Counted from the stretch's first letter, positions 1 through 64,000 are shown. The stretch: 64,000 bases of DNA from Owenweeksia hongkongensis DSM 17368 (GCF_000236705.1 NC_016599.1:1488001-1552000), one strand, 5' to 3'. Translations and numbers: made by a program. The notes: generated from the letters alone by a model not told the origin.

Positions 1-282
1 CGTGTACTAGGTTATAAAAACGTTAAGGAAAGTTTATTTGGAAGTAACTTCGATGCAAATAAGCTTCAATATATCCCGATGACGGAAAACAAGTTTAAGT
101 TTGAGATGGAAGCCAATAAGATAAAAGTTGGTGATGTAGTCGTTCCGGTTTTCGAAGCTCGCGCTCCAAATGTGGATGTATTTGCTGACATCATGGACAA
201 GTACAGCGATTTTATTGACAAAGACTACGGTCTTAAAGTAGGATCAATGACAGAACCCACCCTTAGTGGAAACTGGAAATAA
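1..282 (+). CDS. 3' end of an unidentified protein (partial)
   Basis: The frame is open from the first base of the window to a TAA at 280-282, so this is the C-terminal 93 codons of a gene that begins upstream. A methionine at position 79 is internal, not a start. The residues are acidic and lysine-rich, with a GDVVVPVFEARAP stretch. I see no membrane segment and no motif I can name. The next gene starts inside its last codons (GTG at 266, 17-nt overlap), so the two are probably co-transcribed. Function is not assigned. Confidence 0.7.
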   Translation, partial: RVLGYKNVKESLFGSNFDANKLQYIPMTENKFKFEMEANKIKVGDVVVPVFEARAPNVDVFADIMDKYSDFIDKDYGLKVGSMTEPTLSGNWK

Positions 283-1114
283 TTTTGCTCAAGCATATTC
301 AAGAAACAACATTGCCGAGGGCATAAAGGGTCTTAAGCTTACCATCAACCTCCGTTATGACGGATTAGCAATTGTGGTAAGTGATCCATCAGGAAAAGGA
401 GTTTTGGATATTTTTCAAGCTTCATGGCTCGCTTCAAAAGAAGACGCCTACCTGATAGAACAGACACAAAAGTTTTTTGATCAACATCATATTTTACCAC
501 AAAAAGCAGCCGGTATACACTGGCTGTTTTCTGTTTCTAAGTGTTCTCTCATTCCTGATATTTTTCATCAGCAAGGTCAAGGTCACGAGCTGCTTTCGCA
601 AACTTCACGTTTGGAAGAAAACGAAACGGTATACTCTGACTTTTGGAAACTCAAAGACATTGTGGGCCTCTATGCGCTTTCGCAAAAGCTGCATGACTGG
701 GCTATTGCCCAAAATGAAAAGAGCACCATTGCCCACAGTAGCTTTGCGCTAAATAATCTTTCGATGAATACCACAGGTGATGATTTCAATTGCCTTATCA
801 TGGTGAGCGATAATTTTGCCGAGCTCTTTATTACCAAAAAAGGAAAGATGATTTTTTACAATCAGTTTCCTTTTGATGTGCACGAAGATTTATTGTACTA
901 CCTACTTTTTGCTTTGGAGCAAAATAGAATTTTGGCTCCCGAGGTAGAACTAAAAGTAGGAGGCGCCATTACCAAAGGCTCTGAACTATACAACCTACTG
1001 AGCACTTATATTGGTAAAGTAACAGAAGTGCCCGTGCCTATTGGCAAAACTTCTGCCCCACAACTTAGCCGCAACCAGCTTAGGCAGGTGGCGCACCTTA
1101 TTGCAAGTTTATGA
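266..1114 (+). CDS. DUF3822 family protein
   Basis: This 282-residue protein of the DUF3822 family begins with GTG at 266 and overlaps the end of the preceding gene. The family is largely confined to Bacteroidota and usually sits directly upstream of rsmD, as it does here. The assignment rests on that context, on the length, and on the two-lobed pattern of alternating strands (for example FNCLIMVSDNFAELFITKKG in the second half), which recalls actin-like ATPase folds. No signal peptide or membrane helix is visible. Its stop overlaps the rsmD start by four bases (ATGA), which implies translational coupling. The biochemical role is unknown. Confidence 0.8.
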   Translation: METGNNFAQAYSRNNIAEGIKGLKLTINLRYDGLAIVVSDPSGKGVLDIFQASWLASKEDAYLIEQTQKFFDQHHILPQKAAGIHWLFSVSKCSLIPDIFHQQGQGHELLSQTSRLEENETVYSDFWKLKDIVGLYALSQKLHDWAIAQNEKSTIAHSSFALNNLSMNTTGDDFNCLIMVSDNFAELFITKKGKMIFYNQFPFDVHEDLLYYLLFALEQNRILAPEVELKVGGAITKGSELYNLLSTYIGKVTEVPVPIGKTSAPQLSRNQLRQVAHLIASL

Positions 1115-1668
1115 TTAGAATAATTAGCGGAAAACACCGTGGACGCAAAATACAAGCGCCCAAAAATTTGCCCGTTCGCCCAACTACCGACCGTGCCAAA
1201 GAATCACTGTTCAACATTCTGAACAACCACTTTTACTTTGATGAAGTAACAGCACTTGATCTTTGCTCCGGCACAGGAAACATTTCCTACGAACTGGCCA
1301 GCCGTGGTTGCCCTGATATTATAGCTATTGATGATAATCAAGCTTGCATAAAGTTTATCCAGGAAACAGCCGAAAAGCTGGAAATGGATACTCTTCATGC
1401 TTTTAGAGCTGAGATATTTCAATTTGTAGAAAAAGACAGCAAAACCTACGACCTCATTTTTGCCGACCCTCCCTTCGACTTTGACCAATATGAAAAGCTA
1501 GTTGAGAAGATTTTTGAAAAGAACCTCCTTTCTGAAGAAGGCTTTTTGGTAGTAGAGCACCAAAGCATGCAAGACCTAAGCTCCTTCCCTCACTTCAGTA
1601 ATGTAAGAGCTTACGGCAATGTGAGTTTTAGCTTTTTTGAGCATGAGAAGGAAGCTGGTGATGAATAG
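1111..1668 (+). CDS. rsmD: 16S rRNA (guanine(966)-N(2))-methyltransferase RsmD
   Basis: RsmD methylates N2 of G966 of 16S rRNA in the 30S subunit, using S-adenosylmethionine. The 185-residue product has the family N-terminus (RIISGKHRGRKIQAP, then VRPTTDRAKESLFNIL). It also has SAM-binding motif I (LDLCSGTGN, about residue 50) and the catalytic motif IV DPPF (about residue 119) typical of amino-methyltransferases. Length matches the family. The ATG overlaps the upstream DUF3822 stop. No odd features. Confidence 0.95.
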   Translation: MIRIISGKHRGRKIQAPKNLPVRPTTDRAKESLFNILNNHFYFDEVTALDLCSGTGNISYELASRGCPDIIAIDDNQACIKFIQETAEKLEMDTLHAFRAEIFQFVEKDSKTYDLIFADPPFDFDQYEKLVEKIFEKNLLSEEGFLVVEHQSMQDLSSFPHFSNVRAYGNVSFSFFEHEKEAGDE

Positions 1669-1713
1669 TTAGCTTTAAAATTTTAAACTTTTCGCCCCTT
1701 TATCTCCAGGCAA

Positions 1714-2376
1714 ATGAATGGTTTGAAAAAAATTACCCGAGAATTAGAATCAGTTGAAAAGAAACTCAAATCACCATTTAGATTCTTTATCAAAAAGTGG
1801 CTGATAAAAAAGAGGACACTCTTAAATAGGTCTTTGGATTTATCTCTTGTAGATCACATTTCAGCCAATAATGAAAACTTCAAGAAGCTAGTTGAAGAAA
1901 ACAAACAACTACTATGCAACGAAAATATCCAGTTCAAGGTTACCAGTGAAGGTTCAAGTCCATGGACTTACATGACTAAAAGATTTGAAGGCAGAATTCA
2001 TTCAAATGGTTTTTTATACCTCCAAGCAAAAAGTAACGCAATTGAGTTTCTTGAAATTCTCAGTCATTTTTATCCCAGTAAGTATATTGGTACAATGACA
2101 CCATTAGGTTTAGCTGAGGCTAATGCTGCTTCAACCGATTTTCAAATTATTGGAGGCCGAGTTCCGGAAGTTTTTAGAGGTCAAATAGATCTGAATGGCA
2201 AAATCACTTTTGAAACTACTGATAGCTGGTTTGAAATAGACGGCCATATTCATGTGAGCAAAATTATCGCTGACCCGTTTAAAGGTAATAACCATAAACG
2301 TGAATTATTTCTCCGAAATAGAAGTGAAATTCGATCCTCAATCAATAATTGGAAAAAACAAAACATTAAATTTTAA
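1714..2376 (+). CDS. hypothetical protein
   Basis: A 220-residue protein that I do not recognise. The first 35 residues are very basic and helical (many K/R, including FFIKKWLIKKR), followed by a mixed alpha/beta body with SSPWTYM and STDFQIIGGRVPEVFRGQ. There is no clear signal peptide, and the basic N-terminus could bind membrane or nucleic acid. It stands 45 bases after rsmD in the same direction and may be read through from it. The region after it holds a decayed rdgB 3' end. The ATG at 1714 is the first in frame. Confidence 0.65.
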   Translation: MNGLKKITRELESVEKKLKSPFRFFIKKWLIKKRTLLNRSLDLSLVDHISANNENFKKLVEENKQLLCNENIQFKVTSEGSSPWTYMTKRFEGRIHSNGFLYLQAKSNAIEFLEILSHFYPSKYIGTMTPLGLAEANAASTDFQIIGGRVPEVFRGQIDLNGKITFETTDSWFEIDGHIHVSKIIADPFKGNNHKRELFLRNRSEIRSSINNWKKQNIKF

Positions 2377-2388
2377 TAATTAGCATCT

Positions 2389-2478
2389 ACCTGGCTAACA
2401 AATATTCCCCATCGCTCTTCCCCTGTGGCTCATAGCATTTTTACCTTCAGCGCTTTTTTCAGCAAAGCTAAAAGCCCT
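2389..2478 (-). pseudogene. remnant of an rdgB 3' end
   Basis: The bases 2410-2469 align without gaps to 4871-4930, the 3' part of the intact rdgB gene, at 49 of 60 identical by hand count. Read on the minus strand they still encode SFAExSAxxKNxMSHRGRAM, which contains the family's SHRGRA motif, and then reach a TAG within about five codons. No other part of rdgB is recognisable here. The remnant has the same orientation as intact rdgB, so the two form direct repeats on either side of the catalase gene. Confidence 0.75.
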
Positions 2479-2642
2479 TCCTACATTTCTCCTGGCCCTC
2501 CACAATGGAGAAATTATCCCCCATGTAAGCATCTAGTTTAGTAACACTTCCGCTTGTCTGTTAAAGTAATTTTAACATGAAATTTTGAACCTTTTTGCTC
2601 CGATTTAGATTAGTGTATACACGTTTAACTAATTAGTATACT

Positions 2643-4790
2643 ATGGCCAAATCAAACAAAAAATCTCAAGAAAAGGCATCCTCCAAAAAGCAAGAACAAT
2701 TAGAACAGCACAAGAAGGATCCCTCTGGGAAGCCCATGACCACCAATCAAGGGCTCAAGGTAAATGACACCAATAATTCATTGAAAAGCGGAGAGCGTGG
2801 TTCCACTCTTTTAGAAGACTTTCTGCTCAGAGAAAAAATCACCCACTTTGATCATGAGCGCATTCCAGAGCGCATTGTACATGCCAGAGGTAGCGGAGCA
2901 CATGGTGTTTTTGAATTGTATAAAGCTATTCCTGAATTTACAAAAGCCGGAATGTTTAATGATACAAAACGTAAGACTCCGGTCTTTGTGAGATTTTCTA
3001 CGGTAGCAGGATCTAAAGGATCTCCAGACCTTGCTCGCGATGTACGAGGCTTTGCCGTAAAATTTTACACGGAGGAAGGAACCTGGGATTTAGTAGGTAA
3101 CAATATGCCTATATTCTTCATTCAGGATGCGATGAAATTTCCTGACTTGGTTCACTCAGTAAAACCTGAGCCAAACAAGGAAATCCCACAGGCTGCTTCG
3201 GCACATGATACTTTTTACGATTTTGTATCTCATGCCACAGAGACTTTACACAACCACATTTGGGCGATGAGTGACAGAGCTATTCCCCGCAGCTATAGAA
3301 TGATGGAAGGTTTCGGAATTCACACTTTTAGAATGATCAATGATAAGGGCGAAGCTCATTTTGTGAAATTTCATTGGAAACCACTTCTTGGTGTTCATTC
3401 CGTAACCTGGGACGAAGCGGTAAAAATAAATGGTGCTGATGCAGATTTTCACCGCAGGGATCTTTGGGATGCGATTGAAGCAGGACAATACCCTGAATGG
3501 GAATTAGGTTTGCAGCTTATCCCCGAAAAAGACGAGCATAAATTTGATTTTGATTTATTGGATCCTACCAAGCTTGTGCCTGAAGAAATGGTGCCGGTAA
3601 AGATTGTTGGTAAAATGACCCTCAATAGAAATCCTGACAACTTTTTTGCAGAAACGGAGCAGGTAGCATTTCTACCTGGACATATTGTTCCAGGCTTAGA
3701 TTTTACAAATGATCCACTTCTACAGGGCCGATTATTTTCATACAGAGATACACAACTCTCACGTTTAGGAACTCCTAATTTCCATCAGATCCCAATCAAC
3801 AGGCCCGTGGTAGAAAATCACAATAACCAGCGTGATGGACATATGCAAATGGATATTCCGAAAGGGCAAACGGCTTATTTTCCAAACACGTTAAGTGGTG
3901 GATGTCCACATCTTAGTAAAATGTCTGAGGGTGCATTTCATTCCTACGAAGAGCGGATTGATGCCAAAAAAATCAGAACCAGAAGCGAGAGTTTTAGTGA
4001 TCACTTTTCTCAACCCGCTCTCTTTTACAGGAGTTTGGCTAATTGGGAAAAAGAACATGTGGCCGATGCCTATACCTTTGAATTAGGTAAGTGCAATCAG
4101 GATCACATTAAAGAAAGAATGCTTTGGGTGATAAACCAAATAGATACCGACTTAGCCAAAAAAGTAGCTGATGGACTGGGAATGTCTGTTCCTAAAAATA
4201 TTGATAAACCTATCAATCAAGCTATTGGTGCTGATGCCGATGTAAAGAAGCATCAACCCGGTAAGAAGAAAATCTATTTGGATGAATCACCTGCACTAAG
4301 TCAGGCTAACACAAAATTTGATAGTGTTGCCACCCGCAAAATTGCCGTTTTGGTGAGTGATGGCTTTAGCATGAGTGATTATGAAAAGATGACAAAATCT
4401 TTAGAAAAGGAAGGTGCTACTCTGGCGATCATCGCACCGCACGGGGGAAAAGTTACTTGCGATAAAAACGTAAGCCATCCAGTAGACGCAGCCATTAACA
4501 CTACAGAAAGTGTGCTCTACGATGCTGTGTATATCCCAGGTGGCAAAAAATCGGTAGATGCCCTGATTAAGGAAGCTAAGTTCTCCAAGTTTTTGAATGA
4601 GGCATTTAAGCACTGTAAAGCCATTGCAGCTGATAATGAAGGCGAGAACTTAATAGATAATACCTTTATTAAGGATCATAAAGATGACAAGGCCATATTT
4701 ATAAATGGTAAGGCTTCCGATTTTAAAACCGCTATTGCCAATCACAGAAATTGGGATAGAATGGAAGTAGCCAAAAAAGTGGCTGTATAA
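2643..4790 (+). CDS. katE: large-subunit monofunctional catalase (HPII type)
   Basis: The enzyme converts hydrogen peroxide to water and oxygen with a heme cofactor. The 715-residue length and architecture fit clade 2 large-subunit catalases. A lysine-rich N-terminal extension (1-45) precedes the catalase core, which has the active-site signature [20 protein letters not shown] (catalytic His about residue 80). The proximal-heme segment [14 protein letters not shown] places the Tyr ligand near residue 370. A C-terminal DJ-1/PfpI-like flavodoxin domain spans about 565-700 ([22 protein letters not shown]). No signal peptide is seen, so it is probably cytoplasmic. It stands alone between an rdgB remnant and intact rdgB and ends at a strong hairpin, which suggests a separately acquired unit. 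Confidence 0.95.
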
Positions 4791-4800
4791 GTTTATTTTC

Positions 4801-4833
4801 AACTGCACTTAGGCGCTTTGCCTGAGTGCAGTT
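4801..4833. terminator. bidirectional hairpin between katE and rdgB
   Basis: A 14-bp stem (AACTGCACTTAGGC paired with GCCTGAGTGCAGTT, one G-U pair) closes a 5-base loop GCTTT. T-rich sequence lies on both sides (TTTATTTT before, ACTTTTCC after). It separates convergent genes and touches the rdgB stop codon at 4832. Confidence 0.85.
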
Positions 4834-5419
4834 ACTTTTCCACGCCAGTTAAATATTGGGTTAGCTTCCGCATTGCTCTTCCCCTGTGGCTCATGGTATT
4901 TTTGCGCACAGCACTCATTTCAGCAAAACTTTCGGTTTCGCCTTCCGGTAAAAAAATAGGATCATAACCAAAACCTTCCCCGCCTTGTCTGGCTTTTAGA
5001 ATTTCACCTTGTACAGAGCCTTCAAATAAATGCTCCTTTCCTGTATTGTCAATGTAGGCAATCACTGTTCTAAACTGTGCTTTGCGATTTTCCTTCCCAT
5101 CAAGCTCAGTCAAAAGCTTATCCATGTTGTTTTCTGAGTTGGCACCTTCGCCAGCATAGCGTGCAGAATATACCCCGGGAGCACCATTAAGAGCTTCCAC
5201 CTCCAAACCAGTATCATCAGCAAAGCAAGGTTTTCCAGTCGTCTTAAAAATGGTTCTAGCTTTTATCAGGGCATTGTCTTGTAGCGTTTCTCCAGTTTCA
5301 GGAATTTCATCATAAAAGCCAATTTCTGAAAGGGATTGAACCTTGAGATGTGGTAAAAGCACTTTTACCTCTTTGGCTTTATTAGCGTTATGGGTGGCAA
5401 ATATCAGTTCGTTCATCAT
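4832..5419 (-). CDS. rdgB: RdgB/HAM1 family XTP/dITP pyrophosphatase
   Basis: This enzyme hydrolyses non-canonical purine triphosphates (dITP, XTP) to monophosphates, keeping them out of DNA and RNA. The 195-residue product has the nucleotide-binding start FATHNANKAKEV, the catalytic DDTGLEVEAL, GGEGFGYDPIF and the C-terminal MSHRGRAMRKL. All are family hallmarks. The first of two adjacent ATGs overlaps the rlmH stop as ATGA; the second gives TGATG, and either could be used. It forms a two-gene unit with rlmH. Its 3' end has a decayed duplicate at 2389-2478. Confidence 0.95.
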   Translation of the reverse strand: MMNELIFATHNANKAKEVKVLLPHLKVQSLSEIGFYDEIPETGETLQDNALIKARTIFKTTGKPCFADDTGLEVEALNGAPGVYSARYAGEGANSENNMDKLLTELDGKENRKAQFRTVIAYIDNTGKEHLFEGSVQGEILKARQGGEGFGYDPIFLPEGETESFAEMSAVRKNTMSHRGRAMRKLTQYLTGVEK

Positions 5420-5889
5420 TGATGGTGATAAGGGTCATTATTCAAAATACTGTAAGCGCGATATAGCTGCTCGGCAAATATGGGCCGTATTATTTGATGC
5501 GAAAAAGTCATTAATGAAAGAGACAGTTTTTCCTGTGCGGCATCATAAATCGTTTGGTCAAAACCATAAGGGCCGCCAATCACAAAAACGATGCGCCTCA
5601 CTCCCCTGTTCATTATTTGCTGCAAGTGGTTTGCAAATTTTAAAGAAGGGTACTGCTTGCCGTTTTCATCCAGTAAAATAATGTGATCACCAGGCTGAAA
5701 TTCCTTTTGAATGAGCAAAGCTTCCTGTTTTTTGACCTCTTCTTCGCGCAAAGTCTTGGTATTTTTAAGATCAGGAACCACCACTTTTTGGAAACTCACA
5801 TAGCGCCCTAGGCGCTTATAGTACTCCTCTTCAAGCTTCTGTATCTCTTTACCTTTCGTCTTTCCTGTTTGTACAAATACTATCTTCAA
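5416..5889 (-). CDS. rlmH: 23S rRNA (pseudouridine(1915)-N(3))-methyltransferase RlmH
   Basis: RlmH is a SPOUT-family enzyme that methylates pseudouridine 1915 of 23S rRNA in helix 69 using SAM. Visible family features are the N-terminal KIVFVQTGKTK, LDENGKQYPSLKFA, the knot-region FVIGGPYGFD and the C-terminal SHQIIRPIFAEQLYRAY. I chose the TTG at 5889 because it gives a 157-residue protein beginning MKIVF, like known RlmH. Another TTG at 5910 would add seven residues. No ATG is available. It is divergent from nadC with only about 40 bases between the starts, and is coupled to rdgB by overlap. Confidence 0.92.
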   Translation of the reverse strand: MKIVFVQTGKTKGKEIQKLEEEYYKRLGRYVSFQKVVVPDLKNTKTLREEEVKKQEALLIQKEFQPGDHIILLDENGKQYPSLKFANHLQQIMNRGVRRIVFVIGGPYGFDQTIYDAAQEKLSLSLMTFSHQIIRPIFAEQLYRAYSILNNDPYHHQ

Positions 5890-5929
5890 AACCTTTGATT
5901 GTTGGGGCAAAAGTTAAGTAATTTGCCGT

Positions 5930-6775
5930 ATGATTTCTAAAGACTATCTCGACCGGTTTATTGACGATGCAATAGCCGAAGACATTGGCCCTGGCGACCA
6001 TAGCAGCAACTGCAGCATTCCCGCTACAGCGGAGGGAAAAATGTACCTTTTGGTAAAAGAAGAAGGTATAATCGCAGGCATAGATGTAGCTAAAAGAGTT
6101 TTTGAAAAAGTAGATCCTGCCATTAAAATGGAAATTTTGATGAGGGATGGTGATGCCGTAAAACTGGGAGACATCGCCTTTAGACTTCAAGGACCGGAAC
6201 GCGCCTTGCTGCGCAGCGAAAGGCTTGCACTAAACATTATGCAGCGCATGAGCGGCATTGCCACGCGCACCCATCATATTGTAAAACTGATTGAGGGAAC
6301 TCCTACCAAACTATTGGATACTAGAAAAACCACGCCCAACATGAGGGCTTTAGAAAAGTATGCAGTGACTGTTGGTGGCGGCTATAATCATAGAATGGGT
6401 CTATATGATATGATTATGCTAAAGGATAATCATGTAGATTTTGCAGGAGGAATTATCAACGCCATCGACAAAGCGCATGAGTACATTAAAGAAAACGGAC
6501 TTGACATTGGCATAGAAGTGGAAACCCGAAACCTGGAAGAGCTACAGCAGGTGATAGACAAGGGCGGTGTGCAGCGTGTAATGTTTGACAATTACAGCAT
6601 TGAAGATACCATCAAAGCTCTGAATATGGTGGGCGGTAAATTTGAAACTGAATCTTCAGGGGGAATCACGGAAACCACGATTCGAAGTTATGCCGAAACA
6701 GGTGTTGACTTTATTTCGGTAGGCGCCCTTACACACTCCGTAAAAAGTTTAGATTTGAGTTTGAAGGCAGAATAG
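5930..6775 (+). CDS. nadC: nicotinate-nucleotide pyrophosphorylase (carboxylating)
   Basis: NadC (quinolinate phosphoribosyltransferase) joins quinolinate and PRPP to nicotinate mononucleotide in de novo NAD synthesis. The 281-residue protein has the expected GDHSSN near the N-terminus, LALNIMQRMSGIAT, LDTRKTTPNMRALEKYAV with substrate-binding Arg/Lys/His residues, YDMIMLKDNH, and the C-terminal barrel motifs EVETRN, MFDNYS and ESSGGI. Length is normal. No nadA or nadB is in the window. It is followed 28 bases later by the YihY gene on the same strand. Confidence 0.96.
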   Translation: MISKDYLDRFIDDAIAEDIGPGDHSSNCSIPATAEGKMYLLVKEEGIIAGIDVAKRVFEKVDPAIKMEILMRDGDAVKLGDIAFRLQGPERALLRSERLALNIMQRMSGIATRTHHIVKLIEGTPTKLLDTRKTTPNMRALEKYAVTVGGGYNHRMGLYDMIMLKDNHVDFAGGIINAIDKAHEYIKENGLDIGIEVETRNLEELQQVIDKGGVQRVMFDNYSIEDTIKALNMVGGKFETESSGGITETTIRSYAETGVDFISVGALTHSVKSLDLSLKAE

Positions 6776-6803
6776 CCCTCCCTACTTTCACCGTAAGGTA
6801 AAC

Positions 6804-7751
6804 ATGCTAAAAAATCTAAAAACCATACTACTTAGAACTTGGTACAGAGTGTTGCGCCAAGCCAAGCGTATTCGCCTTCCACTTTTTGAAGGGCTTACAC
6901 TATACGCAGTTTTATCTTTTTTTATAAGAGGTATAGTAGAGGGCAAAATAACGGACAGAGCAGCCAGCGTGGCATTTAGCTTTTTTTTAGCCCTCTTTCC
7001 AGGAATTATTTTTTTGTTCAACCTAATTCCCTTCTTTCCCATTGAAGGAATGGAGAATGAAGTGTTTTACACTTTCCAACGCGTGTTGCCACCTGATACT
7101 TATGATGCCGCACGAACCACAATTGATGATATTTTGAATAATAAACGGACGGACCTTCTTTCCTTCGGTTTCTTGTTTGCGCTGGTGTTTGCCACAAATG
7201 GTATCAACTCGCTTATTTCCAATTTCAACAATACCATCCACCAGATTGACACACGTGGTTTTTTTAAGCAACAGCTTGTATCGGTAGTGCTCACCATTGT
7301 TTTGTCATTTTTGTTTTTGGTAGGCCTTACCATTGTTATTTTTAGCTCAGGCGTAATCAATGGTTTGCTCAACTTTTTCCGTTTAGAAGTGATTTCACCA
7401 TTTATCATTGAAACTACACGACTCTTGCTTATGCTTTCGGTAGTATTACTGGCCATAGCTTTGATGTACAATTTTGGCCCATCCAAAAAAAGGCAGTGGC
7501 GATTTATATCCCCCGGTAGCTTATTAGCTACTTTTCTTATCGTAATTACTTCTGTGGGTTTTAGCTTTTATGTGAGCAACTTTGCGCAGTACAATAAACT
7601 TTATGGTAGTATTGGTACGTTAATGATTATCCTACTTTGGATATACATTAATGCCATAGTACTTATATTAGGCTTTGAGCTAAATGCTAGCATTGCCTCT
7701 TTAAAAAATGAACAATCTCAAGCAGAACTTGAATTAGATTTAGAAACATGA
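6804..7751 (+). CDS. YihY/virulence factor BrkB family membrane protein
   Basis: A 315-residue polytopic inner-membrane protein. After a basic N-terminal 40 residues it has the family's first conserved segment, DRAASVAFSFFLALFPGIIFLF. It then has DPPDTYDA-like and NGINSLISNFN motifs and four further hydrophobic helices, ending with YGSIGTLMIILLWIYINAIVLILGFELNA, which is diagnostic of the family. The molecular function is not settled; the old 'ribonuclease BN' label for the family is incorrect. The stop overlaps the start of the next gene (ATGA at 7748). Confidence 0.9.
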   Translation: MLKNLKTILLRTWYRVLRQAKRIRLPLFEGLTLYAVLSFFIRGIVEGKITDRAASVAFSFFLALFPGIIFLFNLIPFFPIEGMENEVFYTFQRVLPPDTYDAARTTIDDILNNKRTDLLSFGFLFALVFATNGINSLISNFNNTIHQIDTRGFFKQQLVSVVLTIVLSFLFLVGLTIVIFSSGVINGLLNFFRLEVISPFIIETTRLLLMLSVVLLAIALMYNFGPSKKRQWRFISPGSLLATFLIVITSVGFSFYVSNFAQYNKLYGSIGTLMIILLWIYINAIVLILGFELNASIASLKNEQSQAELELDLET

Positions 7752-8182
7752 AAAAATTACTTATTGCCTTATTACTAATCACCTCCGTTTCCACATTTGC
7801 TCAAGCAGATAAAATACTCGGCACCTGGCTTAATGAGCCAAAAGATGCCAAAATTGAGGTGTATAAAAAAGGTGACAAATACTTCGGGAAAATTATTTGG
7901 CTGAGCCAAAATGTTGGGCCAAATGGTGAGTCACCAAAACTTGATGTAAACAATGAGGATGAAAAACTAAGATCTCGCCCAATTGTAGGCATTAACATCC
8001 TGAAAGATTTGGAGTGGGACGAAGACGATAATGAGTGGGATGATGGCGAAATATATGACCCTCGCAGCGGCAGCACTTATAGTCTTTATGCCAAATTGGA
8101 AGACGCCAACACTTTATTTCTAAAAGGATATATCGGCTTCGCCATGATTGGCCGCAGCACAACCTGGACAAGAGTGAAATAA
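7748..8182 (+). CDS. DUF2147 domain-containing secreted protein
   Basis: A 144-residue protein with a signal peptide (MKKLLIALLLITSVSTFAQA, cleavage after FAQA). The mature part has the DUF2147 pattern: GTWLNEPKDAKIEVYKKGDKYFGKI at the start, DVNNEDEKLRSRPIVG in the middle, and YDPRSGSTYS...LKGYIGFAMIGRSTTWTR at the end. It is likely periplasmic and beta-rich, with no known enzymatic role. It is translationally coupled to the YihY gene. Its stop is 3 bases from the stop of the convergent LamG gene, with no visible terminator between them. Confidence 0.88.
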   Translation: MKKLLIALLLITSVSTFAQADKILGTWLNEPKDAKIEVYKKGDKYFGKIIWLSQNVGPNGESPKLDVNNEDEKLRSRPIVGINILKDLEWDEDDNEWDDGEIYDPRSGSTYSLYAKLEDANTLFLKGYIGFAMIGRSTTWTRVK

Positions 8183-8185
8183 TTT

Positions 8186-10429
8186 TTACCTGATAATGGT
8201 AACATGTCCATGCTCGGTGCCCTTTGTGTAGGGAGTACGAAATACAAACTTATAAATGTATACTCCCACTGGTAAATCCTCGCTTTTCCAGCGTCCATCA
8301 AAAAGCATACTTTCATCATGTGAAGTAAAAACCTCCTGCCCCCAGCGGTTGTATACATAGAGGTTAAATTCCAAAAACTCACATTTGGTGACAGGTCCAA
8401 AGTAATCATTGAGTCCATCACCATCAGGGGTAAAAGCATCACCAAACATCACGTCACACTCACAGCTATATTTGCTTACGCTAAAATATTCTACACTTTC
8501 AGTGCATCCATCCGATAGCTCCACACGGATATTTTTATCTCCACTCACCAAATAGTCACCTGTTGTTCCATTAGGCCAAGTAGCCGTATAGCCCATAGGT
8601 GCTGATAACAGCAATGATTGACCTGCACAAACACTAGTATCCGCAAATACTGGATGATCAGAAAGTGGCGGAGTTGGTAGTATTTCAAATGAATCGGTTT
8701 GCCAACAGCCGTCAGCATTCTTGGTTGTTACCCATTCTGTGCCTATTTGCCAGTATTCCGTTTGCCAAGAAGTTTCACCATTACTCCATAGTACCGCAGG
8801 AAAAGTATTAGAGCGCAAGTAAACATTTACAGTATCCTGCCCGCATATAAAAAACTCATCATCGGCCACCGGGTCTGTGGTAAGGGTGGGGAATTTCACA
8901 TTTAAAGTATCTGTTATGCTGCAGCCTCCAGGGAACCTCACCTCAAACCAATAGCTACCATTATTACTGAATGTGCGAATGGATCGGCCACTCCCATCAA
9001 ACCATCGATAATATAATGCACCATTCACTGTAATATTATATGTAAAGCTAGTTCCTCCACAAACGGCTGTATCTAATGAAAATGAAGGCAAGTTGGAGCT
9101 ATTGATAATATTCACGTTCATGGTATCATGGTATACACAATTTGTTACCGGGTCTTCTGCAGAAACCCAGACCTTGCCTGAGTTGATAAAAGCGTTAACA
9201 TTTGATCTAGAACCATCCGACCAAGTGTAATTCATATTACTTGGTAGTGTCACATACAAAGAGTCACAGCTTGCAGAGTCATCAGGCAATAAATCAATTG
9301 GTGGGCAACCAGCAAATGCAATGATATATTGACTCATGGGAGTCTCTCCCGGTAGTGAATAGTTAGGCGTGTTTTTTCTATTAGTTTGAGTCCAGCTTGG
9401 TGATGCGTTATGCGGCCTAGTTGCCAGTTGAAGTGTGTTATTAGGATGAGAGGCCGTAGTACCAGATGGTATAACATACAGATCATACACCTTTGGAAAT
9501 TCTGAATTAAAAACTCCAAAATAGTAATCAATACCGACCACTGGATTAATGCCAGTTGTATTGGTTGGCTTGCTGTCAATAAAGTAAAGATGTGTACCCG
9601 GAATACCGATAGCGGTAGGATGAATAACTACACTATCTCCCGAAAGGCTAGAGCCGCCAGCGTCAGTACCATTGTAGCCATTATGATATGATCTATCTCC
9701 TATGGGGGCTGAGGAAAGCACCCAGGCTGGTCCATTTACTAAAGTTCCATCTGGGCCGTTGGTTACCAAATTGCTAAGGGTACTTCCTGAACCATTATCA
9801 AAACGATAATATGCGAGCAAATTGGGTTCGTTACCGCTAAGCTTGTGACACATCATATTTCTTATTTCGCCTTGGGTAAGAGCTTTGTCCCAAAAGGTTA
9901 GCTCATCCATTTGTCCATCATAATAGCGTCCTGTTGCTAATGGGCGACCTGTTCCGATAGTTCCGTTTCCAGATGCATTGTGAACCTGCGAATTACCACT
10001 ACCCGATGTGGACACAACTTGCTGATTGCCGTTTACATAAATATGAAGATTACTAGGCCCCTGAAATACTCCAGTAATGTGTACCCATTTTCCAACATGT
10101 CCTGATATGTTAGCCGAAGCACTCCTTCTGCATGAAGAAGCATAACAGTTGCCATCTCCAAACCCAATATTAACATCAGTAGACGAAATATTAGCTGAAA
10201 AACCAGAATAGCCAGCGGAAGTATGGTTTGTACAAAAGAGTGTACGGGAGCCATTGTATGAATCTAACTTTAACCAAACGGTAAAAGAAAACGGGAAATT
10301 TGCAGTGGTGAAATTTTGGTTGAAGTCAATATAATCATCGGTTCCATCAAAATCCAATGCTCCACCACTACCCACATTTTGAGCAATCAATGATTGACAA
10401 ATTAATATTAAAAGAGTCAAGTAGCGCAT
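8186..10429 (-). CDS. LamG-domain surface protein with T9SS type B C-terminal domain
   Basis: A probable T9SS cargo of 747 residues. A signal peptide (MRYLTLLILICQSLIAQ) is followed by a LamG/concanavalin-like domain at about 20-215 (GGALDFDGTDDYIDF, YYDGQMDELTFWDKALT, NLLAYYRFDNG). A region of beta-sandwich Ig-like segments with paired cysteines comes next, then a type B sorting domain (DAFTPDGDGLNDYFGPV, YNRWGQEVF, LPVGVYIYKF). LamG domains usually bind glycans. I chose the ATG at 10429 rather than 10438 because it aligns with the paralogue at 10548-12803 (both continue R-Y-L). The two genes are tandem copies. Type B cargo usually needs a PorP/SprF-type partner, which I do not see here. Confidence 0.9.
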   Translation of the reverse strand: MRYLTLLILICQSLIAQNVGSGGALDFDGTDDYIDFNQNFTTANFPFSFTVWLKLDSYNGSRTLFCTNHTSAGYSGFSANISSTDVNIGFGDGNCYASSCRRSASANISGHVGKWVHITGVFQGPSNLHIYVNGNQQVVSTSGSGNSQVHNASGNGTIGTGRPLATGRYYDGQMDELTFWDKALTQGEIRNMMCHKLSGNEPNLLAYYRFDNGSGSTLSNLVTNGPDGTLVNGPAWVLSSAPIGDRSYHNGYNGTDAGGSSLSGDSVVIHPTAIGIPGTHLYFIDSKPTNTTGINPVVGIDYYFGVFNSEFPKVYDLYVIPSGTTASHPNNTLQLATRPHNASPSWTQTNRKNTPNYSLPGETPMSQYIIAFAGCPPIDLLPDDSASCDSLYVTLPSNMNYTWSDGSRSNVNAFINSGKVWVSAEDPVTNCVYHDTMNVNIINSSNLPSFSLDTAVCGGTSFTYNITVNGALYYRWFDGSGRSIRTFSNNGSYWFEVRFPGGCSITDTLNVKFPTLTTDPVADDEFFICGQDTVNVYLRSNTFPAVLWSNGETSWQTEYWQIGTEWVTTKNADGCWQTDSFEILPTPPLSDHPVFADTSVCAGQSLLLSAPMGYTATWPNGTTGDYLVSGDKNIRVELSDGCTESVEYFSVSKYSCECDVMFGDAFTPDGDGLNDYFGPVTKCEFLEFNLYVYNRWGQEVFTSHDESMLFDGRWKSEDLPVGVYIYKFVFRTPYTKGTEHGHVTIIR

Positions 10430-10547
10430 TGTAATCATTTCGTTAAGCTATCTCAAATATAAGAATACCCCTACAAAACCTATCAGCTGCTAATGTTAAA
10501 ATTTGCTTTTTCGAAAAGAAAACACCAAAAAATGTTGTTGGCTGGAA
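10430..10547 (-). promoter_or_regulatory. upstream region of LamG gene 1, candidate -7 box
   Basis: On the minus strand TATATTTG (10454-10461) fits the Bacteroidota TAnnTTTG -7 element, 24 bases before the ATG. The preceding TTTTG-N12 is shared with the paralogue's upstream region but is too close to be a normal -33 element. No other gene is seen in this gap. Confidence 0.4.
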
Positions 10548-12803
10548 TTATCGCATCAAAGTAAAGTACCCTTGAGCAGTTCCTGACTTGTAAGGCGTGC
10601 TATACACAAACCGGTAAACATATACCCCTATGGGTAATTTGCGGTTTTTCCATCTCCCATCAAAGCGTAAGTTTTCATCTCTCGATTCAAACATCTGCTG
10701 CCCCCACCTATTGAGGATTATAAGATTGTAGGTTGTGAATTCACAATTGGTAACTGGGCCAAAATAATCATTAAGGCCATCGCCATCGGGCGTAAAGGCG
10801 TTGGCAAACTGCACATCGCACTCGCAACTATATTTAGTTACACTAAAGTATTCCACGCTCTCCGTACACCCATCAGACAATTCCACCCGAATATCTTTGG
10901 TACCTCCTACTAAATAATCACCAGTCTGTCCATTGGGCCATGTAGCTGTGTATCCTGAAGGAGCTGATAGTAGCAATGTTTGCCCCGCGCAAAAACTTGT
11001 GTCCGCAAATATAGCCTGATCCGAAAGTGGTAAAGATTGCAAAATTTCGAATGAATCAGTTTGCCAGCAGCCATCTGCATTTTTTGTTTGCACCCACTCC
11101 ATGCCCGTTTGCCAATATTCGGTTTGCCATGAAGTTTCCCCATTGCTCCATAATACCTCTGGGTACGTATTAGAACGAAGTTGGACATCAACGGTATCTT
11201 GACCACACAGGTACAACTCATTTTCAGCCACAGGATCTGTGGTGATAATTGCAAATTTCAAGGTCAACGTATCTCTAGTGCTGCACCCTCCAGGAAAGGT
11301 TCGCTCAAACCAATAGCTACCATCATTAGTAAATATACGGACGGGCTGCGTATTTCCATCAAACCACTGATAGCTTGTGGCTCCACTCATGCTAATGTCA
11401 CAAGTAAAACTGCTTGCTCCGCATATAACAGTATCTAGCGATGAGGATGGAATATTGGAAGGGCTGACAATAGTAACATCCATCGTATCAGTAAGGGTGC
11501 AACCAGAAGCTGTATCTACAGCCGAAACCCAAACCTGACCAGACACAAAAAAAGCATTCGAGTTAGTGGTTGCTCCATTGGACCAACTAATATTAGAATA
11601 TCCGCCACCAATATCTACAAACATTGAATCACAGGCTGTGGAGTCATCCGGCATCCAATCTACCACAGGGCAAGGCTCCTGGGCTATTATAAACTGACTA
11701 ATGGGCGTTTGGGCAGGCAAAGAAATATTGGGTGTATTTCCCGCAGCTGTCAGAGTCCAAGTGGGTGATGCATTATGCGGGCGCTTGGCAATTTTCAGCC
11801 TTCCAGTTGGCGCTGTCCCAGTAGTAGCGCCAAGAGTAACATCCACATCGTAGGTCTTAATATAATCTGAGTTGAAAACACCAAAATAGTAATTTACTGA
11901 TGGCCAAGTAGTAATGCCTGCTGTGTTGGAAGGTGGACTGTCTACTATATATAAATGTGTACCGGCCACGCCTGAATTGACGGGACTTACCGTTATATTA
12001 TCTCCTGTAAGGCTAAGGCCTGTAGCGCTTACGGCATTAGTATGCCCATTGTGAAAAGACCTATCCCCAACTGGTGCAGAAGAAGCCACCCAAGATAAGC
12101 CATTCATAAGAGTGCCACTTGGGCCACCTGTTACCAGATTACTTAAGGTAGTTCCCACCCCATTATCAAAACGGTAATAGGCCAAAAGATTGGGCTCATT
12201 TCCGCTAAGTTTGTGACACATCATGTCCTGTACTTCGACTCGGGTGAGGGCTTTGCCCCAAAAGGTAAACTCATCCATTTGGCCACTGAGGTAGGTAATA
12301 TTATTTCCTGCAGTATTTGCACCTAATCTACCGTTGCTATTATCAGTCACCAAGTTTTGTACCCCCCCTCCATTTCCTAAAGTAGTACTTAGAGGGTTTC
12401 CGTTTACATAAATTTGACCGGTAGTAGCTGAACTGATTACCACCGCAATATGACACCACTGGTCTGTAGTGAATGTATAATTGGCGACAAAACCCCACCG
12501 CCCAGTTGGAGAACGACTGGTACCATTTCCGCACTGCACATTTATGGTTCCGTTTATATACTGAAATAGCAACCCACGGTAAGCTCCTGTCATATCATGC
12601 GAACTAAAAAAACGAACGATACCATTTTGATTGTTACCTGCTTTGAACCAAGTAGTAAGGGTCATTGGAAAGGAAAGAGTTCCAAATGATGAGTTTAAAG
12701 AAACGTACTGATTGGTACCATTAAAGTCCAGGGTATTGCCACTACCGGGTGGTTGCGAAAAGAGTGGAAAAGAGGAAATAATTAAAACAACCAAGTAGCG
12801 CAC
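10548..12803 (-). CDS. LamG-domain surface protein with T9SS type B C-terminal domain (paralogue)
   Basis: A 751-residue tandem paralogue of the 8186-10429 product with the same order: signal peptide (VRYLVVLIISSFPLFSQ), LamG domain (GNTLDFNGTNQYVSL, GQMDEFTFWGKALT, NLLAYYRFDNGVGTT), Ig-like cysteine-paired segments, and a type B sorting domain (NAFTPDGDGLNDYFGPVTNC, LNRWGQQMF, LPIGVYVYRF). The GTG at 12803 is preferred because it aligns with the paralogue's start. A TTG at 12878 would add 25 residues ahead of the signal peptide. The C-terminal halves are nearly identical, the LamG halves less so, which suggests duplication then divergence of the binding domain. Confidence 0.88.
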   Translation of the reverse strand: MRYLVVLIISSFPLFSQPPGSGNTLDFNGTNQYVSLNSSFGTLSFPMTLTTWFKAGNNQNGIVRFFSSHDMTGAYRGLLFQYINGTINVQCGNGTSRSPTGRWGFVANYTFTTDQWCHIAVVISSATTGQIYVNGNPLSTTLGNGGGVQNLVTDNSNGRLGANTAGNNITYLSGQMDEFTFWGKALTRVEVQDMMCHKLSGNEPNLLAYYRFDNGVGTTLSNLVTGGPSGTLMNGLSWVASSAPVGDRSFHNGHTNAVSATGLSLTGDNITVSPVNSGVAGTHLYIVDSPPSNTAGITTWPSVNYYFGVFNSDYIKTYDVDVTLGATTGTAPTGRLKIAKRPHNASPTWTLTAAGNTPNISLPAQTPISQFIIAQEPCPVVDWMPDDSTACDSMFVDIGGGYSNISWSNGATTNSNAFFVSGQVWVSAVDTASGCTLTDTMDVTIVSPSNIPSSSLDTVICGASSFTCDISMSGATSYQWFDGNTQPVRIFTNDGSYWFERTFPGGCSTRDTLTLKFAIITTDPVAENELYLCGQDTVDVQLRSNTYPEVLWSNGETSWQTEYWQTGMEWVQTKNADGCWQTDSFEILQSLPLSDQAIFADTSFCAGQTLLLSAPSGYTATWPNGQTGDYLVGGTKDIRVELSDGCTESVEYFSVTKYSCECDVQFANAFTPDGDGLNDYFGPVTNCEFTTYNLIILNRWGQQMFESRDENLRFDGRWKNRKLPIGVYVYRFVYSTPYKSGTAQGYFTLMR

Positions 12804-12884
12804 GGGGAGAGTTTTGTTGAGTATATCAAAAATAAGTGTTAACCCACAAAATGATGAATTTAATATGTTAAAATTCAAACCATC

Positions 12885-13760
12885 CTACTTCCAAAGAGCT
12901 AAATCCACATTATCAAATTTCTCGGCCAATTCTTGGTTGCTTTCTTCAAATTGAGATTTAGATTGCTCTTTTAGTTTTAACTCTTCGTCACTCGGTTTTG
13001 GTAGTTTCGAAGAGTTCATTTTCAGGTATAATGGAATGATTTTTTCCTGAAGCCACTGGGGAACTAACGGTTCGAGCTTAAGGCCTATTCTGTGCAACTT
13101 GCCATTTTTTACAGCTACCGTTTGGTTGCGATGAAAGAAATCAAAACTATTGTAAAACTCAAACGAAATGCCAAGGTCGGTAGCCACTTGCTTCATAAAT
13201 GCGACCTTGTCTTCTTTGATTTGTTCAAACTGATAGACTAAAATATTCTCCTTGCCCAAGGTATCGATATAAGGCTGAATGTGGCGGATATAATGTGTAT
13301 GATCTAAATAGTCGGCCCAACCGCTGGGCACATTCCTAAAAGCCAAATAATCTTCAAAAGTCATTTTAGTGTTCTTCATCCGGTAACGATTAAAACGCCA
13401 ATGCGAATACAATCGATCAGAGGGCTCGCGAAGGATAAATATCATTTTTGGCACCTTTTCAAGAGTTGGCAACACTTTAAGCGGAAGCTTGTGATAGATG
13501 TACACTGGAGTTGCTTCTAAACGTATTTTTTCTCCCTTGCTATGGCTAAAAAACTTTTGATATGCCTCGAGTCCATCTTTATGAATATTAGCCGAAACAT
13601 TGTGCTTATTCTCGGTGTCCCCCAAAAAATAAGTCTCCTTCACTTTTGACGCACAAACTTCTGGATGTGCTCCTAACCAAAAAAACAGGGAACTCGTGCC
13701 GCTCTTCGGTGCACCACCAATTATTACATTAGGATAAAGTGAAGTTTGTGCCTGTTTCAT
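12885..13760 (-). CDS. sulfotransferase domain protein
   Basis: A 291-residue PAPS-dependent sulfotransferase, predicted to move sulfate onto a glycan hydroxyl or amine. The 5'-phosphosulfate loop is IIGGAPKSGTSSLFFWL near residue 14, and the 3'-phosphate site is IFILREPSDRLYSHWRF near residue 108. The distance and pattern match heparan/N-deacetylase-like sulfotransferases. No membrane anchor is present, so it is probably cytoplasmic, acting on lipid-linked glycan. It is the first of three unrelated-looking sulfotransferases in the glycan region. It lies upstream (minus strand) of the LamG genes and is divergent from the YfhO gene. Confidence 0.88.
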   Translation of the reverse strand: MKQAQTSLYPNVIIGGAPKSGTSSLFFWLGAHPEVCASKVKETYFLGDTENKHNVSANIHKDGLEAYQKFFSHSKGEKIRLEATPVYIYHKLPLKVLPTLEKVPKMIFILREPSDRLYSHWRFNRYRMKNTKMTFEDYLAFRNVPSGWADYLDHTHYIRHIQPYIDTLGKENILVYQFEQIKEDKVAFMKQVATDLGISFEFYNSFDFFHRNQTVAVKNGKLHRIGLKLEPLVPQWLQEKIIPLYLKMNSSKLPKPSDEELKLKEQSKSQFEESNQELAEKFDNVDLALWK

Positions 13761-13835
13761 AATTTCTTGCCTTTGCCTTATTAAGTTATTTGAAGAGTTA
13801 TATTTTAGCGACCATTCTCAGAATTAAAGAATCGT

Positions 13836-16343
13836 ATGAATATCCAAAAGAAACTCGTTCCTCACATCATTGCCATTGTGGCTTTGATAATAATAAATGC
13901 CATCTACTTTTACCCTGCCTTTACAGGGAAAACCTTGGAGCAGGATGACATCAAACTGGGTGTGGCCAAAAGTAAAGAAATACGTGATTACCGTGACGCC
14001 ACCGGTGAAGAACCTCTTTGGACCAATAGTATGTTTAGTGGGATGCCTACATTCCTATTAAACATTCATCACAATGGAAACATTTTTGAGCATATTGAAC
14101 CTGTTATAAAACTTTGGCAACCGGCTCAAATTGGAGTTATTCTCTTTCTGATGCTCGGATTCTACTTCCTGCTATCATCCTATAATATAAACCCTTGGGT
14201 AAGCGTCATTGGTGCGGTGGCCTTCGCATTCTCCGCATTCTTTATCATATCCTTTGATGCGGGGCACAATGCTAAAATTCGCGCTGCTGGATATATTGCT
14301 CCCATGCTTATGGGGATACTCCTCACTTTCAGAAAAAAGTATTTGCTAGGCCTCGCTTTTACAGCACTATTTGCTGGACTTGCTGTTTCAGCCAGCCATA
14401 TCCAGATCACCTATTATTCAGTAATTATCGCGGTAATCATTGCCATTGTTGAGTTGATTAGTGCTATCAAAACCTCAACTATCAACGATTATCTTAAGAG
14501 TATTGGAGTTCTTGCTATTGCAGCTGTCTTGGCTATTGGGCCCAATGTCTCTAAACTTTGGACAACCTATGAATACAGCAAAGAAACTATACGTGGTGGC
14601 GGTTCTGGCCTAAAAGCTGAAAATGAAGGTAATAATGGTGGCCTAGACAAAGACTATGCGATGAGTTGGAGTTACGGAATTACCGAAACTTTGAACCTTT
14701 TGGTACCAGACATTATGGGAGGTGGTTCTACCCAAAATTATGAAGGAACTCAAACTCACGATCAACTTTTTAGAAATATCAAATCTAATCTGGCCCAGCA
14801 AGGCTATCCCGCTAAAACTGCTGAGGATCAAGCAAACCGACAAATCGCAAGCTTATTTTACTGGGGCGACCAATCCATGGTAAATGGAGGTTATTATCTA
14901 GGAGCTTCTATTTTCTTCCTATTCGTTTTGGGATGTTTCCTAATTCGCGACAAACGCAGAACATGGATTGTGGCTTCAATTGTAATTGCCGTTTTCATGT
15001 CATGGGGTAGCAATTTGAGCTTTTTCAATGATATTCTTTTCGAATATCTCCCTCTTTATAATAAGTTCCGAGTGCCTTCGATGACATTAACTATCGTATT
15101 TGTTTTGATGCCTCTAATGGGAATGTTTGCATTGGATTATGTAATCAGAAATTATAAGGATCAAAAAGATTTTATACAGAAGAGCTTGCTTACCAGCTTT
15201 TATATTTCTGGAGGGTTGTTTTTAGTAATCGCTTTGATTGGGCCTGCTCTATTCGAATTTAGTGGGCCTAATGATGCTCGTCTTGGCCAAAACCCACAAT
15301 TGGTAGATTTACTTATTGAAGACAGAAAAGCTTTAGCACGCTCCAGTGCTTTCAGGTCTTTTGCTTTTGCAGGCTTAATGTTTGGTGCTATTTTCCTTTT
15401 TATAAGAGGATCAATAAAGCAGGTAATGCTTCTGGGTGCAATTTCACTTATTGTAGTAGCCGACTTGTGGTCGTTTGACAAGCAACACCTAAACAGTGAC
15501 GATTTTGTAACAGAGAGAACTTACAATGCTTCTTTCAATGAATCTACTGCCGACAAATCTATTTTGAAGGATCAAGGTTATTATCGCGTTTTCAATTTGC
15601 AAAACCCATTTAACGATGCACTGACTTCCTACTATCACCATTCAATTGGAGGATATCATGGAGCGAAAATGCAGCGCTATCAAGAACTTTATGAAAATGT
15701 TCTTTTCAATGAGCAGAACGCAATTATTCAACACTTGCAAAAGTCTCAAGGGCAAAATATAGAACAAGCCTTTGCTCAAACTCCCGTGCTTAATATGCTC
15801 AATGGAAAATATCTTATTTACAATGAGCAGGCTCCAGCCATTCAAAATCCAAATGTGGATGGTGCGGCTTGGTTTGTGCAAACTGTAGAAAAGAAAACTT
15901 CTGCAAAAGAGGTAATCGAGAGTCTTAAAACGATTAACACTGCAAAGACTGCTGTGGTAAACAAAGATTTTGCTGACTACGTAAGTAAAACTAATTTTTC
16001 TGGCCAAGGAACCATTACCCTAGCGAGCCATAAACCACGCGAGATGGTGTATGAAACAAGTAGCGATGGTGCACAATTTGCCGTTTTTTCAGAAATCTAT
16101 TACCGGGGAAAAGAAAAAGATTGGCAAGCTTATATTGACAATGAGCCTGTAGATCATATTCGTGTAAACTATGTGTTACGTGGAATGAATATTCCTGCTG
16201 GAAAACACACCATTAGATTTGAATTTAAACCTAAGGCTTACTTTGCGGGAGAAACCATTTCAATGATATCCTCCATTATTCTTGGGTTGGTATTTATTGC
16301 TGCTCTAGTTTTGTATTTTAGAAAAAATAAAGCTGACGCTTAA
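13836..16343 (+). CDS. YfhO family membrane protein
   Basis: An 835-residue polytopic membrane protein of the YfhO family. It has an N-terminal helix followed by the conserved periplasmic segment LEQDDIKLGVAKSKEIRDYR and PLWTNSMFSGMPTF. About a dozen hydrophobic helices follow, then a C-terminal soluble domain at about 555-800 (ISEIYYRGKEKDWQAYIDN-like, PAGKHTIRFEF) and a final helix. Gram-positive YfhO is a GT-C type enzyme for lipoteichoic-acid glycosylation. A similar lipid-linked sugar transferase role is plausible here but is inference. It stands alone and ends at a strong hairpin. Confidence 0.85.
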   Translation: MNIQKKLVPHIIAIVALIIINAIYFYPAFTGKTLEQDDIKLGVAKSKEIRDYRDATGEEPLWTNSMFSGMPTFLLNIHHNGNIFEHIEPVIKLWQPAQIGVILFLMLGFYFLLSSYNINPWVSVIGAVAFAFSAFFIISFDAGHNAKIRAAGYIAPMLMGILLTFRKKYLLGLAFTALFAGLAVSASHIQITYYSVIIAVIIAIVELISAIKTSTINDYLKSIGVLAIAAVLAIGPNVSKLWTTYEYSKETIRGGGSGLKAENEGNNGGLDKDYAMSWSYGITETLNLLVPDIMGGGSTQNYEGTQTHDQLFRNIKSNLAQQGYPAKTAEDQANRQIASLFYWGDQSMVNGGYYLGASIFFLFVLGCFLIRDKRRTWIVASIVIAVFMSWGSNLSFFNDILFEYLPLYNKFRVPSMTLTIVFVLMPLMGMFALDYVIRNYKDQKDFIQKSLLTSFYISGGLFLVIALIGPALFEFSGPNDARLGQNPQLVDLLIEDRKALARSSAFRSFAFAGLMFGAIFLFIRGSIKQVMLLGAISLIVVADLWSFDKQHLNSDDFVTERTYNASFNESTADKSILKDQGYYRVFNLQNPFNDALTSYYHHSIGGYHGAKMQRYQELYENVLFNEQNAIIQHLQKSQGQNIEQAFAQTPVLNMLNGKYLIYNEQAPAIQNPNVDGAAWFVQTVEKKTSAKEVIESLKTINTAKTAVVNKDFADYVSKTNFSGQGTITLASHKPREMVYETSSDGAQFAVFSEIYYRGKEKDWQAYIDNEPVDHIRVNYVLRGMNIPAGKHTIRFEFKPKAYFAGETISMISSIILGLVFIAALVLYFRKNKADA

Positions 16344-16370
16344 ATATAAATTCCTTCCTCATTCAATAAA

Positions 16371-16413
16371 AAAGTCCCAACTGATGATTATAATCCGTTG
16401 GGACTTTACTTTT
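16371..16413. terminator. hairpin between yfhO-like gene and glycosyltransferase operon
   Basis: A 10-bp perfect stem (AAGTCCCAAC at 16372-16381 with GTTGGGACTT at 16397-16406) closes a 15-base loop. It has an A-run before and TACTTTTT after, so it can stop transcription from both converging genes. Confidence 0.85.
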
Positions 16414-16425
16414 TAAACAAGGCTA

Positions 16426-17736
16426 CTAGGCCGTAATACTATTCAAAGCTTCAGCAATCTCTCCTGCTAATTTATCTCTACCGTACTTCCTGTAATCAGT
16501 AGATTCCACTTCAAGCTTACCACTTTCAAAACTGCCAAACATTGTCTCAACAACATTCTTCAGCTTTTCACTTTCGTTGAAGTCAATCACATCTCCGGCA
16601 TTAGCTCCTTGTATTATTCGTGCAGCATCACCATCCGTTTTGCCAATACAAAGAATAGGGCGTTGTGCCCCCATATATTCGAATAGTTTACCTGGCACCA
16701 CCCCCGAAATATTGGGTGTATCATTTAGCGGAAGCAAAAGTACTGGCGAGCTTTGCAAGTGGGGAATCACCTCATCATGAGGCAGATTTTTAATATGTTC
16801 TAAGTTTTTACTTAATCCATTTTCCTCGATGGATTTGAAAATACTGCTATCCACCGGGCCAATCAGTTTTATCTTTAGCCTTCTGGCAAAATCCGGGTTT
16901 TCATCACTCATTTGCTTTAATACCGGCCATAACACTTTAGGGTTCCGATCAGCATTCATACTACCAATATGAGTAAGCGTAAAAGTTTCATCCAACTTTA
17001 TTTGGCCTGACTTTTCAAAATCAGCAGGATCATAGCCATTAGTAATCACCTCTACTTTTTTGTCAAAATTTCTTGAATTAAACTCTTCAGCCCAGCTCCA
17101 GGTCACGGTAACCGTTTTATCTGCTGTATTCAACACCTTCTTTTCAAGCTTATGGTGCATTTTATCTGCATAGGGGCTAAGCTTTAATTTATCATAATAA
17201 TCCACAAAAGTCCATGGGTCGCGGAAATCGGCCAACCACGGAATATTGATTTTCCTTTTTGCGTTAAACGCAATCATGTGGGTGGTGTGGGGTGGGCCTG
17301 TTGAAACTATTGCATCAACTTTGTTTTCTCCGAGGTATGCTATCAAAGCTTTAGAAGCTGGTTTTATCCAAAACCTCTTTGCATCAGGAATAAAGACATT
17401 GCCACGAACCCAAAGTGCAAGATTATTAATCCATTCTTTTCCTTCCCCTTCATTTAGCAGTCCGGGCTGAACCTTTTCGTCTTTCTTCTTACCAGTAATC
17501 TTTTTATAAACGCCAAATGGCTCCCAAATTGGTGTCTTTATCGTTTCAATTCCTTCCGGAATTTCCTTCATTAAACTTTCATCATAAATGGATATTTCAG
17601 CATCAGAGACGGTAAAAATGATGGGCTCCCATCCATAACTCCGCAAATACTTGCTCATCTTTAGCCAGCGCTGCACACCACCACCTCCCATAGGAGGCCA
17701 GTGATAAGTAATCAATAATACTTTTTTAAGACTCAT
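16426..17736 (-). CDS. GT4-like glycosyltransferase
   Basis: A 436-residue GT-B fold glycosyltransferase. The N-terminal domain begins VLLITYHWPPMGGGGVQRWLK, the acceptor-side glycine-rich loop of GT4 enzymes. The C-terminal domain has the nucleotide-sugar region FTLTHIGSMNADRNPK, PHDEVIPHLQSSPVLLLPL and VVPGKLFEYMGAQRPIL, with the E-x7-E-like acidic site. It is predicted to add a sugar from a nucleotide donor to a surface glycan on the cytoplasmic side. The start overlaps the stop of the heparinase-like gene by four bases, so the pair is translationally coupled. Confidence 0.88.
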   Translation of the reverse strand: MSLKKVLLITYHWPPMGGGGVQRWLKMSKYLRSYGWEPIIFTVSDAEISIYDESLMKEIPEGIETIKTPIWEPFGVYKKITGKKKDEKVQPGLLNEGEGKEWINNLALWVRGNVFIPDAKRFWIKPASKALIAYLGENKVDAIVSTGPPHTTHMIAFNAKRKINIPWLADFRDPWTFVDYYDKLKLSPYADKMHHKLEKKVLNTADKTVTVTWSWAEEFNSRNFDKKVEVITNGYDPADFEKSGQIKLDETFTLTHIGSMNADRNPKVLWPVLKQMSDENPDFARRLKIKLIGPVDSSIFKSIEENGLSKNLEHIKNLPHDEVIPHLQSSPVLLLPLNDTPNISGVVPGKLFEYMGAQRPILCIGKTDGDAARIIQGANAGDVIDFNESEKLKNVVETMFGSFESGKLEVESTDYRKYGRDKLAGEIAEALNSITA

Positions 17737-19574
17737 AAAAGCTTGCCATATCCCGCAGTAAGCGGTATTTCGTTATTTTTATTTACTGTAAAGGGCCGGT
17801 TGCACCAATCTAAAATCAGCACTCGATCAGACTTTATCTCAAAACGCCTTAACACTTTTATTCCCTGATAAAAGACTTCACACTCCATACTATGATCGCT
17901 CATTCTTGTTGGACGAGACCGAACATCCAATCTGGCGTGAAACAGACCTAAAAAACCTGATAAATATCTATTTTGCTCCACTCCTGTAAAAGGAATTGGA
18001 TGCGCTGAAGTTTTACGGTATTGATTTCGGATTTCTACGGAGGATGTGTAGGACATTACACCCGGATCAAGAATGTAATCTTTATCATGCACCCGGAGCT
18101 CAAAACTTCCTTTATCATTGTGCAAATGTCCACGGTAGCGATGCCCATTTTTATTGGCCATCAAATTAATAGCAAGATAAAACTCATCCGATTTATAAAG
18201 TACTAATCCCGCTTTAGGCCAATAATAGTGGTCTATTTTTTCAGTACTAATTTCAGGAAATTTAATCTTCCATTCTTGTGCATGGGACAATGTTCTTTTA
18301 GTACGGTTCACTTCCGACCTCGCCAAAAGCAAATTGACAGAAGCTTGCCCAAATAGCTTTATTACATCTTGATAGAAACTGTGATAAACACTTCCCGAGC
18401 GTTTCAAATCTAAAACAAACTTACACGACTCCGCTTGCGGAATAAAATCCCCCCCCTCAAATTCACCCTCAGGGTTTAAGTCCAGAATACGCCCACTATC
18501 TATATCTCCAAATTTAGGAAGCTCATGGTTGTTTTTCATTAACACTTCCATGCTTAACAGGGCTTGACCAATGGTTTTAAGGATTTTAACATCCACATCA
18601 AAACCCTGCTTGTAGGCATACTTCAAACTCACCAAAGCAATTTCTGCACTTAAGCGATGATAGTAGGTGGAGTATTCAAAATTGAAACCATCAGAGAAAA
18701 ATTGCTTTTGCAATTCTTTCTCCAATTCAGTCCATGCCCATTTTGCTTTTTCTTTTACCTCTGCACTTTCCAAAAAACATCCTGCCACTACTAAGCCCAT
18801 CAGGTTACTCAAATAATGGTTTGTCCCAAAACCATCCTTATGTTCAAGGTGTGTGGAAACGTATGCGTAATGTCCGTAAGCCATTTCCAAAACTTCCTCT
18901 TTCAAGTGAGGGAGTTCATTTTTCAGTAAATTAAAACCCACCAAAATATTGGTGAGCCGCACGGCAACTTCCATGGGTGAAGTCCAATGAATTCCTTTAC
19001 CTGGCTTACATTGTTCATTAAAGCTAGTTAGATGCCTCTCAAAAGTTTGGAGCACCTCTACTTTTCTATCGGGAAAATGGTGATATCCAAGAGCAAGCTG
19101 TAGCAAATGGTGCATACGTGCAAATTCCCAGCAAAACTTTACATCTATTCCGCCTGTATCAAAAGCTTTTTTTAGCTCCCGTCCTGCATTTCCATTAATT
19201 TCATATTGAAAACCCGTTCGCTGGTCACGATTCCAATCAATTGTATTTTCTTCCAATTCGGGACGAGGAAAACTACCAAACTGATACCTCATAAAACCAC
19301 TTGGCTGTGAGCCATTCCTCAAGCTTGTCCATCCCGAGCCTAAAAGATTGGTTTCATCCCTTAAATAATGATCAAGTAGAAAATTCCATTTTTGCTCATT
19401 TAGTTTTCCCACCATTGGATATGGAGAAACTTTCGCCCATTTAAGATCGGTTGGAGTATGATAAGAGATTTCTACTTGCTTAGCTCCGCCCAACCTTTGG
19501 CGAATACGCTTAAAGGCCACGGGTAATGGCAATCGTAATAAATCCCAGTATATTGGTAGTTCAGAAAGCTTCAA
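17733..19574 (-). CDS. heparinase II/III family protein
   Basis: A 613-residue protein with the two-part heparinase II/III architecture. An alpha/alpha toroid covers about 60-350 (NLLGSGWTSLRNG, GTNHYLSNLMGLV, FSDGFNFEYSTYYHRLSAEI, NHELPKFGDIDSGR). An anti-parallel beta domain follows at about 380-610 (HRYRGHLHNDKGSFELRV, DPGVMSYTSSVEIRNQYRKT). No signal peptide is seen; the start is a TTG. Cytoplasmic members of this group, encoded next to glycosyltransferases, are usual in polysaccharide biosynthesis loci and may edit or epimerise glycans rather than degrade food. It is paired with the 16426-17736 glycosyltransferase. Confidence 0.85.
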   Translation of the reverse strand: MKLSELPIYWDLLRLPLPVAFKRIRQRLGGAKQVEISYHTPTDLKWAKVSPYPMVGKLNEQKWNFLLDHYLRDETNLLGSGWTSLRNGSQPSGFMRYQFGSFPRPELEENTIDWNRDQRTGFQYEINGNAGRELKKAFDTGGIDVKFCWEFARMHHLLQLALGYHHFPDRKVEVLQTFERHLTSFNEQCKPGKGIHWTSPMEVAVRLTNILVGFNLLKNELPHLKEEVLEMAYGHYAYVSTHLEHKDGFGTNHYLSNLMGLVVAGCFLESAEVKEKAKWAWTELEKELQKQFFSDGFNFEYSTYYHRLSAEIALVSLKYAYKQGFDVDVKILKTIGQALLSMEVLMKNNHELPKFGDIDSGRILDLNPEGEFEGGDFIPQAESCKFVLDLKRSGSVYHSFYQDVIKLFGQASVNLLLARSEVNRTKRTLSHAQEWKIKFPEISTEKIDHYYWPKAGLVLYKSDEFYLAINLMANKNGHRYRGHLHNDKGSFELRVHDKDYILDPGVMSYTSSVEIRNQYRKTSAHPIPFTGVEQNRYLSGFLGLFHARLDVRSRPTRMSDHSMECEVFYQGIKVLRRFEIKSDRVLILDWCNRPFTVNKNNEIPLTAGYGKLL

Positions 19575-19652
19575 GCTTCAAAAATTTTAATTGCAAATAT
19601 GCTACTTCCAATTTGTCTTCGTTTAATTTAGCCTACTAAATCATACACTTCT

Positions 19653-21140
19653 TTGGGAACAATACGCAGACAGAGTATACAATCTACCCTTCTTTTTACA
19701 GCAGGTATTGGCCTAGCTTTCTTTTTACGGCTTGTAGTTTTCCCCAAGTACCTTACCACCGATGAGCTAGGTTTACTTACCGTACTTTTAGATTCCGCCA
19801 ACCTTTTTGCTGCTTTCATACCACTAGGTGGCCAGCGTATACTAGTTCGTTACCTTCCTTATTTTGAACGTAAAACCAGGGGTTACGAATCTTTTCCCTC
19901 GGTTGTAATAGGACTTTCCGCAATTGGCTGCGTCATTTTCATGATGTTATTTGCTCTGTTTTATGACCCTATTCGTGACTATTACAGCCAAAAAGCTCCT
20001 CTATTAAGCAAAGTAGTTTTCCTTATTGTCCCCCTTACACTTTCGCGTGTAATGTATACTATGAGTGCGTTTTATGCTTTAAGCCAAAAACGGAATGTGT
20101 TCTCTAATTTTCTAAGTGAAATACTAATACGTATACTCACGGCTGGTATCGTAATGATTTATGCTCACAGTTTCTTTTCCGTTACGGGGCTATCTATTCT
20201 GTACGTAGGCATTTACTTTTTCACAGCTGCCTGGATGCTCAGCTATAGCTTAAAGAATAAGAAACTACGGTTTTCGGTATTTAAAAAACCAAATCTAAAA
20301 AGTGAAGTAAATCGACCGGTAGTCATTTATGGCTTGTTATCAGCTGTAACCACCGGTACCACAGTTATAACCAAAAATATTGACAGCATAATGATTACCT
20401 CGCTAGCTAGTTTATCATCAGCTGGTATTTATTCCATCCCCTTCTTTATAGGCATGCTCATTGAAGTTCCCAAAAGAGCCGTTAGTCAAATAACAGCTCC
20501 TTTTATTGCTGAATCATTAGCTACAAATGATACCGTAAAAATTAAATCACTTTACCAGAAAACTGCTTTAAACCAATTAATAATTGGATCCATCACCCTA
20601 CTGTGCGTTTGGGTAAATATTGATTATGTGTTTGACATTATACCGAATGGAGAAACCTATGCCGCGGGAAAATATGTAGTGCTCATAATTGGCATTAGTA
20701 AAATAATAGATATGGCAACTGGATCAAATAGAGAGATTATTCAGAACTCTCCTTATTACAAAACCAATCTTTACCTAATGCTCTTTTTGGGGATAGCGAC
20801 AATAGGCCTCAATATTTTGCTTATCCCCAAACTTGGAATTGAGGGCGCTGCTATTACTCAAGTGATTATTATTTTGATATTGAATGTGGTGAATTCTATC
20901 ATCATAAAGCTGAAGTACCACATTATCCCCTTTACATTAAAAACACTCTATGTACCCGTGTTTATTACAGTGGTTTATATGCTGGTTAAAGTATTACCTA
21001 CAACTGATTTTTCTGTTTTAAATATTTTGACAAACAGCGCTGTTGCTGTAATCACCTTTGCTGCACTATTGCTTATTAGTAAAACATCTGAAGATGTAAA
21101 TATTCTATTTAAGCAGGTACTTGGGAGAATTATAAAGTAG
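19653..21140 (+). CDS. oligosaccharide flippase family protein (Wzx type)
   Basis: A 495-residue polytopic membrane protein, predicted to move lipid-linked oligosaccharide units across the inner membrane. It starts at TTG 19653: the sequence GTIRRQSIQSTLLFTAGIG matches the usual start of these flippases, and an in-frame stop at 19629-19631 rules out anything longer. About 14 hydrophobic segments are spaced as in MATE/Wzx transporters, with KYLTTDELGLLTVL after helix 1 and SIMITSLASLSSAGIYSI in the middle. Genes for glycosyltransferases lie on both sides. The stop lies within a hairpin shared with the convergent gene. Confidence 0.88.
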   Translation: MGTIRRQSIQSTLLFTAGIGLAFFLRLVVFPKYLTTDELGLLTVLLDSANLFAAFIPLGGQRILVRYLPYFERKTRGYESFPSVVIGLSAIGCVIFMMLFALFYDPIRDYYSQKAPLLSKVVFLIVPLTLSRVMYTMSAFYALSQKRNVFSNFLSEILIRILTAGIVMIYAHSFFSVTGLSILYVGIYFFTAAWMLSYSLKNKKLRFSVFKKPNLKSEVNRPVVIYGLLSAVTTGTTVITKNIDSIMITSLASLSSAGIYSIPFFIGMLIEVPKRAVSQITAPFIAESLATNDTVKIKSLYQKTALNQLIIGSITLLCVWVNIDYVFDIIPNGETYAAGKYVVLIIGISKIIDMATGSNREIIQNSPYYKTNLYLMLFLGIATIGLNILLIPKLGIEGAAITQVIIILILNVVNSIIIKLKYHIIPFTLKTLYVPVFITVVYMLVKVLPTTDFSVLNILTNSAVAVITFAALLLISKTSEDVNILFKQVLGRIIK

Positions 21141-21164
21141 AAAAGAAATCTACTTTAACTTTTT
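21134..21164. terminator. small hairpin between convergent genes
   Basis: An 8-bp stem (AAAGTAGA/TCTACTTT) with a 7-base loop overlaps the flippase stop and the stop of the next minus-strand gene, and is followed by AACTTTTT. AT-rich, hence only moderate. Confidence 0.55.
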
Positions 21165-22256
21165 CATCTTGTTAATTTCTTCAACCACATACTGTGTCAC
21201 CTTCGCTGGAGTATAATTTTCTATTACCCACTTTTTGCCATTCTCAGCTATCTGTTTTATTTGCTCGTGGCTTAGACTTTTAATGTACTCTGCACAAGCT
21301 TCAAAATCAAAATTCTTCACACCAATGTAGTGCACACCGTTTACCGGCATTACCGGAAGTACGGCACCCCATTCTTCAAAATCTAAATGGATTGGCACAG
21401 TATCCGCATATAGCGATTCCCAAAAACGCCAGCTGTCATACTGGTACATAAAGTAGTTTTTGGAATTAATCTTAATCCCTGATAGTAAAACCTGGTGCTT
21501 AAAAAGCTGCCTGAACGGTGGTCTCATTTTGTACTTTCGGATAGGCTTTAACATTACAAAACCACCAAAAACCGAAGTAAACAAAGCGCCATTTAGCCGC
21601 TCAAAATATTTAGGATTATGCCGCTGGGCCGTTTGGTACAAATAGCTTTTGTGAATATCCTTCACATTTTCTATCCTTTCAAAATCTGAAGTCTTCAGCT
21701 TTACCTCTGTAGAATCATCAATGAGATATTTATCTGCCAACAAAGGATGAAAATTAGCAATCACCAGCTTGCGCAGAGTGTGTCCTCCTCTAAAATTCAC
21801 CAATACTTTATCCTCTTGTTTTGAAACTCGTGTTTCATCAATCGTGTCAATAATTCTATTACTGAGAGCAAACGGCCACGGCTTTACTTTTTCTGAATAG
21901 TTGTAATTGGAGTTATAATGCGCTTTAAAAATGAGGTCAAATTGCATAAACCTCTTTTCTGAACTACAGGTAAACATTCCATCACTAGTGTCAAGAAGAA
22001 TATTAACTCGGGATTTATCAATCCTGATTTTTGCTTCTTCAAAACACTTACCCAAGTATATATTTACATCCGCCCGATATTTTTCTGGCGCTTTAGTAAT
22101 TAAATATTCTTGATTTATAGGATCATACCAGTAATCAGTATTTCCGAAGTATTCAATCTTTTCCTTTTTCAAGCCTTCGGCCAGTACCACTATAGCATGA
22201 TAATACCTAAAATTCAGAGGGTTTGGGTTATCAGGAATAAAAAAATGAATTCTCAC
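21150..22256 (-). CDS. probable exostosin-like glycosyltransferase
   Basis: A 368-residue protein without signal peptide. The C-terminal part (FMYQYDSWRFWESLYADTVP, then FEEWGAVLPVMP and a terminal segment IKQIAENGKKWVIENY) resembles the nucleotide-sugar domain of exostosin-family GT-B glycosyltransferases, where S-W-R-x-W/F-E-x-L precedes a binding loop. The N-terminal domain (IHFFIPDNPNPLNFRYYHAIVVLAEGLKK) could bind the acceptor. Start choice: adjacent TTG (22259) and GTG (22256) codons are available. Donor and acceptor cannot be told from sequence. It sits between the flippase and a divergent glycosyltransferase. Confidence 0.65.
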   Translation of the reverse strand: MRIHFFIPDNPNPLNFRYYHAIVVLAEGLKKEKIEYFGNTDYWYDPINQEYLITKAPEKYRADVNIYLGKCFEEAKIRIDKSRVNILLDTSDGMFTCSSEKRFMQFDLIFKAHYNSNYNYSEKVKPWPFALSNRIIDTIDETRVSKQEDKVLVNFRGGHTLRKLVIANFHPLLADKYLIDDSTEVKLKTSDFERIENVKDIHKSYLYQTAQRHNPKYFERLNGALFTSVFGGFVMLKPIRKYKMRPPFRQLFKHQVLLSGIKINSKNYFMYQYDSWRFWESLYADTVPIHLDFEEWGAVLPVMPVNGVHYIGVKNFDFEACAEYIKSLSHEQIKQIAENGKKWVIENYTPAKVTQYVVEEINKMKKLK

Positions 22257-22342
22257 CAAGGCTTTGTTTTAGTCATTATTGCTGGCTTATATACCGTGCT
22301 TTCCAAAAGCAAACGTTAGCATTACTTGCATGTGCAAAATGC

Positions 22343-22359
22343 TATATTTGGCAAATATA
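22343..22359. promoter_or_regulatory. palindromic pair of -7-like boxes
   Basis: TATATTTG on the plus strand (22343-22350) and its reverse complement (22352-22359) are separated by one base in the divergent gap between two glycosyltransferase genes. Each half fits TAnnTTTG. No clear -33 TTG lies at normal spacing; a TTG 14 bases upstream of the plus-strand box is close but short. It could be a divergent promoter or an operator. Confidence 0.35.
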
Positions 22360-22432
22360 AGATTATGCGAAAGTCGGCTTTGAAGCGCATATTTGAAAGT
22401 CTAAAAATAAACCGAACATTCTATTTTACTCT

Positions 22433-23542
22433 ATGAAAGTATTAATGTTTCACGGAAGAGCAGGTGGTCATAACATTCTTCCATTTCTTGAGTATTTCAA
22501 CGCTTCTACGGAACACCAGCTCACATTTATTTATGCAAATGATCGCACCTACTTTCCCAAGCCCGATAACATAGAGTATCATAAGTTTTCGTTTTCTCCA
22601 TTCAAGCTTGCTAAGCTTTCAAAAGTAATTGGTGCTGAGTATGACCTCATCTGGTATCATGGCGGCCATAGCGCGTTGATACTTTTCATCTTTTCACTTT
22701 TGCGAAATAAGAAGTCAAAATTCATCTTTAACGTATGGAATGAGTGGTTGATTCACAAAGCAAAAAAAGGTGGTATAAAAGGAAAAATGTTTCAATACGG
22801 GATAAGTCATGCTGACATCATACACTGTAACTGGCACGGCACGGCTCATGTTCTTAGAGAAACGGGGTGGAACGATAACATCCAAGTGTATTATTGGGGA
22901 CTTCAAAAAGAGAATTTCACCAACCATACCGTAGCTGATGACGAAGAAACAAACCAGTTTATTGCCACTTTACCAGAAGACAAGGTGAAGTTTTTCTTTC
23001 CGAAAAGTATAAGCCCAAACAGCCGACACGATTTGGTGATAGAAGCTGCCGAAAAACTTGTGAAGGATGGGCTAACTAACTTTATTGTTTACCTATGGCT
23101 GGGTAACACCAATGAGGAAGATTTACTGGAAAAATACAGCACACAAATAAACAAATCAGGCTTGAGCGAATACGTGATTTTACAAAAACACGGTTTCCTC
23201 TCCTTTGGCGATATGCAAATGATTTGGAAAAAAATGGACGCAGGTCTTCAGATAGCGGCCAATGAGCAGCTTTCCACCACCTTTTTAGAGCCTCAATTTT
23301 ATCAAAAAGAGATTGTAGTTACTGACATCCTCCCCTATAGAATGTATAATGAAAAGTTTGACCTCAACATTCCTTTGATACCTCTTGAAAGCGAAGCTGT
23401 ATACAATGGAATGAAGAGTATCATTAATGGAAATACCACATCAAAAGAAGATCTATTAAAGCGATATCATGCGGTAAACGATAATTTCAACTTTAGTGGA
23501 AACATCAAGAAAATAATTGAGCGCTATCAAAAGCTTAGCTAA
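22433..23542 (+). CDS. glycosyltransferase, GT-B fold
   Basis: A 369-residue putative glycosyltransferase. The N-terminal half has MKVLMFHGRAGGHNILPFLE and DLIWYHGGHSALILFIF. The C-terminal half has VKFFFPKSISPNSRHDLVIEA, VYLWLGN, VILQKHGFLSFGDMQMIWKK and QLSTTFLEPQFYQKEIVVTD, a GT4-like order with an acidic E in the donor loop. No signal peptide. It is single on the plus strand, divergent from the exostosin-like gene and convergent with the seven-gene operon. Confidence 0.72.
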   Translation: MKVLMFHGRAGGHNILPFLEYFNASTEHQLTFIYANDRTYFPKPDNIEYHKFSFSPFKLAKLSKVIGAEYDLIWYHGGHSALILFIFSLLRNKKSKFIFNVWNEWLIHKAKKGGIKGKMFQYGISHADIIHCNWHGTAHVLRETGWNDNIQVYYWGLQKENFTNHTVADDEETNQFIATLPEDKVKFFFPKSISPNSRHDLVIEAAEKLVKDGLTNFIVYLWLGNTNEEDLLEKYSTQINKSGLSEYVILQKHGFLSFGDMQMIWKKMDAGLQIAANEQLSTTFLEPQFYQKEIVVTDILPYRMYNEKFDLNIPLIPLESEAVYNGMKSIINGNTTSKEDLLKRYHAVNDNFNFSGNIKKIIERYQKLS

Positions 23543-23571
23543 AGCAGCAAGATTGCGAAAGCGGCATTACA

Positions 23572-24231
23572 TTATTTTGAAAAGGCCAGCATCGATTGAT
23601 TGTCCTGATTGGGGTCTCCCGTATGATGACCAAAATCCGCCAATCGGCCAATAATATCAACCTTCAAATTGTATTTTGAGGATAGTGCTTTATAAAATTC
23701 CAAATCTTTGTGCATCACAGGAAAGCCTTGCCACTGGCCTTTCTTATTGCTGTCCAAATTCACATTTGCATAAAACTTACCGTCAGCAGCAAGGTTTTCG
23801 GCTACATATTGAATACATGAATCCACAATTTCATCAGTCATGTGAATCAATACCGAAAAGGCAAACATCACATCATAAGAGGTATTGAGTTTCAAGTCCT
23901 TAAAATCTGAAAAATGAATGAGATTCGGGTTTTTATTCATCACCCCTCGTTCTTTTGCTTCAGCAATTCCCTCGTCCAATACTTCTTTGCGTACCTCAAG
24001 CCCATAGTAATTTCCATTATCCAGAAATTTGATTAGTGGAATCCCTCCTCGCAAAGTGCCACAGCCAATATCCAGCAATTTACTATCCGGTTGTAAGTTT
24101 TGCTGCTTCAAAAAGTTAATCTGAAACTCCTGCTTCACCTTCCAATATTTAGGATTGCCAACAAGACGATGTCTCTTTTCTGCTTTACTTAAAAACAGGT
24201 TTTTTATGAATTGCTTCATGCTAATTGTCAA
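23572..24231 (-). CDS. SAM-dependent methyltransferase
   Basis: A 219-residue class I methyltransferase. After a basic N-terminus it has the SAM-binding motif LLDIGCGTLRGGIPLIKFL near residue 50, an acidic motif II (NYYGLEVRKEVLDEG), and a post-motif YDVMFAFSVLIHMTDE. The substrate is not predictable; its place at the 3' end of the glycan operon suggests sugar O- or N-methylation. The start overlaps the upstream gene by 11 bases. Confidence 0.82.
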   Translation of the reverse strand: MTISMKQFIKNLFLSKAEKRHRLVGNPKYWKVKQEFQINFLKQQNLQPDSKLLDIGCGTLRGGIPLIKFLDNGNYYGLEVRKEVLDEGIAEAKERGVMNKNPNLIHFSDFKDLKLNTSYDVMFAFSVLIHMTDEIVDSCIQYVAENLAADGKFYANVNLDSNKKGQWQGFPVMHKDLEFYKALSSKYNLKVDIIGRLADFGHHTGDPNQDNQSMLAFSK

Positions 24232-25303
24232 AAATATTTTCTTTCAAAATTTGTCGAGTACGATTGTATTCACTCCATACGCCAATGTCCATCCATGAGC
24301 CCTCGCTCACAGGGAAAACACCCACTTTACCACCTCTTTCCATTACCTTTTCCATCAGGTGAGTAATGTGAAAAAATTCATTTTCGGGGACTTCATTCAG
24401 CAATTCAGGCTCTAGAATATACATGCCCGAATTTACCTGAAAAGTCAGTTCTGGCTTTTCAGAAAGTGATGTAAGCAAGCCTTTCTCCTTGGTTTCCAAA
24501 ATTCCATAAGGGATGGCATAATGCTTTAGTGCGGCCACTACGGTAAGGTCATTTTTCTCGCGCTTATGGTACTTATATATTTCTTCATAATCCTGCTCGA
24601 TTATAATATCGCAGTTGGTCACAAAGAAAGTTTCCTTTAGTTGATTCTTTAATAAATGTAAGCTTCCAGCCGTGCCCAGAGGTTTGTCTTCCGTTACATA
24701 ATCCAGGCTATAATCTTTTTCCACCTGATCAAAATAATGCTTGATCATGTCCCCTTTATAATTCACTGAGAGGTAGAATTTTTTTGAGCCCATCAATCGA
24801 AACTTATCAATAATAACTTCTACAATCGGTTTCTCTTCAATGGGCACTAGGGCTTTTGGTATTATGTTAGTAATAGGCTTTAGCCTTGTACCCTTACCTC
24901 CAGCCATTATTACTACCGGAACATCAAGATCACCTACAAAACGCTTGTAGGCTTCTCCAAAAATTTCATTCCAAAAATAAACTTGTACTACATCTTTGTT
25001 ATCATTCAGCACGGGTAGCATTTCCATGCGGAATTTTAACATTCGCGCTTTTATCTCATCAAATGAATCACGCTCATGAGCCACTCTAATGTTTTCGCGA
25101 AGTATTTGCTCTACAGGCAACTCAAAAGATACATTCTTCAAAATAGCTCTTTGAATATCACCAATACTTAAAAGACTAAAAAATCGACCATCATGAGTTA
25201 CCATGAGCAGTTTCTTCTTCAGTTCATCCATGCGTTTTATAGCTTCCAGTATACTGGCATCCTTGGCTATACTTAGCTGATTGATTACTTCCTCTTTATT
25301 CAT
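24221..25303 (-). CDS. CBS-domain sugar-1-phosphate nucleotidyltransferase (PtmE-like)
   Basis: A 360-residue protein. Two CBS motifs occupy about 1-115 (ILEAIKRMDELKKKLLMVTHDGRFFSLLSIGDI, shown in part as DGRFFSLLSIGDIQRAI). A nucleotidyltransferase domain follows from about 125 (VVIMAGGKGTRLKPITNIIP, KALVPIEEKPIVEVIIDKF, GSLHLLKN, VTNCDIII). In Campylobacter the same CBS/nucleotidyltransferase fusion, PtmE, makes GDP-glucosamine for legionaminic acid. A similar activated-sugar role here, next to a LegC-family aminotransferase, is inference; the nucleotide is not fixed. It shares one base with the upstream sulfotransferase stop. Confidence 0.82.
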   Translation of the reverse strand: MNKEEVINQLSIAKDASILEAIKRMDELKKKLLMVTHDGRFFSLLSIGDIQRAILKNVSFELPVEQILRENIRVAHERDSFDEIKARMLKFRMEMLPVLNDNKDVVQVYFWNEIFGEAYKRFVGDLDVPVVIMAGGKGTRLKPITNIIPKALVPIEEKPIVEVIIDKFRLMGSKKFYLSVNYKGDMIKHYFDQVEKDYSLDYVTEDKPLGTAGSLHLLKNQLKETFFVTNCDIIIEQDYEEIYKYHKREKNDLTVVAALKHYAIPYGILETKEKGLLTSLSEKPELTFQVNSGMYILEPELLNEVPENEFFHITHLMEKVMERGGKVGVFPVSEGSWMDIGVWSEYNRTRQILKENIFDN

Positions 25304-26034
25304 TAGTACCAGTTCATTTTGCGATTAATCAATGCTTCCAGTTTGTCATTATACGGCTTGTAAAATGCCTCCAACTCACCCCTGAATTTGGGGTCGATAG
25401 GTTTATAATCATTGGCTCTAAATACTGGAAATTCTTTTGGAAGATGATCTTCAAGGCCTAAAAAACGTGTCACTTGTAGATATGCTTCTTGGGGCCTCTC
25501 ATACATATCTTCACTTTTCACAATACAAAATTGCTCAAGCGGAAAATGCTCCAGCCAGCGCTGCATTGCAAAATAATATATGCTCTTATCTATTTGATAA
25601 TAATCTCTATCCGGGCAGCCGTAAAAATACGTTCTTATATCGGGATATTGTTCCTTCCAACCTGGTACCCATTTGTAATTGTGGTAATAGTTTGAAATCA
25701 ACCGATCTACAGGGTTTCTCAATAGAACCAATAACTTTACGTCAGGCAAATGTTTCTTTAATCGCTGTGCAACCTGAGTACGATACATGTACATGGGAGT
25801 TGCCTCACCTGTCACCTCACCGAGGCCTGTTTCAGGAAAACATGAAAAATACCAGTCCCAACCTCTATCGTAAAACTTATCTAAAAATCTAATTTCTTTA
25901 GTAGCGTATGAACTGTCATAATCCTCACCATTACCAAACGTATCCAACACTTTTGGGTGCTGGATTAAGTAATTATACATAGAGGTAGTTCCACATTTGG
26001 TCTCACCAATTAGAATAAAGTCAGGCTTGCCCAT
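25303..26034 (-). CDS. sulfotransferase domain protein
   Basis: A 243-residue PAPS-dependent sulfotransferase. The 5' loop is FILIGETKCGTTSMYNYL at the N-terminus and the 3' site is VLLRNPVDRLISNYYHNYK near residue 105. GEVTGEATPMYMYR between them resembles the heparan sulfotransferase family. It is cytoplasmic by sequence. It is one base from the aminotransferase gene and shares one base with the nucleotidyltransferase gene, inside the seven-gene operon, so it probably sulfates a sugar made by the operon. Confidence 0.88.
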   Translation of the reverse strand: MGKPDFILIGETKCGTTSMYNYLIQHPKVLDTFGNGEDYDSSYATKEIRFLDKFYDRGWDWYFSCFPETGLGEVTGEATPMYMYRTQVAQRLKKHLPDVKLLVLLRNPVDRLISNYYHNYKWVPGWKEQYPDIRTYFYGCPDRDYYQIDKSIYYFAMQRWLEHFPLEQFCIVKSEDMYERPQEAYLQVTRFLGLEDHLPKEFPVFRANDYKPIDPKFRGELEAFYKPYNDKLEALINRKMNWY

Positions 26035-26035
26035 A

Positions 26036-27196
26036 TTAGTTTTTTACGCTGCTTGGAATATTTACTAATCTATCCGCTAAATATCGGCTGTTGGTGATAT
26101 CTCCCACTTGGCAATCCTTAAACCCTGGGAGTTCATTCATCAATATCCACGCAGGTCTGGTCATTACACTTTTGGAGTTTGTATACTTCAAAAACTCATC
26201 TCGAGTTTCTTTATCAGTCAATTCTATTGTATTCAACCAATAGTTTGATTTACCATGCTTAGGTTCACTAATAAACTTAATACCTTCAATATTCTGAAAG
26301 AAGTTTTCGTAAGCTTCGGCTGTTTCCCTTTTGTTTTCAAGTACAGAATCTAACTGCTCTAATTGAGCTACAAGCAAAGCGGCATTTATATTAGGCATAC
26401 GATAATTGTAGCCTATTTCATCATGAAAAAACTCATAAGGGTGTGGAGTTTTTGCCACCGTAGAAAGGTGCTTAGCATGCTGCGCCAATTTCTTATCATT
26501 GGTTACAATCATACCACCACCACCACAGGTTATCGTTTTATTTCCATTAAAACTAAAAGCAGAAACTAGCCCCACATTACCTGTATGTTTGCCTTTGTAG
26601 AAGGTGCCAACAGACTCCGCTGCATCTTCCACCAAAGTGATATTACATTTATCGCATACTTTTTTGATTTCATCAAGCTTTACTGGATGACCAAAAGTAT
26701 GCATAGGTAAACACGCTCCTATTCTTCGACCGGAAGTCTTGTTATAACATACACCATTCCGCATCTCAGCATTCTCCTCAAGAAATTTCTCTAGTGCATC
26801 CTCTGAGAGTCCTAGTGTTTCTCTATCCACATCCACAAAAACAGGGATAGCATCTAAATAACTAATAGCATTGCATGTAGCCACAAAGGTCAGTGGTTGG
26901 GTAATTACTTCTTCATTCTTTTGCACACCGGCTACTCTCAGTGCCAAATGCAAGGCGCTGGTTCCATTTACCACGGCCACAGCATATTTTGTACCTACTG
27001 CTTTCGCAAATTTTTCTTCCGCCTCAGTTACAAATTTCCCTACCGATGACACGAATGTAGAATCAATACACTCGTTCAGGTATTTCTTTTCGTTACCGTT
27101 AAAACTTGGTGCATGTAATGGAAGAAACTCTTCGGTATCGTACCACTCCTTTACGAAGTCTACTACCTTCTTAAATGTTTTTGTATTTCTGCTCAT
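26036..27196 (-). CDS. LegC-family sugar aminotransferase
   Basis: A 386-residue PLP enzyme of the DegT/DnrJ/EryC1/StrS superfamily, LegC subgroup. It is predicted to add an amino group at C4 of a 4-keto nucleotide sugar. Diagnostic parts are FIPLHAPSF-like LPLHAPSFNGNEKKYL, CIDSTFVSSVGKFV, VNGTSALHLALRVAG, VITQPLTFVATCNAISYLD, VEDAAES and SFNGNKTITCGGGGM, in which the Lys forms the PLP Schiff base. Members act in legionaminic acid or related amino-sugar routes. No NeuB/LegI-type synthase is in the window, so the product may be a simple amino sugar. The start overlaps the epimerase gene by 26 bases. Confidence 0.88.
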   Translation of the reverse strand: MSRNTKTFKKVVDFVKEWYDTEEFLPLHAPSFNGNEKKYLNECIDSTFVSSVGKFVTEAEEKFAKAVGTKYAVAVVNGTSALHLALRVAGVQKNEEVITQPLTFVATCNAISYLDAIPVFVDVDRETLGLSEDALEKFLEENAEMRNGVCYNKTSGRRIGACLPMHTFGHPVKLDEIKKVCDKCNITLVEDAAESVGTFYKGKHTGNVGLVSAFSFNGNKTITCGGGGMIVTNDKKLAQHAKHLSTVAKTPHPYEFFHDEIGYNYRMPNINAALLVAQLEQLDSVLENKRETAEAYENFFQNIEGIKFISEPKHGKSNYWLNTIELTDKETRDEFLKYTNSKSVMTRPAWILMNELPGFKDCQVGDITNSRYLADRLVNIPSSVKN

Positions 27197-28148
27197 CGGG
27201 GTTGGACACGAATCCTTCTTTTATGGCTTTATACAGATTTTCAATTCCTTGGGGTACGGTAAGTGTTATTTCAAACCCAAGCTCTTTTTTGATTTTATCA
27301 AAATTCACACGGTAATCTCTAGGGTCTTCGTTCTTCTCTACGTACTTCACCTTTCCTTCTGGAATCACCTTTAATATTTCTTCTACTATCATTTGCTTCT
27401 GATAGTTTTCTTCGGTGTTTCCAACGTTAAATACATTGAATGAAACTTTTTCAGCCGGGACTTCAATGCACATCTTTACCGAACGAGCAAGGTCTCTTAC
27501 ATGGCAGTAAGGACGCCAAAACTGCTCTCCAAAAATCACTAGCTCTCTATCTAGAGCCACCTCTTTGGTAAACTCATTTACGGTAAGATCAAAGCGAACT
27601 CGTGGCGACAAACCATAAACCGTAGAAAACCTCAAACAAGTAGGTTTGGCTGAATTGGCTTGATCCTGACCTAGAAGGAATTTCTCAAAAGCCACTTTAG
27701 TTTCTGCGTAAAGCGAAACTGGAGCCAGTGTAGATTCTTCAGTAACGAACTGGCTTGGATCATCCATTTTACCATAATTACTACAAGTGCTCGCAAAAAT
27801 AAATCGCTGCACTCCGGCTGCATTGGCTACTTCGTAAAGCATTTTTGCTCCTACCAAATTTGTTTCATTGGTAAGTTCAGGACTTTTTGCGCAAGCAGGG
27901 TCACCCACTATAGCTGCGAGGTGTGCCACTGCATAAACATCTTGTACAGCAAGTTCCACATCCTCCCGATTACGGATATCTCCTTTTACAAATTCAAAAT
28001 TGGGATGTTCTAAAAGATCGATGATGGACTCACCACCGTACATCAAATTATCTATAACTCTTACCTGATGACCTTGCTCTAAAAGTATACGAACAAGCAC
28101 GGAACCTATGTACCCCGCTCCACCAGTAACTAAAATCCTATTAGTCAT
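27171..28148 (-). CDS. NAD-dependent epimerase/dehydratase (extended SDR)
   Basis: A 325-residue nucleotide-sugar enzyme. It has the NAD-binding VTGGAGYIGSVLVRIL at the N-terminus, HLAAIVGDPACAK, FASTCSNYG, the catalytic YAETK, and a C-terminal substrate domain (EQFWRPYCHVRDLARSV, FNVGNTEENYQ). It could be a 4-epimerase, 4,6-dehydratase or reductase. With the aminotransferase next to it, a role in producing a keto-sugar for amination is plausible. One base is shared with the upstream deacetylase-like gene. Confidence 0.85.
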   Translation of the reverse strand: MTNRILVTGGAGYIGSVLVRILLEQGHQVRVIDNLMYGGESIIDLLEHPNFEFVKGDIRNREDVELAVQDVYAVAHLAAIVGDPACAKSPELTNETNLVGAKMLYEVANAAGVQRFIFASTCSNYGKMDDPSQFVTEESTLAPVSLYAETKVAFEKFLLGQDQANSAKPTCLRFSTVYGLSPRVRFDLTVNEFTKEVALDRELVIFGEQFWRPYCHVRDLARSVKMCIEVPAEKVSFNVFNVGNTEENYQKQMIVEEILKVIPEGKVKYVEKNEDPRDYRVNFDKIKKELGFEITLTVPQGIENLYKAIKEGFVSNPDEQKYKNI

Positions 28149-29209
28149 TAAATTCTATTGTAATTAGTAAACTCTATGTCTTTATTATTTCTTGAAACCC
28201 ATTCCAAAAAACTGTCGAGCTCCCGCTCGTTTGCAAATGTTTTTGGATGGCTTATCGCAACAGTTGGAAAAATGTCTTTCTCAAACGATTTTGCCCTCTT
28301 TACTGCACGTTTCGCAAAGTAAGTCATTTCTTCAAAGGAAGTGGCATCACCAAAGGTGAACATCTTTCTCTTTTCACTTAAAACCTCTGTAAGCTTGGCT
28401 AACCTTCCTTTTCCAGCTGTGGCCAAAGATGTACCCACACAGCCTTGAGGCTTCATTGCAATCCCCTTCTTTTTCTTTAGTCCAAGGAATTTTACCTTTT
28501 TTGAAAGCGGCATTTCTGTGGTGAAAATTGGAATCTCTTTGATTTTGCCATTCATTGAAATTGAATTCAAATCCTCATCAATTTTCCAATAGGCGTCATT
28601 TGGGCTATTCTTAAAATCATAAAATGTAAACTCGTCTTGAAATGACAAGCCCGATGCCACTGTGCTGTCTATGTCAAAACCATTTTCTTTCATGGCCTTC
28701 AATACATCTTTCTCAGGTTGCATACTCCAGGCTCCAGCTCTAAATATGTGACATTTGTAAGATTCCTTTACGGGAGTAATAATTTCTTCAAGGGTTTTCT
28801 TGCCTTTGGCAAATAAATTCTTCAAGCCCTTGGCAGGAAATTCCAGATCTTCATATTTCAGTTTACCAATTCGCCATAGATCATAGTTCAATGTCCAATT
28901 TTTTCCATCGAAAGAATAGTCTAACCATTGCGGGTGAAAATGCAGTTGAATATGATGCCCTCGCTTGGCTAAATCCTGTAGCTGAGCTTTGATCTGCCCT
29001 GCCCAGTCCTTCTTTAATTTCCCTGAAGCAAACTCTTGCTCAAAAGCCCAATATTCACACACATCTACAAAGAGAGTGAGGGTTGCTCCGTACTTTTCTA
29101 AAATGGAAGCCATTCGTTCGGTTGGCTCAATCATGCATTTTTCAACGCACCCGCTACCATTCCCAAAGATTTCATAATCGGTGGTAAATATCAATCCGGC
29201 CTTTGCCAT
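28148..29209 (-). CDS. polysaccharide deacetylase-like protein
   Basis: A 353-residue protein with the order of NodB-type carbohydrate esterases. An acidic motif 1 (FTTDYEIFG) lies near residue 10, motif 2 HxH (HIQLHFHPQW) near residue 98, a motif 3-like RAGAWSM near residue 170, and a late His (TVAISHPKTFA). These usually bind a metal and remove N-acetyl groups. No signal peptide is seen, so it probably acts inside the cell on a nucleotide- or lipid-linked sugar; free amines could then be sulfated. It is tightly coupled on both sides. Confidence 0.72.
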   Translation of the reverse strand: MAKAGLIFTTDYEIFGNGSGCVEKCMIEPTERMASILEKYGATLTLFVDVCEYWAFEQEFASGKLKKDWAGQIKAQLQDLAKRGHHIQLHFHPQWLDYSFDGKNWTLNYDLWRIGKLKYEDLEFPAKGLKNLFAKGKKTLEEIITPVKESYKCHIFRAGAWSMQPEKDVLKAMKENGFDIDSTVASGLSFQDEFTFYDFKNSPNDAYWKIDEDLNSISMNGKIKEIPIFTTEMPLSKKVKFLGLKKKKGIAMKPQGCVGTSLATAGKGRLAKLTEVLSEKRKMFTFGDATSFEEMTYFAKRAVKRAKSFEKDIFPTVAISHPKTFANERELDSFLEWVSRNNKDIEFTNYNRI

Positions 29210-30114
29210 TACTTCAACCTTTCTTTAAATGTTTTTCCCACAAAAAGCTGCTTGATAGCTTGTACTTTCATTTTCTGTACAAGTGATACTTTGGCCGTGA
29301 CCTTGTCATAATCCATTTCATCAAAAAAGTCTTCCAAGCCATGCTGTAAAGTGGCTGCATCATTGATACTTAGCGAACTCCTCCACTTTCCGCTGTTTGA
29401 CTTATCCAAAGGTTTGGATACATTATCCTTCCATTTCCGCTCATCGTCAGAAACCAAGTCATTGCCTTTTTTATAAAAATTAAGCATTTCCGGCTCATAG
29501 GTCAAATTTAAAACGGAGAGTAAGCCTGTTAATTCCCGTTTAGGATTTTCCAGTAAGTCTTCATATTTCAACTCATAAAAGCGATCTCCAAAAAGTTCTG
29601 GCCCTTCTTTTCTTACTTTTTTCAGATAATACTGATATTCCGCCATATGAAATTCCGGGCTCCTTTTGGCGCCCCATTCTGTTTTGAGCCTACTTGCTAC
29701 TACATCTCTAGGATCACGCACAATATGAATCATATAGGCTTTTGGAACAAACTCCTTTATGTGGGAAAAATAACGGACATACTCCGTGTCTTTATCTCCA
29801 AGAAAGGTTATTGTGGAATCATTTTCCGGCTTCATTATTTCACAGAATGCCTGGTATAAATCTTCAATTGAAGCAAAGTCTTTGGAACAAAGCTCCGCTT
29901 GCTTTTTAAGTGATAATCGTTGTATAAATTTATCACTGGCCAGTGTACCACCTTTCACTATTTCTTTTGTCAATAAAAAAGGAACCACATATCGTTTGAT
30001 AAAATGCGTTTCCACAGAAAAGTTGATTTCCGAATGTGAATGGAGCATACTCTGGAGCATTGTAGTGCCCGAGCGCCCTACTCCGGTAAGAAAAATTACA
30101 CCTTGATTGGCCAT
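29209..30114 (-). CDS. sulfotransferase family protein
   Basis: First gene of the seven-gene operon; 301 residues from the ATG at 30114, or 309 from an ATG at 30138. I prefer 30114 because the P-loop-like VIFLTGVGRSGTTMLQSML then begins at residue 6, as is usual. The 3'-phosphate site is MIHIVRDPRDVVASRLKTEW near residue 125, and FYELKYEDLLENPKREL follows. PAPS-dependent sulfation of a glycan or peptide is predicted. It is the third sulfotransferase in this region and is not closely similar to the other two. Divergent from the FG-GAP protein gene. Confidence 0.87.
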   Translation of the reverse strand: MANQGVIFLTGVGRSGTTMLQSMLHSHSEINFSVETHFIKRYVVPFLLTKEIVKGGTLASDKFIQRLSLKKQAELCSKDFASIEDLYQAFCEIMKPENDSTITFLGDKDTEYVRYFSHIKEFVPKAYMIHIVRDPRDVVASRLKTEWGAKRSPEFHMAEYQYYLKKVRKEGPELFGDRFYELKYEDLLENPKRELTGLLSVLNLTYEPEMLNFYKKGNDLVSDDERKWKDNVSKPLDKSNSGKWRSSLSINDAATLQHGLEDFFDEMDYDKVTAKVSLVQKMKVQAIKQLFVGKTFKERLK

Positions 30115-30165
30115 GGCCACAAATATGAGAAATTCCATTCATCCTTTCTAACAATCAATTGCCAC

Positions 30166-30194
30166 TTGAAGTCTCACTGTAAACCGTATTTTTG
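30166..30194 (+). promoter_or_regulatory. promoter of the FG-GAP/PKD protein gene
   Basis: TTG (30166-30168), an 18-base spacer and TATTTTTG (30187-30194) fit the Flavobacterium consensus TTG-N17-23-TAnnTTTG. The site is 25 bases before the TTG start at 30220 and supports that start over the earlier ATG at 30040, which lies inside the divergent sulfotransferase gene. Confidence 0.75.
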
Positions 30195-30219
30195 CCAATA
30201 CCCAAAAAGTCCCCATATA

Positions 30220-33105
30220 TTGAAAACTAGATTTACACTTCAACAAAAGGTTATTTTACTTCTATTTATTGGATTACTTGATTGTGGATTTATATGGGGG
30301 CAAAATTTCTCTAGGCTAAACGACCCAACCGTGACAGGTAAAACGGGTAGCTGGAGATCTACTGCTCTTATAGATTATGACAATAACCTCACTCTGGACA
30401 TCTTTATGGGTGGAGGTTCATTAAATGCTAATGGACTATTGTATAATTCTGGGGACTCCACTTTTCTAGACTCTTCTTCTTTGGCAGTAATAACTCAATC
30501 TACAGTGTCGGGACAAAGTTTTTGGGCAGATATTGATAATGACTGTGATTTAGACGTCTTTTGGCCCGATGCCTATCCCGCAACCAATCCCTTCTTTCTC
30601 AATAATGGGTCTGCGGGCTTTTCACAGATGAACAATGTTGTCACTAGCTCTATAATCTATTCTGTTACCGCCTCTTGGCTAGATTACAACCAAGATGGAG
30701 ATATAGACCTCTTTGTGCCCTCCTGGAATGGTGATACAAATTACCTTTATAGAAATGATGGTAACCTATCCTTTACAAGAATTGACACAGGAGAAATTGC
30801 AACTAGCATTGGTGCAATTTGGTCAAGTATATCCGCTGACTATGATAATGATGGAGACCCCGACATTTTTATGGCAAATAACGAAACCAACGGAAAGAAT
30901 TTTCTTTTAAAAAACCATGGTGGAGGAGTCTTTAAAAATGATACTAGCTCAATTATCACAAAAGAGGGTGGGTCTTGCAATACAGCTTCTTGGGGTGATT
31001 TCAACAATGATGGTTGGATTGACCTTTTTGTAGGGAGATATCAACTAACTAACCTTTTATATAAGAACAATGGTGACGGAACTTTTACCAAAATAACTAC
31101 CGGTCCGTTAGTAACATCCAACGCTAAAACTGGTGGTAGCGTATGGGCCGATTTAGATAATGATGGCTATCTGGATATGTACTTATCAATACCTGGATCT
31201 TCAGCAAACAATAACATTATTTATATGAATAATGGAAATGAAACCTTTAGTGATGTAACGTCTGGTCCCGTTTATGCAGAAACATATAGCACTGAAGGCT
31301 GTAATGTAGCCGACTTGAACAATGATGGTTTCTTAGACATTATCAACTCTAATCGATCATCATCACCCATTTCTATATTTCTCAACAACAGAAATTCAAA
31401 CAACTTCTTAAAGCTTGCCCTTCATGGGAGCGCAAGCAACAGAGCCGCTATTGGATCTAGGATAGAAATCATTACGGCCAGCGGGAAGCAAATGCGATAT
31501 ATGGGTGCAGGTAGTGGAAGACGTTCTCAAGAACCTTTCGAAATCCACTTTGGGCTTGGGCAAGATACCGTGATTGATACCCTTAAAATATTTTGGCCTA
31601 GCAATAATGTTTGTACTCTAAGCAATGTACCAGTTAATGCCTTTTACAATATTGGTGAACTTACTTGCTCACTTGACTCTTTAGTTTCTCCAGATTATTC
31701 AGATTCCACCAGCTTTTTGACAGCTCATTTTAGCAATCTTTCGAACGGCTCCATAAGCAGCTATGAATGGAATTTTGGAGATGGTCAGACCAGTACTCAA
31801 ACTAATCCTGTGCATCATTATTCGCAGGCCGGGAAATATGAGGTTACCTTAAAAGTATTTGACAATTTCTGTAAGTCCACTTTTATTACCGATTCTATAG
31901 AAATCTGCCCCGACACCGCCAAACTTGGTTTTTATACAAGTATGCAGGGAACAGCAGTTACTTTCAATGATACTTCCATTTCAAATGGCTATAGTTTTCA
32001 ATGGGATTTTGGAGATGGTAACTCGGGCAATGGAAGTATTGCCAATCACACTTACACTGTGGCAGGTAATTACAATGTGTGTCTTTATGTTACCGATTCT
32101 TGCCGAATTGACACACTCTGTCAAACCATTACGGTTTGTAACGATACACTCACCGCAGCTTTTGGTCAAACCACTTCTGCTCTCAATGTCAGTTTTATCG
32201 ATTCCTCGGTGAATGCAACAAGTATTATTTGGGACTTCGGTGATGGTAACACTGATACTGCTGCTAACCCCACTCATACCTATGCTGCACCTGGCTATTA
32301 CACGGTTTGCCAAACGGTGATGGATATCTGTACCTCTACTACTACCTGCAAAACTATTGGAGTTTGCCTGGATACGGCTATTGCCAAATTTAGCTACAGC
32401 GACACTTTAAATACCATATGGCTCACTTCAAATGCTCAAAATGCAAACTCCATTCTTTGGGATTTTGGAGATGGCAACTTGAGCACAAACCCTAACCCTA
32501 CCCATACCTATTTACAGTATGGAACCTATACAGTTTGCCTTATTGTAAGTAATGATTGCTATACTGATACCCTGTGTCAGAACATTACTATCTGCCCGGT
32601 AAAAGGTATTGCTGATTACACATACCAACATGTAGGGCAAAGCTTAGCCGTTCAGTTTCATGATAAATCTACAGACTCTCAATCCTATTTTTGGGATTTT
32701 GGTGATGGAAGTCTCAGTACCATGAAAAATCCGCTGATAGTATACTCCAGAGCGTGGGTATATAATGTTTGTTTAACTATTACCGACACTTGTGGAAAAG
32801 AAGATAAATATTGTGAAGAGATTAATATGATGCCCTTTAGTATTGGCGAACTAAGCTTACTTGAAAGCATCAAGGTTTTCCCTAATCCTGCTGATGATTT
32901 TTTACAAATAGAACTACCAGCAGAAATAAAGTCAGGAACTATCATCTCGCTTTATGACCTGAATGGCAAGTTACTTGTAGAAAGAGGAGTAACCGAAAAT
33001 AAAGAGCAAGTAACTCTTGATTTGAGCTCACTTGCTAAGGGCGTATACTTATTAGATCTAAACCTTAACGGGGCTTCGCGACAAGTTAAAATTGTAAAAA
33101 ACTAA
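30220..33105 (+). CDS. FG-GAP/ASPIC-UnbV/PKD surface protein with T9SS type A C-terminal domain
   Basis: A 961-residue secreted protein. From the TTG at 30220 the N-terminus is a good signal peptide (KTRFTLQQKVILLLFIGLL, ending GFIWGQ). An FG-GAP/VCBS propeller of Asp-rich repeats follows to about residue 400 (DYDNDGDPDIFMAN, DFNNDGWIDLF, DLDNDGYLDMY). Then comes an ASPIC/UnbV segment (GSRIEIITASGKQMRYMGAG, EIHFGLG). Five PKD domains have W-(D/N)-FGDG motifs at about 500-860. A type A sorting domain closes it (VFPNPADDFLQIELP, ISLYDLNGKLL, KGVYLLDL). It is probably calcium-binding, adhesive and T9SS-exported. It ends four bases inside the convergent wecB. Confidence 0.9.
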   Translation: MKTRFTLQQKVILLLFIGLLDCGFIWGQNFSRLNDPTVTGKTGSWRSTALIDYDNNLTLDIFMGGGSLNANGLLYNSGDSTFLDSSSLAVITQSTVSGQSFWADIDNDCDLDVFWPDAYPATNPFFLNNGSAGFSQMNNVVTSSIIYSVTASWLDYNQDGDIDLFVPSWNGDTNYLYRNDGNLSFTRIDTGEIATSIGAIWSSISADYDNDGDPDIFMANNETNGKNFLLKNHGGGVFKNDTSSIITKEGGSCNTASWGDFNNDGWIDLFVGRYQLTNLLYKNNGDGTFTKITTGPLVTSNAKTGGSVWADLDNDGYLDMYLSIPGSSANNNIIYMNNGNETFSDVTSGPVYAETYSTEGCNVADLNNDGFLDIINSNRSSSPISIFLNNRNSNNFLKLALHGSASNRAAIGSRIEIITASGKQMRYMGAGSGRRSQEPFEIHFGLGQDTVIDTLKIFWPSNNVCTLSNVPVNAFYNIGELTCSLDSLVSPDYSDSTSFLTAHFSNLSNGSISSYEWNFGDGQTSTQTNPVHHYSQAGKYEVTLKVFDNFCKSTFITDSIEICPDTAKLGFYTSMQGTAVTFNDTSISNGYSFQWDFGDGNSGNGSIANHTYTVAGNYNVCLYVTDSCRIDTLCQTITVCNDTLTAAFGQTTSALNVSFIDSSVNATSIIWDFGDGNTDTAANPTHTYAAPGYYTVCQTVMDICTSTTTCKTIGVCLDTAIAKFSYSDTLNTIWLTSNAQNANSILWDFGDGNLSTNPNPTHTYLQYGTYTVCLIVSNDCYTDTLCQNITICPVKGIADYTYQHVGQSLAVQFHDKSTDSQSYFWDFGDGSLSTMKNPLIVYSRAWVYNVCLTITDTCGKEDKYCEEINMMPFSIGELSLLESIKVFPNPADDFLQIELPAEIKSGTIISLYDLNGKLLVERGVTENKEQVTLDLSSLAKGVYLLDLNLNGASRQVKIVKN

Positions 33106-34157
33106 ACGGAATATAGGCGGAGGGAATCGATAATTTTCTCCGCTGTATCTCCTTCCCCGTAAGGGTTTGCCTTTATAGTAAATGGAGTCTCCGTAAAATA
33201 TTGGAATGCCTCCAACACTTTATCCTCATCACTTCCACAAATTCGGTTTACACCCAAATCCACAAGTTCTGTCCACTCAGTTTCCTTGCGAAGTGTAATG
33301 CAAAATTTATTTAGGTAAAAAGCTTCTTTTTGCAGACCTCCGGAATCCGTGAGCACGAGCTTCGAATTTTGAATCAAAGGCAACATTTGTAAATATCCGA
33401 CCGGGTCAATAACCTTCGCCTCAACAGGAATTTCAAGCTCCCTCAACTTTGCTTTAGTTCGCGGGTGCATTGGCCAAACAACAGGAAGTTGCTCATTAAT
33501 TTTATTCACAGTGCTCAGGAGCCTTCTAAGAACAGTTTGATTATCCGTGTTTTCTGCACGGTGGAGCGTAAGCAAAGCATACGGTTGGCTTTCATTCTCG
33601 TAAGCGTTATTTGAAGCATAAAATTTCACTGCATCAAACATAATGTCCCCCACGTTTACTATTTCTCTCCCTTTTTCAAGTCCTTCCTTTTTCAGGTTAT
33701 CAATAGCATTTTGAGAGGGAACAAACAAAACGTCACTCAACTGATCAGTCTCCACACGGTTGTGTTCTTCGGGCATTTCAAGGTTATAACTACGTAAACC
33801 AGCTTCCACATGGGCCAATTTTATTCCATGCTTTTTTGCGGCACGTGCTCCTGCCAAAGTTGAGTTGGTATCTCCATAAACTAGCACCCAATCTGGTTGC
33901 TCCTTCTGAATGACTCCATCAATAGCAGCTTGCATCTTCTCCAACATCTCACCTCTGTCCATACCATGAATTTCGAAATGATAAGAAGGTTTTGGAATTT
34001 TCATTTCCTCAAAGAAAACTTCACTCATGTTGGAATCATAGTGTTGGCCTGTATGCACAAGAATTTCTTCCCAATCTGTAAGTTCAGAAAGCTTTCGGCT
34101 AAAAGCAGCTGCCTTAATAAACTGAGGGCGCGCGCCAACTATGGTTACGATTTTCAT
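33102..34157 (-). CDS. wecB: UDP-N-acetylglucosamine 2-epimerase (non-hydrolysing)
   Basis: This enzyme interconverts UDP-GlcNAc and UDP-ManNAc for surface polysaccharide synthesis. The 351-residue product has MKIVTIVGARPQFIKAAAF, HTGQHYDSNMSEVFF, VYGDTNSTLAGARAAKK, HVEAGLRSYNLEMPEEHNR and LTDSGGLQKEAFYL, all family-defining. The His/Asp/Glu catalytic residues appear present. Cytoplasmic. It overlaps the FG-GAP gene by four bases at the 3' ends with no terminator. It supplies the glycan locus upstream. Confidence 0.95.
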   Translation of the reverse strand: MKIVTIVGARPQFIKAAAFSRKLSELTDWEEILVHTGQHYDSNMSEVFFEEMKIPKPSYHFEIHGMDRGEMLEKMQAAIDGVIQKEQPDWVLVYGDTNSTLAGARAAKKHGIKLAHVEAGLRSYNLEMPEEHNRVETDQLSDVLFVPSQNAIDNLKKEGLEKGREIVNVGDIMFDAVKFYASNNAYENESQPYALLTLHRAENTDNQTVLRRLLSTVNKINEQLPVVWPMHPRTKAKLRELEIPVEAKVIDPVGYLQMLPLIQNSKLVLTDSGGLQKEAFYLNKFCITLRKETEWTELVDLGVNRICGSDEDKVLEAFQYFTETPFTIKANPYGEGDTAEKIIDSLRLYSV

Positions 34158-34310
34158 TAAATAAAATCAGGGAGTTTTTGTAAGTGCACGAATATCGGAA
34201 AGATTGAACAAGTTCATCACCTCAAACATTTAAAAATAAAAAAGCAGCCAACAACTATAGCAATAAGCTATAGCATTTGGCTGCTTCATATTTATTAAGG
34301 AAATTTTGCC
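34158..34310. terminator. terminator of the carB operon within the wecB upstream gap
   Basis: The core is a nested hairpin at 34242-34286: outer stem AAGCAGCCAA/TTGGCTGCTT and inner stem CTATAGC/GCTATAG. On the minus strand it is followed by TTTTTTATTTTTA, so it terminates transcription from carB and the DUF4834 gene. Nothing else is seen in this gap, and no clear wecB promoter. Confidence 0.85.
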
Positions 34311-34556
34311 TTAATCCTTTACCTCTTCGTAGTCCACATATTCACCTATTTGGTGGTCATCCTTCTTCTTTTTATAAGGATTGAATGATATGGTCACTTT
34401 CCCTTCTTCATTTCTTCCGAAAGGGCTGTTGCCTTTTTTACCATTATTACCACCATTGGCATACCCTTGCTTAAAGGGTTTCACAAAAATGAACTTTACC
34501 AAAAAATAAATTAGGTAAAAGAAAAGAGCAAAAATTACAAATCTTACTAGTCCCAC
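34311..34556 (-). CDS. DUF4834 family small membrane protein
   Basis: An 81-residue protein with one N-terminal membrane helix (VRFVIFALFFYLIYFLVKFIF), a Gly/Asn-rich linker and the conserved DUF4834 end (KVTISFNPYKKKKDD, IGEYVDYEEVKD). The family is Bacteroidota-specific and of unknown function. It shares one base with carB upstream and is followed by the terminator at 34242, so it is co-transcribed with carB. Confidence 0.85.
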   Translation of the reverse strand: MGLVRFVIFALFFYLIYFLVKFIFVKPFKQGYANGGNNGKKGNSPFGRNEEGKVTISFNPYKKKKDDHQIGEYVDYEEVKD

Positions 34557-37408
34557 TACTTACTTAAATATAAATTACGCTCAGAGTATATCTTTTTAAA
34601 TACCGGATCTCTCAAACTATCTATAAAGTAAATGGCTTCCCCAGTTGATTTCATTTCAGGCCCCAAGTTCTTATTCACATTAGGGAACTTATTGAATGAA
34701 AACACTGGTTGCTTTATAGCCCAACCTTTTCTCTTTGGGTTGAAGTCAAAGTCAGTTACTTTATTTTTTCCTAACATAACCTTGGTCGCATAGTTCACAT
34801 AAGGCTCATCGTATGCTTTCGCAATAAATGGTACCGTACGGGATGCTCTTGGGTTTGCTTCAATGATGAATACTTTATCATCTTTTACTGCAAACTGAAT
34901 ATTGATCAAACCAACCGTTTTCAAAGCTTTCGCAATTTTCACAGTATGATCTTCAATTTGCTGCATCACCAAGTCACCAAGATTAAATGGAGGCAATGTG
35001 GCATTACTATCACCCGAGTGTACACCGCAAGGCTCAATGTGTTCCATTATCCCAATAATGTACACATTCTCACCATCGCAAATCGCATCGGCTTCAGCCT
35101 CAATGGCTCCGTCAAGATAATGGTCTAAAAGAACGCGGTTTCCTGGAATACTCTTAAATAGATTCACCACATGGTGTTCCAGTTCTTCGTGGTTGATAAC
35201 AATCTTCATGCCCTGCCCACCAAGCACGTATGATGGTCTTACCAAAATTGGGAAGCCAAGTTCTTCCGCAAGAGTACGTGCTTCATCAGCATTGGTGATT
35301 ACACCAAAGCGTGGGTAAGGAATATCATTTGCTTTCAGTAATTCTGAAAAACGACCTCTATCTTCCGCTAAGTCAAGCGATTGATAGTCGGTTCCGATAA
35401 TTGGAATACCAAATCTATCTAGTTTTTCAGCCAACTTCAAGGCTGTTTGTCCACCCAACTGAACGATAACACCTTCTGGTTTTTCGTTCAAAATGATGTC
35501 ATAAATATGTTCCCAGAAAACTGGCTCAAAGTACAATCTGTCAGCCGTGTCAAAATCTGTTGACACAGTTTCAGGGTTACAGTTTATCATGATAGTTTCA
35601 TAACCGCACTCTTTGGCAGCAAGCACACCATGCACACAGCAGTAGTCAAACTCAATACCCTGACCGATACGGTTTGGCCCTGAACCTAACACAATAATTT
35701 TAGGCTTGTCAGAAGCTATCGCTTCGTTTTCAGTATAAACCTTGCCATTCTCGTCCTGTGTTTCATTCTCGAATGTAGAGTAGTAATATGGCGTTTGCGC
35801 TGGGAATTCTGCAGCACATGTATCTACAATTTTCCACACACGATTGATGCCCATTTCAATACGCTTATCATGCACTTCGCTTTCCAGCTTGCGTGTCATG
35901 TGAGCAATTTGACGGTCAGCAAAACCTTTAATTTTTGCATCCATCAATAGCTCACGAGGAAGATCGTCAAGTGTATATTTTTCAATTTCTTCCTGCAAGC
36001 GAACAAGCTCCTCAATTTGCTTAAGGAACCACATATCGATGCGGGTAATCTCTTGAATCTTTCTAAGTGGAATACCTAACTGGATGGCATCGTAAATTAC
36101 GAATACGCGGTTCCAGCTGGCTTTTTCAAGCATTTCCAAAACATCATCCTGATCGGTATATCCTTTACCATCAGCACCAAGTCCGTTACGCTTAATCTCT
36201 AATGATTGTGCAGCTTTAGAAAGTGCTTCCTGGAAGGAACGACCAATTCCCATTACCTCTCCTACCGACTTCATTTGTAGTCCCAATCTACGATCAGCAC
36301 CTTCAAATTTGTCAAAGTTCCAGCGTGGAATTTTTACGATTACATAATCCAAAGTTGGCTCAAAGTAAGCCGTAGTGGTTTTAGTAATCTGGTTCATCAA
36401 TTCATCCAGGTGATATCCTATCGCCAATTTGGCAGCAATCTTTGCAATCGGGTATCCGGTAGCTTTACTTGCCAAGGCTGAAGAGCGCGACACACGAGGG
36501 TTAATCTCAATGGCTACGATGTCTTCTTTTTCATCATCGCTTACCGCGAATTGAACGTTACAACCTCCGGCAAATGTTCCGATAGAGCGCATCATGTGGA
36601 TGGCCATATCACGCATTTTTTGGAAGGTAGTGTCCGAAAGTGTCATGGCTGGAGCCACAGTAATAGAGTCTCCGGTGTGGATTCCCATCGGATCCATGTT
36701 TTCAATAGAACAGATGATAATCACATTGTCATTGGCATCGCGAAGCAATTCCAACTCATATTCTTTCCAACCCAAAAGGGCTTTATCTATCATCACCTCA
36801 TGGATAGGAGAAGCCTCCAGTCCGCGAGAAAGTGATGTTTCAAATTCTTCTTTAGTAAAAACGAAAGTTGCACCCGAACCACCCAAGGTAAATGAAGGAC
36901 GAATACAAAGTGGGAAACCAAACTCTTGAGCAATCTCCTTTCCTTTGAGGTAAGAAGTAGCTGTTTTTTGAGGAGCCATTGGCACACCAATTTTCCCCAT
37001 CAATTCTTTAAACTCCTCGCGATCTTCGGTGATATTAATGGCATCAATATCTACTCCGATGATGCGCACATTATTCTCTTCCCAAACTCCTGACTTGTCA
37101 GCCTCAATACATAAGTTTAGTGCCGTTTGCCCACCCATGGTAGGAAGTACCGCATCAATTTGTGGATGTTCAGCTAATATTTTTTCAATAGACTCTACTT
37201 CCAGCGGAAGCAAATAAACGTTATCCGCTACCACCTTATCGGTCATAATAGTAGCTGGATTGGAATTGATAAGAGTTACTTCAATACCCTCATCGCGTAG
37301 TGAGCGCGAAGCCTGAGAACCCGCATAATCAAACTCACAAGCTTGTCCGATTACGATGGGACCACTACCGATTATTAAAACTGATTTTATTGAATTATCC
37401 TTAGGCAT
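34556..37408 (-). CDS. carB: carbamoyl-phosphate synthase large subunit, without MGS domain
   Basis: CarB makes carbamoyl phosphate from ammonia (delivered by CarA), bicarbonate and two ATP, for arginine and pyrimidine synthesis. The 950-residue protein has two ATP-grasp halves: SVLIIGSGPIVIGQACEFDY, RPSFTLGGSGATFVF and EINPRVSRSSALASKATGYP in the first, and VLGSGPNRIGQGIEFDYCC, RPSYVLGGQGMKIV and EANPRASRTVPFIAKAY in the second. It stops shortly after FKSTGEAIYF-like MKSTGEAIYFIDSL, where the roughly 120-residue C-terminal MGS allosteric domain of E. coli CarB (1073 residues) would begin. No carA is nearby. Confidence 0.95.
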   Translation of the reverse strand: MPKDNSIKSVLIIGSGPIVIGQACEFDYAGSQASRSLRDEGIEVTLINSNPATIMTDKVVADNVYLLPLEVESIEKILAEHPQIDAVLPTMGGQTALNLCIEADKSGVWEENNVRIIGVDIDAINITEDREEFKELMGKIGVPMAPQKTATSYLKGKEIAQEFGFPLCIRPSFTLGGSGATFVFTKEEFETSLSRGLEASPIHEVMIDKALLGWKEYELELLRDANDNVIIICSIENMDPMGIHTGDSITVAPAMTLSDTTFQKMRDMAIHMMRSIGTFAGGCNVQFAVSDDEKEDIVAIEINPRVSRSSALASKATGYPIAKIAAKLAIGYHLDELMNQITKTTTAYFEPTLDYVIVKIPRWNFDKFEGADRRLGLQMKSVGEVMGIGRSFQEALSKAAQSLEIKRNGLGADGKGYTDQDDVLEMLEKASWNRVFVIYDAIQLGIPLRKIQEITRIDMWFLKQIEELVRLQEEIEKYTLDDLPRELLMDAKIKGFADRQIAHMTRKLESEVHDKRIEMGINRVWKIVDTCAAEFPAQTPYYYSTFENETQDENGKVYTENEAIASDKPKIIVLGSGPNRIGQGIEFDYCCVHGVLAAKECGYETIMINCNPETVSTDFDTADRLYFEPVFWEHIYDIILNEKPEGVIVQLGGQTALKLAEKLDRFGIPIIGTDYQSLDLAEDRGRFSELLKANDIPYPRFGVITNADEARTLAEELGFPILVRPSYVLGGQGMKIVINHEELEHHVVNLFKSIPGNRVLLDHYLDGAIEAEADAICDGENVYIIGIMEHIEPCGVHSGDSNATLPPFNLGDLVMQQIEDHTVKIAKALKTVGLINIQFAVKDDKVFIIEANPRASRTVPFIAKAYDEPYVNYATKVMLGKNKVTDFDFNPKRKGWAIKQPVFSFNKFPNVNKNLGPEMKSTGEAIYFIDSLRDPVFKKIYSERNLYLSK

Positions 37409-37459
37409 AAATCGTGATTCTTTTAAATGTCAAGATTTGTAAAAATTTATTAACAAGGC

Positions 37460-37490
37460 AAAAAAAAGGTGTTACCAACGGCAACACCTT
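37460..37490 (-). terminator. rpmH terminator
   Basis: On the minus strand an 8-bp stem AAGGTGTT/AACACCTT with a 9-base loop is followed by TTTTTT. It lies 28 bases after the rpmH stop. Confidence 0.8.
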
Positions 37491-37517
37491 GAAGTATTAT
37501 ACTTTCAAAAGACAAAA

Positions 37518-37676
37518 TTAGGCTTTATGATTACCTACATCAGAAACTGTTAGTCTCTTGCGACCTTTAGCTCTGCGCAATGCTAAAACCTTACGGCCGC
37601 TAGCTGATGACATTCTTTCACGGAAACCGTGTTTGTTTCTTCTCTTTCTGTTAGATGGTTGATAAGTCCTTTTCAT
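37518..37676 (-). CDS. rpmH: 50S ribosomal protein L34
   Basis: A 52-residue protein, [20 protein letters not shown] at the N-terminus and [16 protein letters not shown] at the end. It is unmistakable as L34, a small basic protein of the large ribosomal subunit. The gene reads ATG at 37674-37676 to TAA at 37518-37520. It has its own promoter and terminator. The usual rpmH neighbours dnaA and rnpA are absent here, which is common in Bacteroidota. Confidence 0.97.
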
Positions 37677-37716
37677 CTTAATATATCTTTACTGTGCGTT
37701 TCCTATTTTCGGGCTG

Positions 37717-37746
37717 CAAATATAAGAGTATATTTAAAATTCACAA
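37717..37746 (-). promoter_or_regulatory. rpmH promoter
   Basis: On the minus strand TTG (37744-37746), a 19-base spacer and TATATTTG (37717-37724) fit TTG-N17-23-TAnnTTTG. The -7 box is 40 bases before the rpmH ATG. Confidence 0.75.
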
Positions 37747-37766
37747 CACTATAAAACAGATATTTT

Positions 37767-38549
37767 ATGTCTTACTTCAAAGGTAAAACTATTTGGGTTA
37801 CAGGAGCTTCCTCCGGAATAGGCGAAGCTACGGCAAAAGCACTTTCCAGCAAAGGATGTCAATTAATACTATCAGCGCGTAGGGCAAGCGAGCTCGAACG
37901 CGTAAAAAGCGAGTGTTCGAACCCGGATTCCATTCAAATTTTACCATTAGACTTATTAAATAATAAAGAAGCCCAACAATGGGTGGATACTGCATGGAAA
38001 GCTTTTGACGGAGTGGATATCCTTATAAATAATGGAGGCATTGGTCAATTTGGCTCGGTGATAGAAACCAGTGACGAGGTAGAACGCAAAGTTTTTGAGA
38101 CTAATTATTTTGGACACGTGGCTATCACCAAGGCTATTTTACCAAAAATGCTTAAAGCCAACAAAGGGCAAATTCTTACTATCAGCTCTATTGCCGGAAA
38201 ATTTGGGCAAGCCAACCTTGCGGCCTACTCTGCCAGTAAAGCTGCTGTAAACCTTTATTACGAAAGCTTAAAAGAGGAACTTCACAATACTCCTATAAAA
38301 ATACAAGTAGTGAGTCCTGGTTTTATAAAAACTAATGTGACCATAAATTCCCTAAAACCCGATGGCAGCAAAATGGAGAAGAATAGCCCTGCTCAAGAAA
38401 ATGGAATGCCAACAGATGTTTTCGCTAAAAAACTGCTGAAGGTTTTACCAAAGGATTCGTTTCACAGCTATATAGGTAATAAGGAATTATTGGCGGTGCC
38501 TTTGCACACTTTCGTGCCTGGCTTGCTTTATAAGATGTTGAGGAAGTAA
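37767..38549 (+). CDS. SDR family oxidoreductase
   Basis: A 260-residue classical short-chain dehydrogenase. It has the Rossmann motif WVTGASSGIGEATAKAL, NNGG at the NNAG position (INNGGIGQFG), ISSIAGKFG, and catalytic YSASK at about residue 156. The extended C-terminus with hydrophobic end (PLHTFVPGLLYKMLRK) is like DHRS7-type proteins, which act on lipids or steroids in other organisms. NAD(P)-dependent. The substrate is unknown. Single gene, divergent from rpmH. Confidence 0.88.
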   Translation: MSYFKGKTIWVTGASSGIGEATAKALSSKGCQLILSARRASELERVKSECSNPDSIQILPLDLLNNKEAQQWVDTAWKAFDGVDILINNGGIGQFGSVIETSDEVERKVFETNYFGHVAITKAILPKMLKANKGQILTISSIAGKFGQANLAAYSASKAAVNLYYESLKEELHNTPIKIQVVSPGFIKTNVTINSLKPDGSKMEKNSPAQENGMPTDVFAKKLLKVLPKDSFHSYIGNKELLAVPLHTFVPGLLYKMLRK

Positions 38550-38555
38550 GGATTA

Positions 38556-38583
38556 TTTGGGATTGACGATTTGGGATTGACGA
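38556..38583. repeat. 14-bp tandem repeat, two copies
   Basis: TTTGGGATTGACGA is repeated exactly twice (38556-38569 and 38570-38583), seven bases after the SDR stop. It is noncoding and adjoins a REP-like inverted repeat. Confidence 0.8.
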
Positions 38584-38611
38584 TTTTGAAAGCCAATGTC
38601 ATCCAAAACCC

Positions 38612-38736
38612 CGGCTTCGATACACCGCTCCCCAGAAAGCCTTCGGGGGTCGCGCCACTCAGCCTGACATTATATCACCGAAATGTCACCCTGAGTTTTT
38701 CATTATGTCAGAGCAATAATGAAAAGTATCGAAGGG
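38612..38736. repeat. REP-like inverted repeat pair
   Basis: Two units face each other. Unit 1 runs from CGGCTTCGATAC (38612-38623) to ACTCAGCCTGACAT (38657-38670). Unit 2 runs from ATGTCACCCTGAGT (38683-38696) to GTATCGAAGGG (38726-38736) and is an approximate reverse complement of unit 1's ends. Each has an internal hairpin; in unit 2 it is TTTTCATTAT/ATAATGAAAA (38697-38725). CTTCGA...CTCAGG-TGACA elements of this kind are scattered in many Bacteroidota genomes. The 38550-38829 gap holds only these repeats and a weak -7 box, TAGATTTG at 38808-38815. Confidence 0.7.
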
Positions 38737-38829
38737 TTTTATTTTGAAAAACATTAATCACGGCCCAAATCTTGCTTCTTTCTATTCGTATTAATTCTAA
38801 ATAAGCTTAGATTTGAGGCTTGTAACGAA

Positions 38830-39660
38830 ATGAAAACGATGGACATAAAATACATCAACCCTGAATATACTTCCGAAGATGGAAGAGCCAAGCTAAAGGA
38901 GCAATATGAAAATGGAACTCCTTGTAAGCATTTGGTTCTCGATAATTTTTTATCACAAGACCTTGCGGAGAAACTCCATGCCAATTTTCCTTCTTTAGAC
39001 TCGCTAAACGTAAAGCGTAAAAGCCTGAACGAAGATAAATCTGAAGATTACCACTTTGAACGCTGGGATTCTTCCTTTAGCGAATTACGCGAAGTAGTAG
39101 GTAGCGAAGATTTTTACAAATGGCTACGCGAGCTCACAGGAATTGAAGGACTCATCACCACCCGTGACTCTTTGGGTAGTGGTGTGCACCAAGGTGGAAA
39201 CAACAGCTATGTGGATGTGCATGTAGATGTAAACATGAACCCTGAGGCCGGACTATGGCGTAGAGTAAACCTATTAATTTACCTAAACAAAAACTGGCAG
39301 GAAGAATGGGGCGGGCACCTGGAGCTGTGGGATAAGGAAATGAAAACCATGCACCACAAGATTGCTCCAAAACTAAACAGAGCCATCATTTTTTATACAG
39401 ATGACAATTCTCCTCATGGGGTTACTAAAGTGAATTGCCCGGATGGTGAATCCAGAAAATCTTTTTACACCTATTTCTACACCGAAATTGGTGAAGGTTT
39501 TAAATACCGTGATTCTAAATTCCTTTCGCGCCCGGATGATAAACTGAGCAAAAAGGTAATGACCTCTACCAAGGAAAACATTAAAATAAAAGCTAAGCAG
39601 TTTTTGAAAGCCCTTGGTGTACGTTCTCTTGATTTTCAGGATAAGAATAAGAAGAAATAA
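38830..39660 (+). CDS. 2-oxoglutarate/Fe(II)-dependent oxygenase, prolyl 4-hydroxylase-like
   Basis: A 276-residue protein with the double-stranded beta-helix motifs of 2OG-Fe(II) oxygenases. HVDVN provides the first His and Asp near residue 131. The distal His is in DNSPHGVTKV near residue 197. The 2-oxoglutarate-binding Arg is in ESRKSFYTYFY. VLDNFLSQDLAEKLH at the start matches the prolyl-4-hydroxylase alpha-subunit-like group. Members without signal peptides often act on sugars or small molecules in polysaccharide loci; the substrate here is unknown. ATG codons at 38830 and 38839 are both possible. Confidence 0.85.
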   Translation: MKTMDIKYINPEYTSEDGRAKLKEQYENGTPCKHLVLDNFLSQDLAEKLHANFPSLDSLNVKRKSLNEDKSEDYHFERWDSSFSELREVVGSEDFYKWLRELTGIEGLITTRDSLGSGVHQGGNNSYVDVHVDVNMNPEAGLWRRVNLLIYLNKNWQEEWGGHLELWDKEMKTMHHKIAPKLNRAIIFYTDDNSPHGVTKVNCPDGESRKSFYTYFYTEIGEGFKYRDSKFLSRPDDKLSKKVMTSTKENIKIKAKQFLKALGVRSLDFQDKNKKK

Positions 39661-39678
39661 TAAGCTCAACACTCTCTA

Positions 39679-40434
39679 TTGCCTTCAACTGGAATACATT
39701 CCATTTCTCCTGCAGAGCATTACTACCTTTCTAATTTAATTGCAGGTAGTGAAGCTGAGATGCTGAAACTTACACTCCAAGATCTTTGCTTAAGGCAAAT
39801 TCTCAATATATCCAGGAGATCAATAGTTATTGATCTCCGCCTTGGAAAACCTAGACCTCGAATTTTTATTGGCCGCGGGGAAAAATTCAGTGACTACGAA
39901 AACCCGAGCAATGCCGAAAACTTCTTTCTCAAGTTGTTTAAAGACAAAGAAGAGCTGAGATTTTTTGCTATCAGGCGGTATGTTAAAAATGAATTAGATA
40001 AATCCTCCTTTGACAAGTTGGTCAACAAAGACTTAAAAAAGAAAGGCCTTTGCTACTTCAAACTTATTCCTAGTGGAAAGGCGATCAAATACCGGAAGTT
40101 AATAGATTCCAAAATTGACGAATTAAATAGTCAAATTGATAATCTAATTCTAAACGATCACGAGAGCCTAAATAAAAAGATTGAAGGTTTAGCTTGTCAT
40201 ATTTTACACTTAGAAGAAGACAACTTAAAAAAGCTTGAAGCCAATTCCGAACTTCTACATCAAGTTTCCTTCTTACAAATTTCCAACACCCAGTTTAACT
40301 CCAATCTTTTCACATCTATCGGACTGTTTTCAACGATGGACTCAGGGAGCTTCGCAGACTTCTCTGGCTTCGATGGTTTTGGCGGATTTGGGGGTGGAGA
40401 CTTTGGAGGTGGTGGTGCTATGGGAAGTTGGTAG
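39679..40434 (+). CDS. hypothetical protein with glycine-rich tail
   Basis: A 251-residue protein that begins with TTG at 39679. The N-terminal 60 residues (SPAEHYYLSNLIAGSEAEML, then LTLQDLCLRQILNI) look like a winged-helix-type region. A Lys/Glu-rich helical middle follows, then a Phe/Gly-rich tail ending GGGGAMGSW. The start and tail together recall TIGR04222-type membrane proteins of other bacteria, but no membrane helices are present here. Function unknown. It follows the oxygenase gene by 18 bases and may share its transcript. Confidence 0.65.
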   Translation: MPSTGIHSISPAEHYYLSNLIAGSEAEMLKLTLQDLCLRQILNISRRSIVIDLRLGKPRPRIFIGRGEKFSDYENPSNAENFFLKLFKDKEELRFFAIRRYVKNELDKSSFDKLVNKDLKKKGLCYFKLIPSGKAIKYRKLIDSKIDELNSQIDNLILNDHESLNKKIEGLACHILHLEEDNLKKLEANSELLHQVSFLQISNTQFNSNLFTSIGLFSTMDSGSFADFSGFDGFGGFGGGDFGGGGAMGSW

Positions 40435-40514
40435 ACTGGTTAACGAAGGTTTATAACCAGATGGCACAGATTTAAAATCCGCGCAACTACCTAAGCTTGT
40501 GCTGCACTGAAATC

Positions 40515-41177
40515 TTAAGCAGCTATTTGATATATGTAGTAGAACACACTCAAGAGCAAAACCGAACATCCAATCAAAAACATCTGCTTTCCATGTTTAC
40601 TATCGCTTTCTTTATAGGTATATACTTTAGCCCCGTTAGGTAGCACTTTCTTTTGGTTCCATAAAAAATAACCAATTGTCATTCCTAATAAACCACCCAG
40701 AAAGGCTGAAATGTAACCCACCACAATCCAAACCGTACTAGCCTTTTCCGGCTTAGCCAAATTTTCAATTCGATTCTTTCTCAAGTTTATTATATAATCA
40801 TCACTAATTTCTTCACCTCTGGATACAAGCAGTTTTTTGGCCAAAACCATATCGAACTCACTCCATTCATCAGGTTTCTCTAAAATCTCTAGAAGTTCAA
40901 TATTTGTAAATTCATACAGGTAGTGATTCTCGTCTATACCCTCTAAATTCACATCCGCCTCCTTTTCTAACAGAAGACGCGCTCTATCAAAATCATTAGA
41001 TGATATTCTTAGTTCATACTGATTTTGAATAGTATCTCCTGAAAAGCTGAGATCTACATTTGGTGCAGATAAAGTCAGTTGAATCTCGATATCATTTCTT
41101 TTCAAAAGCGAAGCCACTTCCTTAGCCTCTTCTTCAGAAGTAAACCGTTTGAAAACTAAAGAATTAGTTGAGATCAT
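40515..41177 (-). CDS. hypothetical membrane protein, DUF2007-like N-terminus
   Basis: A 220-residue protein. About 1-70 has the DUF2007-like pattern (FKRFTSEEEAKEVASLLKRN, then ELRISSNDFDRARLLLEKEA), a small alpha/beta signalling-type domain. The middle has EISDDYIINLRKNRIENL, and the C-terminus has two membrane helices (VGYISAFLGGLLGMTIGYFL and MFLIGCSVLLLSVFYYIYQI). The DUF2007 match is tentative. It lies 9 bases after the RmlD-like gene on the same strand and is probably the last gene of that unit. Confidence 0.65.
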   Translation of the reverse strand: MISTNSLVFKRFTSEEEAKEVASLLKRNDIEIQLTLSAPNVDLSFSGDTIQNQYELRISSNDFDRARLLLEKEADVNLEGIDENHYLYEFTNIELLEILEKPDEWSEFDMVLAKKLLVSRGEEISDDYIINLRKNRIENLAKPEKASTVWIVVGYISAFLGGLLGMTIGYFLWNQKKVLPNGAKVYTYKESDSKHGKQMFLIGCSVLLLSVFYYIYQIAA

Positions 41178-41186
41178 AACAAACCG

Positions 41187-42083
41187 CTACTTCATCTGCT
41201 CATCAAGCACCGCCAAACCTTCCATAAAAGAATGCGGCTTGTAGCCTAGCTCACGAATGGCTTTATCCAAAATAAAACCTGTTTTTGGTGGACGCTTTGC
41301 CGGTTGGCTTAGGGTAGTAGAACTTACTGGGTTAATCAGATCTTTATCCAGCTTCCAGAAATCTGCTACTTGCTGCACTATTTCTAAAACACTCAATTGA
41401 TCTTTTCCTGAGATATTATAAATGCCTTTGGCTTTTTGCTTAGCGGCTAAAATGCAACCATCAGCCAAATCTTCAGCTAAGGTTGGTGAGCGAAATTGAT
41501 CATCCACTACATTTATTTGTTGGCCTTTTTGCAACGCTCCTTTTGCCCAAAGTGCAATATTGGAACGGCTCATATCTTCGGCAATACCGTAAACCAACAC
41601 AGTGCGTAGTATGGCAGCATTCTGGCCACTTTCCAAAACGATCTCTTCAGCCTTAAGCTTTGACTCTCCGTAATAACTGATTGGGTTTGGTTTGGCTTCT
41701 TCATCGTAAGGACCGTCCTTACCATCAAAAATGAAATCTGTGGAAAGGTGCACCAAGTGAGCATTATTTGCCTTGCAGGCATCCACAATGTATTGTGTAG
41801 CATCTACATTCAGTTTATCACAACCTTCTTTATCAGCTTCGCAGGCATCCACGTTGGTCATAGCTGCGGTGTGAATTACAGAATCTGGTTTGTACTTGAC
41901 AATGGTTTCGGCTACAGCCTTTTCATCGGTAATATCCAATGAATGGTATTTGTAACCTTCTTTGTTTGAAAGACGATTTTCGCCACGAGCTGTGGCTATC
42001 AATTCTACTTCAGAATCTTTGGAAAGCTTGTGAACGAGTTTTTGTCCCAACAGACCATTGGAACCAGTAGTAAGTATCTTCAT
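41187..42083 (-). CDS. RmlD-like SDR, dTDP-4-dehydrorhamnose reductase family
   Basis: A 298-residue extended SDR of the RmlD substrate-binding family. It has MKILTTGSNGLLGQKLVHKL, HTAAMTNVDACEADKE, HLSTDFIFDGKDGPY, the catalytic YYGESKLKAEE and VLVYGIAEDMSRS. RmlD itself reduces dTDP-4-keto-rhamnose, but rmlA, rmlB and rmlC are not adjacent, so another 4-keto sugar or a different reductase role is possible. Cytoplasmic. It lies 30 bases downstream of the small PspC gene. Confidence 0.85.
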   Translation of the reverse strand: MKILTTGSNGLLGQKLVHKLSKDSEVELIATARGENRLSNKEGYKYHSLDITDEKAVAETIVKYKPDSVIHTAAMTNVDACEADKEGCDKLNVDATQYIVDACKANNAHLVHLSTDFIFDGKDGPYDEEAKPNPISYYGESKLKAEEIVLESGQNAAILRTVLVYGIAEDMSRSNIALWAKGALQKGQQINVVDDQFRSPTLAEDLADGCILAAKQKAKGIYNISGKDQLSVLEIVQQVADFWKLDKDLINPVSSTTLSQPAKRPPKTGFILDKAIRELGYKPHSFMEGLAVLDEQMK

Positions 42084-42113
42084 GACGGTAAATTCGAGTT
42101 TGTGAAAAGTGGT

Positions 42114-42278
42114 TTAATAGTTAGCAGGCTTAACCAAAGCCAGGATTAAGTAAATCAAAATAGGCGAGCCAATTCCCACAACAGTGGCAATTACAAAAAT
42201 GATACGAAGCATGCTCACTTCAATATCAAAACGGTCGCTTAGCCAAGCACATACGCCAAGTATTTTCTTTTCATTCAT
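42114..42278 (-). CDS. PspC domain-containing small membrane protein
   Basis: A 54-residue protein: MNEKKILGVCAWLSDRFDIE, then a membrane helix with IGSPILIYLILALV and a short end KPANY. It is a minimal PspC domain (family ending G-x-P-x-(I/L)-(I/L)-Y-(I/L)-(I/L)-(L/M)). The ATG overlaps the potassium-channel stop as ATGA, so it is translationally coupled to it. The family name comes from phage-shock protein C, but most such mini-proteins are uncharacterised. It may modulate the channel or membrane stress; this is inference. Confidence 0.85.
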   Translation of the reverse strand: MNEKKILGVCAWLSDRFDIEVSMLRIIFVIATVVGIGSPILIYLILALVKPANY

Positions 42279-43297
42279 GAGTTAAGGATTTTGTAAAGGT
42301 GTTTTATTTCTTCGGGTTTACCCAACACAAATAATCGTGAATTTGGAGTGATTTCAGTTGTTGCCCCCGGGTTTATAATGTATTCCCCTTCTGGTGTTTT
42401 TAGCCCAATGATATTACAGCCCGTTTGCTGACGAAGTGCCAAATCCTTTATCTGCATGCTATCCAGTCGGTCAGTGAGTTGGCTCACTTCTACTTCTTCC
42501 AAATTAATGGCCGAGCTTCCATCAATAGAAAGGTATTCTAGAAACTCAACAATATTGGGCGACATTACCAAGGTAGCCATGTGTCCACCTCCCACACCTT
42601 CGGGCATTATAACATAGTTGGCCCCTACGGCTTTTAGCTTTTTATCAGCACTTTCGGTTGCTGCTCTACTTATAATCGACATGTTCCTGTTTAAATCTCG
42701 TGCCGTGATTACCACATATAGATTGTCAGCATCCTTACTCAAAGTGCTTAATAAAGACTTTGCTTTGCCAATTCCAGCCTTTATCAAAATATCTTCTTGG
42801 GTAGCATCCCCCACCAAATACATTGTCTTGGAATTTACGAGATACCGATTGATGATTTGCTCATCGTTTTCAATCACCACAAACTCCTGACCATAGGCCT
42901 CAAGCTTGCGAGCAGCCCTACGCCCATTTCGGCCAAAGCCGCACACTACCACGTGCTGTTCTAATTTATCTATTTTCTTTTCCAATTTATATACTTTGAA
43001 ATAGCTACCCAGCTCGCCACTTAAGATAGAACGTGTCACGGTGCTGATGGCATAAGCGAAAATACCAAAACTGCTAATAATCAAAAGTGCTGTAAATACT
43101 TGACCTTCCTCTGACAAAGGCCTCACCTCTTTGAATCCAACGGTACTCAATGTAATTACCGTCATGTAAAAAGATTCGAGAAGAGTATAATCCTCTATAA
43201 GCCGATAACCCACCACACCCACGGTAAGTATACCAAGCAATGCCGCTAAGGCAAAATATAAATTTCTGAATATGGTGAATCTTGAGAATAAACTCAT
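42275..43297 (-). CDS. potassium channel protein with RCK (TrkA-N and TrkA-C) domains
   Basis: A 340-residue two-helix K+ channel with cytoplasmic regulatory domains, MthK/YugO-like. Helix 1 is about 12-33. The pore helix and filter (TVITLSTVGFKEV, residues 46-58) read T52-V-G-F-K rather than the usual TVGYG. Helix 2 follows, then an RCK-N Rossmann domain (VVVCGFGRNGRRAARKLEAYG, residues about 114-225) and an RCK-C domain at the end (NPGATTEITPNSRLFVLGK). It lies between two mini-PspC genes in one operon. Confidence 0.9.
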   Translation of the reverse strand: MSLFSRFTIFRNLYFALAALLGILTVGVVGYRLIEDYTLLESFYMTVITLSTVGFKEVRPLSEEGQVFTALLIISSFGIFAYAISTVTRSILSGELGSYFKVYKLEKKIDKLEQHVVVCGFGRNGRRAARKLEAYGQEFVVIENDEQIINRYLVNSKTMYLVGDATQEDILIKAGIGKAKSLLSTLSKDADNLYVVITARDLNRNMSIISRAATESADKKLKAVGANYVIMPEGVGGGHMATLVMSPNIVEFLEYLSIDGSSAINLEEVEVSQLTDRLDSMQIKDLALRQQTGCNIIGLKTPEGEYIINPGATTEITPNSRLFVLGKPEEIKHLYKILNS

Positions 43298-43309
43298 AGA
43301 CCTGAGGTG

Positions 43310-43537
43310 CTAAAGGTCTAAAACAGAATGGCGGGAATCACGGGTATAATCCTTCAGTTTAATCCAAAAAGCTAAGATTAAATAGATGATAAGTGGTGAA
43401 CCGAAGGCCAAAAATGAAGTGTAAATAAAATACATGCGAACCACTCCCGGGGCAATTCCCATACGCTCCCCCATTCGTGAACATACTTCAAAACCTCTAC
43501 GCTCGCAGTAATCCCTTATTTCATTTATATCTATCAT
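43310..43537 (-). CDS. PspC domain-containing small membrane protein
   Basis: A 75-residue protein, MIDINEIRDYCERRGFEVCS then MGIAPGVVRMYFIYTS and FGSPLIIYLILAFWIKLKDY. The pattern is a PspC domain like that of the 42114-42278 gene. I chose the ATG at 43537 because it shares one base with the DUF2851 stop (TGATG). An ATG at 43591 would add 18 residues overlapping that gene. It lies 12 bases ahead of the channel gene. Confidence 0.85.
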   Translation of the reverse strand: MIDINEIRDYCERRGFEVCSRMGERMGIAPGVVRMYFIYTSFLAFGSPLIIYLILAFWIKLKDYTRDSRHSVLDL

Positions 43538-44802
43538 CAGCGAATCAAATGTATTCCAATGCTGCAATTTAAACATTTTTTCAAGCTGCAATAGTGCTGA
43601 TTTAGTTGAATGGCCGCTTGTGAGCGAAAAGCGGTTTCCATTTCCAGACCAAGGTTTTTATAGATTCTCGTAATCTTATTGTCTTCACCTCCCATTTGGT
43701 CAAGTAAATCCATTGCGCGCTGGCAGTAGAAATTCTCCTCTTTCATTTTGCCATAAATAAATAGAAAGGGAACCACAACATTTATAACTAAAGTCTCCTG
43801 AAAGGCTTTCCCCATGCCCGCTTTGGTACGATTGTGTTCGCTACCAAAGCGATAATGCTCGCGCCAATAAATAGATGGTGAATCACTGAGTAGTTGTTCT
43901 AAAACCTTTAGGCTCCCAATGCCTAATACTTTTGAAAACAAGTTTTCACTACGGTGAATGAGCGCGGCAAACTGGCCAATTCGAACCGTGGGAAAAGATG
44001 GTGGACGAAGCCGAGCAAACTTCCAAATGGAAACATCCATCTCTTCTAAACCATATTTTGATTTCAAAAACTGAAATTCCTTGTTCAGCTCCTTGGCGTA
44101 ATCTTCTTCAGAATCATTAAGCATACCAGCGGTTCCAAATAGCAAAGCTTCAAGCTGAAAAAGGTGATCTTTATGCTTTGCCAAAATACTTTGAGGAAGC
44201 GCTCGAGCAAGCATCAACATCGGTTCGGCATTTACTTTAAGCCCAAAACCACGGGCCATCCATTGGTAAAATGTTTCATTCCAGTTGCGATTGTTCTGCT
44301 CCCATAAATCCTGAATAGCATTTGCCTTCATTTCCAAACGCTCCACCAAAGCACGCTCCAGCATACTTTCCTTTATCATATCATCTACAGCAGGAAACTG
44401 TGCCGCACATGGAATCACCTCCTGTCCCTGCACTAAGCGCTCATAATTCCAATAAAGTTGTTCGTCAAAAAGCCCTTTTAAAACTAAAGTGGGAATAGGC
44501 TGCCAGTTTTTATCAAGCACAGGTTTATCATCTTCATACACCACATGAAGGATTACATTGTCATAAGCATTATCGCCAGTGTGGCCGTGCTTATTCCAGT
44601 CAGAAGAGGATACATGAATTTCCACATTTCCCGCCCACAGCTGTTCACCAATTTGAATTTTGGCTTCGCTAAAATCAGGTCCCGAATCGTGATTGTGAAT
44701 TCCCGTTTGGATTATAGATACCGGCTCACCGTTTTCCGTATTCAGCGCAAGCTGCTGAAACTTGCGAAAGCGCCATAGGTAGTGTAGAAATTCTTCGGTC
44801 AT
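43537..44802 (-). CDS. DUF2851 family protein
   Basis: A 421-residue DUF2851 protein, Bacteroidota-typical. Family features are the start EEFLHYLWRFRKFQ, IIQTGIHNHDSGPDFSEAKI, WAGNVEIHVSSSDWNKHGH and NAYDNVILHVVYEDD, then a helical C-terminal part with RPPSFPTVRIGQFA. The HxxxGPDF and ExH residues look like a possible metal site, but no activity is established. It is the first gene of the PspC-channel operon and lies 20 bases after the toxin gene. Confidence 0.85.
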   Translation of the reverse strand: MTEEFLHYLWRFRKFQQLALNTENGEPVSIIQTGIHNHDSGPDFSEAKIQIGEQLWAGNVEIHVSSSDWNKHGHTGDNAYDNVILHVVYEDDKPVLDKNWQPIPTLVLKGLFDEQLYWNYERLVQGQEVIPCAAQFPAVDDMIKESMLERALVERLEMKANAIQDLWEQNNRNWNETFYQWMARGFGLKVNAEPMLMLARALPQSILAKHKDHLFQLEALLFGTAGMLNDSEEDYAKELNKEFQFLKSKYGLEEMDVSIWKFARLRPPSFPTVRIGQFAALIHRSENLFSKVLGIGSLKVLEQLLSDSPSIYWREHYRFGSEHNRTKAGMGKAFQETLVINVVVPFLFIYGKMKEENFYCQRAMDLLDQMGGEDNKITRIYKNLGLEMETAFRSQAAIQLNQHYCSLKKCLNCSIGIHLIR

Positions 44803-44822
44803 GTTGCGTTAGTCCTTGTCAC

Positions 44823-45119
44823 TTAAATTCGTAGCTCCTTTGGGTTTTGTCTTGAATCCCAAACAGTGAGCACCTCAATAGTTTTGTCATTAATTCGATA
44901 GAATATTTTGTAGTCTTTCACTAATCGACACCTAATATTCTCAAGCTCTGTTGGTTTACCTGCAAGTGGGAATTTTGCCGTTATTGACATTGATTTATTA
45001 AACAACCGTTCAAGCTTGCGAGGATAAGCATCTGATTGATTCCTCTGCAACCAATACTCATAAATGAGCATTTTATCCTTAATTGACCTTAGTGTCCACC
45101 TGACTTCTCGAGTAGCCAT
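44823..45119 (-). CDS. type II toxin, RelE/ParE family
   Basis: A 98-residue protein of the RelE/ParE fold: REVRWTLRSIKDKMLIYEYW at the N-terminus and CRLVKDYKIFYRINDKTIEVLTVWDSRQNP at the C-terminus, the usual core R-x(6-8)-Y-K-I-x-Y-R. ParE members poison gyrase and RelE members cut mRNA; which applies is not visible. The start overlaps the upstream antitoxin-like gene by 31 bases, the classical antitoxin-toxin order. Confidence 0.85.
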   Translation of the reverse strand: MATREVRWTLRSIKDKMLIYEYWLQRNQSDAYPRKLERLFNKSMSITAKFPLAGKPTELENIRCRLVKDYKIFYRINDKTIEVLTVWDSRQNPKELRI

Positions 45120-45334
45120 TTTGAAATCAAGTTATCCGCTTCTTGTTGACTATACGTTCTACCTTCATTCACATCCGCCATGCCCTCATTTATACTTTTC
45201 TGTTCGTAAGGGTTGAGTTTGTAAGGGCTCTCCGCTTCTGTTTCAGCAGAAATCAACTCTAATATTTCAGTTAATATTTCAGGATTATCAATGGCATTGA
45301 CCCTCTCCATTATCTTCTCTTTGACATTCATCAC
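45089..45334 (-). CDS. putative antitoxin of the RelE/ParE pair
   Basis: An 81-residue acidic protein (NVKEKIMERVNAIDNPEIL, TYSQQEADNLISKWLLEK) placed immediately upstream of, and overlapping, the toxin gene. The Glu-rich C-terminal helix would fit toxin wrapping. I do not see a definite ribbon-helix-helix or HTH DNA-binding motif, so it is called antitoxin from context. Two adjacent ATGs are possible starts. Confidence 0.72.
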   Translation of the reverse strand: MMNVKEKIMERVNAIDNPEILTEILELISAETEAESPYKLNPYEQKSINEGMADVNEGRTYSQQEADNLISKWLLEKSGGH

Positions 45335-45375
45335 AACTGATTTTTATTAAACTTACGATTTTTAGCCAAGCGATA

Positions 45376-46350
45376 CTAAAACATTTCCACCACCGCCTCC
45401 TGACCTTCTTTAAGGTAAGCCCTAAACATTCCACTGGTGTTAAATTCCATCACCACATTTCCATCCTTATCTACACCAATAAGTCCGCCATCACCACCTG
45501 CTGGCTTTAGTACTTTGTGAATTACAGCTGATGCGGCATTTTGAAAACTTTCATTGCCATATTCCATACGAGCACTCACATCATGCGCCACGGCATAACG
45601 AATAAAATATTCACCATGGCCAGTGCAGCTCAGTGCGCAAGTGTTATTATCAGCATGCGTTCCGGCACCTATTATTGGTGAATCTCCAATGCGTCCATAT
45701 CGCTTACCTGTCATTCCTCCTGTGGAAGTGCCTGCTGCGAGATTGCCATTTTTATCTAAAACAGCACAGCCTACCGTTCCCATTTTACTGTCTTCCCAAT
45801 TGGTAGAAGTTGACCCATGAGCTTTTTTATAGCGCTCCAGGCTCTTCAGCCTTTTTTCTGTTTTAAAGTAATCCTCACTTACTATTTCACAGCCTTGAAG
45901 CTTAGCAAAATCCTCTGCTCCTTTTCCGCTAAGGATTACATGTGGTGAATTCTGCATTACCGCCAAAGCCGCAGTAATAGGGTTTTTCACGGTTCCGATT
46001 CCAGCAACTGCTCCTGCATTTAATGTATTGCCATCCATAATGGAGGCATCCATTTCATTTCTTTCATCATAGGTAAATACAGCGCCTTTGCCCGCATTAA
46101 ATAATGGAGAATCTTCTAAAACTTTAATAACCTCCACAACGGCAAGGTGAGCCGCACCGCCAGTATCCAAAACCTTCGCTCCTGCAAACAGAGCTTCGCT
46201 CATTTTCAATTCATAGGCTTCTTGTTCCTCGGTATTTATATTTTCTTTTTTAATGCCGTTTCCAGCACCTCCGTGGAGCACAATTACATAATCCTGGGCT
46301 TGTGCAAACGCTACAAACAGCAGTAAGACACCTATGAATACACCTTTCAT
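45376..46350 (-). CDS. secreted isoaspartyl peptidase/L-asparaginase
   Basis: A 324-residue N-terminal nucleophile hydrolase of the plant-type asparaginase family. It cleaves isoaspartyl dipeptides and/or asparagine. A signal peptide (MKGVFIGVLLLFVAFAQAQ) precedes VIVLHGGAGNGI. Autocleavage is expected at the G-T bond in SKMGTVGCAVLDKNG near residue 190, freeing the catalytic Thr. The substrate-binding GTSTGGMTGKRYGRIGDSPI and GAGTHADN are present. Periplasmic. Its start overlaps the mscS stop by four bases. Confidence 0.92.
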   Translation of the reverse strand: MKGVFIGVLLLFVAFAQAQDYVIVLHGGAGNGIKKENINTEEQEAYELKMSEALFAGAKVLDTGGAAHLAVVEVIKVLEDSPLFNAGKGAVFTYDERNEMDASIMDGNTLNAGAVAGIGTVKNPITAALAVMQNSPHVILSGKGAEDFAKLQGCEIVSEDYFKTEKRLKSLERYKKAHGSTSTNWEDSKMGTVGCAVLDKNGNLAAGTSTGGMTGKRYGRIGDSPIIGAGTHADNNTCALSCTGHGEYFIRYAVAHDVSARMEYGNESFQNAASAVIHKVLKPAGGDGGLIGVDKDGNVVMEFNTSGMFRAYLKEGQEAVVEMF

Positions 46351-47213
46351 TTTTCCTGTTTTGAGTTCGAATCTTTGATTATCAAATTTTGATAAGGATA
46401 AGGAATCTCAATTCCTTCGCGATCAAAGCGCTTTTTAATTTCCTCCAGGCAATCTGCATTGAGATTAAACCCTTTTGCTGAAGTTTCGGCCCATGCCCAG
46501 GCCCGCATATCAATTGAATATTGACCTAATCGCAGCACCTTCACACGCACCTTGGGTTCTCCATTGGCAATTTCCTCAGGAGTACGATGATCCAAAAAGT
46601 TAGGGTGTGCTTCCACTATTTCTTGCACCACCCTTCTTGCATGATCGATATCTGCCGTGTAGCTAATGCCCCACTCTATCCATTTACACACCTTATCATC
46701 TTCATAATTGGCATTCACAATCACCTCGTTGCTGATTACCGAATTAGGAATAACTATTCTCCTGTTTTCGTAATTACGAATTACTGTATGACGTAAACTA
46801 ATATCCTCAATTACGCCTGACATGGTATCACGAATAGTTACAATATCATTGATGCGGTACGGTTTGAAAATGACAATAAAAACACCGGAAATTATATTTG
46901 ATAATGCTGCCTGAGAAGCAAAACCGACTACCACTGCCAAAATACCGGCTCCAGTAAGTAATGTTTTAGCAACATGTTTCATACTTGGGATCATGAAAAT
47001 AACCATGGCTATACCCACTATCACCAAAACTGCCGTGATTATATGCTGAAGGAAGCGGAAATTAGTTGGATCAAAATCTTCGCGTTGTGAAAGTCTCTTT
47101 ATGAGCCTGTCGCCAATTTTTCTAAAGACTACCGCAATCACAATAGTTGTGATTATAATAATTCCAATTGCAATCAGTGTTCGTCCATTGGTATGAAGCC
47201 AGTGTCCTTCCAT
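46347..47213 (-). CDS. mechanosensitive ion channel family protein (MscS type)
   Basis: A 288-residue small-conductance mechanosensitive channel, which opens under membrane tension. Three membrane helices lie at about 12-30, 55-75 and 85-115; the third, pore-lining one is Gly/Ala-rich (LLTGAGILAVVVGFASQAAL). The beta domain has GVIEDISLRHTVIRNYENRR and VIPNSVISNEVI, and a C-terminal alpha/beta part follows. Inner membrane. Coupled to the asparaginase gene downstream. Confidence 0.92.
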   Translation of the reverse strand: MEGHWLHTNGRTLIAIGIIIITTIVIAVVFRKIGDRLIKRLSQREDFDPTNFRFLQHIITAVLVIVGIAMVIFMIPSMKHVAKTLLTGAGILAVVVGFASQAALSNIISGVFIVIFKPYRINDIVTIRDTMSGVIEDISLRHTVIRNYENRRIVIPNSVISNEVIVNANYEDDKVCKWIEWGISYTADIDHARRVVQEIVEAHPNFLDHRTPEEIANGEPKVRVKVLRLGQYSIDMRAWAWAETSAKGFNLNADCLEEIKKRFDREGIEIPYPYQNLIIKDSNSKQEK

Positions 47214-47361
47214 AAAAATGCTCTATTAAATTTTGTGCAAAGGAAATGTAAATCAGATATGAATTTGCACTTTTAGAACACAAGCTACTAATTTTTGTGT
47301 TAGTTAAATTCTATCTATAAGCGCTTCAGTGTAAACGAAAAATTAACTTAGCATTAAACAC

Positions 47362-47369
47362 TATTTTTG
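47362..47369 (+). promoter_or_regulatory. candidate -7 box of the MarR gene
   Basis: TATTTTTG fits TAnnTTTG, 26 bases before the ATG at 47396. No TTG at normal -33 spacing was found. Confidence 0.35.
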
Positions 47370-47395
47370 CTAACTATTCTGGACAACTGATTTGA

Positions 47396-47875
47396 ATGAG
47401 CATGGGAATATCTGAAGAAATAAAACAGAGTAAATTTACAAGTGAGCGCCAAAAGGCAGCTATAAATCTTTTTTATACGAGCAATTGGCTATCAGAAAAG
47501 TTGCGAGCTTTTTTATCTAATGATGACCTTACCCCTCAGCAATTTAATGTTCTTCGCATTTTAAGGGGCAGCCACCCTGAGCCTCTAAGCACCCTTCAGA
47601 TTAGAGAGCGTATGCTCGATAAAATGAGCGATACTTCGCGCATAGTAGACCGATTGGTAAAAAAGGAATTGGTAAAAAAGGGAACGTGCAAAGCTGACAA
47701 GCGTTTGGTAGATATCAACATCACCGAAAATGGTCTTGACCTTTTATCTCGTTTAGATGAAAATTCTCAGGATTTAGATAATCACCTAAATGGTATATCA
47801 GAAGAAGAAGCTGAGACTTTAAGTACTATTTTGGATAAAATACGGGACAACTACACTTCTACTGGTGATAAATAA
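47396..47875 (+). CDS. MarR family transcriptional regulator
   Basis: A 159-residue winged-helix regulator. A helical dimerisation start (ERQKAAINLFYTSNWLSEKL) is followed by LTPQQFNVLRILRGSHPEPL, the recognition helix region LDKMSDTSRIVDRLVKKELV, and the wing KADKRLVDINITENGLDLL. MarR proteins usually bind palindromes near their own promoter and respond to phenolic or oxidative signals. The target here is not visible. Its 3' end overlaps the convergent secreted-protein gene by 17 bases. Confidence 0.92.
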   Translation: MSMGISEEIKQSKFTSERQKAAINLFYTSNWLSEKLRAFLSNDDLTPQQFNVLRILRGSHPEPLSTLQIRERMLDKMSDTSRIVDRLVKKELVKKGTCKADKRLVDINITENGLDLLSRLDENSQDLDNHLNGISEEEAETLSTILDKIRDNYTSTGDK

Positions 47876-48953
47876 GACCAGTGGAAGGCTTAGGGTGATA
47901 GTAGATTGGGTATGCAATCAATAGTGTAGGATCTGCATGGCAACCATTATCATCAACTACATCAGTAATATCTACTTGCAATGCATCTGCAGATAATAAT
48001 ATGCTACCTGCATCTCCTGTAGTGGTATATATTTGTGAGCCTCCACCATCGTTGTATGTTATTGTAAATGGAGCTGTACCCACCAGCCCATCAAAAGACA
48101 TCGTAGATTGTTGTTCTTTGCAAACAGTATCAAAGCTAACCGCAAAGTCTGGTTGTTCAAGAACTGTGACGTCTATAAATGTTTTCCTTCCTACGCAACC
48201 ACCCAGGTAGGTTTCTTGAGCTTGTAATCTGTAATTACCTGGACCTACAGTCCACTCCACAGAAGCTCTTCTATTATTATCCAGTTCTGGAGTAATAGTG
48301 CCTCCAGCTGTTCCTACCCAAGACCAAGAATACTCGAAGTTGTGGGGAGCACCGTCTGTAACTGCTGTACTGGGAGTATGAGTTGCCGTTTCTCCCTCGC
48401 ATACAATACCTGTTTCTACCACATCTGGTGCTACGGTAGCAGTAGTTGAAAAATCATCAAGTTCGGCATCTAAACTTGCAGCCACTCCAGATGCCCACCA
48501 TCTCCATCGAATCCGGTAATAACCAACTTCTGTAGTAGTTAAGTTCTCTGTTCTTGTTCCAAACTCTCCGTTACGAGAGTAAATCTGTGTCTCGCCTCCA
48601 AGTGGATCTACCAAATAGACTCTCATCCTCCCTGATGCAAAGAAAGTATATCCATCATGCTCATGTGTAAACGTAATATCTGTGGATCCATCAAAATAAT
48701 AGAAAGGTGTTGTAATTGCAGGTGCAGTACCAAAAATAACTAATGCATAGGAGTCTGCATGCCCGTGCGGTGCATCAGTTCCTGTATTGATGTGAGATGA
48801 ATTAGATATCGAGGATTGGTCAAAATCCCAGCAATCAGCTTCCAACTGAGTTACAGTATTACTGTTGAAGTTTTCGGAAAACTGCCCAAAAGAGCTGAAG
48901 CCTATACAAGCCGCCACTATCAAAAAAACTATATGTAGTCGCAAACTCGTCAT
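47859..48953 (-). CDS. secreted Ig-like protein with conserved TGLIYH C-terminus (A)
   Basis: A 364-residue secreted protein, last of a four-gene operon. A signal peptide (LHIVFLIVAACIGFSSFGQ) is followed by a jelly-roll-like domain to about 175 (ENFNSNTVTQLEADCWDF, GYYRIRWRWW). An Ig-like domain with a Cys pair (TGIVCEGETAT to GGCVGRKT) comes next, then a second one (FDTVCKEQQSTMSF, QVDITDVVDDNGC) that ends the protein with HPKPSTGLIYHQ. No T9SS type A or B domain is recognised. The last ~90 residues match those of the 49998 and 51203 products. Confidence 0.8.
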   Translation of the reverse strand: MTSLRLHIVFLIVAACIGFSSFGQFSENFNSNTVTQLEADCWDFDQSSISNSSHINTGTDAPHGHADSYALVIFGTAPAITTPFYYFDGSTDITFTHEHDGYTFFASGRMRVYLVDPLGGETQIYSRNGEFGTRTENLTTTEVGYYRIRWRWWASGVAASLDAELDDFSTTATVAPDVVETGIVCEGETATHTPSTAVTDGAPHNFEYSWSWVGTAGGTITPELDNNRRASVEWTVGPGNYRLQAQETYLGGCVGRKTFIDVTVLEQPDFAVSFDTVCKEQQSTMSFDGLVGTAPFTITYNDGGGSQIYTTTGDAGSILLSADALQVDITDVVDDNGCHADPTLLIAYPIYYHPKPSTGLIYHQ

Positions 48954-48955
48954 AC

Positions 48956-49990
48956 CTATCGCAATAGATTAAATGACCCTTGTTCATCAACTTGAGTACC
49001 GCCTACATCTTCTACCACTATCTTATAGGTGTACACTCCCGTAGGAACAGGTTTTCCATTTTGAGTGCCGTCCCAACCATCTGATCCACTACTCTCATCC
49101 CAGCTGTATACCATTTCGCCCCAGCGGTTGTATACATTAGCTTGGAATCTAGCGATGCCTACTCCCTTAAAAAGGAACACATCGTTAATTCCATCTCCAT
49201 CAGGCGTGAATGCATTAGGAATAAATAATTTGAAGATTTTCTTAACATAAACATACCTGTAAAGAGTATCTGTACACGTACCATCGGACACTACTTGAGT
49301 TACCACATGATCGCCTTCTTCATCAAACTGATAACGCGCGTATGTGCCTGAGCCCTGTTTATTTTCATCCAAATACCAATCTACGCCTACGCCCGAGGCG
49401 CCAGTATAGTATAAATCCAATATGGTGCCTACTTGCAGGGTGTCTTCAAGTGAGCTGATAGAAGTCTGTGGGGGATCGACCACTTTTATAAAATGAAATG
49501 TAGTATCTGGATCACAAGGATAATTGTCGGCCACCAAATAAACTGTGGTATCCTGATGTGCAATAAACCTTATTTCCTTGTCCTTTTTACCACCCTGCCA
49601 TATTACACCGGAGGTAAGTGCAGTACTCAAAATAACCTCCGTTCCTCTACAAACCTCTTGCGGACCAGCCACACTAGCTTTGACCGGAGCTATTATATAA
49701 ATTTGAGCGAATGTGGTATCGTGACAGTCTCCATTGAGCGGAATTGCCGTTACGGAAATAGGAAAGAACCCCGGAGTAGGGTTCCAATCAACAAGAATAT
49801 CATTTGAATCAGGTTTAGAAAGAATAGTTCCACCTGTAATTTGCCAACTATAAATAACGCCAGCTTGAAACGGAACAGCAAGATTGGATGGCCCTGCTGT
49901 AGTACATATTGTGTCAACTACTACCTGTGCTCTTAGGCCTGTAAAGCCCAAAAGCATCAGGGTGAGTAATATGTTAGCAGCGTTTTTCAA
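48956..49990 (-). CDS. Ig-like surface protein with T9SS type B C-terminal domain (B)
   Basis: A 344-residue secreted protein. After a signal peptide (LLTLMLLGFTGLRAQ) come Ig-like domains with paired cysteines (VVDTICTTAG, YSWQITGGTI, ILVDWNPTPGFF; GPQEVCRGTEVIL). A type B sorting domain of about 90 residues closes it (IPNAFTPDGDGINDVFLF, VYNRWGEMVYSW, PVPTGVYTYKI). It is expected to be exported by T9SS and held at the surface. The first Ig-like domain is related to those of its three operon neighbours, which lack the sorting domain. It is 2 bases from gene A and 7 bases from the next gene. Confidence 0.88.
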   Translation of the reverse strand: MKNAANILLTLMLLGFTGLRAQVVVDTICTTAGPSNLAVPFQAGVIYSWQITGGTILSKPDSNDILVDWNPTPGFFPISVTAIPLNGDCHDTTFAQIYIIAPVKASVAGPQEVCRGTEVILSTALTSGVIWQGGKKDKEIRFIAHQDTTVYLVADNYPCDPDTTFHFIKVVDPPQTSISSLEDTLQVGTILDLYYTGASGVGVDWYLDENKQGSGTYARYQFDEEGDHVVTQVVSDGTCTDTLYRYVYVKKIFKLFIPNAFTPDGDGINDVFLFKGVGIARFQANVYNRWGEMVYSWDESSGSDGWDGTQNGKPVPTGVYTYKIVVEDVGGTQVDEQGSFNLLR

Positions 49991-49997
49991 GTACTAA

Positions 49998-51125
49998 TTA
50001 TTGATGAAAAATCAAACCTGTAGATGGTTTTGGATTTATTACAATAGGTACTGATGGTAAGCTTGCTGGATCAGCACTACAAGCTGTATTTTGATCTAAT
50101 GAAAGTACGGTAAGCGTTTGACTGCTTACGTACGCTGGTAAGGTTTTCACAAAAGGGCTTGACGCTACAGTGTCCGTATAGGTAGTGGTTCCATCAGTAT
50201 AACTAACTACCCAAGGAGCTGTTCCTGTAAATGTGAATGTTGCCGTTGGAGCACTGCCAGCACATACCGGATTTATTATAACATCTACTGTAGGAAGTGT
50301 ATCAACAATAACGTCCATTTGTACCGTATCACCGATACAACCAGTGCTGCTGGTTTCGTACACATTAAGAGTATATAGACCACTCGTTCCTGACCAATCT
50401 ATTTGAATAGTACTGTTATCTGCGGTAATACTATTATCAATGGTTCCGGCAGCTGGGTTAGAAATAAACCAAGAATAGTTGCTACCAGATACTGGGTTAT
50501 ATATTTTATACTCTTGGTCAGCATAGCTGCTACAAATGGTATCTGTAGGAATGCTCATTGCCGGACACACGCCATTATTATTCAAGCTAGAATCAGAAGC
50601 ATAACTACCGTGAATGCTAATATCATCAATAACACCACGAGCTGCCCCACCTGATCCGGTCCATTCAAACTCTACCTGATAAATTCCACTCCAAGCAACC
50701 GTTACGGCCTCGGCTTGAGTAGTGGTTGGTGTGGCCGCAGCTACATAATCATAAGTAAAAGGAGTATTAACCGTATTTCCAGATTGATCTAAAATTTTGA
50801 CTTGAAGCTCACGAACTGTACCCATATTGGTATTATGAAGCTTATGATTAAATGCAATTATTCCAGTTCCGTTGAATTTTACGAATGGAGTTTTTAAACT
50901 ATAAGTCTGATTGTTAAGGTTATTTGTCCTTAGATAAGGTTCATCTACCCCCGTATTGATAGCGTCACTACCCGATCCTCTAATAGCAACTCCATTAGAC
51001 AAATCCCAGCAGGAGGCATTTGCAGTAGCAGTGCTATTGTGATTAAAATTTTGAGTAACCTGTGCTTTTAGAGTATTGAGTAAGGGAACCGCAAAAAGTG
51101 TAAGTAGGAGTAACTTTTTTTTCAT
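49998..51125 (-). CDS. secreted Ig-like protein with conserved TGLIFH C-terminus (C)
   Basis: A 375-residue secreted protein with a signal peptide (KKKLLLLTLFAVPLLNTLKA). A jelly-roll-like domain follows (QNFNHNSTATANASCWDLSN, IYQVEFEWTGSG) that is similar to that of gene A. Then come two Ig-like domains (DTICSSYADQEYKIY...GCIGDTVQ and NPVCAGSAPTATFTFTGTAP...NTACSADP) and the end NPKPSTGLIFHQ. No type A or B sorting domain is recognised. Gap of 77 bases to the upstream gene. Confidence 0.8.
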   Translation of the reverse strand: MKKKLLLLTLFAVPLLNTLKAQVTQNFNHNSTATANASCWDLSNGVAIRGSGSDAINTGVDEPYLRTNNLNNQTYSLKTPFVKFNGTGIIAFNHKLHNTNMGTVRELQVKILDQSGNTVNTPFTYDYVAAATPTTTQAEAVTVAWSGIYQVEFEWTGSGGAARGVIDDISIHGSYASDSSLNNNGVCPAMSIPTDTICSSYADQEYKIYNPVSGSNYSWFISNPAAGTIDNSITADNSTIQIDWSGTSGLYTLNVYETSSTGCIGDTVQMDVIVDTLPTVDVIINPVCAGSAPTATFTFTGTAPWVVSYTDGTTTYTDTVASSPFVKTLPAYVSSQTLTVLSLDQNTACSADPASLPSVPIVINPKPSTGLIFHQ

Positions 51126-51202
51126 GACAAAAAATTAAAATGAATAAATAGCAGAAAATGTCAGGGTGGATAACCCTAACATTTTCAATGTTGAGTAACT
51201 TG

Positions 51203-51841
51203 TTAGTAGTGGTAAATCTGACCGGTATTGGCCGCAGGATGAATAATAACATTGATACCAGTCACCGGAGTAACTTCGCTACATGTATTATCATCTACTA
51301 CAGATGTAATATCTAAGGTTTGACTTGTGGTATAACCGGCCCCCGTCATGGTATACACATGAGGTGAAGCTGTGGCTACGGTACTGTAATTATTTGTGCC
51401 ATCAGTAAAGTCAATGGTCACCGGAAATTCACCGGTAACAGCAAAAGTTAGCGTTGGATCAAAGCCTTCACATACTGAATCGGACACCACAGTAGCAGAG
51501 GGCAAATCATTAACGATAACAGTTAACTGAACCGAATCTCCTATACAGCCGAACTCTGTTGTTTCTACCGCGTATACGGTGTATGTCCCTGGCGTCATAC
51601 CCCAGTCGATTTCTATTTCATTGTTGCTAGTGGTCACTGAATTATCAATTGTACCACCTGCGGCTGCATCAATATACCAGGTAAAGGTGCTATTGGCATT
51701 TGCAGAAGAGATTCCGTAAACTTTATCTTGTGTACCCGCACAAACACTATCTGGTGTTGTAATTTGAGCATTAGTAGAAAAACTAACCCCAATAAGAGTA
51801 AAAAGAAGAAATGTAACTAATTGAGTAGATTTCTGTTTCAT
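51203..51841 (-). CDS. secreted Ig-like protein with conserved TGQIYH C-terminus (D)
   Basis: A 212-residue secreted protein, first in the operon. A signal peptide (QLVTFLLFTLIGVSFSTNAQ) precedes two Ig-like domains (DSVCAGTQDKVYGIS...GCIGDSVQLTVIV and VSDSVCEGFDPTLTFAVTG...VVDDNTCSEV). The end is HPAANTGQIYHY. It has the same two-domain core as genes A and C, without their jelly-roll domain, so it is the minimal form. No sorting domain I recognise and no clear TAnnTTTG box upstream. Confidence 0.8.
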   Translation of the reverse strand: MKQKSTQLVTFLLFTLIGVSFSTNAQITTPDSVCAGTQDKVYGISSANANSTFTWYIDAAAGGTIDNSVTTSNNEIEIDWGMTPGTYTVYAVETTEFGCIGDSVQLTVIVNDLPSATVVSDSVCEGFDPTLTFAVTGEFPVTIDFTDGTNNYSTVATASPHVYTMTGAGYTTSQTLDITSVVDDNTCSEVTPVTGINVIIHPAANTGQIYHY

Positions 51842-52313
51842 TGCGTTAGTAAAATTTAATATGACTAATTTTTATGTTTTCTAATCGTTTACGTTATACC
51901 TGAACATTGAGTAAATCCATACAATACCGCCTCTATTAAACTAAAATTCCACCCCTAAGGGTGGAATTATAAAGTGCTAACTAACAGAGTAGTGAGTAAT
52001 AATAGTGTAGAGTTGTTTTCATGTCAAGTTAACCTATTTTCAAAATCGTGTTTCAAGCGACTTGCCTCTTCAAGAATATTAAGCCTATCCTCAAATTGCT
52101 TAACAATGATAGTCGGAAAATAATATGCTAGAATAAGTGATTGATGTTCAAAACAATAAGCCAAAAAATTACAGATGTATGGATTGAGAGAGTGAAAAAA
52201 AGGCACTTTAATCCACTAACTATCAGTATGGCATGCATTGATTCACAAATACTTGGACTCCACGAAAAACTGTACGATTCAAAAATCATCTATGTTAAAA
52301 ATGAGCACAAAAA
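51842..52313. other. long intergenic stretch without a supported gene
   Basis: About 470 bases between the secreted-protein operon and the pyrF terminator. Short open frames exist on both strands (around 52024-52206 minus and 52141-52329 plus). They overlap each other, and the plus frame runs into a terminator hairpin, so neither is supported. It is AT-rich; I see no repeat, tRNA or clear promoter. Confidence 0.5.
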
Positions 52314-52338
52314 AAGCGGAGCCTTTTGAGCTCCGCTT
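52314..52338 (-). terminator. pyrF terminator
   Basis: A 9-bp stem AAGCGGAGC/GCTCCGCTT with a 7-base loop; on the minus strand a run of T follows (TTTTTTTGTGC). A second small hairpin (AACCCC/GGGGTT, 52355-52376) lies between it and the pyrF stop. Confidence 0.85.
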
Positions 52339-52388
52339 ATGCGTATTATCGTAAAACCCCTATTTACCAAGGGGTTAGAATTTAACTA

Positions 52389-53207
52389 TTACTTAATGTA
52401 AGGAGCCATTTCCTGCTGAAGAGCTTTTGCCTTTTTTCCCGCTATTTCAGCAAAATCCTCTTCATTGGAGGCATAAATGACACCTCTTGATGAATTGATT
52501 AATAAATTAGGTTCTTTTCCCAAACCATTTTCCATAACCTCACTAAGGCTGCCACCTTGAGCGCCAACACCGGGCACAAGCAAAAAGTTTTCGGGAACAA
52601 CATTCCTCACCTTACGCATGTAGTCTGCTTTAGTAGCACCTACTACATACATCATATCTTCTTTGTCGCCCCACTTTTTGCTTTCTTCCAATACTTTTTC
52701 AAAAAGCATTTCATCGCTATTTCCTCGGTTTTGAGTTTGAAAATCGAATGCACCTGGGTTAGAAGTTAGGGCTAAAAGAATCACCCACTTATTTTTAAAA
52801 CCTGTAAAAGGCTTTACAGAATCACTACCCATATACGGAGCTACAGTGATAGAGTCAAAACTAAGTTCTTCGAAAAAAGCCTTTGCATAGCGAGCCGAAG
52901 TATTCCCAATATCACCGCGTTTTGCATCAGCAATGGTAAAAACCTCAGGATAATTTTCATTCAAATAATTGATGGTTTTCTCCAAACTTTGCCATCCTTT
53001 TACGCCAAGTGCCTCGTAAAAAGCAATATTTGGCTTGTAAGCTACTGTATATTTGTGAGTAGCATCAATTATGGCTTTATTGAATTCAAATACCGGGTCT
53101 TCCTTTTCCAAAAGGAAAGAAGGAATTTTTTCAATATCAGTATCCAGTCCTACGCATAGCACTGACTTTTTCTTTCGAATTTGCTCTACTAGCTGCTTTC
53201 TGTTCAT
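52389..53207 (-). CDS. pyrF: orotidine-5'-phosphate decarboxylase
   Basis: PyrF removes CO2 from OMP to give UMP, the last step of de novo pyrimidine synthesis. The 272-residue product is of the longer type 2 group. It has [15 protein letters not shown] at the start, the catalytic [19 protein letters not shown] (D-x-K-x-x-D charge network), [15 protein letters not shown], and a phosphate-binding [11 protein letters not shown] with [10 protein letters not shown]. Cytoplasmic. It is 3 bases from the prfA stop and co-directional, so prfA-pyrF (with purM upstream) are probably one transcript. Confidence 0.96.
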
Positions 53208-53210
53208 TTC

Positions 53211-54281
53211 TTATGATTCTGAACCTTCCTTCATGCGCTCAGCATTTTCTGCCAATTGCAATTCGTCAATAAAGTTTTGAATATTTCCGTTCATCACATC
53301 ATCAAGATTGTAAACGGTATAATTGATACGGTGATCCGTCACCCTACCCTGTGGGTAGTTATAGGTTCTAATTTTAGCAGAACGGTCACCCGTTGAAACC
53401 ATACTCTTTCTTTTGCTGGAAATAGCTGCATTGTGCTTTGCTAATTCCTGCTCATAAAGCTTGGTTCTAAGCATTTGCATGGCTCGCTCACGGTTGGCAA
53501 GCTGAGAGCGCTCTATCTGGCACACTACCACGATTCCTGAAGGCTTGTGTGTAAGCTGCACCTTTGTTTCTACCTTGTTTACGTTTTGTCCACCAGCACC
53601 ACCCGAGCGCGAAGTTTGCATTTCAACATCAGCAGGATTCAGCTCTACATCCACATCTTCTGCCTCAGGCAATACTGCCACAGTTGCTGCCGAAGTATGC
53701 ACACGACCCTGGGTTTCAGTTTGTGGAACGCGCTGAACGCGATGCACTCCTGATTCAAATTTTAAAGTTCCATAAACATCTTCTCCGGTAACCTCAATCA
53801 CCACTTCCTTGTAGCCGCCCATGGTTCCTTCACTCACGTCAAGCACCTCGGCTTTCCAGCCTTTACTTTGTATATAGCGAGTGTACATATCATAAAGGTC
53901 TCCGGCAAAAATAGCCGCTTCATCACCTCCTGCTCCACCTCGTATTTCCAAGGTAGCATTCTTAGCATCTTCAGGATCTTTAGGAATAAGCATTATACGA
54001 ATTTCTGCTTCCAGCTCTTCTAATTCAGGAACAGCAGATTCAAGTTCCATCTTAGCCATTTCCTTCATCTCGGTATCGTCCGAATGAAGAATTTCTTTAG
54101 CTTCGGCAATATTATCCTTAAGCTGCATGTACTTTTCACGTGCTTCTACCAAAGGTTTCAAATCCTTGTATTCACGTGTAAGCGTCACATAGCGCTTCTG
54201 GTCGGCAATCACATCTGGCTGAATGATTAAATCATTCACCTCATGATAGCGCTGCTGTATAGCATCCAGCTTATCCTGCAT
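53211..54281 (-). CDS. prfA: peptide chain release factor 1
   Basis: RF1 recognises UAA and UAG stop codons and triggers peptide release. The 356-residue protein has the anticodon-like P-x-T in [16 protein letters not shown], the catalytic GGQ in [14 protein letters not shown], and the C-terminal [16 protein letters not shown]. The start at 54281 ([14 protein letters not shown]) gives a normal N-terminus. A longer frame to 54347 would overlap purM and adds an unlike segment. It starts 13 bases after the purM stop. Confidence 0.95.
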
Positions 54282-54294
54282 CTTCTTTCTTCTT

Positions 54295-55467
54295 TTAGTA
54301 AATAAATTGGCCCTTATCGCTAGTAATGGTAAGTTTCTTACCATCATGCGCTTCTACTCTACCCACAATCTGCGCAGGTATATTGAAGCTTTCTGAAATC
54401 GCAATAATTTCCTGAGCTACTGATTCATCACAGTACACTTCCATACGGTGTCCCATATTGAATACCTGATACATTTCTTTCCAATCTGCACCAGATGATT
54501 TTTGAATCAAGTCAAACAATGGAGGCACCTCAAACATGTTGTCTTTTACCACATGAACGCCATCTACAAAATGTAAAACTTTGGTTTGAGCACCACCACT
54601 GCAATGCACCAATCCGTCAATTTTACTGCGATGAGATTCTAATATTTTCTTAATAACCGGAGCGTAGGTTCGTGTTGGCGAAAGAACCAGTTTACCAGCA
54701 TCTAATGGCACACCATCCACAGCTTCAGTTAATTTTTTATTTCCTGAATACACTAATTCTTCAGGTACCAAAGCATCGTAAGATTCAGGGTATTTTGTTG
54801 CCAACTCCTTCATAAATACATCATGACGAGCAGAAGTCAAGCCATTGCTTCCCATCCCTCCATTGTACTCAGTTTCGTAAGTGGCTTGTCCAAAAGAAGC
54901 CAATCCAACTATTACGTTTCCAGGCTTAATGTTGGCGTTATCAATTACATCACTGCGCTTCATACGAGCAGTCACGGTGCTATCCACAATAATGGTCCTA
55001 ACCAAATCACCAACATCGGCAGTTTCGCCACCGGTAAGCACGATGTCCATGCCCCACTTGGCCATTTCATCAATTAACTCCTGTGTACCATTAATGATTG
55101 CAGAAATAACTTCACCTGGGATCAGGTTCTTATTTCTCCCAATAGTAGATGAAAGAAGAATCGGGCTTTCGGTAGTACCCACACAAAGTAAGTCATCCAG
55201 GTTCATCACCAGGGCATCTTGGGCAATGCCTTTCCACACGCTCAGGTCACCGGTTTCCTTCCAGTACATGTACGCTAGCGAAGACTTAGTCCCAGCCCCA
55301 TCAGCATGCATCACCACACAGTGCTCCTCACTTCCCGTAAGGTAATCGGGAATGATTTTGCAGAATGCCTTTGGAAACAATCCTTTATCGAGCTTGGAGA
55401 TAGCCTTGTGCACATCTTCCTTTTGGGCAGATACTCCCCTGCCGCTGTATCGGTTACCTGAATTCAT
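54295..55467 (-). CDS. purM: phosphoribosylformylglycinamidine cyclo-ligase (AIR synthase)
   Basis: PurM closes the imidazole ring: FGAM + ATP gives AIR in purine synthesis. The 390-residue protein has [15 protein letters not shown] near the start, [15 protein letters not shown] (ATP site), [47 protein letters not shown] and [15 protein letters not shown]. It is longer than E. coli PurM (345). I start at ATG 55467 ([11 protein letters not shown]), since further upstream codons add an unlike segment that runs through a hairpin. Confidence 0.93.
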
Positions 55468-55471
55468 TTTG

Positions 55472-55515
55472 CAAAAATAGAAAGCGCCCCGCAGAAATTG
55501 CATTCTACGGGGCGC
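55472..55515 (-). terminator. terminator of the LysM frame and -7-like box of purM
   Basis: A GC-rich stem (GCGCCCCG-AGAA with TTCT-CGGGGCGC, 55484-55515, one mismatch and a 6-base loop) is followed on the minus strand by TTTCTATTTTTG. The last eight bases of that, TATTTTTG (55472-55479), also fit a -7 element only 4 bases before the purM ATG. Confidence 0.6.
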
Positions 55516-55533
55516 CAATTTTATATTATTGAT

Positions 55534-55779
55534 CTACTTAATTTTAAGATAGTATCCTGCAGGAACATTTTTCTTGTCAATCTCTGGATTTAAGTCTTCC
55601 AAAACTTTGTCATCCAAATCCAGTTTTTTGGCAATATCCTTAATAGACTGATTAGCTCTATCCACTTGATAGTGGTTAGCATCCCAAGCTTCGTAGTTCC
55701 CATCAGGGGTGACTTTTAGCTGAAGGCCTTCAAAAGGACGAACACCTCTCAACCCACCGTTTAGCTTCTTAAGTTCCAC
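55534..55779 (-). CDS. LysM-domain tail, separated from the OmpA gene by a frameshift
   Basis: The annotated frame is 81 residues from a GTG. The true open frame continues upstream, without any start codon, to about 55854, adding PPGDIYIIKGRESFGVVAKK. The whole forms two LysM domains: DIYIIKGRESFGVVAKK...IVELKKLNGG...GLQLKV and HYQVDRANQSIKDIAKKLDL...YYLKIK. LysM binds peptidoglycan. Because the first LysM begins inside the end of the OmpA gene, this looks like the C-terminus of that protein in the -1 frame. The GTG start would cut the first LysM domain, so independent translation is doubtful. Confidence 0.7.
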   Translation of the reverse strand: MELKKLNGGLRGVRPFEGLQLKVTPDGNYEAWDANHYQVDRANQSIKDIAKKLDLDDKVLEDLNPEIDKKNVPAGYYLKIK

Positions 55780-55829
55780 AATGTTAATCTTATTCTTTTT
55801 GGCAACAACACCAAAGCTCTCGCGACCTT

Positions 55830-58079
55830 TTATGATGTAAATATCACCAGGAGGGCATTATTTACACCACTATTCTTATCAGCAATAATATCCTTTGGAT
55901 CAACAGCATCCTGATCAACAGGGCCAGCTGCTGGTACGTAATCATCGCGAAGTACTTTAAAGTCAGTTCTACGGTTTACTTGGTTAGCAACTTCCTGCTT
56001 CTCCGGTGGCAACCTTTTGATATAAGCTTCCGTCAATCTATTTCCTTCTTCCAGCTGACCAGCTCCATATCCTTTATAACCTTCTTGAATATTAAATGGC
56101 TCCGTTTCTCCCATACCGCGAGCTACCATTCTATCAGCTGCTATACCTTTTGATACTAGGTAGCTAACGCAGGTATCTGCACGATGCTGAGAAAGTACAT
56201 CATTACTCTTATTATCACCACGATAATCCGTGTGCGAACGAAGTTCGATAACAATTGTTGGGTTGTTCTTCATAATTGGTACCACGCTATCCAATGCAGC
56301 GCGAGCTTCTGGACGAAGATCCCATTTTGCCAAGTCAAAGAATACATTCGGTAAAACAATTGGCTCTTCGATTGGATCCAAGGCTTTATTTACTTGTAGC
56401 TTATGTAAAAATTGATTTGCCGATGGGATATACTCAAAAGCAGATAAATCAACTCCAATAGTTGTTGTGTTCCCTGTATTCGTAAGGAACTTAGCTTTTT
56501 CAAAAGTTAATGTATACTGAACGTCAGCATCAATTTTATCTTTATCAAAAATGTAGTATCCATCTTTATCAGCATTTACCACAACGCTAGTACCGTTAGA
56601 TCCATCCAATTTTACAGTAGCCTGAGGAATTGGTAATCCGGTTTTAGAACTAGTAACAACCCCTTCCAGCTCAAATACCAATGGAGTTTTTACCACACCA
56701 TAGATGTCGTCATTCTTAGAACCTTTACGATTACTGCTTAAGAAACCAACTTCATCCTTTGTTCCCTGAAATACTAAGCCGAAATCATCAAAACTGGTGT
56801 TTATTGGGTACTCCAAATTCTCAGCTTCTGCATTCGGTGCCGGCATGCCATCTTCGCCTAATTTAATTCTGAAGATATCCAGACCACCCATTCCTGGCAA
56901 TCCGTTAGAAGCCCAGTATAAATATTGACCATCTCCACTAATAAAAGGATAATACTCCTCACGATCGGTGTTTACTTTTGAACCTAAGTTGGTTGGGGTT
57001 TTCCAGATTTTTGCTCTACGATCAAAAGTGGTCATAAATATATCATGGACTCCCTTGGTGTTGAATTCATCCGAAACAAAATACAACCTACTATCGTCAG
57101 GAGATAGTGCTGGCTGACCAACATTAGCCGAAGTATCAGTTCCAATAATAACTTGCTCTGGCTCTTTCCAGTTAACACCAAGCTTTTCTGAAATGTAAAT
57201 TCCACAACCAAACTTTTTATCCTTTTCTACTAAGCAACGTGTTAGGTAAAGTTCTTTTCTACGTGAATCAAATACAGCAGATCCTTCGTGACTTTTTGTG
57301 TTTACAATTTCTTCATCCAGTAATTTTGGGGTAGACCATTTTAAAGAAGCAGGGCTCACCAATTCATCTTCATCAGTTGAAGCTCCTCTTCCTCTTCTCC
57401 CCTTCTCTTTTCTTTCTGCACTACTTACGTAAATATCCATGAAGCTACCGCCCGTCCAGCCGTCTTCCTTTTTACCAACCGACTCTTCACGTGTGGAAGT
57501 AAAAATTATCTCATTGTCATCAGCACGTTTTCCTGCATAAGATGGTGAAAAATCATACCCAGTGCTATTCAAGTCTTTCATCAAATCTACCTGATAGCGG
57601 CTTGGGCTATCCATCCATTCTATGGCTTTTTTAGTAGACTCAATTCCTATCTCCGCTCTTCTATCAGTAGGATTTTCCTGCTTAAAATCTTGGTATGCTA
57701 CAATTGCCTCTTCATACTCCCCTTGTGCTTTTAGCATATCTGCATAATGCAGCTGAGCAATAGGATCCTTATACCCAAGCTTTACGGCCTTCAGGTAATA
57801 GTTTTCAGCATTCTTATAATCGTTGATATTTCTGTAAGACTCAGCTATTTTAAATAGTACCGTAGACTTATCATCTCTACCTCTTACTTCTCCAAGCGCA
57901 GTTTTTAGCAACTCGATGGCAAGCGTATATTCTTGCGCATCATATGCATCGTATGCTTTTTCTACATCTTTATGGAGTTTTTCTTTTGGCTCGGTATCAT
58001 CTGTATTCTCTTGACCAAAAGCAGGAAATACACTTATACTAAATACGACTAGTAATACACCTAAGTAAGGTATTCTCAT
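55830..58079 (-). CDS. TPR/PD40/OmpA outer-membrane protein (PorE-like)
   Basis: A 749-residue protein with a signal peptide (LGVLLVVFSISVFPAFGQ). TPR repeats span about 30-150 (AIELLKTALGEVRG, AENYYLKAVKLGYKDPIA), a PD40/WD-like propeller about 165-460 (NEIIFTSTREES, SRLYFVSDEFN, YLYWASNGLPGMGGLDI), and a carboxypeptidase-regulatory domain about 465-545 (LEGVVTSSKTGLPIPQATV). An OmpA peptidoglycan-binding domain follows (VFFDLAKWDLRPEAR, ELRSHTDYRGDNKSNDVLSQ, VNRRTDFKVL). This order is that of PorE, a T9SS component, though paralogues exist. The frame ends ALLVIFTS after leaving an apparent fusion with the LysM tail. Confidence 0.9.
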   Translation of the reverse strand: MRIPYLGVLLVVFSISVFPAFGQENTDDTEPKEKLHKDVEKAYDAYDAQEYTLAIELLKTALGEVRGRDDKSTVLFKIAESYRNINDYKNAENYYLKAVKLGYKDPIAQLHYADMLKAQGEYEEAIVAYQDFKQENPTDRRAEIGIESTKKAIEWMDSPSRYQVDLMKDLNSTGYDFSPSYAGKRADDNEIIFTSTREESVGKKEDGWTGGSFMDIYVSSAERKEKGRRGRGASTDEDELVSPASLKWSTPKLLDEEIVNTKSHEGSAVFDSRRKELYLTRCLVEKDKKFGCGIYISEKLGVNWKEPEQVIIGTDTSANVGQPALSPDDSRLYFVSDEFNTKGVHDIFMTTFDRRAKIWKTPTNLGSKVNTDREEYYPFISGDGQYLYWASNGLPGMGGLDIFRIKLGEDGMPAPNAEAENLEYPINTSFDDFGLVFQGTKDEVGFLSSNRKGSKNDDIYGVVKTPLVFELEGVVTSSKTGLPIPQATVKLDGSNGTSVVVNADKDGYYIFDKDKIDADVQYTLTFEKAKFLTNTGNTTTIGVDLSAFEYIPSANQFLHKLQVNKALDPIEEPIVLPNVFFDLAKWDLRPEARAALDSVVPIMKNNPTIVIELRSHTDYRGDNKSNDVLSQHRADTCVSYLVSKGIAADRMVARGMGETEPFNIQEGYKGYGAGQLEEGNRLTEAYIKRLPPEKQEVANQVNRRTDFKVLRDDYVPAAGPVDQDAVDPKDIIADKNSGVNNALLVIFTS

Positions 58080-58131
58080 AGGAAGTAATAATTTTTTTAA
58101 TGCAGTAATGCGCTAAAGTAAACATTTATTC

Positions 58132-58139
58132 CAAACGTA
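58132..58139 (-). promoter_or_regulatory. candidate -7 box of the OmpA gene
   Basis: TACGTTTG on the minus strand fits TAnnTTTG, 52 bases before the ATG at 58079; no TTG at normal -33 spacing. The rest of this gap (58080-58258) holds the glnN terminator. Confidence 0.35.
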
Positions 58140-58206
58140 AAAGGCTGTTTTCACATATTGAAAAATGAACACCAACGCAGTGTAACGGTATGTTTCAAAA
58201 ATAAAA

Positions 58207-58232
58207 AAGCTGCCTGATAAATCAGGCAGCTT
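58207..58232 (-). terminator. glnN terminator
   Basis: An 11-bp perfect stem AAGCTGCCTGA/TCAGGCAGCTT with loop TAAA. On the minus strand it is followed by TTTTATTTTTG. It lies 27 bases after the glnN stop. Confidence 0.88.
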
Positions 58233-58258
58233 GTAATACAAATCTTATAAAACGCTAA

Positions 58259-60445
58259 TTATGAAAAGATAAGCTCTCTATATTTAGGCATAGGCCAAAG
58301 TTCATCGTCAATCAATAGCTCTAATTTATCACATTCATAGCGAATGGTGTTTAAGAATGGGAACACTTCATTTCTATAAGCAACGGCACGCTCACGAGCA
58401 CCTTCAAGAGCATTGCATTTTTTACGCGTCTCTATCATAGCTTCTTTTTCAGAAATAATCACAGAAATACGACTACTAATCTCCTCAATCATATGTAATT
58501 GCTCCTTAGCTACTTTGTTAAACGATTTCTCATCAAGTACCTGCTTAAGCCCTTTTACATTGCTCAATAGACGATTCTGGTAGTTGATTGCAGTTGGCAC
58601 AATGTGATTACCCGCAATATCCCCCAATACTCTTGACTCAATTTGAATCTTCTTCTGGTACTCTTCAAGCATGATCTCATGGCGGGCTTCTACCTCCACT
58701 TTATTCATCACACCATTTTCTTCAAAAAGCTTGATAGCTTCTGGGGTTACATAAAAATCTAAAGCTTCGGGAGTCGTTTTAACATTATTAAGACCACGCT
58801 TTTCAGCTTCTTTTACCCAAGCATCACCATAACCATCACCTTCAAAACGAATTGACTTACTTTCTGAAATGTAATCTCTCAATACATTAAAGATAGCCTC
58901 ATCTTTCTTCATACCTCCTTTGATAAGACCATCAACAGTAGCTTTAAACTTACGAAGCTGGGTAGCCATAATGCTATTCATAATAGTCATTGGCTGGGCA
59001 CAGTTTGAAGCAGAGCCTACAGCTCTAAACTCAAACTTATTACCTGTAAAGGCAAATGGAGATGTTCTGTTTCTATCAGTATTATCAAGCAATACATCCG
59101 GAATCTTTCCAACTACATTCAGCTTAAGATCTGTTTTTTGCTCAGGGCTTAGCTTACCTTTTTCAAGCTGCTCAATAGCATCAAGCGTACGGGTAAGTTG
59201 CTCGCCAATAAATACAGAAATAATTGCAGGAGGCGCCTCATTTGCTCCCAAACGGTGATCATTTCCAGCAGAAGCAATAGCCGCGCGAAGAAGATCAGCA
59301 TGATCATGAACCGCCTTGATAGTGTTTACAAAGAAGGTAAGGAACTGAATATTGCTCTTTGGCGTTTTGCCTGGAGCTAAAAGGTTAACACCAGTATCAG
59401 TGCTCAATGACCAGTTATTGTGTTTTCCACTTCCGTTTACACCAGCATACGGCTTTTCGTGAAGTAGAACTTTAAAGTTGTGTCTTGCAGCTACACGATC
59501 CATCAAATCCATCAACAATGAGTTGTGATCTACAGAAACGTTTGCTTCTTCAAACATTGGTGCCAACTCGTACTGCATTGGTGCCACCTCGTTATGACGA
59601 GTAGTTGCAGGTATTCCTAATCTATGTGCTTCATATTCAAGCTCACGCATAAAAAACCTAACTCTATCAGGAATAGCTCCAAAATAGTGATCATCCAACT
59701 GCTGACCTTTGGCCGCAGAATGTCCCAACAATGTACGACCTGTCATCTTCAAATCAGGACGAGCATTATATAATGCTTTGTCTACAAGGAAGTATTCTTG
59801 CTCCCAACCAAGGGTTGCATTTACCTTTTTTACATTTTTATCAAAATATTGGCACACCTCAGTAGCTATTTGGTCAATAGATTGAAGAGCGCGCAATAAT
59901 GGAGCTTTATTATCTAATGCCTCACCGGTGTAAGCCACAAATACTGTAGGAATACACAAAGTTTTCCCCATAATAAATGCCGGGCTAGTAGGATCCCAAG
60001 CGGTATAACCTCTAGCTTCAAAAGTATTTCTGATACCTCCGTTTGGAAAACTAGATGCATCTGGCTCTTGCTGTACTAATAAGTTTCCGGTAAATTTTTC
60101 GATACCACCGCCATCGCCATTTGGCTGAAAAAAGGAATCATGCTTTTCGGCAGTAGAACCAGTAAGTGGCTGAAACCAGTGGGTATAGTGTGTAGCGTTT
60201 TTTGAAAGTGCCCATGACTTCATTCCCACAGCTACTTGATCAGCTATGTTTCTGTCAATCTTTTTACCATGAATCATGGCGTCCATAACACTCTTATAAG
60301 CTTCAGGGGTCATAAACTCCTGCATAGCTTTTTTATTAAAAACATGCTCTCCAAAAATATCGGAGATACGTGTGTAAGGTGGATCTACTTCAATCGGCTG
60401 GCGATGCATTGTAGTCTTAAGGGCTTCAAATCTGATAAAAGGCAT
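58259..60445 (-). CDS. glnN: glutamine synthetase type III
   Basis: This ATP-dependent enzyme joins ammonia to glutamate. The 728-residue size and features are of the type III (GlnN) family. They include HWFQPLTGSTAEKHDSF, TAWDPTSPAFIM, LGWEQEYFLVDKALY (metal-binding Glu), RHNEVAPMQYELAPMFE, GVNGSGKHNNWSLS and NRTSPFAFTGNKFEFRAVGS. The GSIII-specific C-terminal helical region follows (ARHEIMLEEYQKKIQIESR). It forms dodecamers in other organisms. It has its own candidate promoter box and terminator, so it is a single-gene unit. Confidence 0.96.
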   Translation of the reverse strand: MPFIRFEALKTTMHRQPIEVDPPYTRISDIFGEHVFNKKAMQEFMTPEAYKSVMDAMIHGKKIDRNIADQVAVGMKSWALSKNATHYTHWFQPLTGSTAEKHDSFFQPNGDGGGIEKFTGNLLVQQEPDASSFPNGGIRNTFEARGYTAWDPTSPAFIMGKTLCIPTVFVAYTGEALDNKAPLLRALQSIDQIATEVCQYFDKNVKKVNATLGWEQEYFLVDKALYNARPDLKMTGRTLLGHSAAKGQQLDDHYFGAIPDRVRFFMRELEYEAHRLGIPATTRHNEVAPMQYELAPMFEEANVSVDHNSLLMDLMDRVAARHNFKVLLHEKPYAGVNGSGKHNNWSLSTDTGVNLLAPGKTPKSNIQFLTFFVNTIKAVHDHADLLRAAIASAGNDHRLGANEAPPAIISVFIGEQLTRTLDAIEQLEKGKLSPEQKTDLKLNVVGKIPDVLLDNTDRNRTSPFAFTGNKFEFRAVGSASNCAQPMTIMNSIMATQLRKFKATVDGLIKGGMKKDEAIFNVLRDYISESKSIRFEGDGYGDAWVKEAEKRGLNNVKTTPEALDFYVTPEAIKLFEENGVMNKVEVEARHEIMLEEYQKKIQIESRVLGDIAGNHIVPTAINYQNRLLSNVKGLKQVLDEKSFNKVAKEQLHMIEEISSRISVIISEKEAMIETRKKCNALEGARERAVAYRNEVFPFLNTIRYECDKLELLIDDELWPMPKYRELIFS

Positions 60446-60476
60446 AGCTAATCTCTTTTTTATGATTTTAAAGCCG

Positions 60477-60484
60477 CAAATCTA
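60477..60484 (-). promoter_or_regulatory. candidate -7 box of glnN
   Basis: TAGATTTG on the minus strand fits TAnnTTTG, about 31 bases before the glnN ATG at 60445. No normal -33 TTG was found. Confidence 0.4.
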
Positions 60485-60530
60485 CAAAATGAGGGGGTTA
60501 ATTTTGAAAAAGAGCGAAAATATTTTAGCC

Positions 60531-60552
60531 ACCCCCTATAAAAACAGGGGGT
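60531..60552 (-). terminator. possible terminator of the antiporter gene
   Basis: A 7-bp stem ACCCCCT/AGGGGGT with an 8-base loop, 15 bases after the antiporter stop. The T-rich tract after it is weak (CTAAAATATTTT). Confidence 0.5.
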
Positions 60553-60567
60553 CTAACAGAAAATTAC

Positions 60568-61521
60568 CTAAAAAACTAAATAAATATATAAACAGTAAGC
60601 GAGGAGCATTACAAATCCTTCCCATCGCTCTATCTTTCCTTTGGAAATAATGCGAATGAAGGGATAAAGCAATAGTGAAATTCCGAATAGATAAGGAAAA
60701 TCAAAAGTTATGAGTGCATCACTTTTAACGGGCAAATCAATCACCAGACCAGTAATACCAAGTACCGCGAGAATGTTAAATATATTGGAGCCAACTAAAT
60801 TACCAAGTGAAAGCTCTTGCTCTCCTTTGAAAGAAGCCACCATACTGGCTGCCAATTCAGGTAAACTAGTACCAACAGAAACTATAGTTACGGCAATAAT
60901 ACGCTCGCTCACCCCCCATTGGCGTGCTAAATCCATAGCTCCGGTAATCAAAAACTCTGAGCCAAACTTGAGGGCAGCAACTCCTATAACCAGATAAAAA
61001 ACCATCCACCATGGACTTTTAAGCTTCCCAGAAATCTCTTCTGAAGTTTCACTATCGGATTCATCTTGCTTATTTATTCGCCTTGAAGCCCAGATTTGAT
61101 ATACATTATATACAATAAGTATAAGCACCAACACTGCAGCCTCCCATGTAGTGAGCACATTATCAAAAAACAGGAAAAGAAATAAAATAAGGGTAACGAA
61201 CATCATTATCCAATAGTCGACACGGTAGGTGCGTTGCTTTACCGTCATTGGAAAAACCATTGAGGTAAGACCCAAAATAAGTGCGATATTGGCAATGTTG
61301 CTACCAATTACATTACCGAAAGATAAATCTGAATACCCCTCCATAGCAGCATCAAGGCTCACCAAAAGCTCAGGAGCGGAAGTAGCAAAAGAAACCACCG
61401 TCATTCCGACTACTAAAATGGAAATTTTAAGCCTCAGCGCTAAATCTACTGCTCCACGCACCAGCCAATCACCACCAAAAAGTAAAAGTAAAATACCTCC
61501 GAATAAATATAGGTATGACAT
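60568..61521 (-). CDS. calcium/sodium antiporter (CaCA family)
   Basis: A 317-residue membrane protein of the YrbG-type cation/Ca2+ exchanger family. Two inverted halves of about five helices each carry the alpha repeats FATSAPELLVSLDAA...FGNVIGSNIANIALILG and VGTSLPELAASMVASF...LGNLVGSNIFNILAVLG, whose Glu, Asn and Ser residues form the ion site. A Glu/Ser-rich cytoplasmic loop (about 150-165) separates them. It expels Ca2+ or other cations using Na+ or H+. 8 bases downstream of tatA; they share a promoter. Confidence 0.94.
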   Translation of the reverse strand: MSYLYLFGGILLLLFGGDWLVRGAVDLALRLKISILVVGMTVVSFATSAPELLVSLDAAMEGYSDLSFGNVIGSNIANIALILGLTSMVFPMTVKQRTYRVDYWIMMFVTLILFLFLFFDNVLTTWEAAVLVLILIVYNVYQIWASRRINKQDESDSETSEEISGKLKSPWWMVFYLVIGVAALKFGSEFLITGAMDLARQWGVSERIIAVTIVSVGTSLPELAASMVASFKGEQELSLGNLVGSNIFNILAVLGITGLVIDLPVKSDALITFDFPYLFGISLLLYPFIRIISKGKIERWEGFVMLLAYCLYIYLVF

Positions 61522-61529
61522 AAAGTAGA

Positions 61530-61814
61530 TTAGCCTTTGAAAGTTCTTTTAACAGATCCGGTAATTTCCTCGATCTCCTTTTTCTCCTTCTCTACCTTAT
61601 CCTTAAATTTCTTGAGATCGCTATCGGCAGCGCCTGCACTATTATTTATTTCGTGCTTTATGTCATTGGCCGCATTGCGCACATCACGAATACCTTTACC
61701 AAGTCCTCGGGCGATTTCAGGAATCTTATCTGCCCCAAAAAGCATAACTACCACAAGTAGAATAAAGAAGATTTCGCCCCCTCCAATATTGAAAAATAAC
61801 AATACTCCGCTCAT
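61530..61814 (-). CDS. tatA: twin-arginine translocase TatA/TatE family subunit
   Basis: A 94-residue Tat component. It has one membrane helix (GGGEIFFILLVVVMLFGADK) with the family FGxxKIPE hinge as FGADKIPEIARGLGKGIRDV, then a charged amphipathic helix and a Lys/Glu-rich tail. TatA oligomers form the passage for folded twin-arginine proteins; TatB-like subunits look similar, so the exact type is uncertain. No tatC is in the window. It has a good promoter. Confidence 0.9.
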   Translation of the reverse strand: MSGVLLFFNIGGGEIFFILLVVVMLFGADKIPEIARGLGKGIRDVRNAANDIKHEINNSAGAADSDLKKFKDKVEKEKKEIEEITGSVKRTFKG

Positions 61815-61837
61815 CTCTACATTTTGAAATTCTGCGT

Positions 61838-61866
61838 CAAAAGTATAACAAAAAAACCCTGCACAA
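61838..61866 (-). promoter_or_regulatory. tatA promoter
   Basis: On the minus strand TTG (61864-61866), an 18-base spacer and TACTTTTG (61838-61845) fit TTG-N17-23-TAnnTTTG, 23 bases before the tatA ATG. The -33 element lies in the loop of the secDF terminator hairpin. Confidence 0.65.
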
Positions 61867-61877
61867 AGGCAGGGTTT
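61854..61877 (-). terminator. secDF terminator
   Basis: A 9-bp stem AAACCCTGC/GCAGGGTTT with a 6-base loop; on the minus strand TTTTTTTGTT follows. It lies 27 bases after the secDF stop. Confidence 0.85.
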
Positions 61878-61903
61878 ATAGATTTTATAAAAGCTTGTAT
61901 TAC

Positions 61904-64000
61904 CTAGCTAGCAGGTTGCTCTACCGGACGTTTTTTGCTGGCAGCTTCTTCTGCTAAACGTTTCTTGCTAGTATCCATCATCAATGGAGTAGCAATGAAT
62001 AGCGAAGAATAAGTACCTACAACAACACCAATCAATAGTGCAAACATAAATCCGCGGATTGCTTCACCACCAAAAAGGAAGATTACAAGCAATACGAAGA
62101 AGGTAGTTAACGAGGTATTGATAGTACGACTAAGCGTGCTGTTCAAAGCGTCATTTACCACAAGGTTCATATCTTTTTTCTTACTATGCGTGGCCAGGTA
62201 TTCACGAATACGGTCAAATACTACCACGGTATCATTCAGCGAGTAACCAATTACGGTAAGTACTGCCGCAATAAATGCCTGATCAATTTCTAGTGAGAAA
62301 GGCAAGAATCCATAAAGAATAGAGAATACTGACAGTACGATAAGTACATCATGGAAAGCTGCGGAAACAGCACCAAGGCTAAACTGCCACTTACTAAATC
62401 TGATAAGGATGTAAATAAAGATTACTACTAGAGAGAACAAGATTGCCCAGAAAGCTGAAGTTTTGATATCATCAGCAATGGTGGGTCCCACTTGACGCTC
62501 AGAAACAATCCCTATATCACCACTTCCCGTAGCTTCACTAGAGAAAGACTCTTTATTTGGAGTTTCAGCATAAAAACCTTTTAAGCCTTCATACAATTTG
62601 TCTTTAATCTCGTCATTAATCTCTGTTCCAGTTTCGTCAATCTTATACTTGGTAGTAATCACCACTTGATTGTCGCCTCCAATAGTTTTTACTTCAGGAG
62701 CTACTGCCGTACCGTCTTCATCAACAAATACGGTAGCCAATTTACTCGAAACATCTACAGAGCTCACAGGCTGGTCAAAACGAACCTGGTATGAACGACC
62801 TCCTACAAAATCAACACCGTAGTTAAGACCTCTGGTAGCCAAAGAACCAATACCAGCGATGATGATGATAGCACTGAATGCGTAAGCAATCTTTCTTTTT
62901 GACAAGAAATCAATTTTGAACTTCTTGAAAGCGTTTGCCGTCATTCCTGTTGAGAATGCAATCGACTTCTTCTTATCCAAGCGAGCTTCAAAAATCAAAC
63001 GAGTGATAAAGATTGCACAGAAAAGGGAAGTAAGAATACCAATAATCAAAGTAGTAGCAAATCCTCTAATAGGGCCTGTTCCGAAAAGGTAAAGAATAAC
63101 ACCCGTTAGGAAAGTAGTAACGTTTGCATCAATAATAGAGCTGTATGCATTACCGTAACCATCCTTTATAGCCAACTTCAAACCTTTACCCTGAGCAAGC
63201 TCTTCACGAATTCTTTCGTAGATAAGTACGTTGGCATCTACCGCCATACCAATGGTAAGTACAATACCAGCTATACCAGGAAGTGTAAGCACTGCACCTA
63301 GCGAAGCTAATATTCCGAAGATGAAGAACATGTTTACGATAAGTGCAAGGTCTGAAGCAATACCAGCACCGCTGTAATAGAAAATCATGTACAACATAAC
63401 GATACCCAAAGCTACCACGAAAGACCAAAGTCCTGCGCTAATTGCTTCCTGACCTAATGATGGTCCTACGATATCTGCTTGAATAATTTTTGCAGCAACA
63501 GGAAGTTTACCAGCTTTTAGCTTGTTAGCTAAATCCTGTGCTTCTTGTACTGTAAAGTTACCAGTAATTTGTGTGTTTCCTGTTGGAATCTCACCTTGAA
63601 CAGTTGGGAAAGAGTATACATAGTTATCCAAAACTACCGCTACACTTTTCTTTGGTTCTTGAGAAGAAGCTTCCTTGGTAATTTTTGCCCATTCACGAGC
63701 TCCAACCGCATTCATACTCATACTTACCACAGCAGAGTTTCCTTGGTCAAAATCTTGACGGGCATCAGTTACCACATCGCCTGCAAGAGCAGGTGTACCT
63801 TCGCGGTTACCTTTTGCTGCAAGTAAATAAAGGTAGTTTCCATCAGTAGACTTAGCCGTGTAGAAGAATCTAGTATAGCGTTGCTCACCTGTCAATAAGC
63901 TTTTAATCTTAGGGTCACGTAAGTAAGCATTTACTTTAGCAGTATCCTTTACAGCAACAAACCCGATAATTGGGCCTGGCTGAAAACGATTTTGCTCATC
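61904..64000 (-). CDS. secDF: protein translocase subunit SecDF (partial)
   Basis: The C-terminal 698 codons of a fused SecD-SecF; the frame is open past the right edge (64000), so the N-terminus is missing. SecDF uses proton-motive force to help SecYEG export. The SecD P1-head end is seen (SVAVVLDNYVYSFPTVQGEI, GNTQITGNFTVQEAQDLANK), then six helices with the DANVLIYERIREE motif. A SecF half follows with LNYGVDFVGGRSYQVRF, a periplasmic loop, and six helices with VIGYSLNDTVVVFDRIREYL. Fusion is usual in Bacteroidota. Residues after the last helix are basic (KKRLAEEAASKKRPVEQ). A TTG at 63895 is internal, not a start. Confidence 0.95.
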   Translation of the reverse strand, partial: DEQNRFQPGPIIGFVAVKDTAKVNAYLRDPKIKSLLTGEQRYTRFFYTAKSTDGNYLYLLAAKGNREGTPALAGDVVTDARQDFDQGNSAVVSMSMNAVGAREWAKITKEASSQEPKKSVAVVLDNYVYSFPTVQGEIPTGNTQITGNFTVQEAQDLANKLKAGKLPVAAKIIQADIVGPSLGQEAISAGLWSFVVALGIVMLYMIFYYSGAGIASDLALIVNMFFIFGILASLGAVLTLPGIAGIVLTIGMAVDANVLIYERIREELAQGKGLKLAIKDGYGNAYSSIIDANVTTFLTGVILYLFGTGPIRGFATTLIIGILTSLFCAIFITRLIFEARLDKKKSIAFSTGMTANAFKKFKIDFLSKRKIAYAFSAIIIIAGIGSLATRGLNYGVDFVGGRSYQVRFDQPVSSVDVSSKLATVFVDEDGTAVAPEVKTIGGDNQVVITTKYKIDETGTEINDEIKDKLYEGLKGFYAETPNKESFSSEATGSGDIGIVSERQVGPTIADDIKTSAFWAILFSLVVIFIYILIRFSKWQFSLGAVSAAFHDVLIVLSVFSILYGFLPFSLEIDQAFIAAVLTVIGYSLNDTVVVFDRIREYLATHSKKKDMNLVVNDALNSTLSRTINTSLTTFFVLLVIFLFGGEAIRGFMFALLIGVVVGTYSSLFIATPLMMDTSKKRLAEEAASKKRPVEQPAS

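Follow-up and report, generated by a model that had tools for sequence, protein, structure and literature searches.

A short C-terminal tail that may dock secreted proteins onto a co-encoded type B T9SS protein in Owenweeksia hongkongensis and related bacteria

An operon of four genes in the marine bacterium Owenweeksia hongkongensis DSM 17368 is here read, with a slight leaning in favour, as building a multi-subunit cell-surface complex, in which a portable C-terminal tail would dock subunits lacking a T9SS C-terminal domain (CTD) onto a co-encoded type B hub protein. The docking reading is drawn from five features of the sequences: the tail itself, its restriction to cassette proteins, the non-homologous proteins bearing it, its place in lieu of a CTD in IgGFc proteins, and the constant pairing with one type B protein. 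A further claim, given not quite an even chance, is that a short C-terminal peptide (T-x-x-I-aromatic-H-aromatic/Q) substitutes for a folded T9SS sorting domain, different folds being sent to or held at the surface by clipping onto one dedicated type B protein. T9SS substrates are recognised by a folded C-terminal domain, so that secreted proteins without a CTD are as a rule not taken for T9SS cargo. If the docking reading is true, T9SS surface complexes would include subunits missed by current annotation, a seven-residue tag and one hub protein would serve to display other proteins on cells of Bacteroidota, and at least some orphan type B proteins would gain a possible job as anchor of a multi-subunit complex.

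The window, a stretch of 64,000 nucleotides (NC_016599.1:1488001-1552000), lies within a complete genome of 4,000,057 bp. The features of the cassette and its borders, in window coordinates, are as follows.

52389-53207, minus strand: pyrF, conserved border of the cassette slot
51203-51841, minus strand: g1, small secreted protein of 212 aa and constant cassette member, with signal peptide, PKD_6-like Ig domain, second Ig-like domain and tail TGQIYHY
51203-51226, minus strand: C-terminal tail TGQIYHY of g1 with stop codon
49998-51125, minus strand: g2, secreted protein of 375 aa, with an N-terminal domain without family match, two Ig-like domains and tail TGLIFHQ
49998-50021, minus strand: C-terminal tail TGLIFHQ of g2 with stop codon
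48956-49990, minus strand: g3, T9SS type B protein of 344 aa with TTG start, Ig-like regions and type B CTD, the proposed hub
47859-48953, minus strand: g4, secreted protein of 364 aa, paralogue of g2, with tail TGLIYHQ
47859-47882, minus strand: C-terminal tail TGLIYHQ of g4 with stop codon
47396-47875, plus strand: marR-family regulator, convergent, the usual other border of the slot

The four ORFs are arranged in the order g1 (51841-51203), g2 (51125-49998), g3 (49990-48956) and g4 (48953-47859), with intergenic gaps of 77, 7 and 2 nt, as had been given by an earlier reading made from the sequence alone (the sequence-only reading). The 3' end of g4 and the convergent marR gene overlap by 17 bp. 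The products of g1, g2 and g4 terminate in HPAANTGQIYHY, NPKPSTGLIFHQ and HPKPSTGLIYHQ, and the earlier description of three secreted proteins with a common TG-I-(Y/F)-H end was confirmed. Signal peptides were evident by eye in all three, and no cysteine was seen by eye after the signal-peptide cleavage region. Neither a type A nor a type B sorting domain was matched in g1, g2 or g4 at E<=1 in Pfam and NCBIfam, in agreement with the same reading. The ChiA-type C-terminal region of about 100 aa (type C) likewise gave no NCBIfam match in the three proteins, the presence of a type C model in NCBIfam being unconfirmed. The match of PF19408 to g1 (E=4e-5) was just under the cut-off of that model.

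The type B domain that had been assigned to the fourth ORF (48956-49990) was recovered at the end of g3 with TIGR04131 (E=2e-14, 53.5 bits versus a cut-off of 35) and PF13585 (CHU_C, E=8e-17). By eye, its N-terminus is hydrophobic and ends in RAQ, corresponding to a Sec signal peptide. Export of type B proteins runs through SprA, and PorP/SprF-like barrels hold them (PMC9143113, PMC12618676). Six PorP_SprF genes above the cut-off were found in the genome and none of them in the window, which makes g3 an 'orphan' type B protein as PMC12618676 uses the term.

The last 102 or so residues of g1, g2 and g4 can be aligned with 18 invariant columns, including V14-C15, C76, T96-G97, I99 and H101. The alignment of about 90 residues noticed earlier thus stands, but not as one unit: the conserved end consists of two parts, an ordinary Ig-like domain and a separate tail of 7-9 residues. 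A VVDDN-C motif near the end was present in two of the three proteins, but g2 has LDQNTAC. A profile search of the conserved end gave a divided result. When the 102-residue alignment was compared with relatives, strong matches were obtained only in short proteins (open frames of 214-430 aa) of one family, and nearly all of these reached the end of the profile; elsewhere among the relatives, however, the matches were weak and internal, mostly in large ORFs. Outside the family, the full small-protein profile matched only ORFs of 575-5564 aa in 395 genomes of the phylum, and the tail was present in none of the fetched stretches outside the cassette that matched this profile. Because the non-cassette matches are weak, internal, mostly located in large ORFs and, in the fetched stretches, devoid of the tail, the Ig-like domain is considered ordinary. 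The sequence-only reading had proposed the unit of about 90 residues as a possible sorting, anchoring or partner-docking signal, unless it proved to be an internal repeat of large adhesins; its Ig-like domain has internal relatives in such giant ORFs across the phylum, and the last-90-residue domain was ruled out as the signal. Only the last 7-9 residues are both strictly C-terminal and portable.

In the Ig proteins the tail reads K-P-x-T-G-x-I-(Y/F)-H-(Y/F/Q), and the consensus for the whole cassette, at the extreme C-terminus, is T-x-x-I-(Y/F/W)-H-(Y/F/Q). The segment TGAIFHY of the alignment, with 0.65 bits the 10th lowest among 180 such segments, was as conserved as the core motifs of the Ig domains, and the preceding strand region had 1.52 bits. 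A search of ORF ends (at least 34 aa) in the whole 4.0 Mb genome for T-x-x-I-aromatic-H-x-stop yielded none beyond g1, g2 and g4. Across 395 phylum genomes, the DNA pattern for P-x-T-G-x-I-(Y/F)-H-x-stop was found only in the genes of the host and in four short frames, approximately the number expected by chance. Within the 13 genomes with a cassette, all tail-pattern matches ending long ORFs, among the matches examined as loci, were cassette genes. Given the genome-wide search and the absence of an I-(Y/F/W)-H end from 155 neighbouring ORFs, the shared tail is not due to chance. The P-x-T-G motif, which is present in many small proteins of the cassette, was also considered as an LPXTG-like sortase signal; this was rejected, as only 4-5 residues follow it in place of a hydrophobic membrane span and a basic tail, and the IgGFc tails are without P-x-T-G.

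The tail was not confined to one fold. All 25 cassette proteins of the slot other than the type B proteins have an I-(Y/F/W)-H end, a count that covers every such protein with one of two near-identical loci left out; none of the 13 type B proteins and none of 155 neighbouring ORFs has it. The IgGFc_binding family, which is unrelated to the Ig proteins, accounts for six of the 25 tailed proteins. They stem from six genomes in which the cassette starts with an IgGFc_binding (PF17517) protein of 454-479 aa; PF17517 was matched with E=2e-39 and 1e-34 by the two members tested, and the six proteins align to the first at 50-61% identity. Their tails are VLTEPIYHF, VTTEPIYHF, VITDKIYHY, VLTEPIFHYN, VRTDPIFHFK and VITDSIYHF, with T450, I453 and H455 invariant in the alignment. 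The genome of the window is without an IgGFc cassette gene and has g2 and g4 instead. A further cassette protein, of 312 aa as called, was found in genome G017; it has apparently a single Ig domain and ends in RPKPISGPIYHY.

Outside the cassette, all nine sampled IgGFc homologues matched a C-terminal T9SS CTD model, eight of them type B (TIGR04131) and one type A (TIGR04183), with several matches under the curated cut-off. The closest of the non-cassette homologues (1254-1255 aa) continue from the IgGFc domain through further domains to a type B CTD; the cassette proteins, in contrast, end with the tail. Since the homologues carry a CTD where the cassette proteins end in the tail, the tail replaces the CTD in the IgGFc family. 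This replacement could also be taken to mean that the tail is an autonomous T9SS sorting signal, i.e., a very short new CTD read by the translocon or by a PorP/SprF-like shuttle and not by the type B partner, and the strictly C-terminal position of the tail, independent of the preceding fold, would suit such a signal. We regard it as unlikely, because known CTDs are folded domains of about 100 aa (types A and C) or 150-235 aa (type B) (PMC12618676, PMC10202324), and because the tail was not found away from the slot of the type B partner, save in one g2-like paralogue. Among three g2-like paralogues outside the slot, only this one, in the cassette-bearing genome G026, has kept the tail. The absence of the tail from the other two is consistent with a slot-specific role.

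The distribution of the cassette shows a fixed partnership with the type B protein. A small protein (212-237 aa) followed by a type B gene of 341-351 aa, either directly or after an intervening g2-like gene as in the window, was recorded from one family in 13 of 88 genomes, several of which are fragmentary MAGs, so that absence counts are approximate. Among 99 relatives, the small and the type B proteins (the latter at E<=1e-140) were confined to exactly the same 13 genomes, and the next-best matches to the cassette type B protein were some 90 orders of magnitude weaker. On this co-occurrence, the constant core of the cassette is the small Ig protein plus the type B protein; in some species the slot holds just these two. 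The suggestion of the sequence-only reading that the tailed proteins are subunits assembling on the type B protein, or that their end serves in partner docking, gains support from this constant core and from the occurrence of the tail on structurally unrelated members. A single-chain ancestor of the small and type B proteins was considered and rejected: the next-best type B relatives (727-730 aa, from cassette-negative genomes) are ordinary and without the small protein.

The cassette always lies downstream of pyrF, beyond which prfA, purM and a porE-like gene follow where the contig reaches; this long porE-like gene is a few genes from the cassette in every relative with a contig extending that far. 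The other border is the convergent marR gene in most genomes; Phaeocystidibacter-like genomes have no marR at the border, and the gene that elsewhere follows marR comes next. Among the carriers of the cassette is the cultured Phaeocystidibacter luteus. Four cassette-negative relatives (G037, G056, G038 and G011) have an empty slot with pyrF adjoining marR, and some cassette-negative relatives belong to genera that have the cassette. From these arrangements, the cassette is gained or lost as a block. In the cassette-negative genome G043 (L243 3409-6090), the slot between pyrF and marR is taken up by a DNA-methyltransferase-like gene together with an HTH gene, which suggests that the slot is an insertion hot spot. 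A tandem duplication was seen in genome G017 (L036 6918-12709), where two small/type B pairs occupy one slot, each with a tailed g2-like gene.

Structure models were calculated with AlphaFold. In seven cassettes the small gene continues in frame into the type B gene past a single stop codon; with this stop read as glycine, a natural linked chain for modelling is obtained. The linked chain (20-row alignment) was modelled with a mean pLDDT of 82.9 and a pTM of 0.41, the placement of its domains being of low confidence. Residues 224-226 (FHY of the tail) formed a strand in this model, with the tail at modest confidence and tethered by the chain. When the small protein was modelled by itself (13 rows, pLDDT 86.2), its tail came out as a coil directly after the last Ig strand, and the rest of the fold was essentially unchanged. 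The prediction of a strand in the linked model alone would agree with the tail taking on order upon contact with its partner. The aligned sequences of 13 type B proteins revealed no site for binding of the tail.

Two other explanations touch on these models. According to the first, the tail would insert into the N-terminal Ig domain of the next subunit as a donor strand, and the cassette would build a short chain resembling a pilus, with the type B protein as its base. The tail occupies the position at which a following Ig domain would start its first strand; an Ig-like domain does come next at that point in the closest single-chain IgGFc homologue (L168/L216), and only the linked model predicts the tail as a strand. 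No subunit has been shown to lack a strand, however, and a slot with just the small and type B proteins leaves no chain, unless the small protein polymerises with itself; such a polymer is therefore judged quite improbable. The second explanation, in which the tail remains from a gene fission or caps and stabilises its own domain, without a docking role and in periplasmic proteins, would agree with its position directly after the last Ig strand of the small protein. It is held to be very unlikely, as the same residues end the IgGFc cassette proteins, where no Ig domain precedes them, as the tail is modelled as coil in the small protein alone, and as its conservation exceeds that of the preceding strand.

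Under the preferred reading of docking onto the type B protein, the latter (about 345 aa) would be the sole subunit with a T9SS export and anchoring domain. The remaining subunits, i.e., the small Ig protein plus an IgGFc-binding or g2-like Ig protein depending on the species, would be tailed and CTD-less and would be carried or anchored by the type B protein. Docking of their tails on this protein would follow Sec export and would most likely take the form of an added beta-strand. The T9SS passes folded proteins through a 36-strand barrel (PMC9251779), and the complex may leave together through the SprA translocon (hitchhiking) or may be assembled outside. The type B CTD would then hold the complex on a PorP/SprF-like barrel encoded elsewhere. 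In the open-access papers searched, no precedent was found for a T9SS with donor strands, hitchhiking or CTD-less partners, or for IgGFc-binding proteins together with a T9SS.

From its genes, the cassette can be likened to PorP-PorE-PG1035 of Porphyromonas gingivalis and SprF-SprB of Flavobacterium johnsoniae (PMC9143113), in which a type B CTD protein is held on the surface by a PorP/SprF-like barrel. Unlike in these systems, the cassette type B gene has no neighbouring barrel gene, and it is always accompanied by a CTD-less tailed partner, none of which has been described for them. Orphan type B proteins (PMC12618676) share with g3 a shuttle encoded elsewhere, but no tailed CTD-less partner was reported for them. 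The CTD types A, B and C (PMC10202324) likewise serve surface proteins of this phylum as C-terminal signals; the tail, in contrast, comprises 7-9 residues, not a folded domain of about 100 aa, and matches no sorting model of NCBIfam or Pfam. Type V (FimA/Mfa) pilins have a lipoprotein signal peptide with Cys at +1, which is absent from g1, g2 and g4 by eye, and their C-terminal donor strand fills the next subunit; the cassette tail became a strand in the linked model only. The best structural neighbour of the linked model was GhpA, the grappling hook protein of Aureispira (Foldseek E 1e-18; PDB 9flp, 9fly, 9flw). Both have tandem bacterial Ig-like domains, which in GhpA belong to a surface structure, but GhpA is one giant protein and not a set of tailed subunits, with about 15% identity.

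Three further features bear on the expression of the cassette.

52314-52338, minus strand: terminator-like hairpin of pyrF with T run, between pyrF and the cassette
51999-52027, minus strand: sigma-70-like promoter match TTGACA-17-TATTAT (11/12), about 160 nt upstream of g1, a consensus match only
51154-51186, minus strand: 14-bp hairpin in the 77-nt g1/g2 spacer (-20.5 kcal/mol, z -3.8, weak T run)

The gene spacing had been taken to support co-transcription. The gaps were confirmed, but because of the hairpin in the 77-nt gap the four genes may not be transcribed equally, and g1 may exceed g2-g4. The hairpin is possibly a partial terminator or a processing site. No RNA family was found in the region with Rfam.

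Some minor observations concern the Ig-like domains and other parts of the window. The small-protein profile matched the Ig-like domain of the nucleoporin POM152 with the second Ig domain of g1 (E=4e-8), and the Pfam POM152 Ig model matched a g2-like protein of a relative (E=6e-9). Against the sequences of solved structures, the small and type B profiles had only weak matches (for the second Ig domain POM152, besides C5a peptidase), and the IgGFc profile had none. Two larger ORFs on the minus strand (8186-10438 and 10548-12878) have ends matching the type B CTD of g3 (phmmer, E 2e-12 and 7e-11). Two small adjacent ORFs at 44823-45334 resemble by eye a RelE/ParE-type toxin and its antitoxin; the pair was not seen at that place in the relatives looked at. 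The PorE-like gene of the window (55830-58079; TPR, PD40, OmpA), a few genes from the cassette, matched T9SS_PorE of NCBIfam with E=3e-140, under the cut-off.
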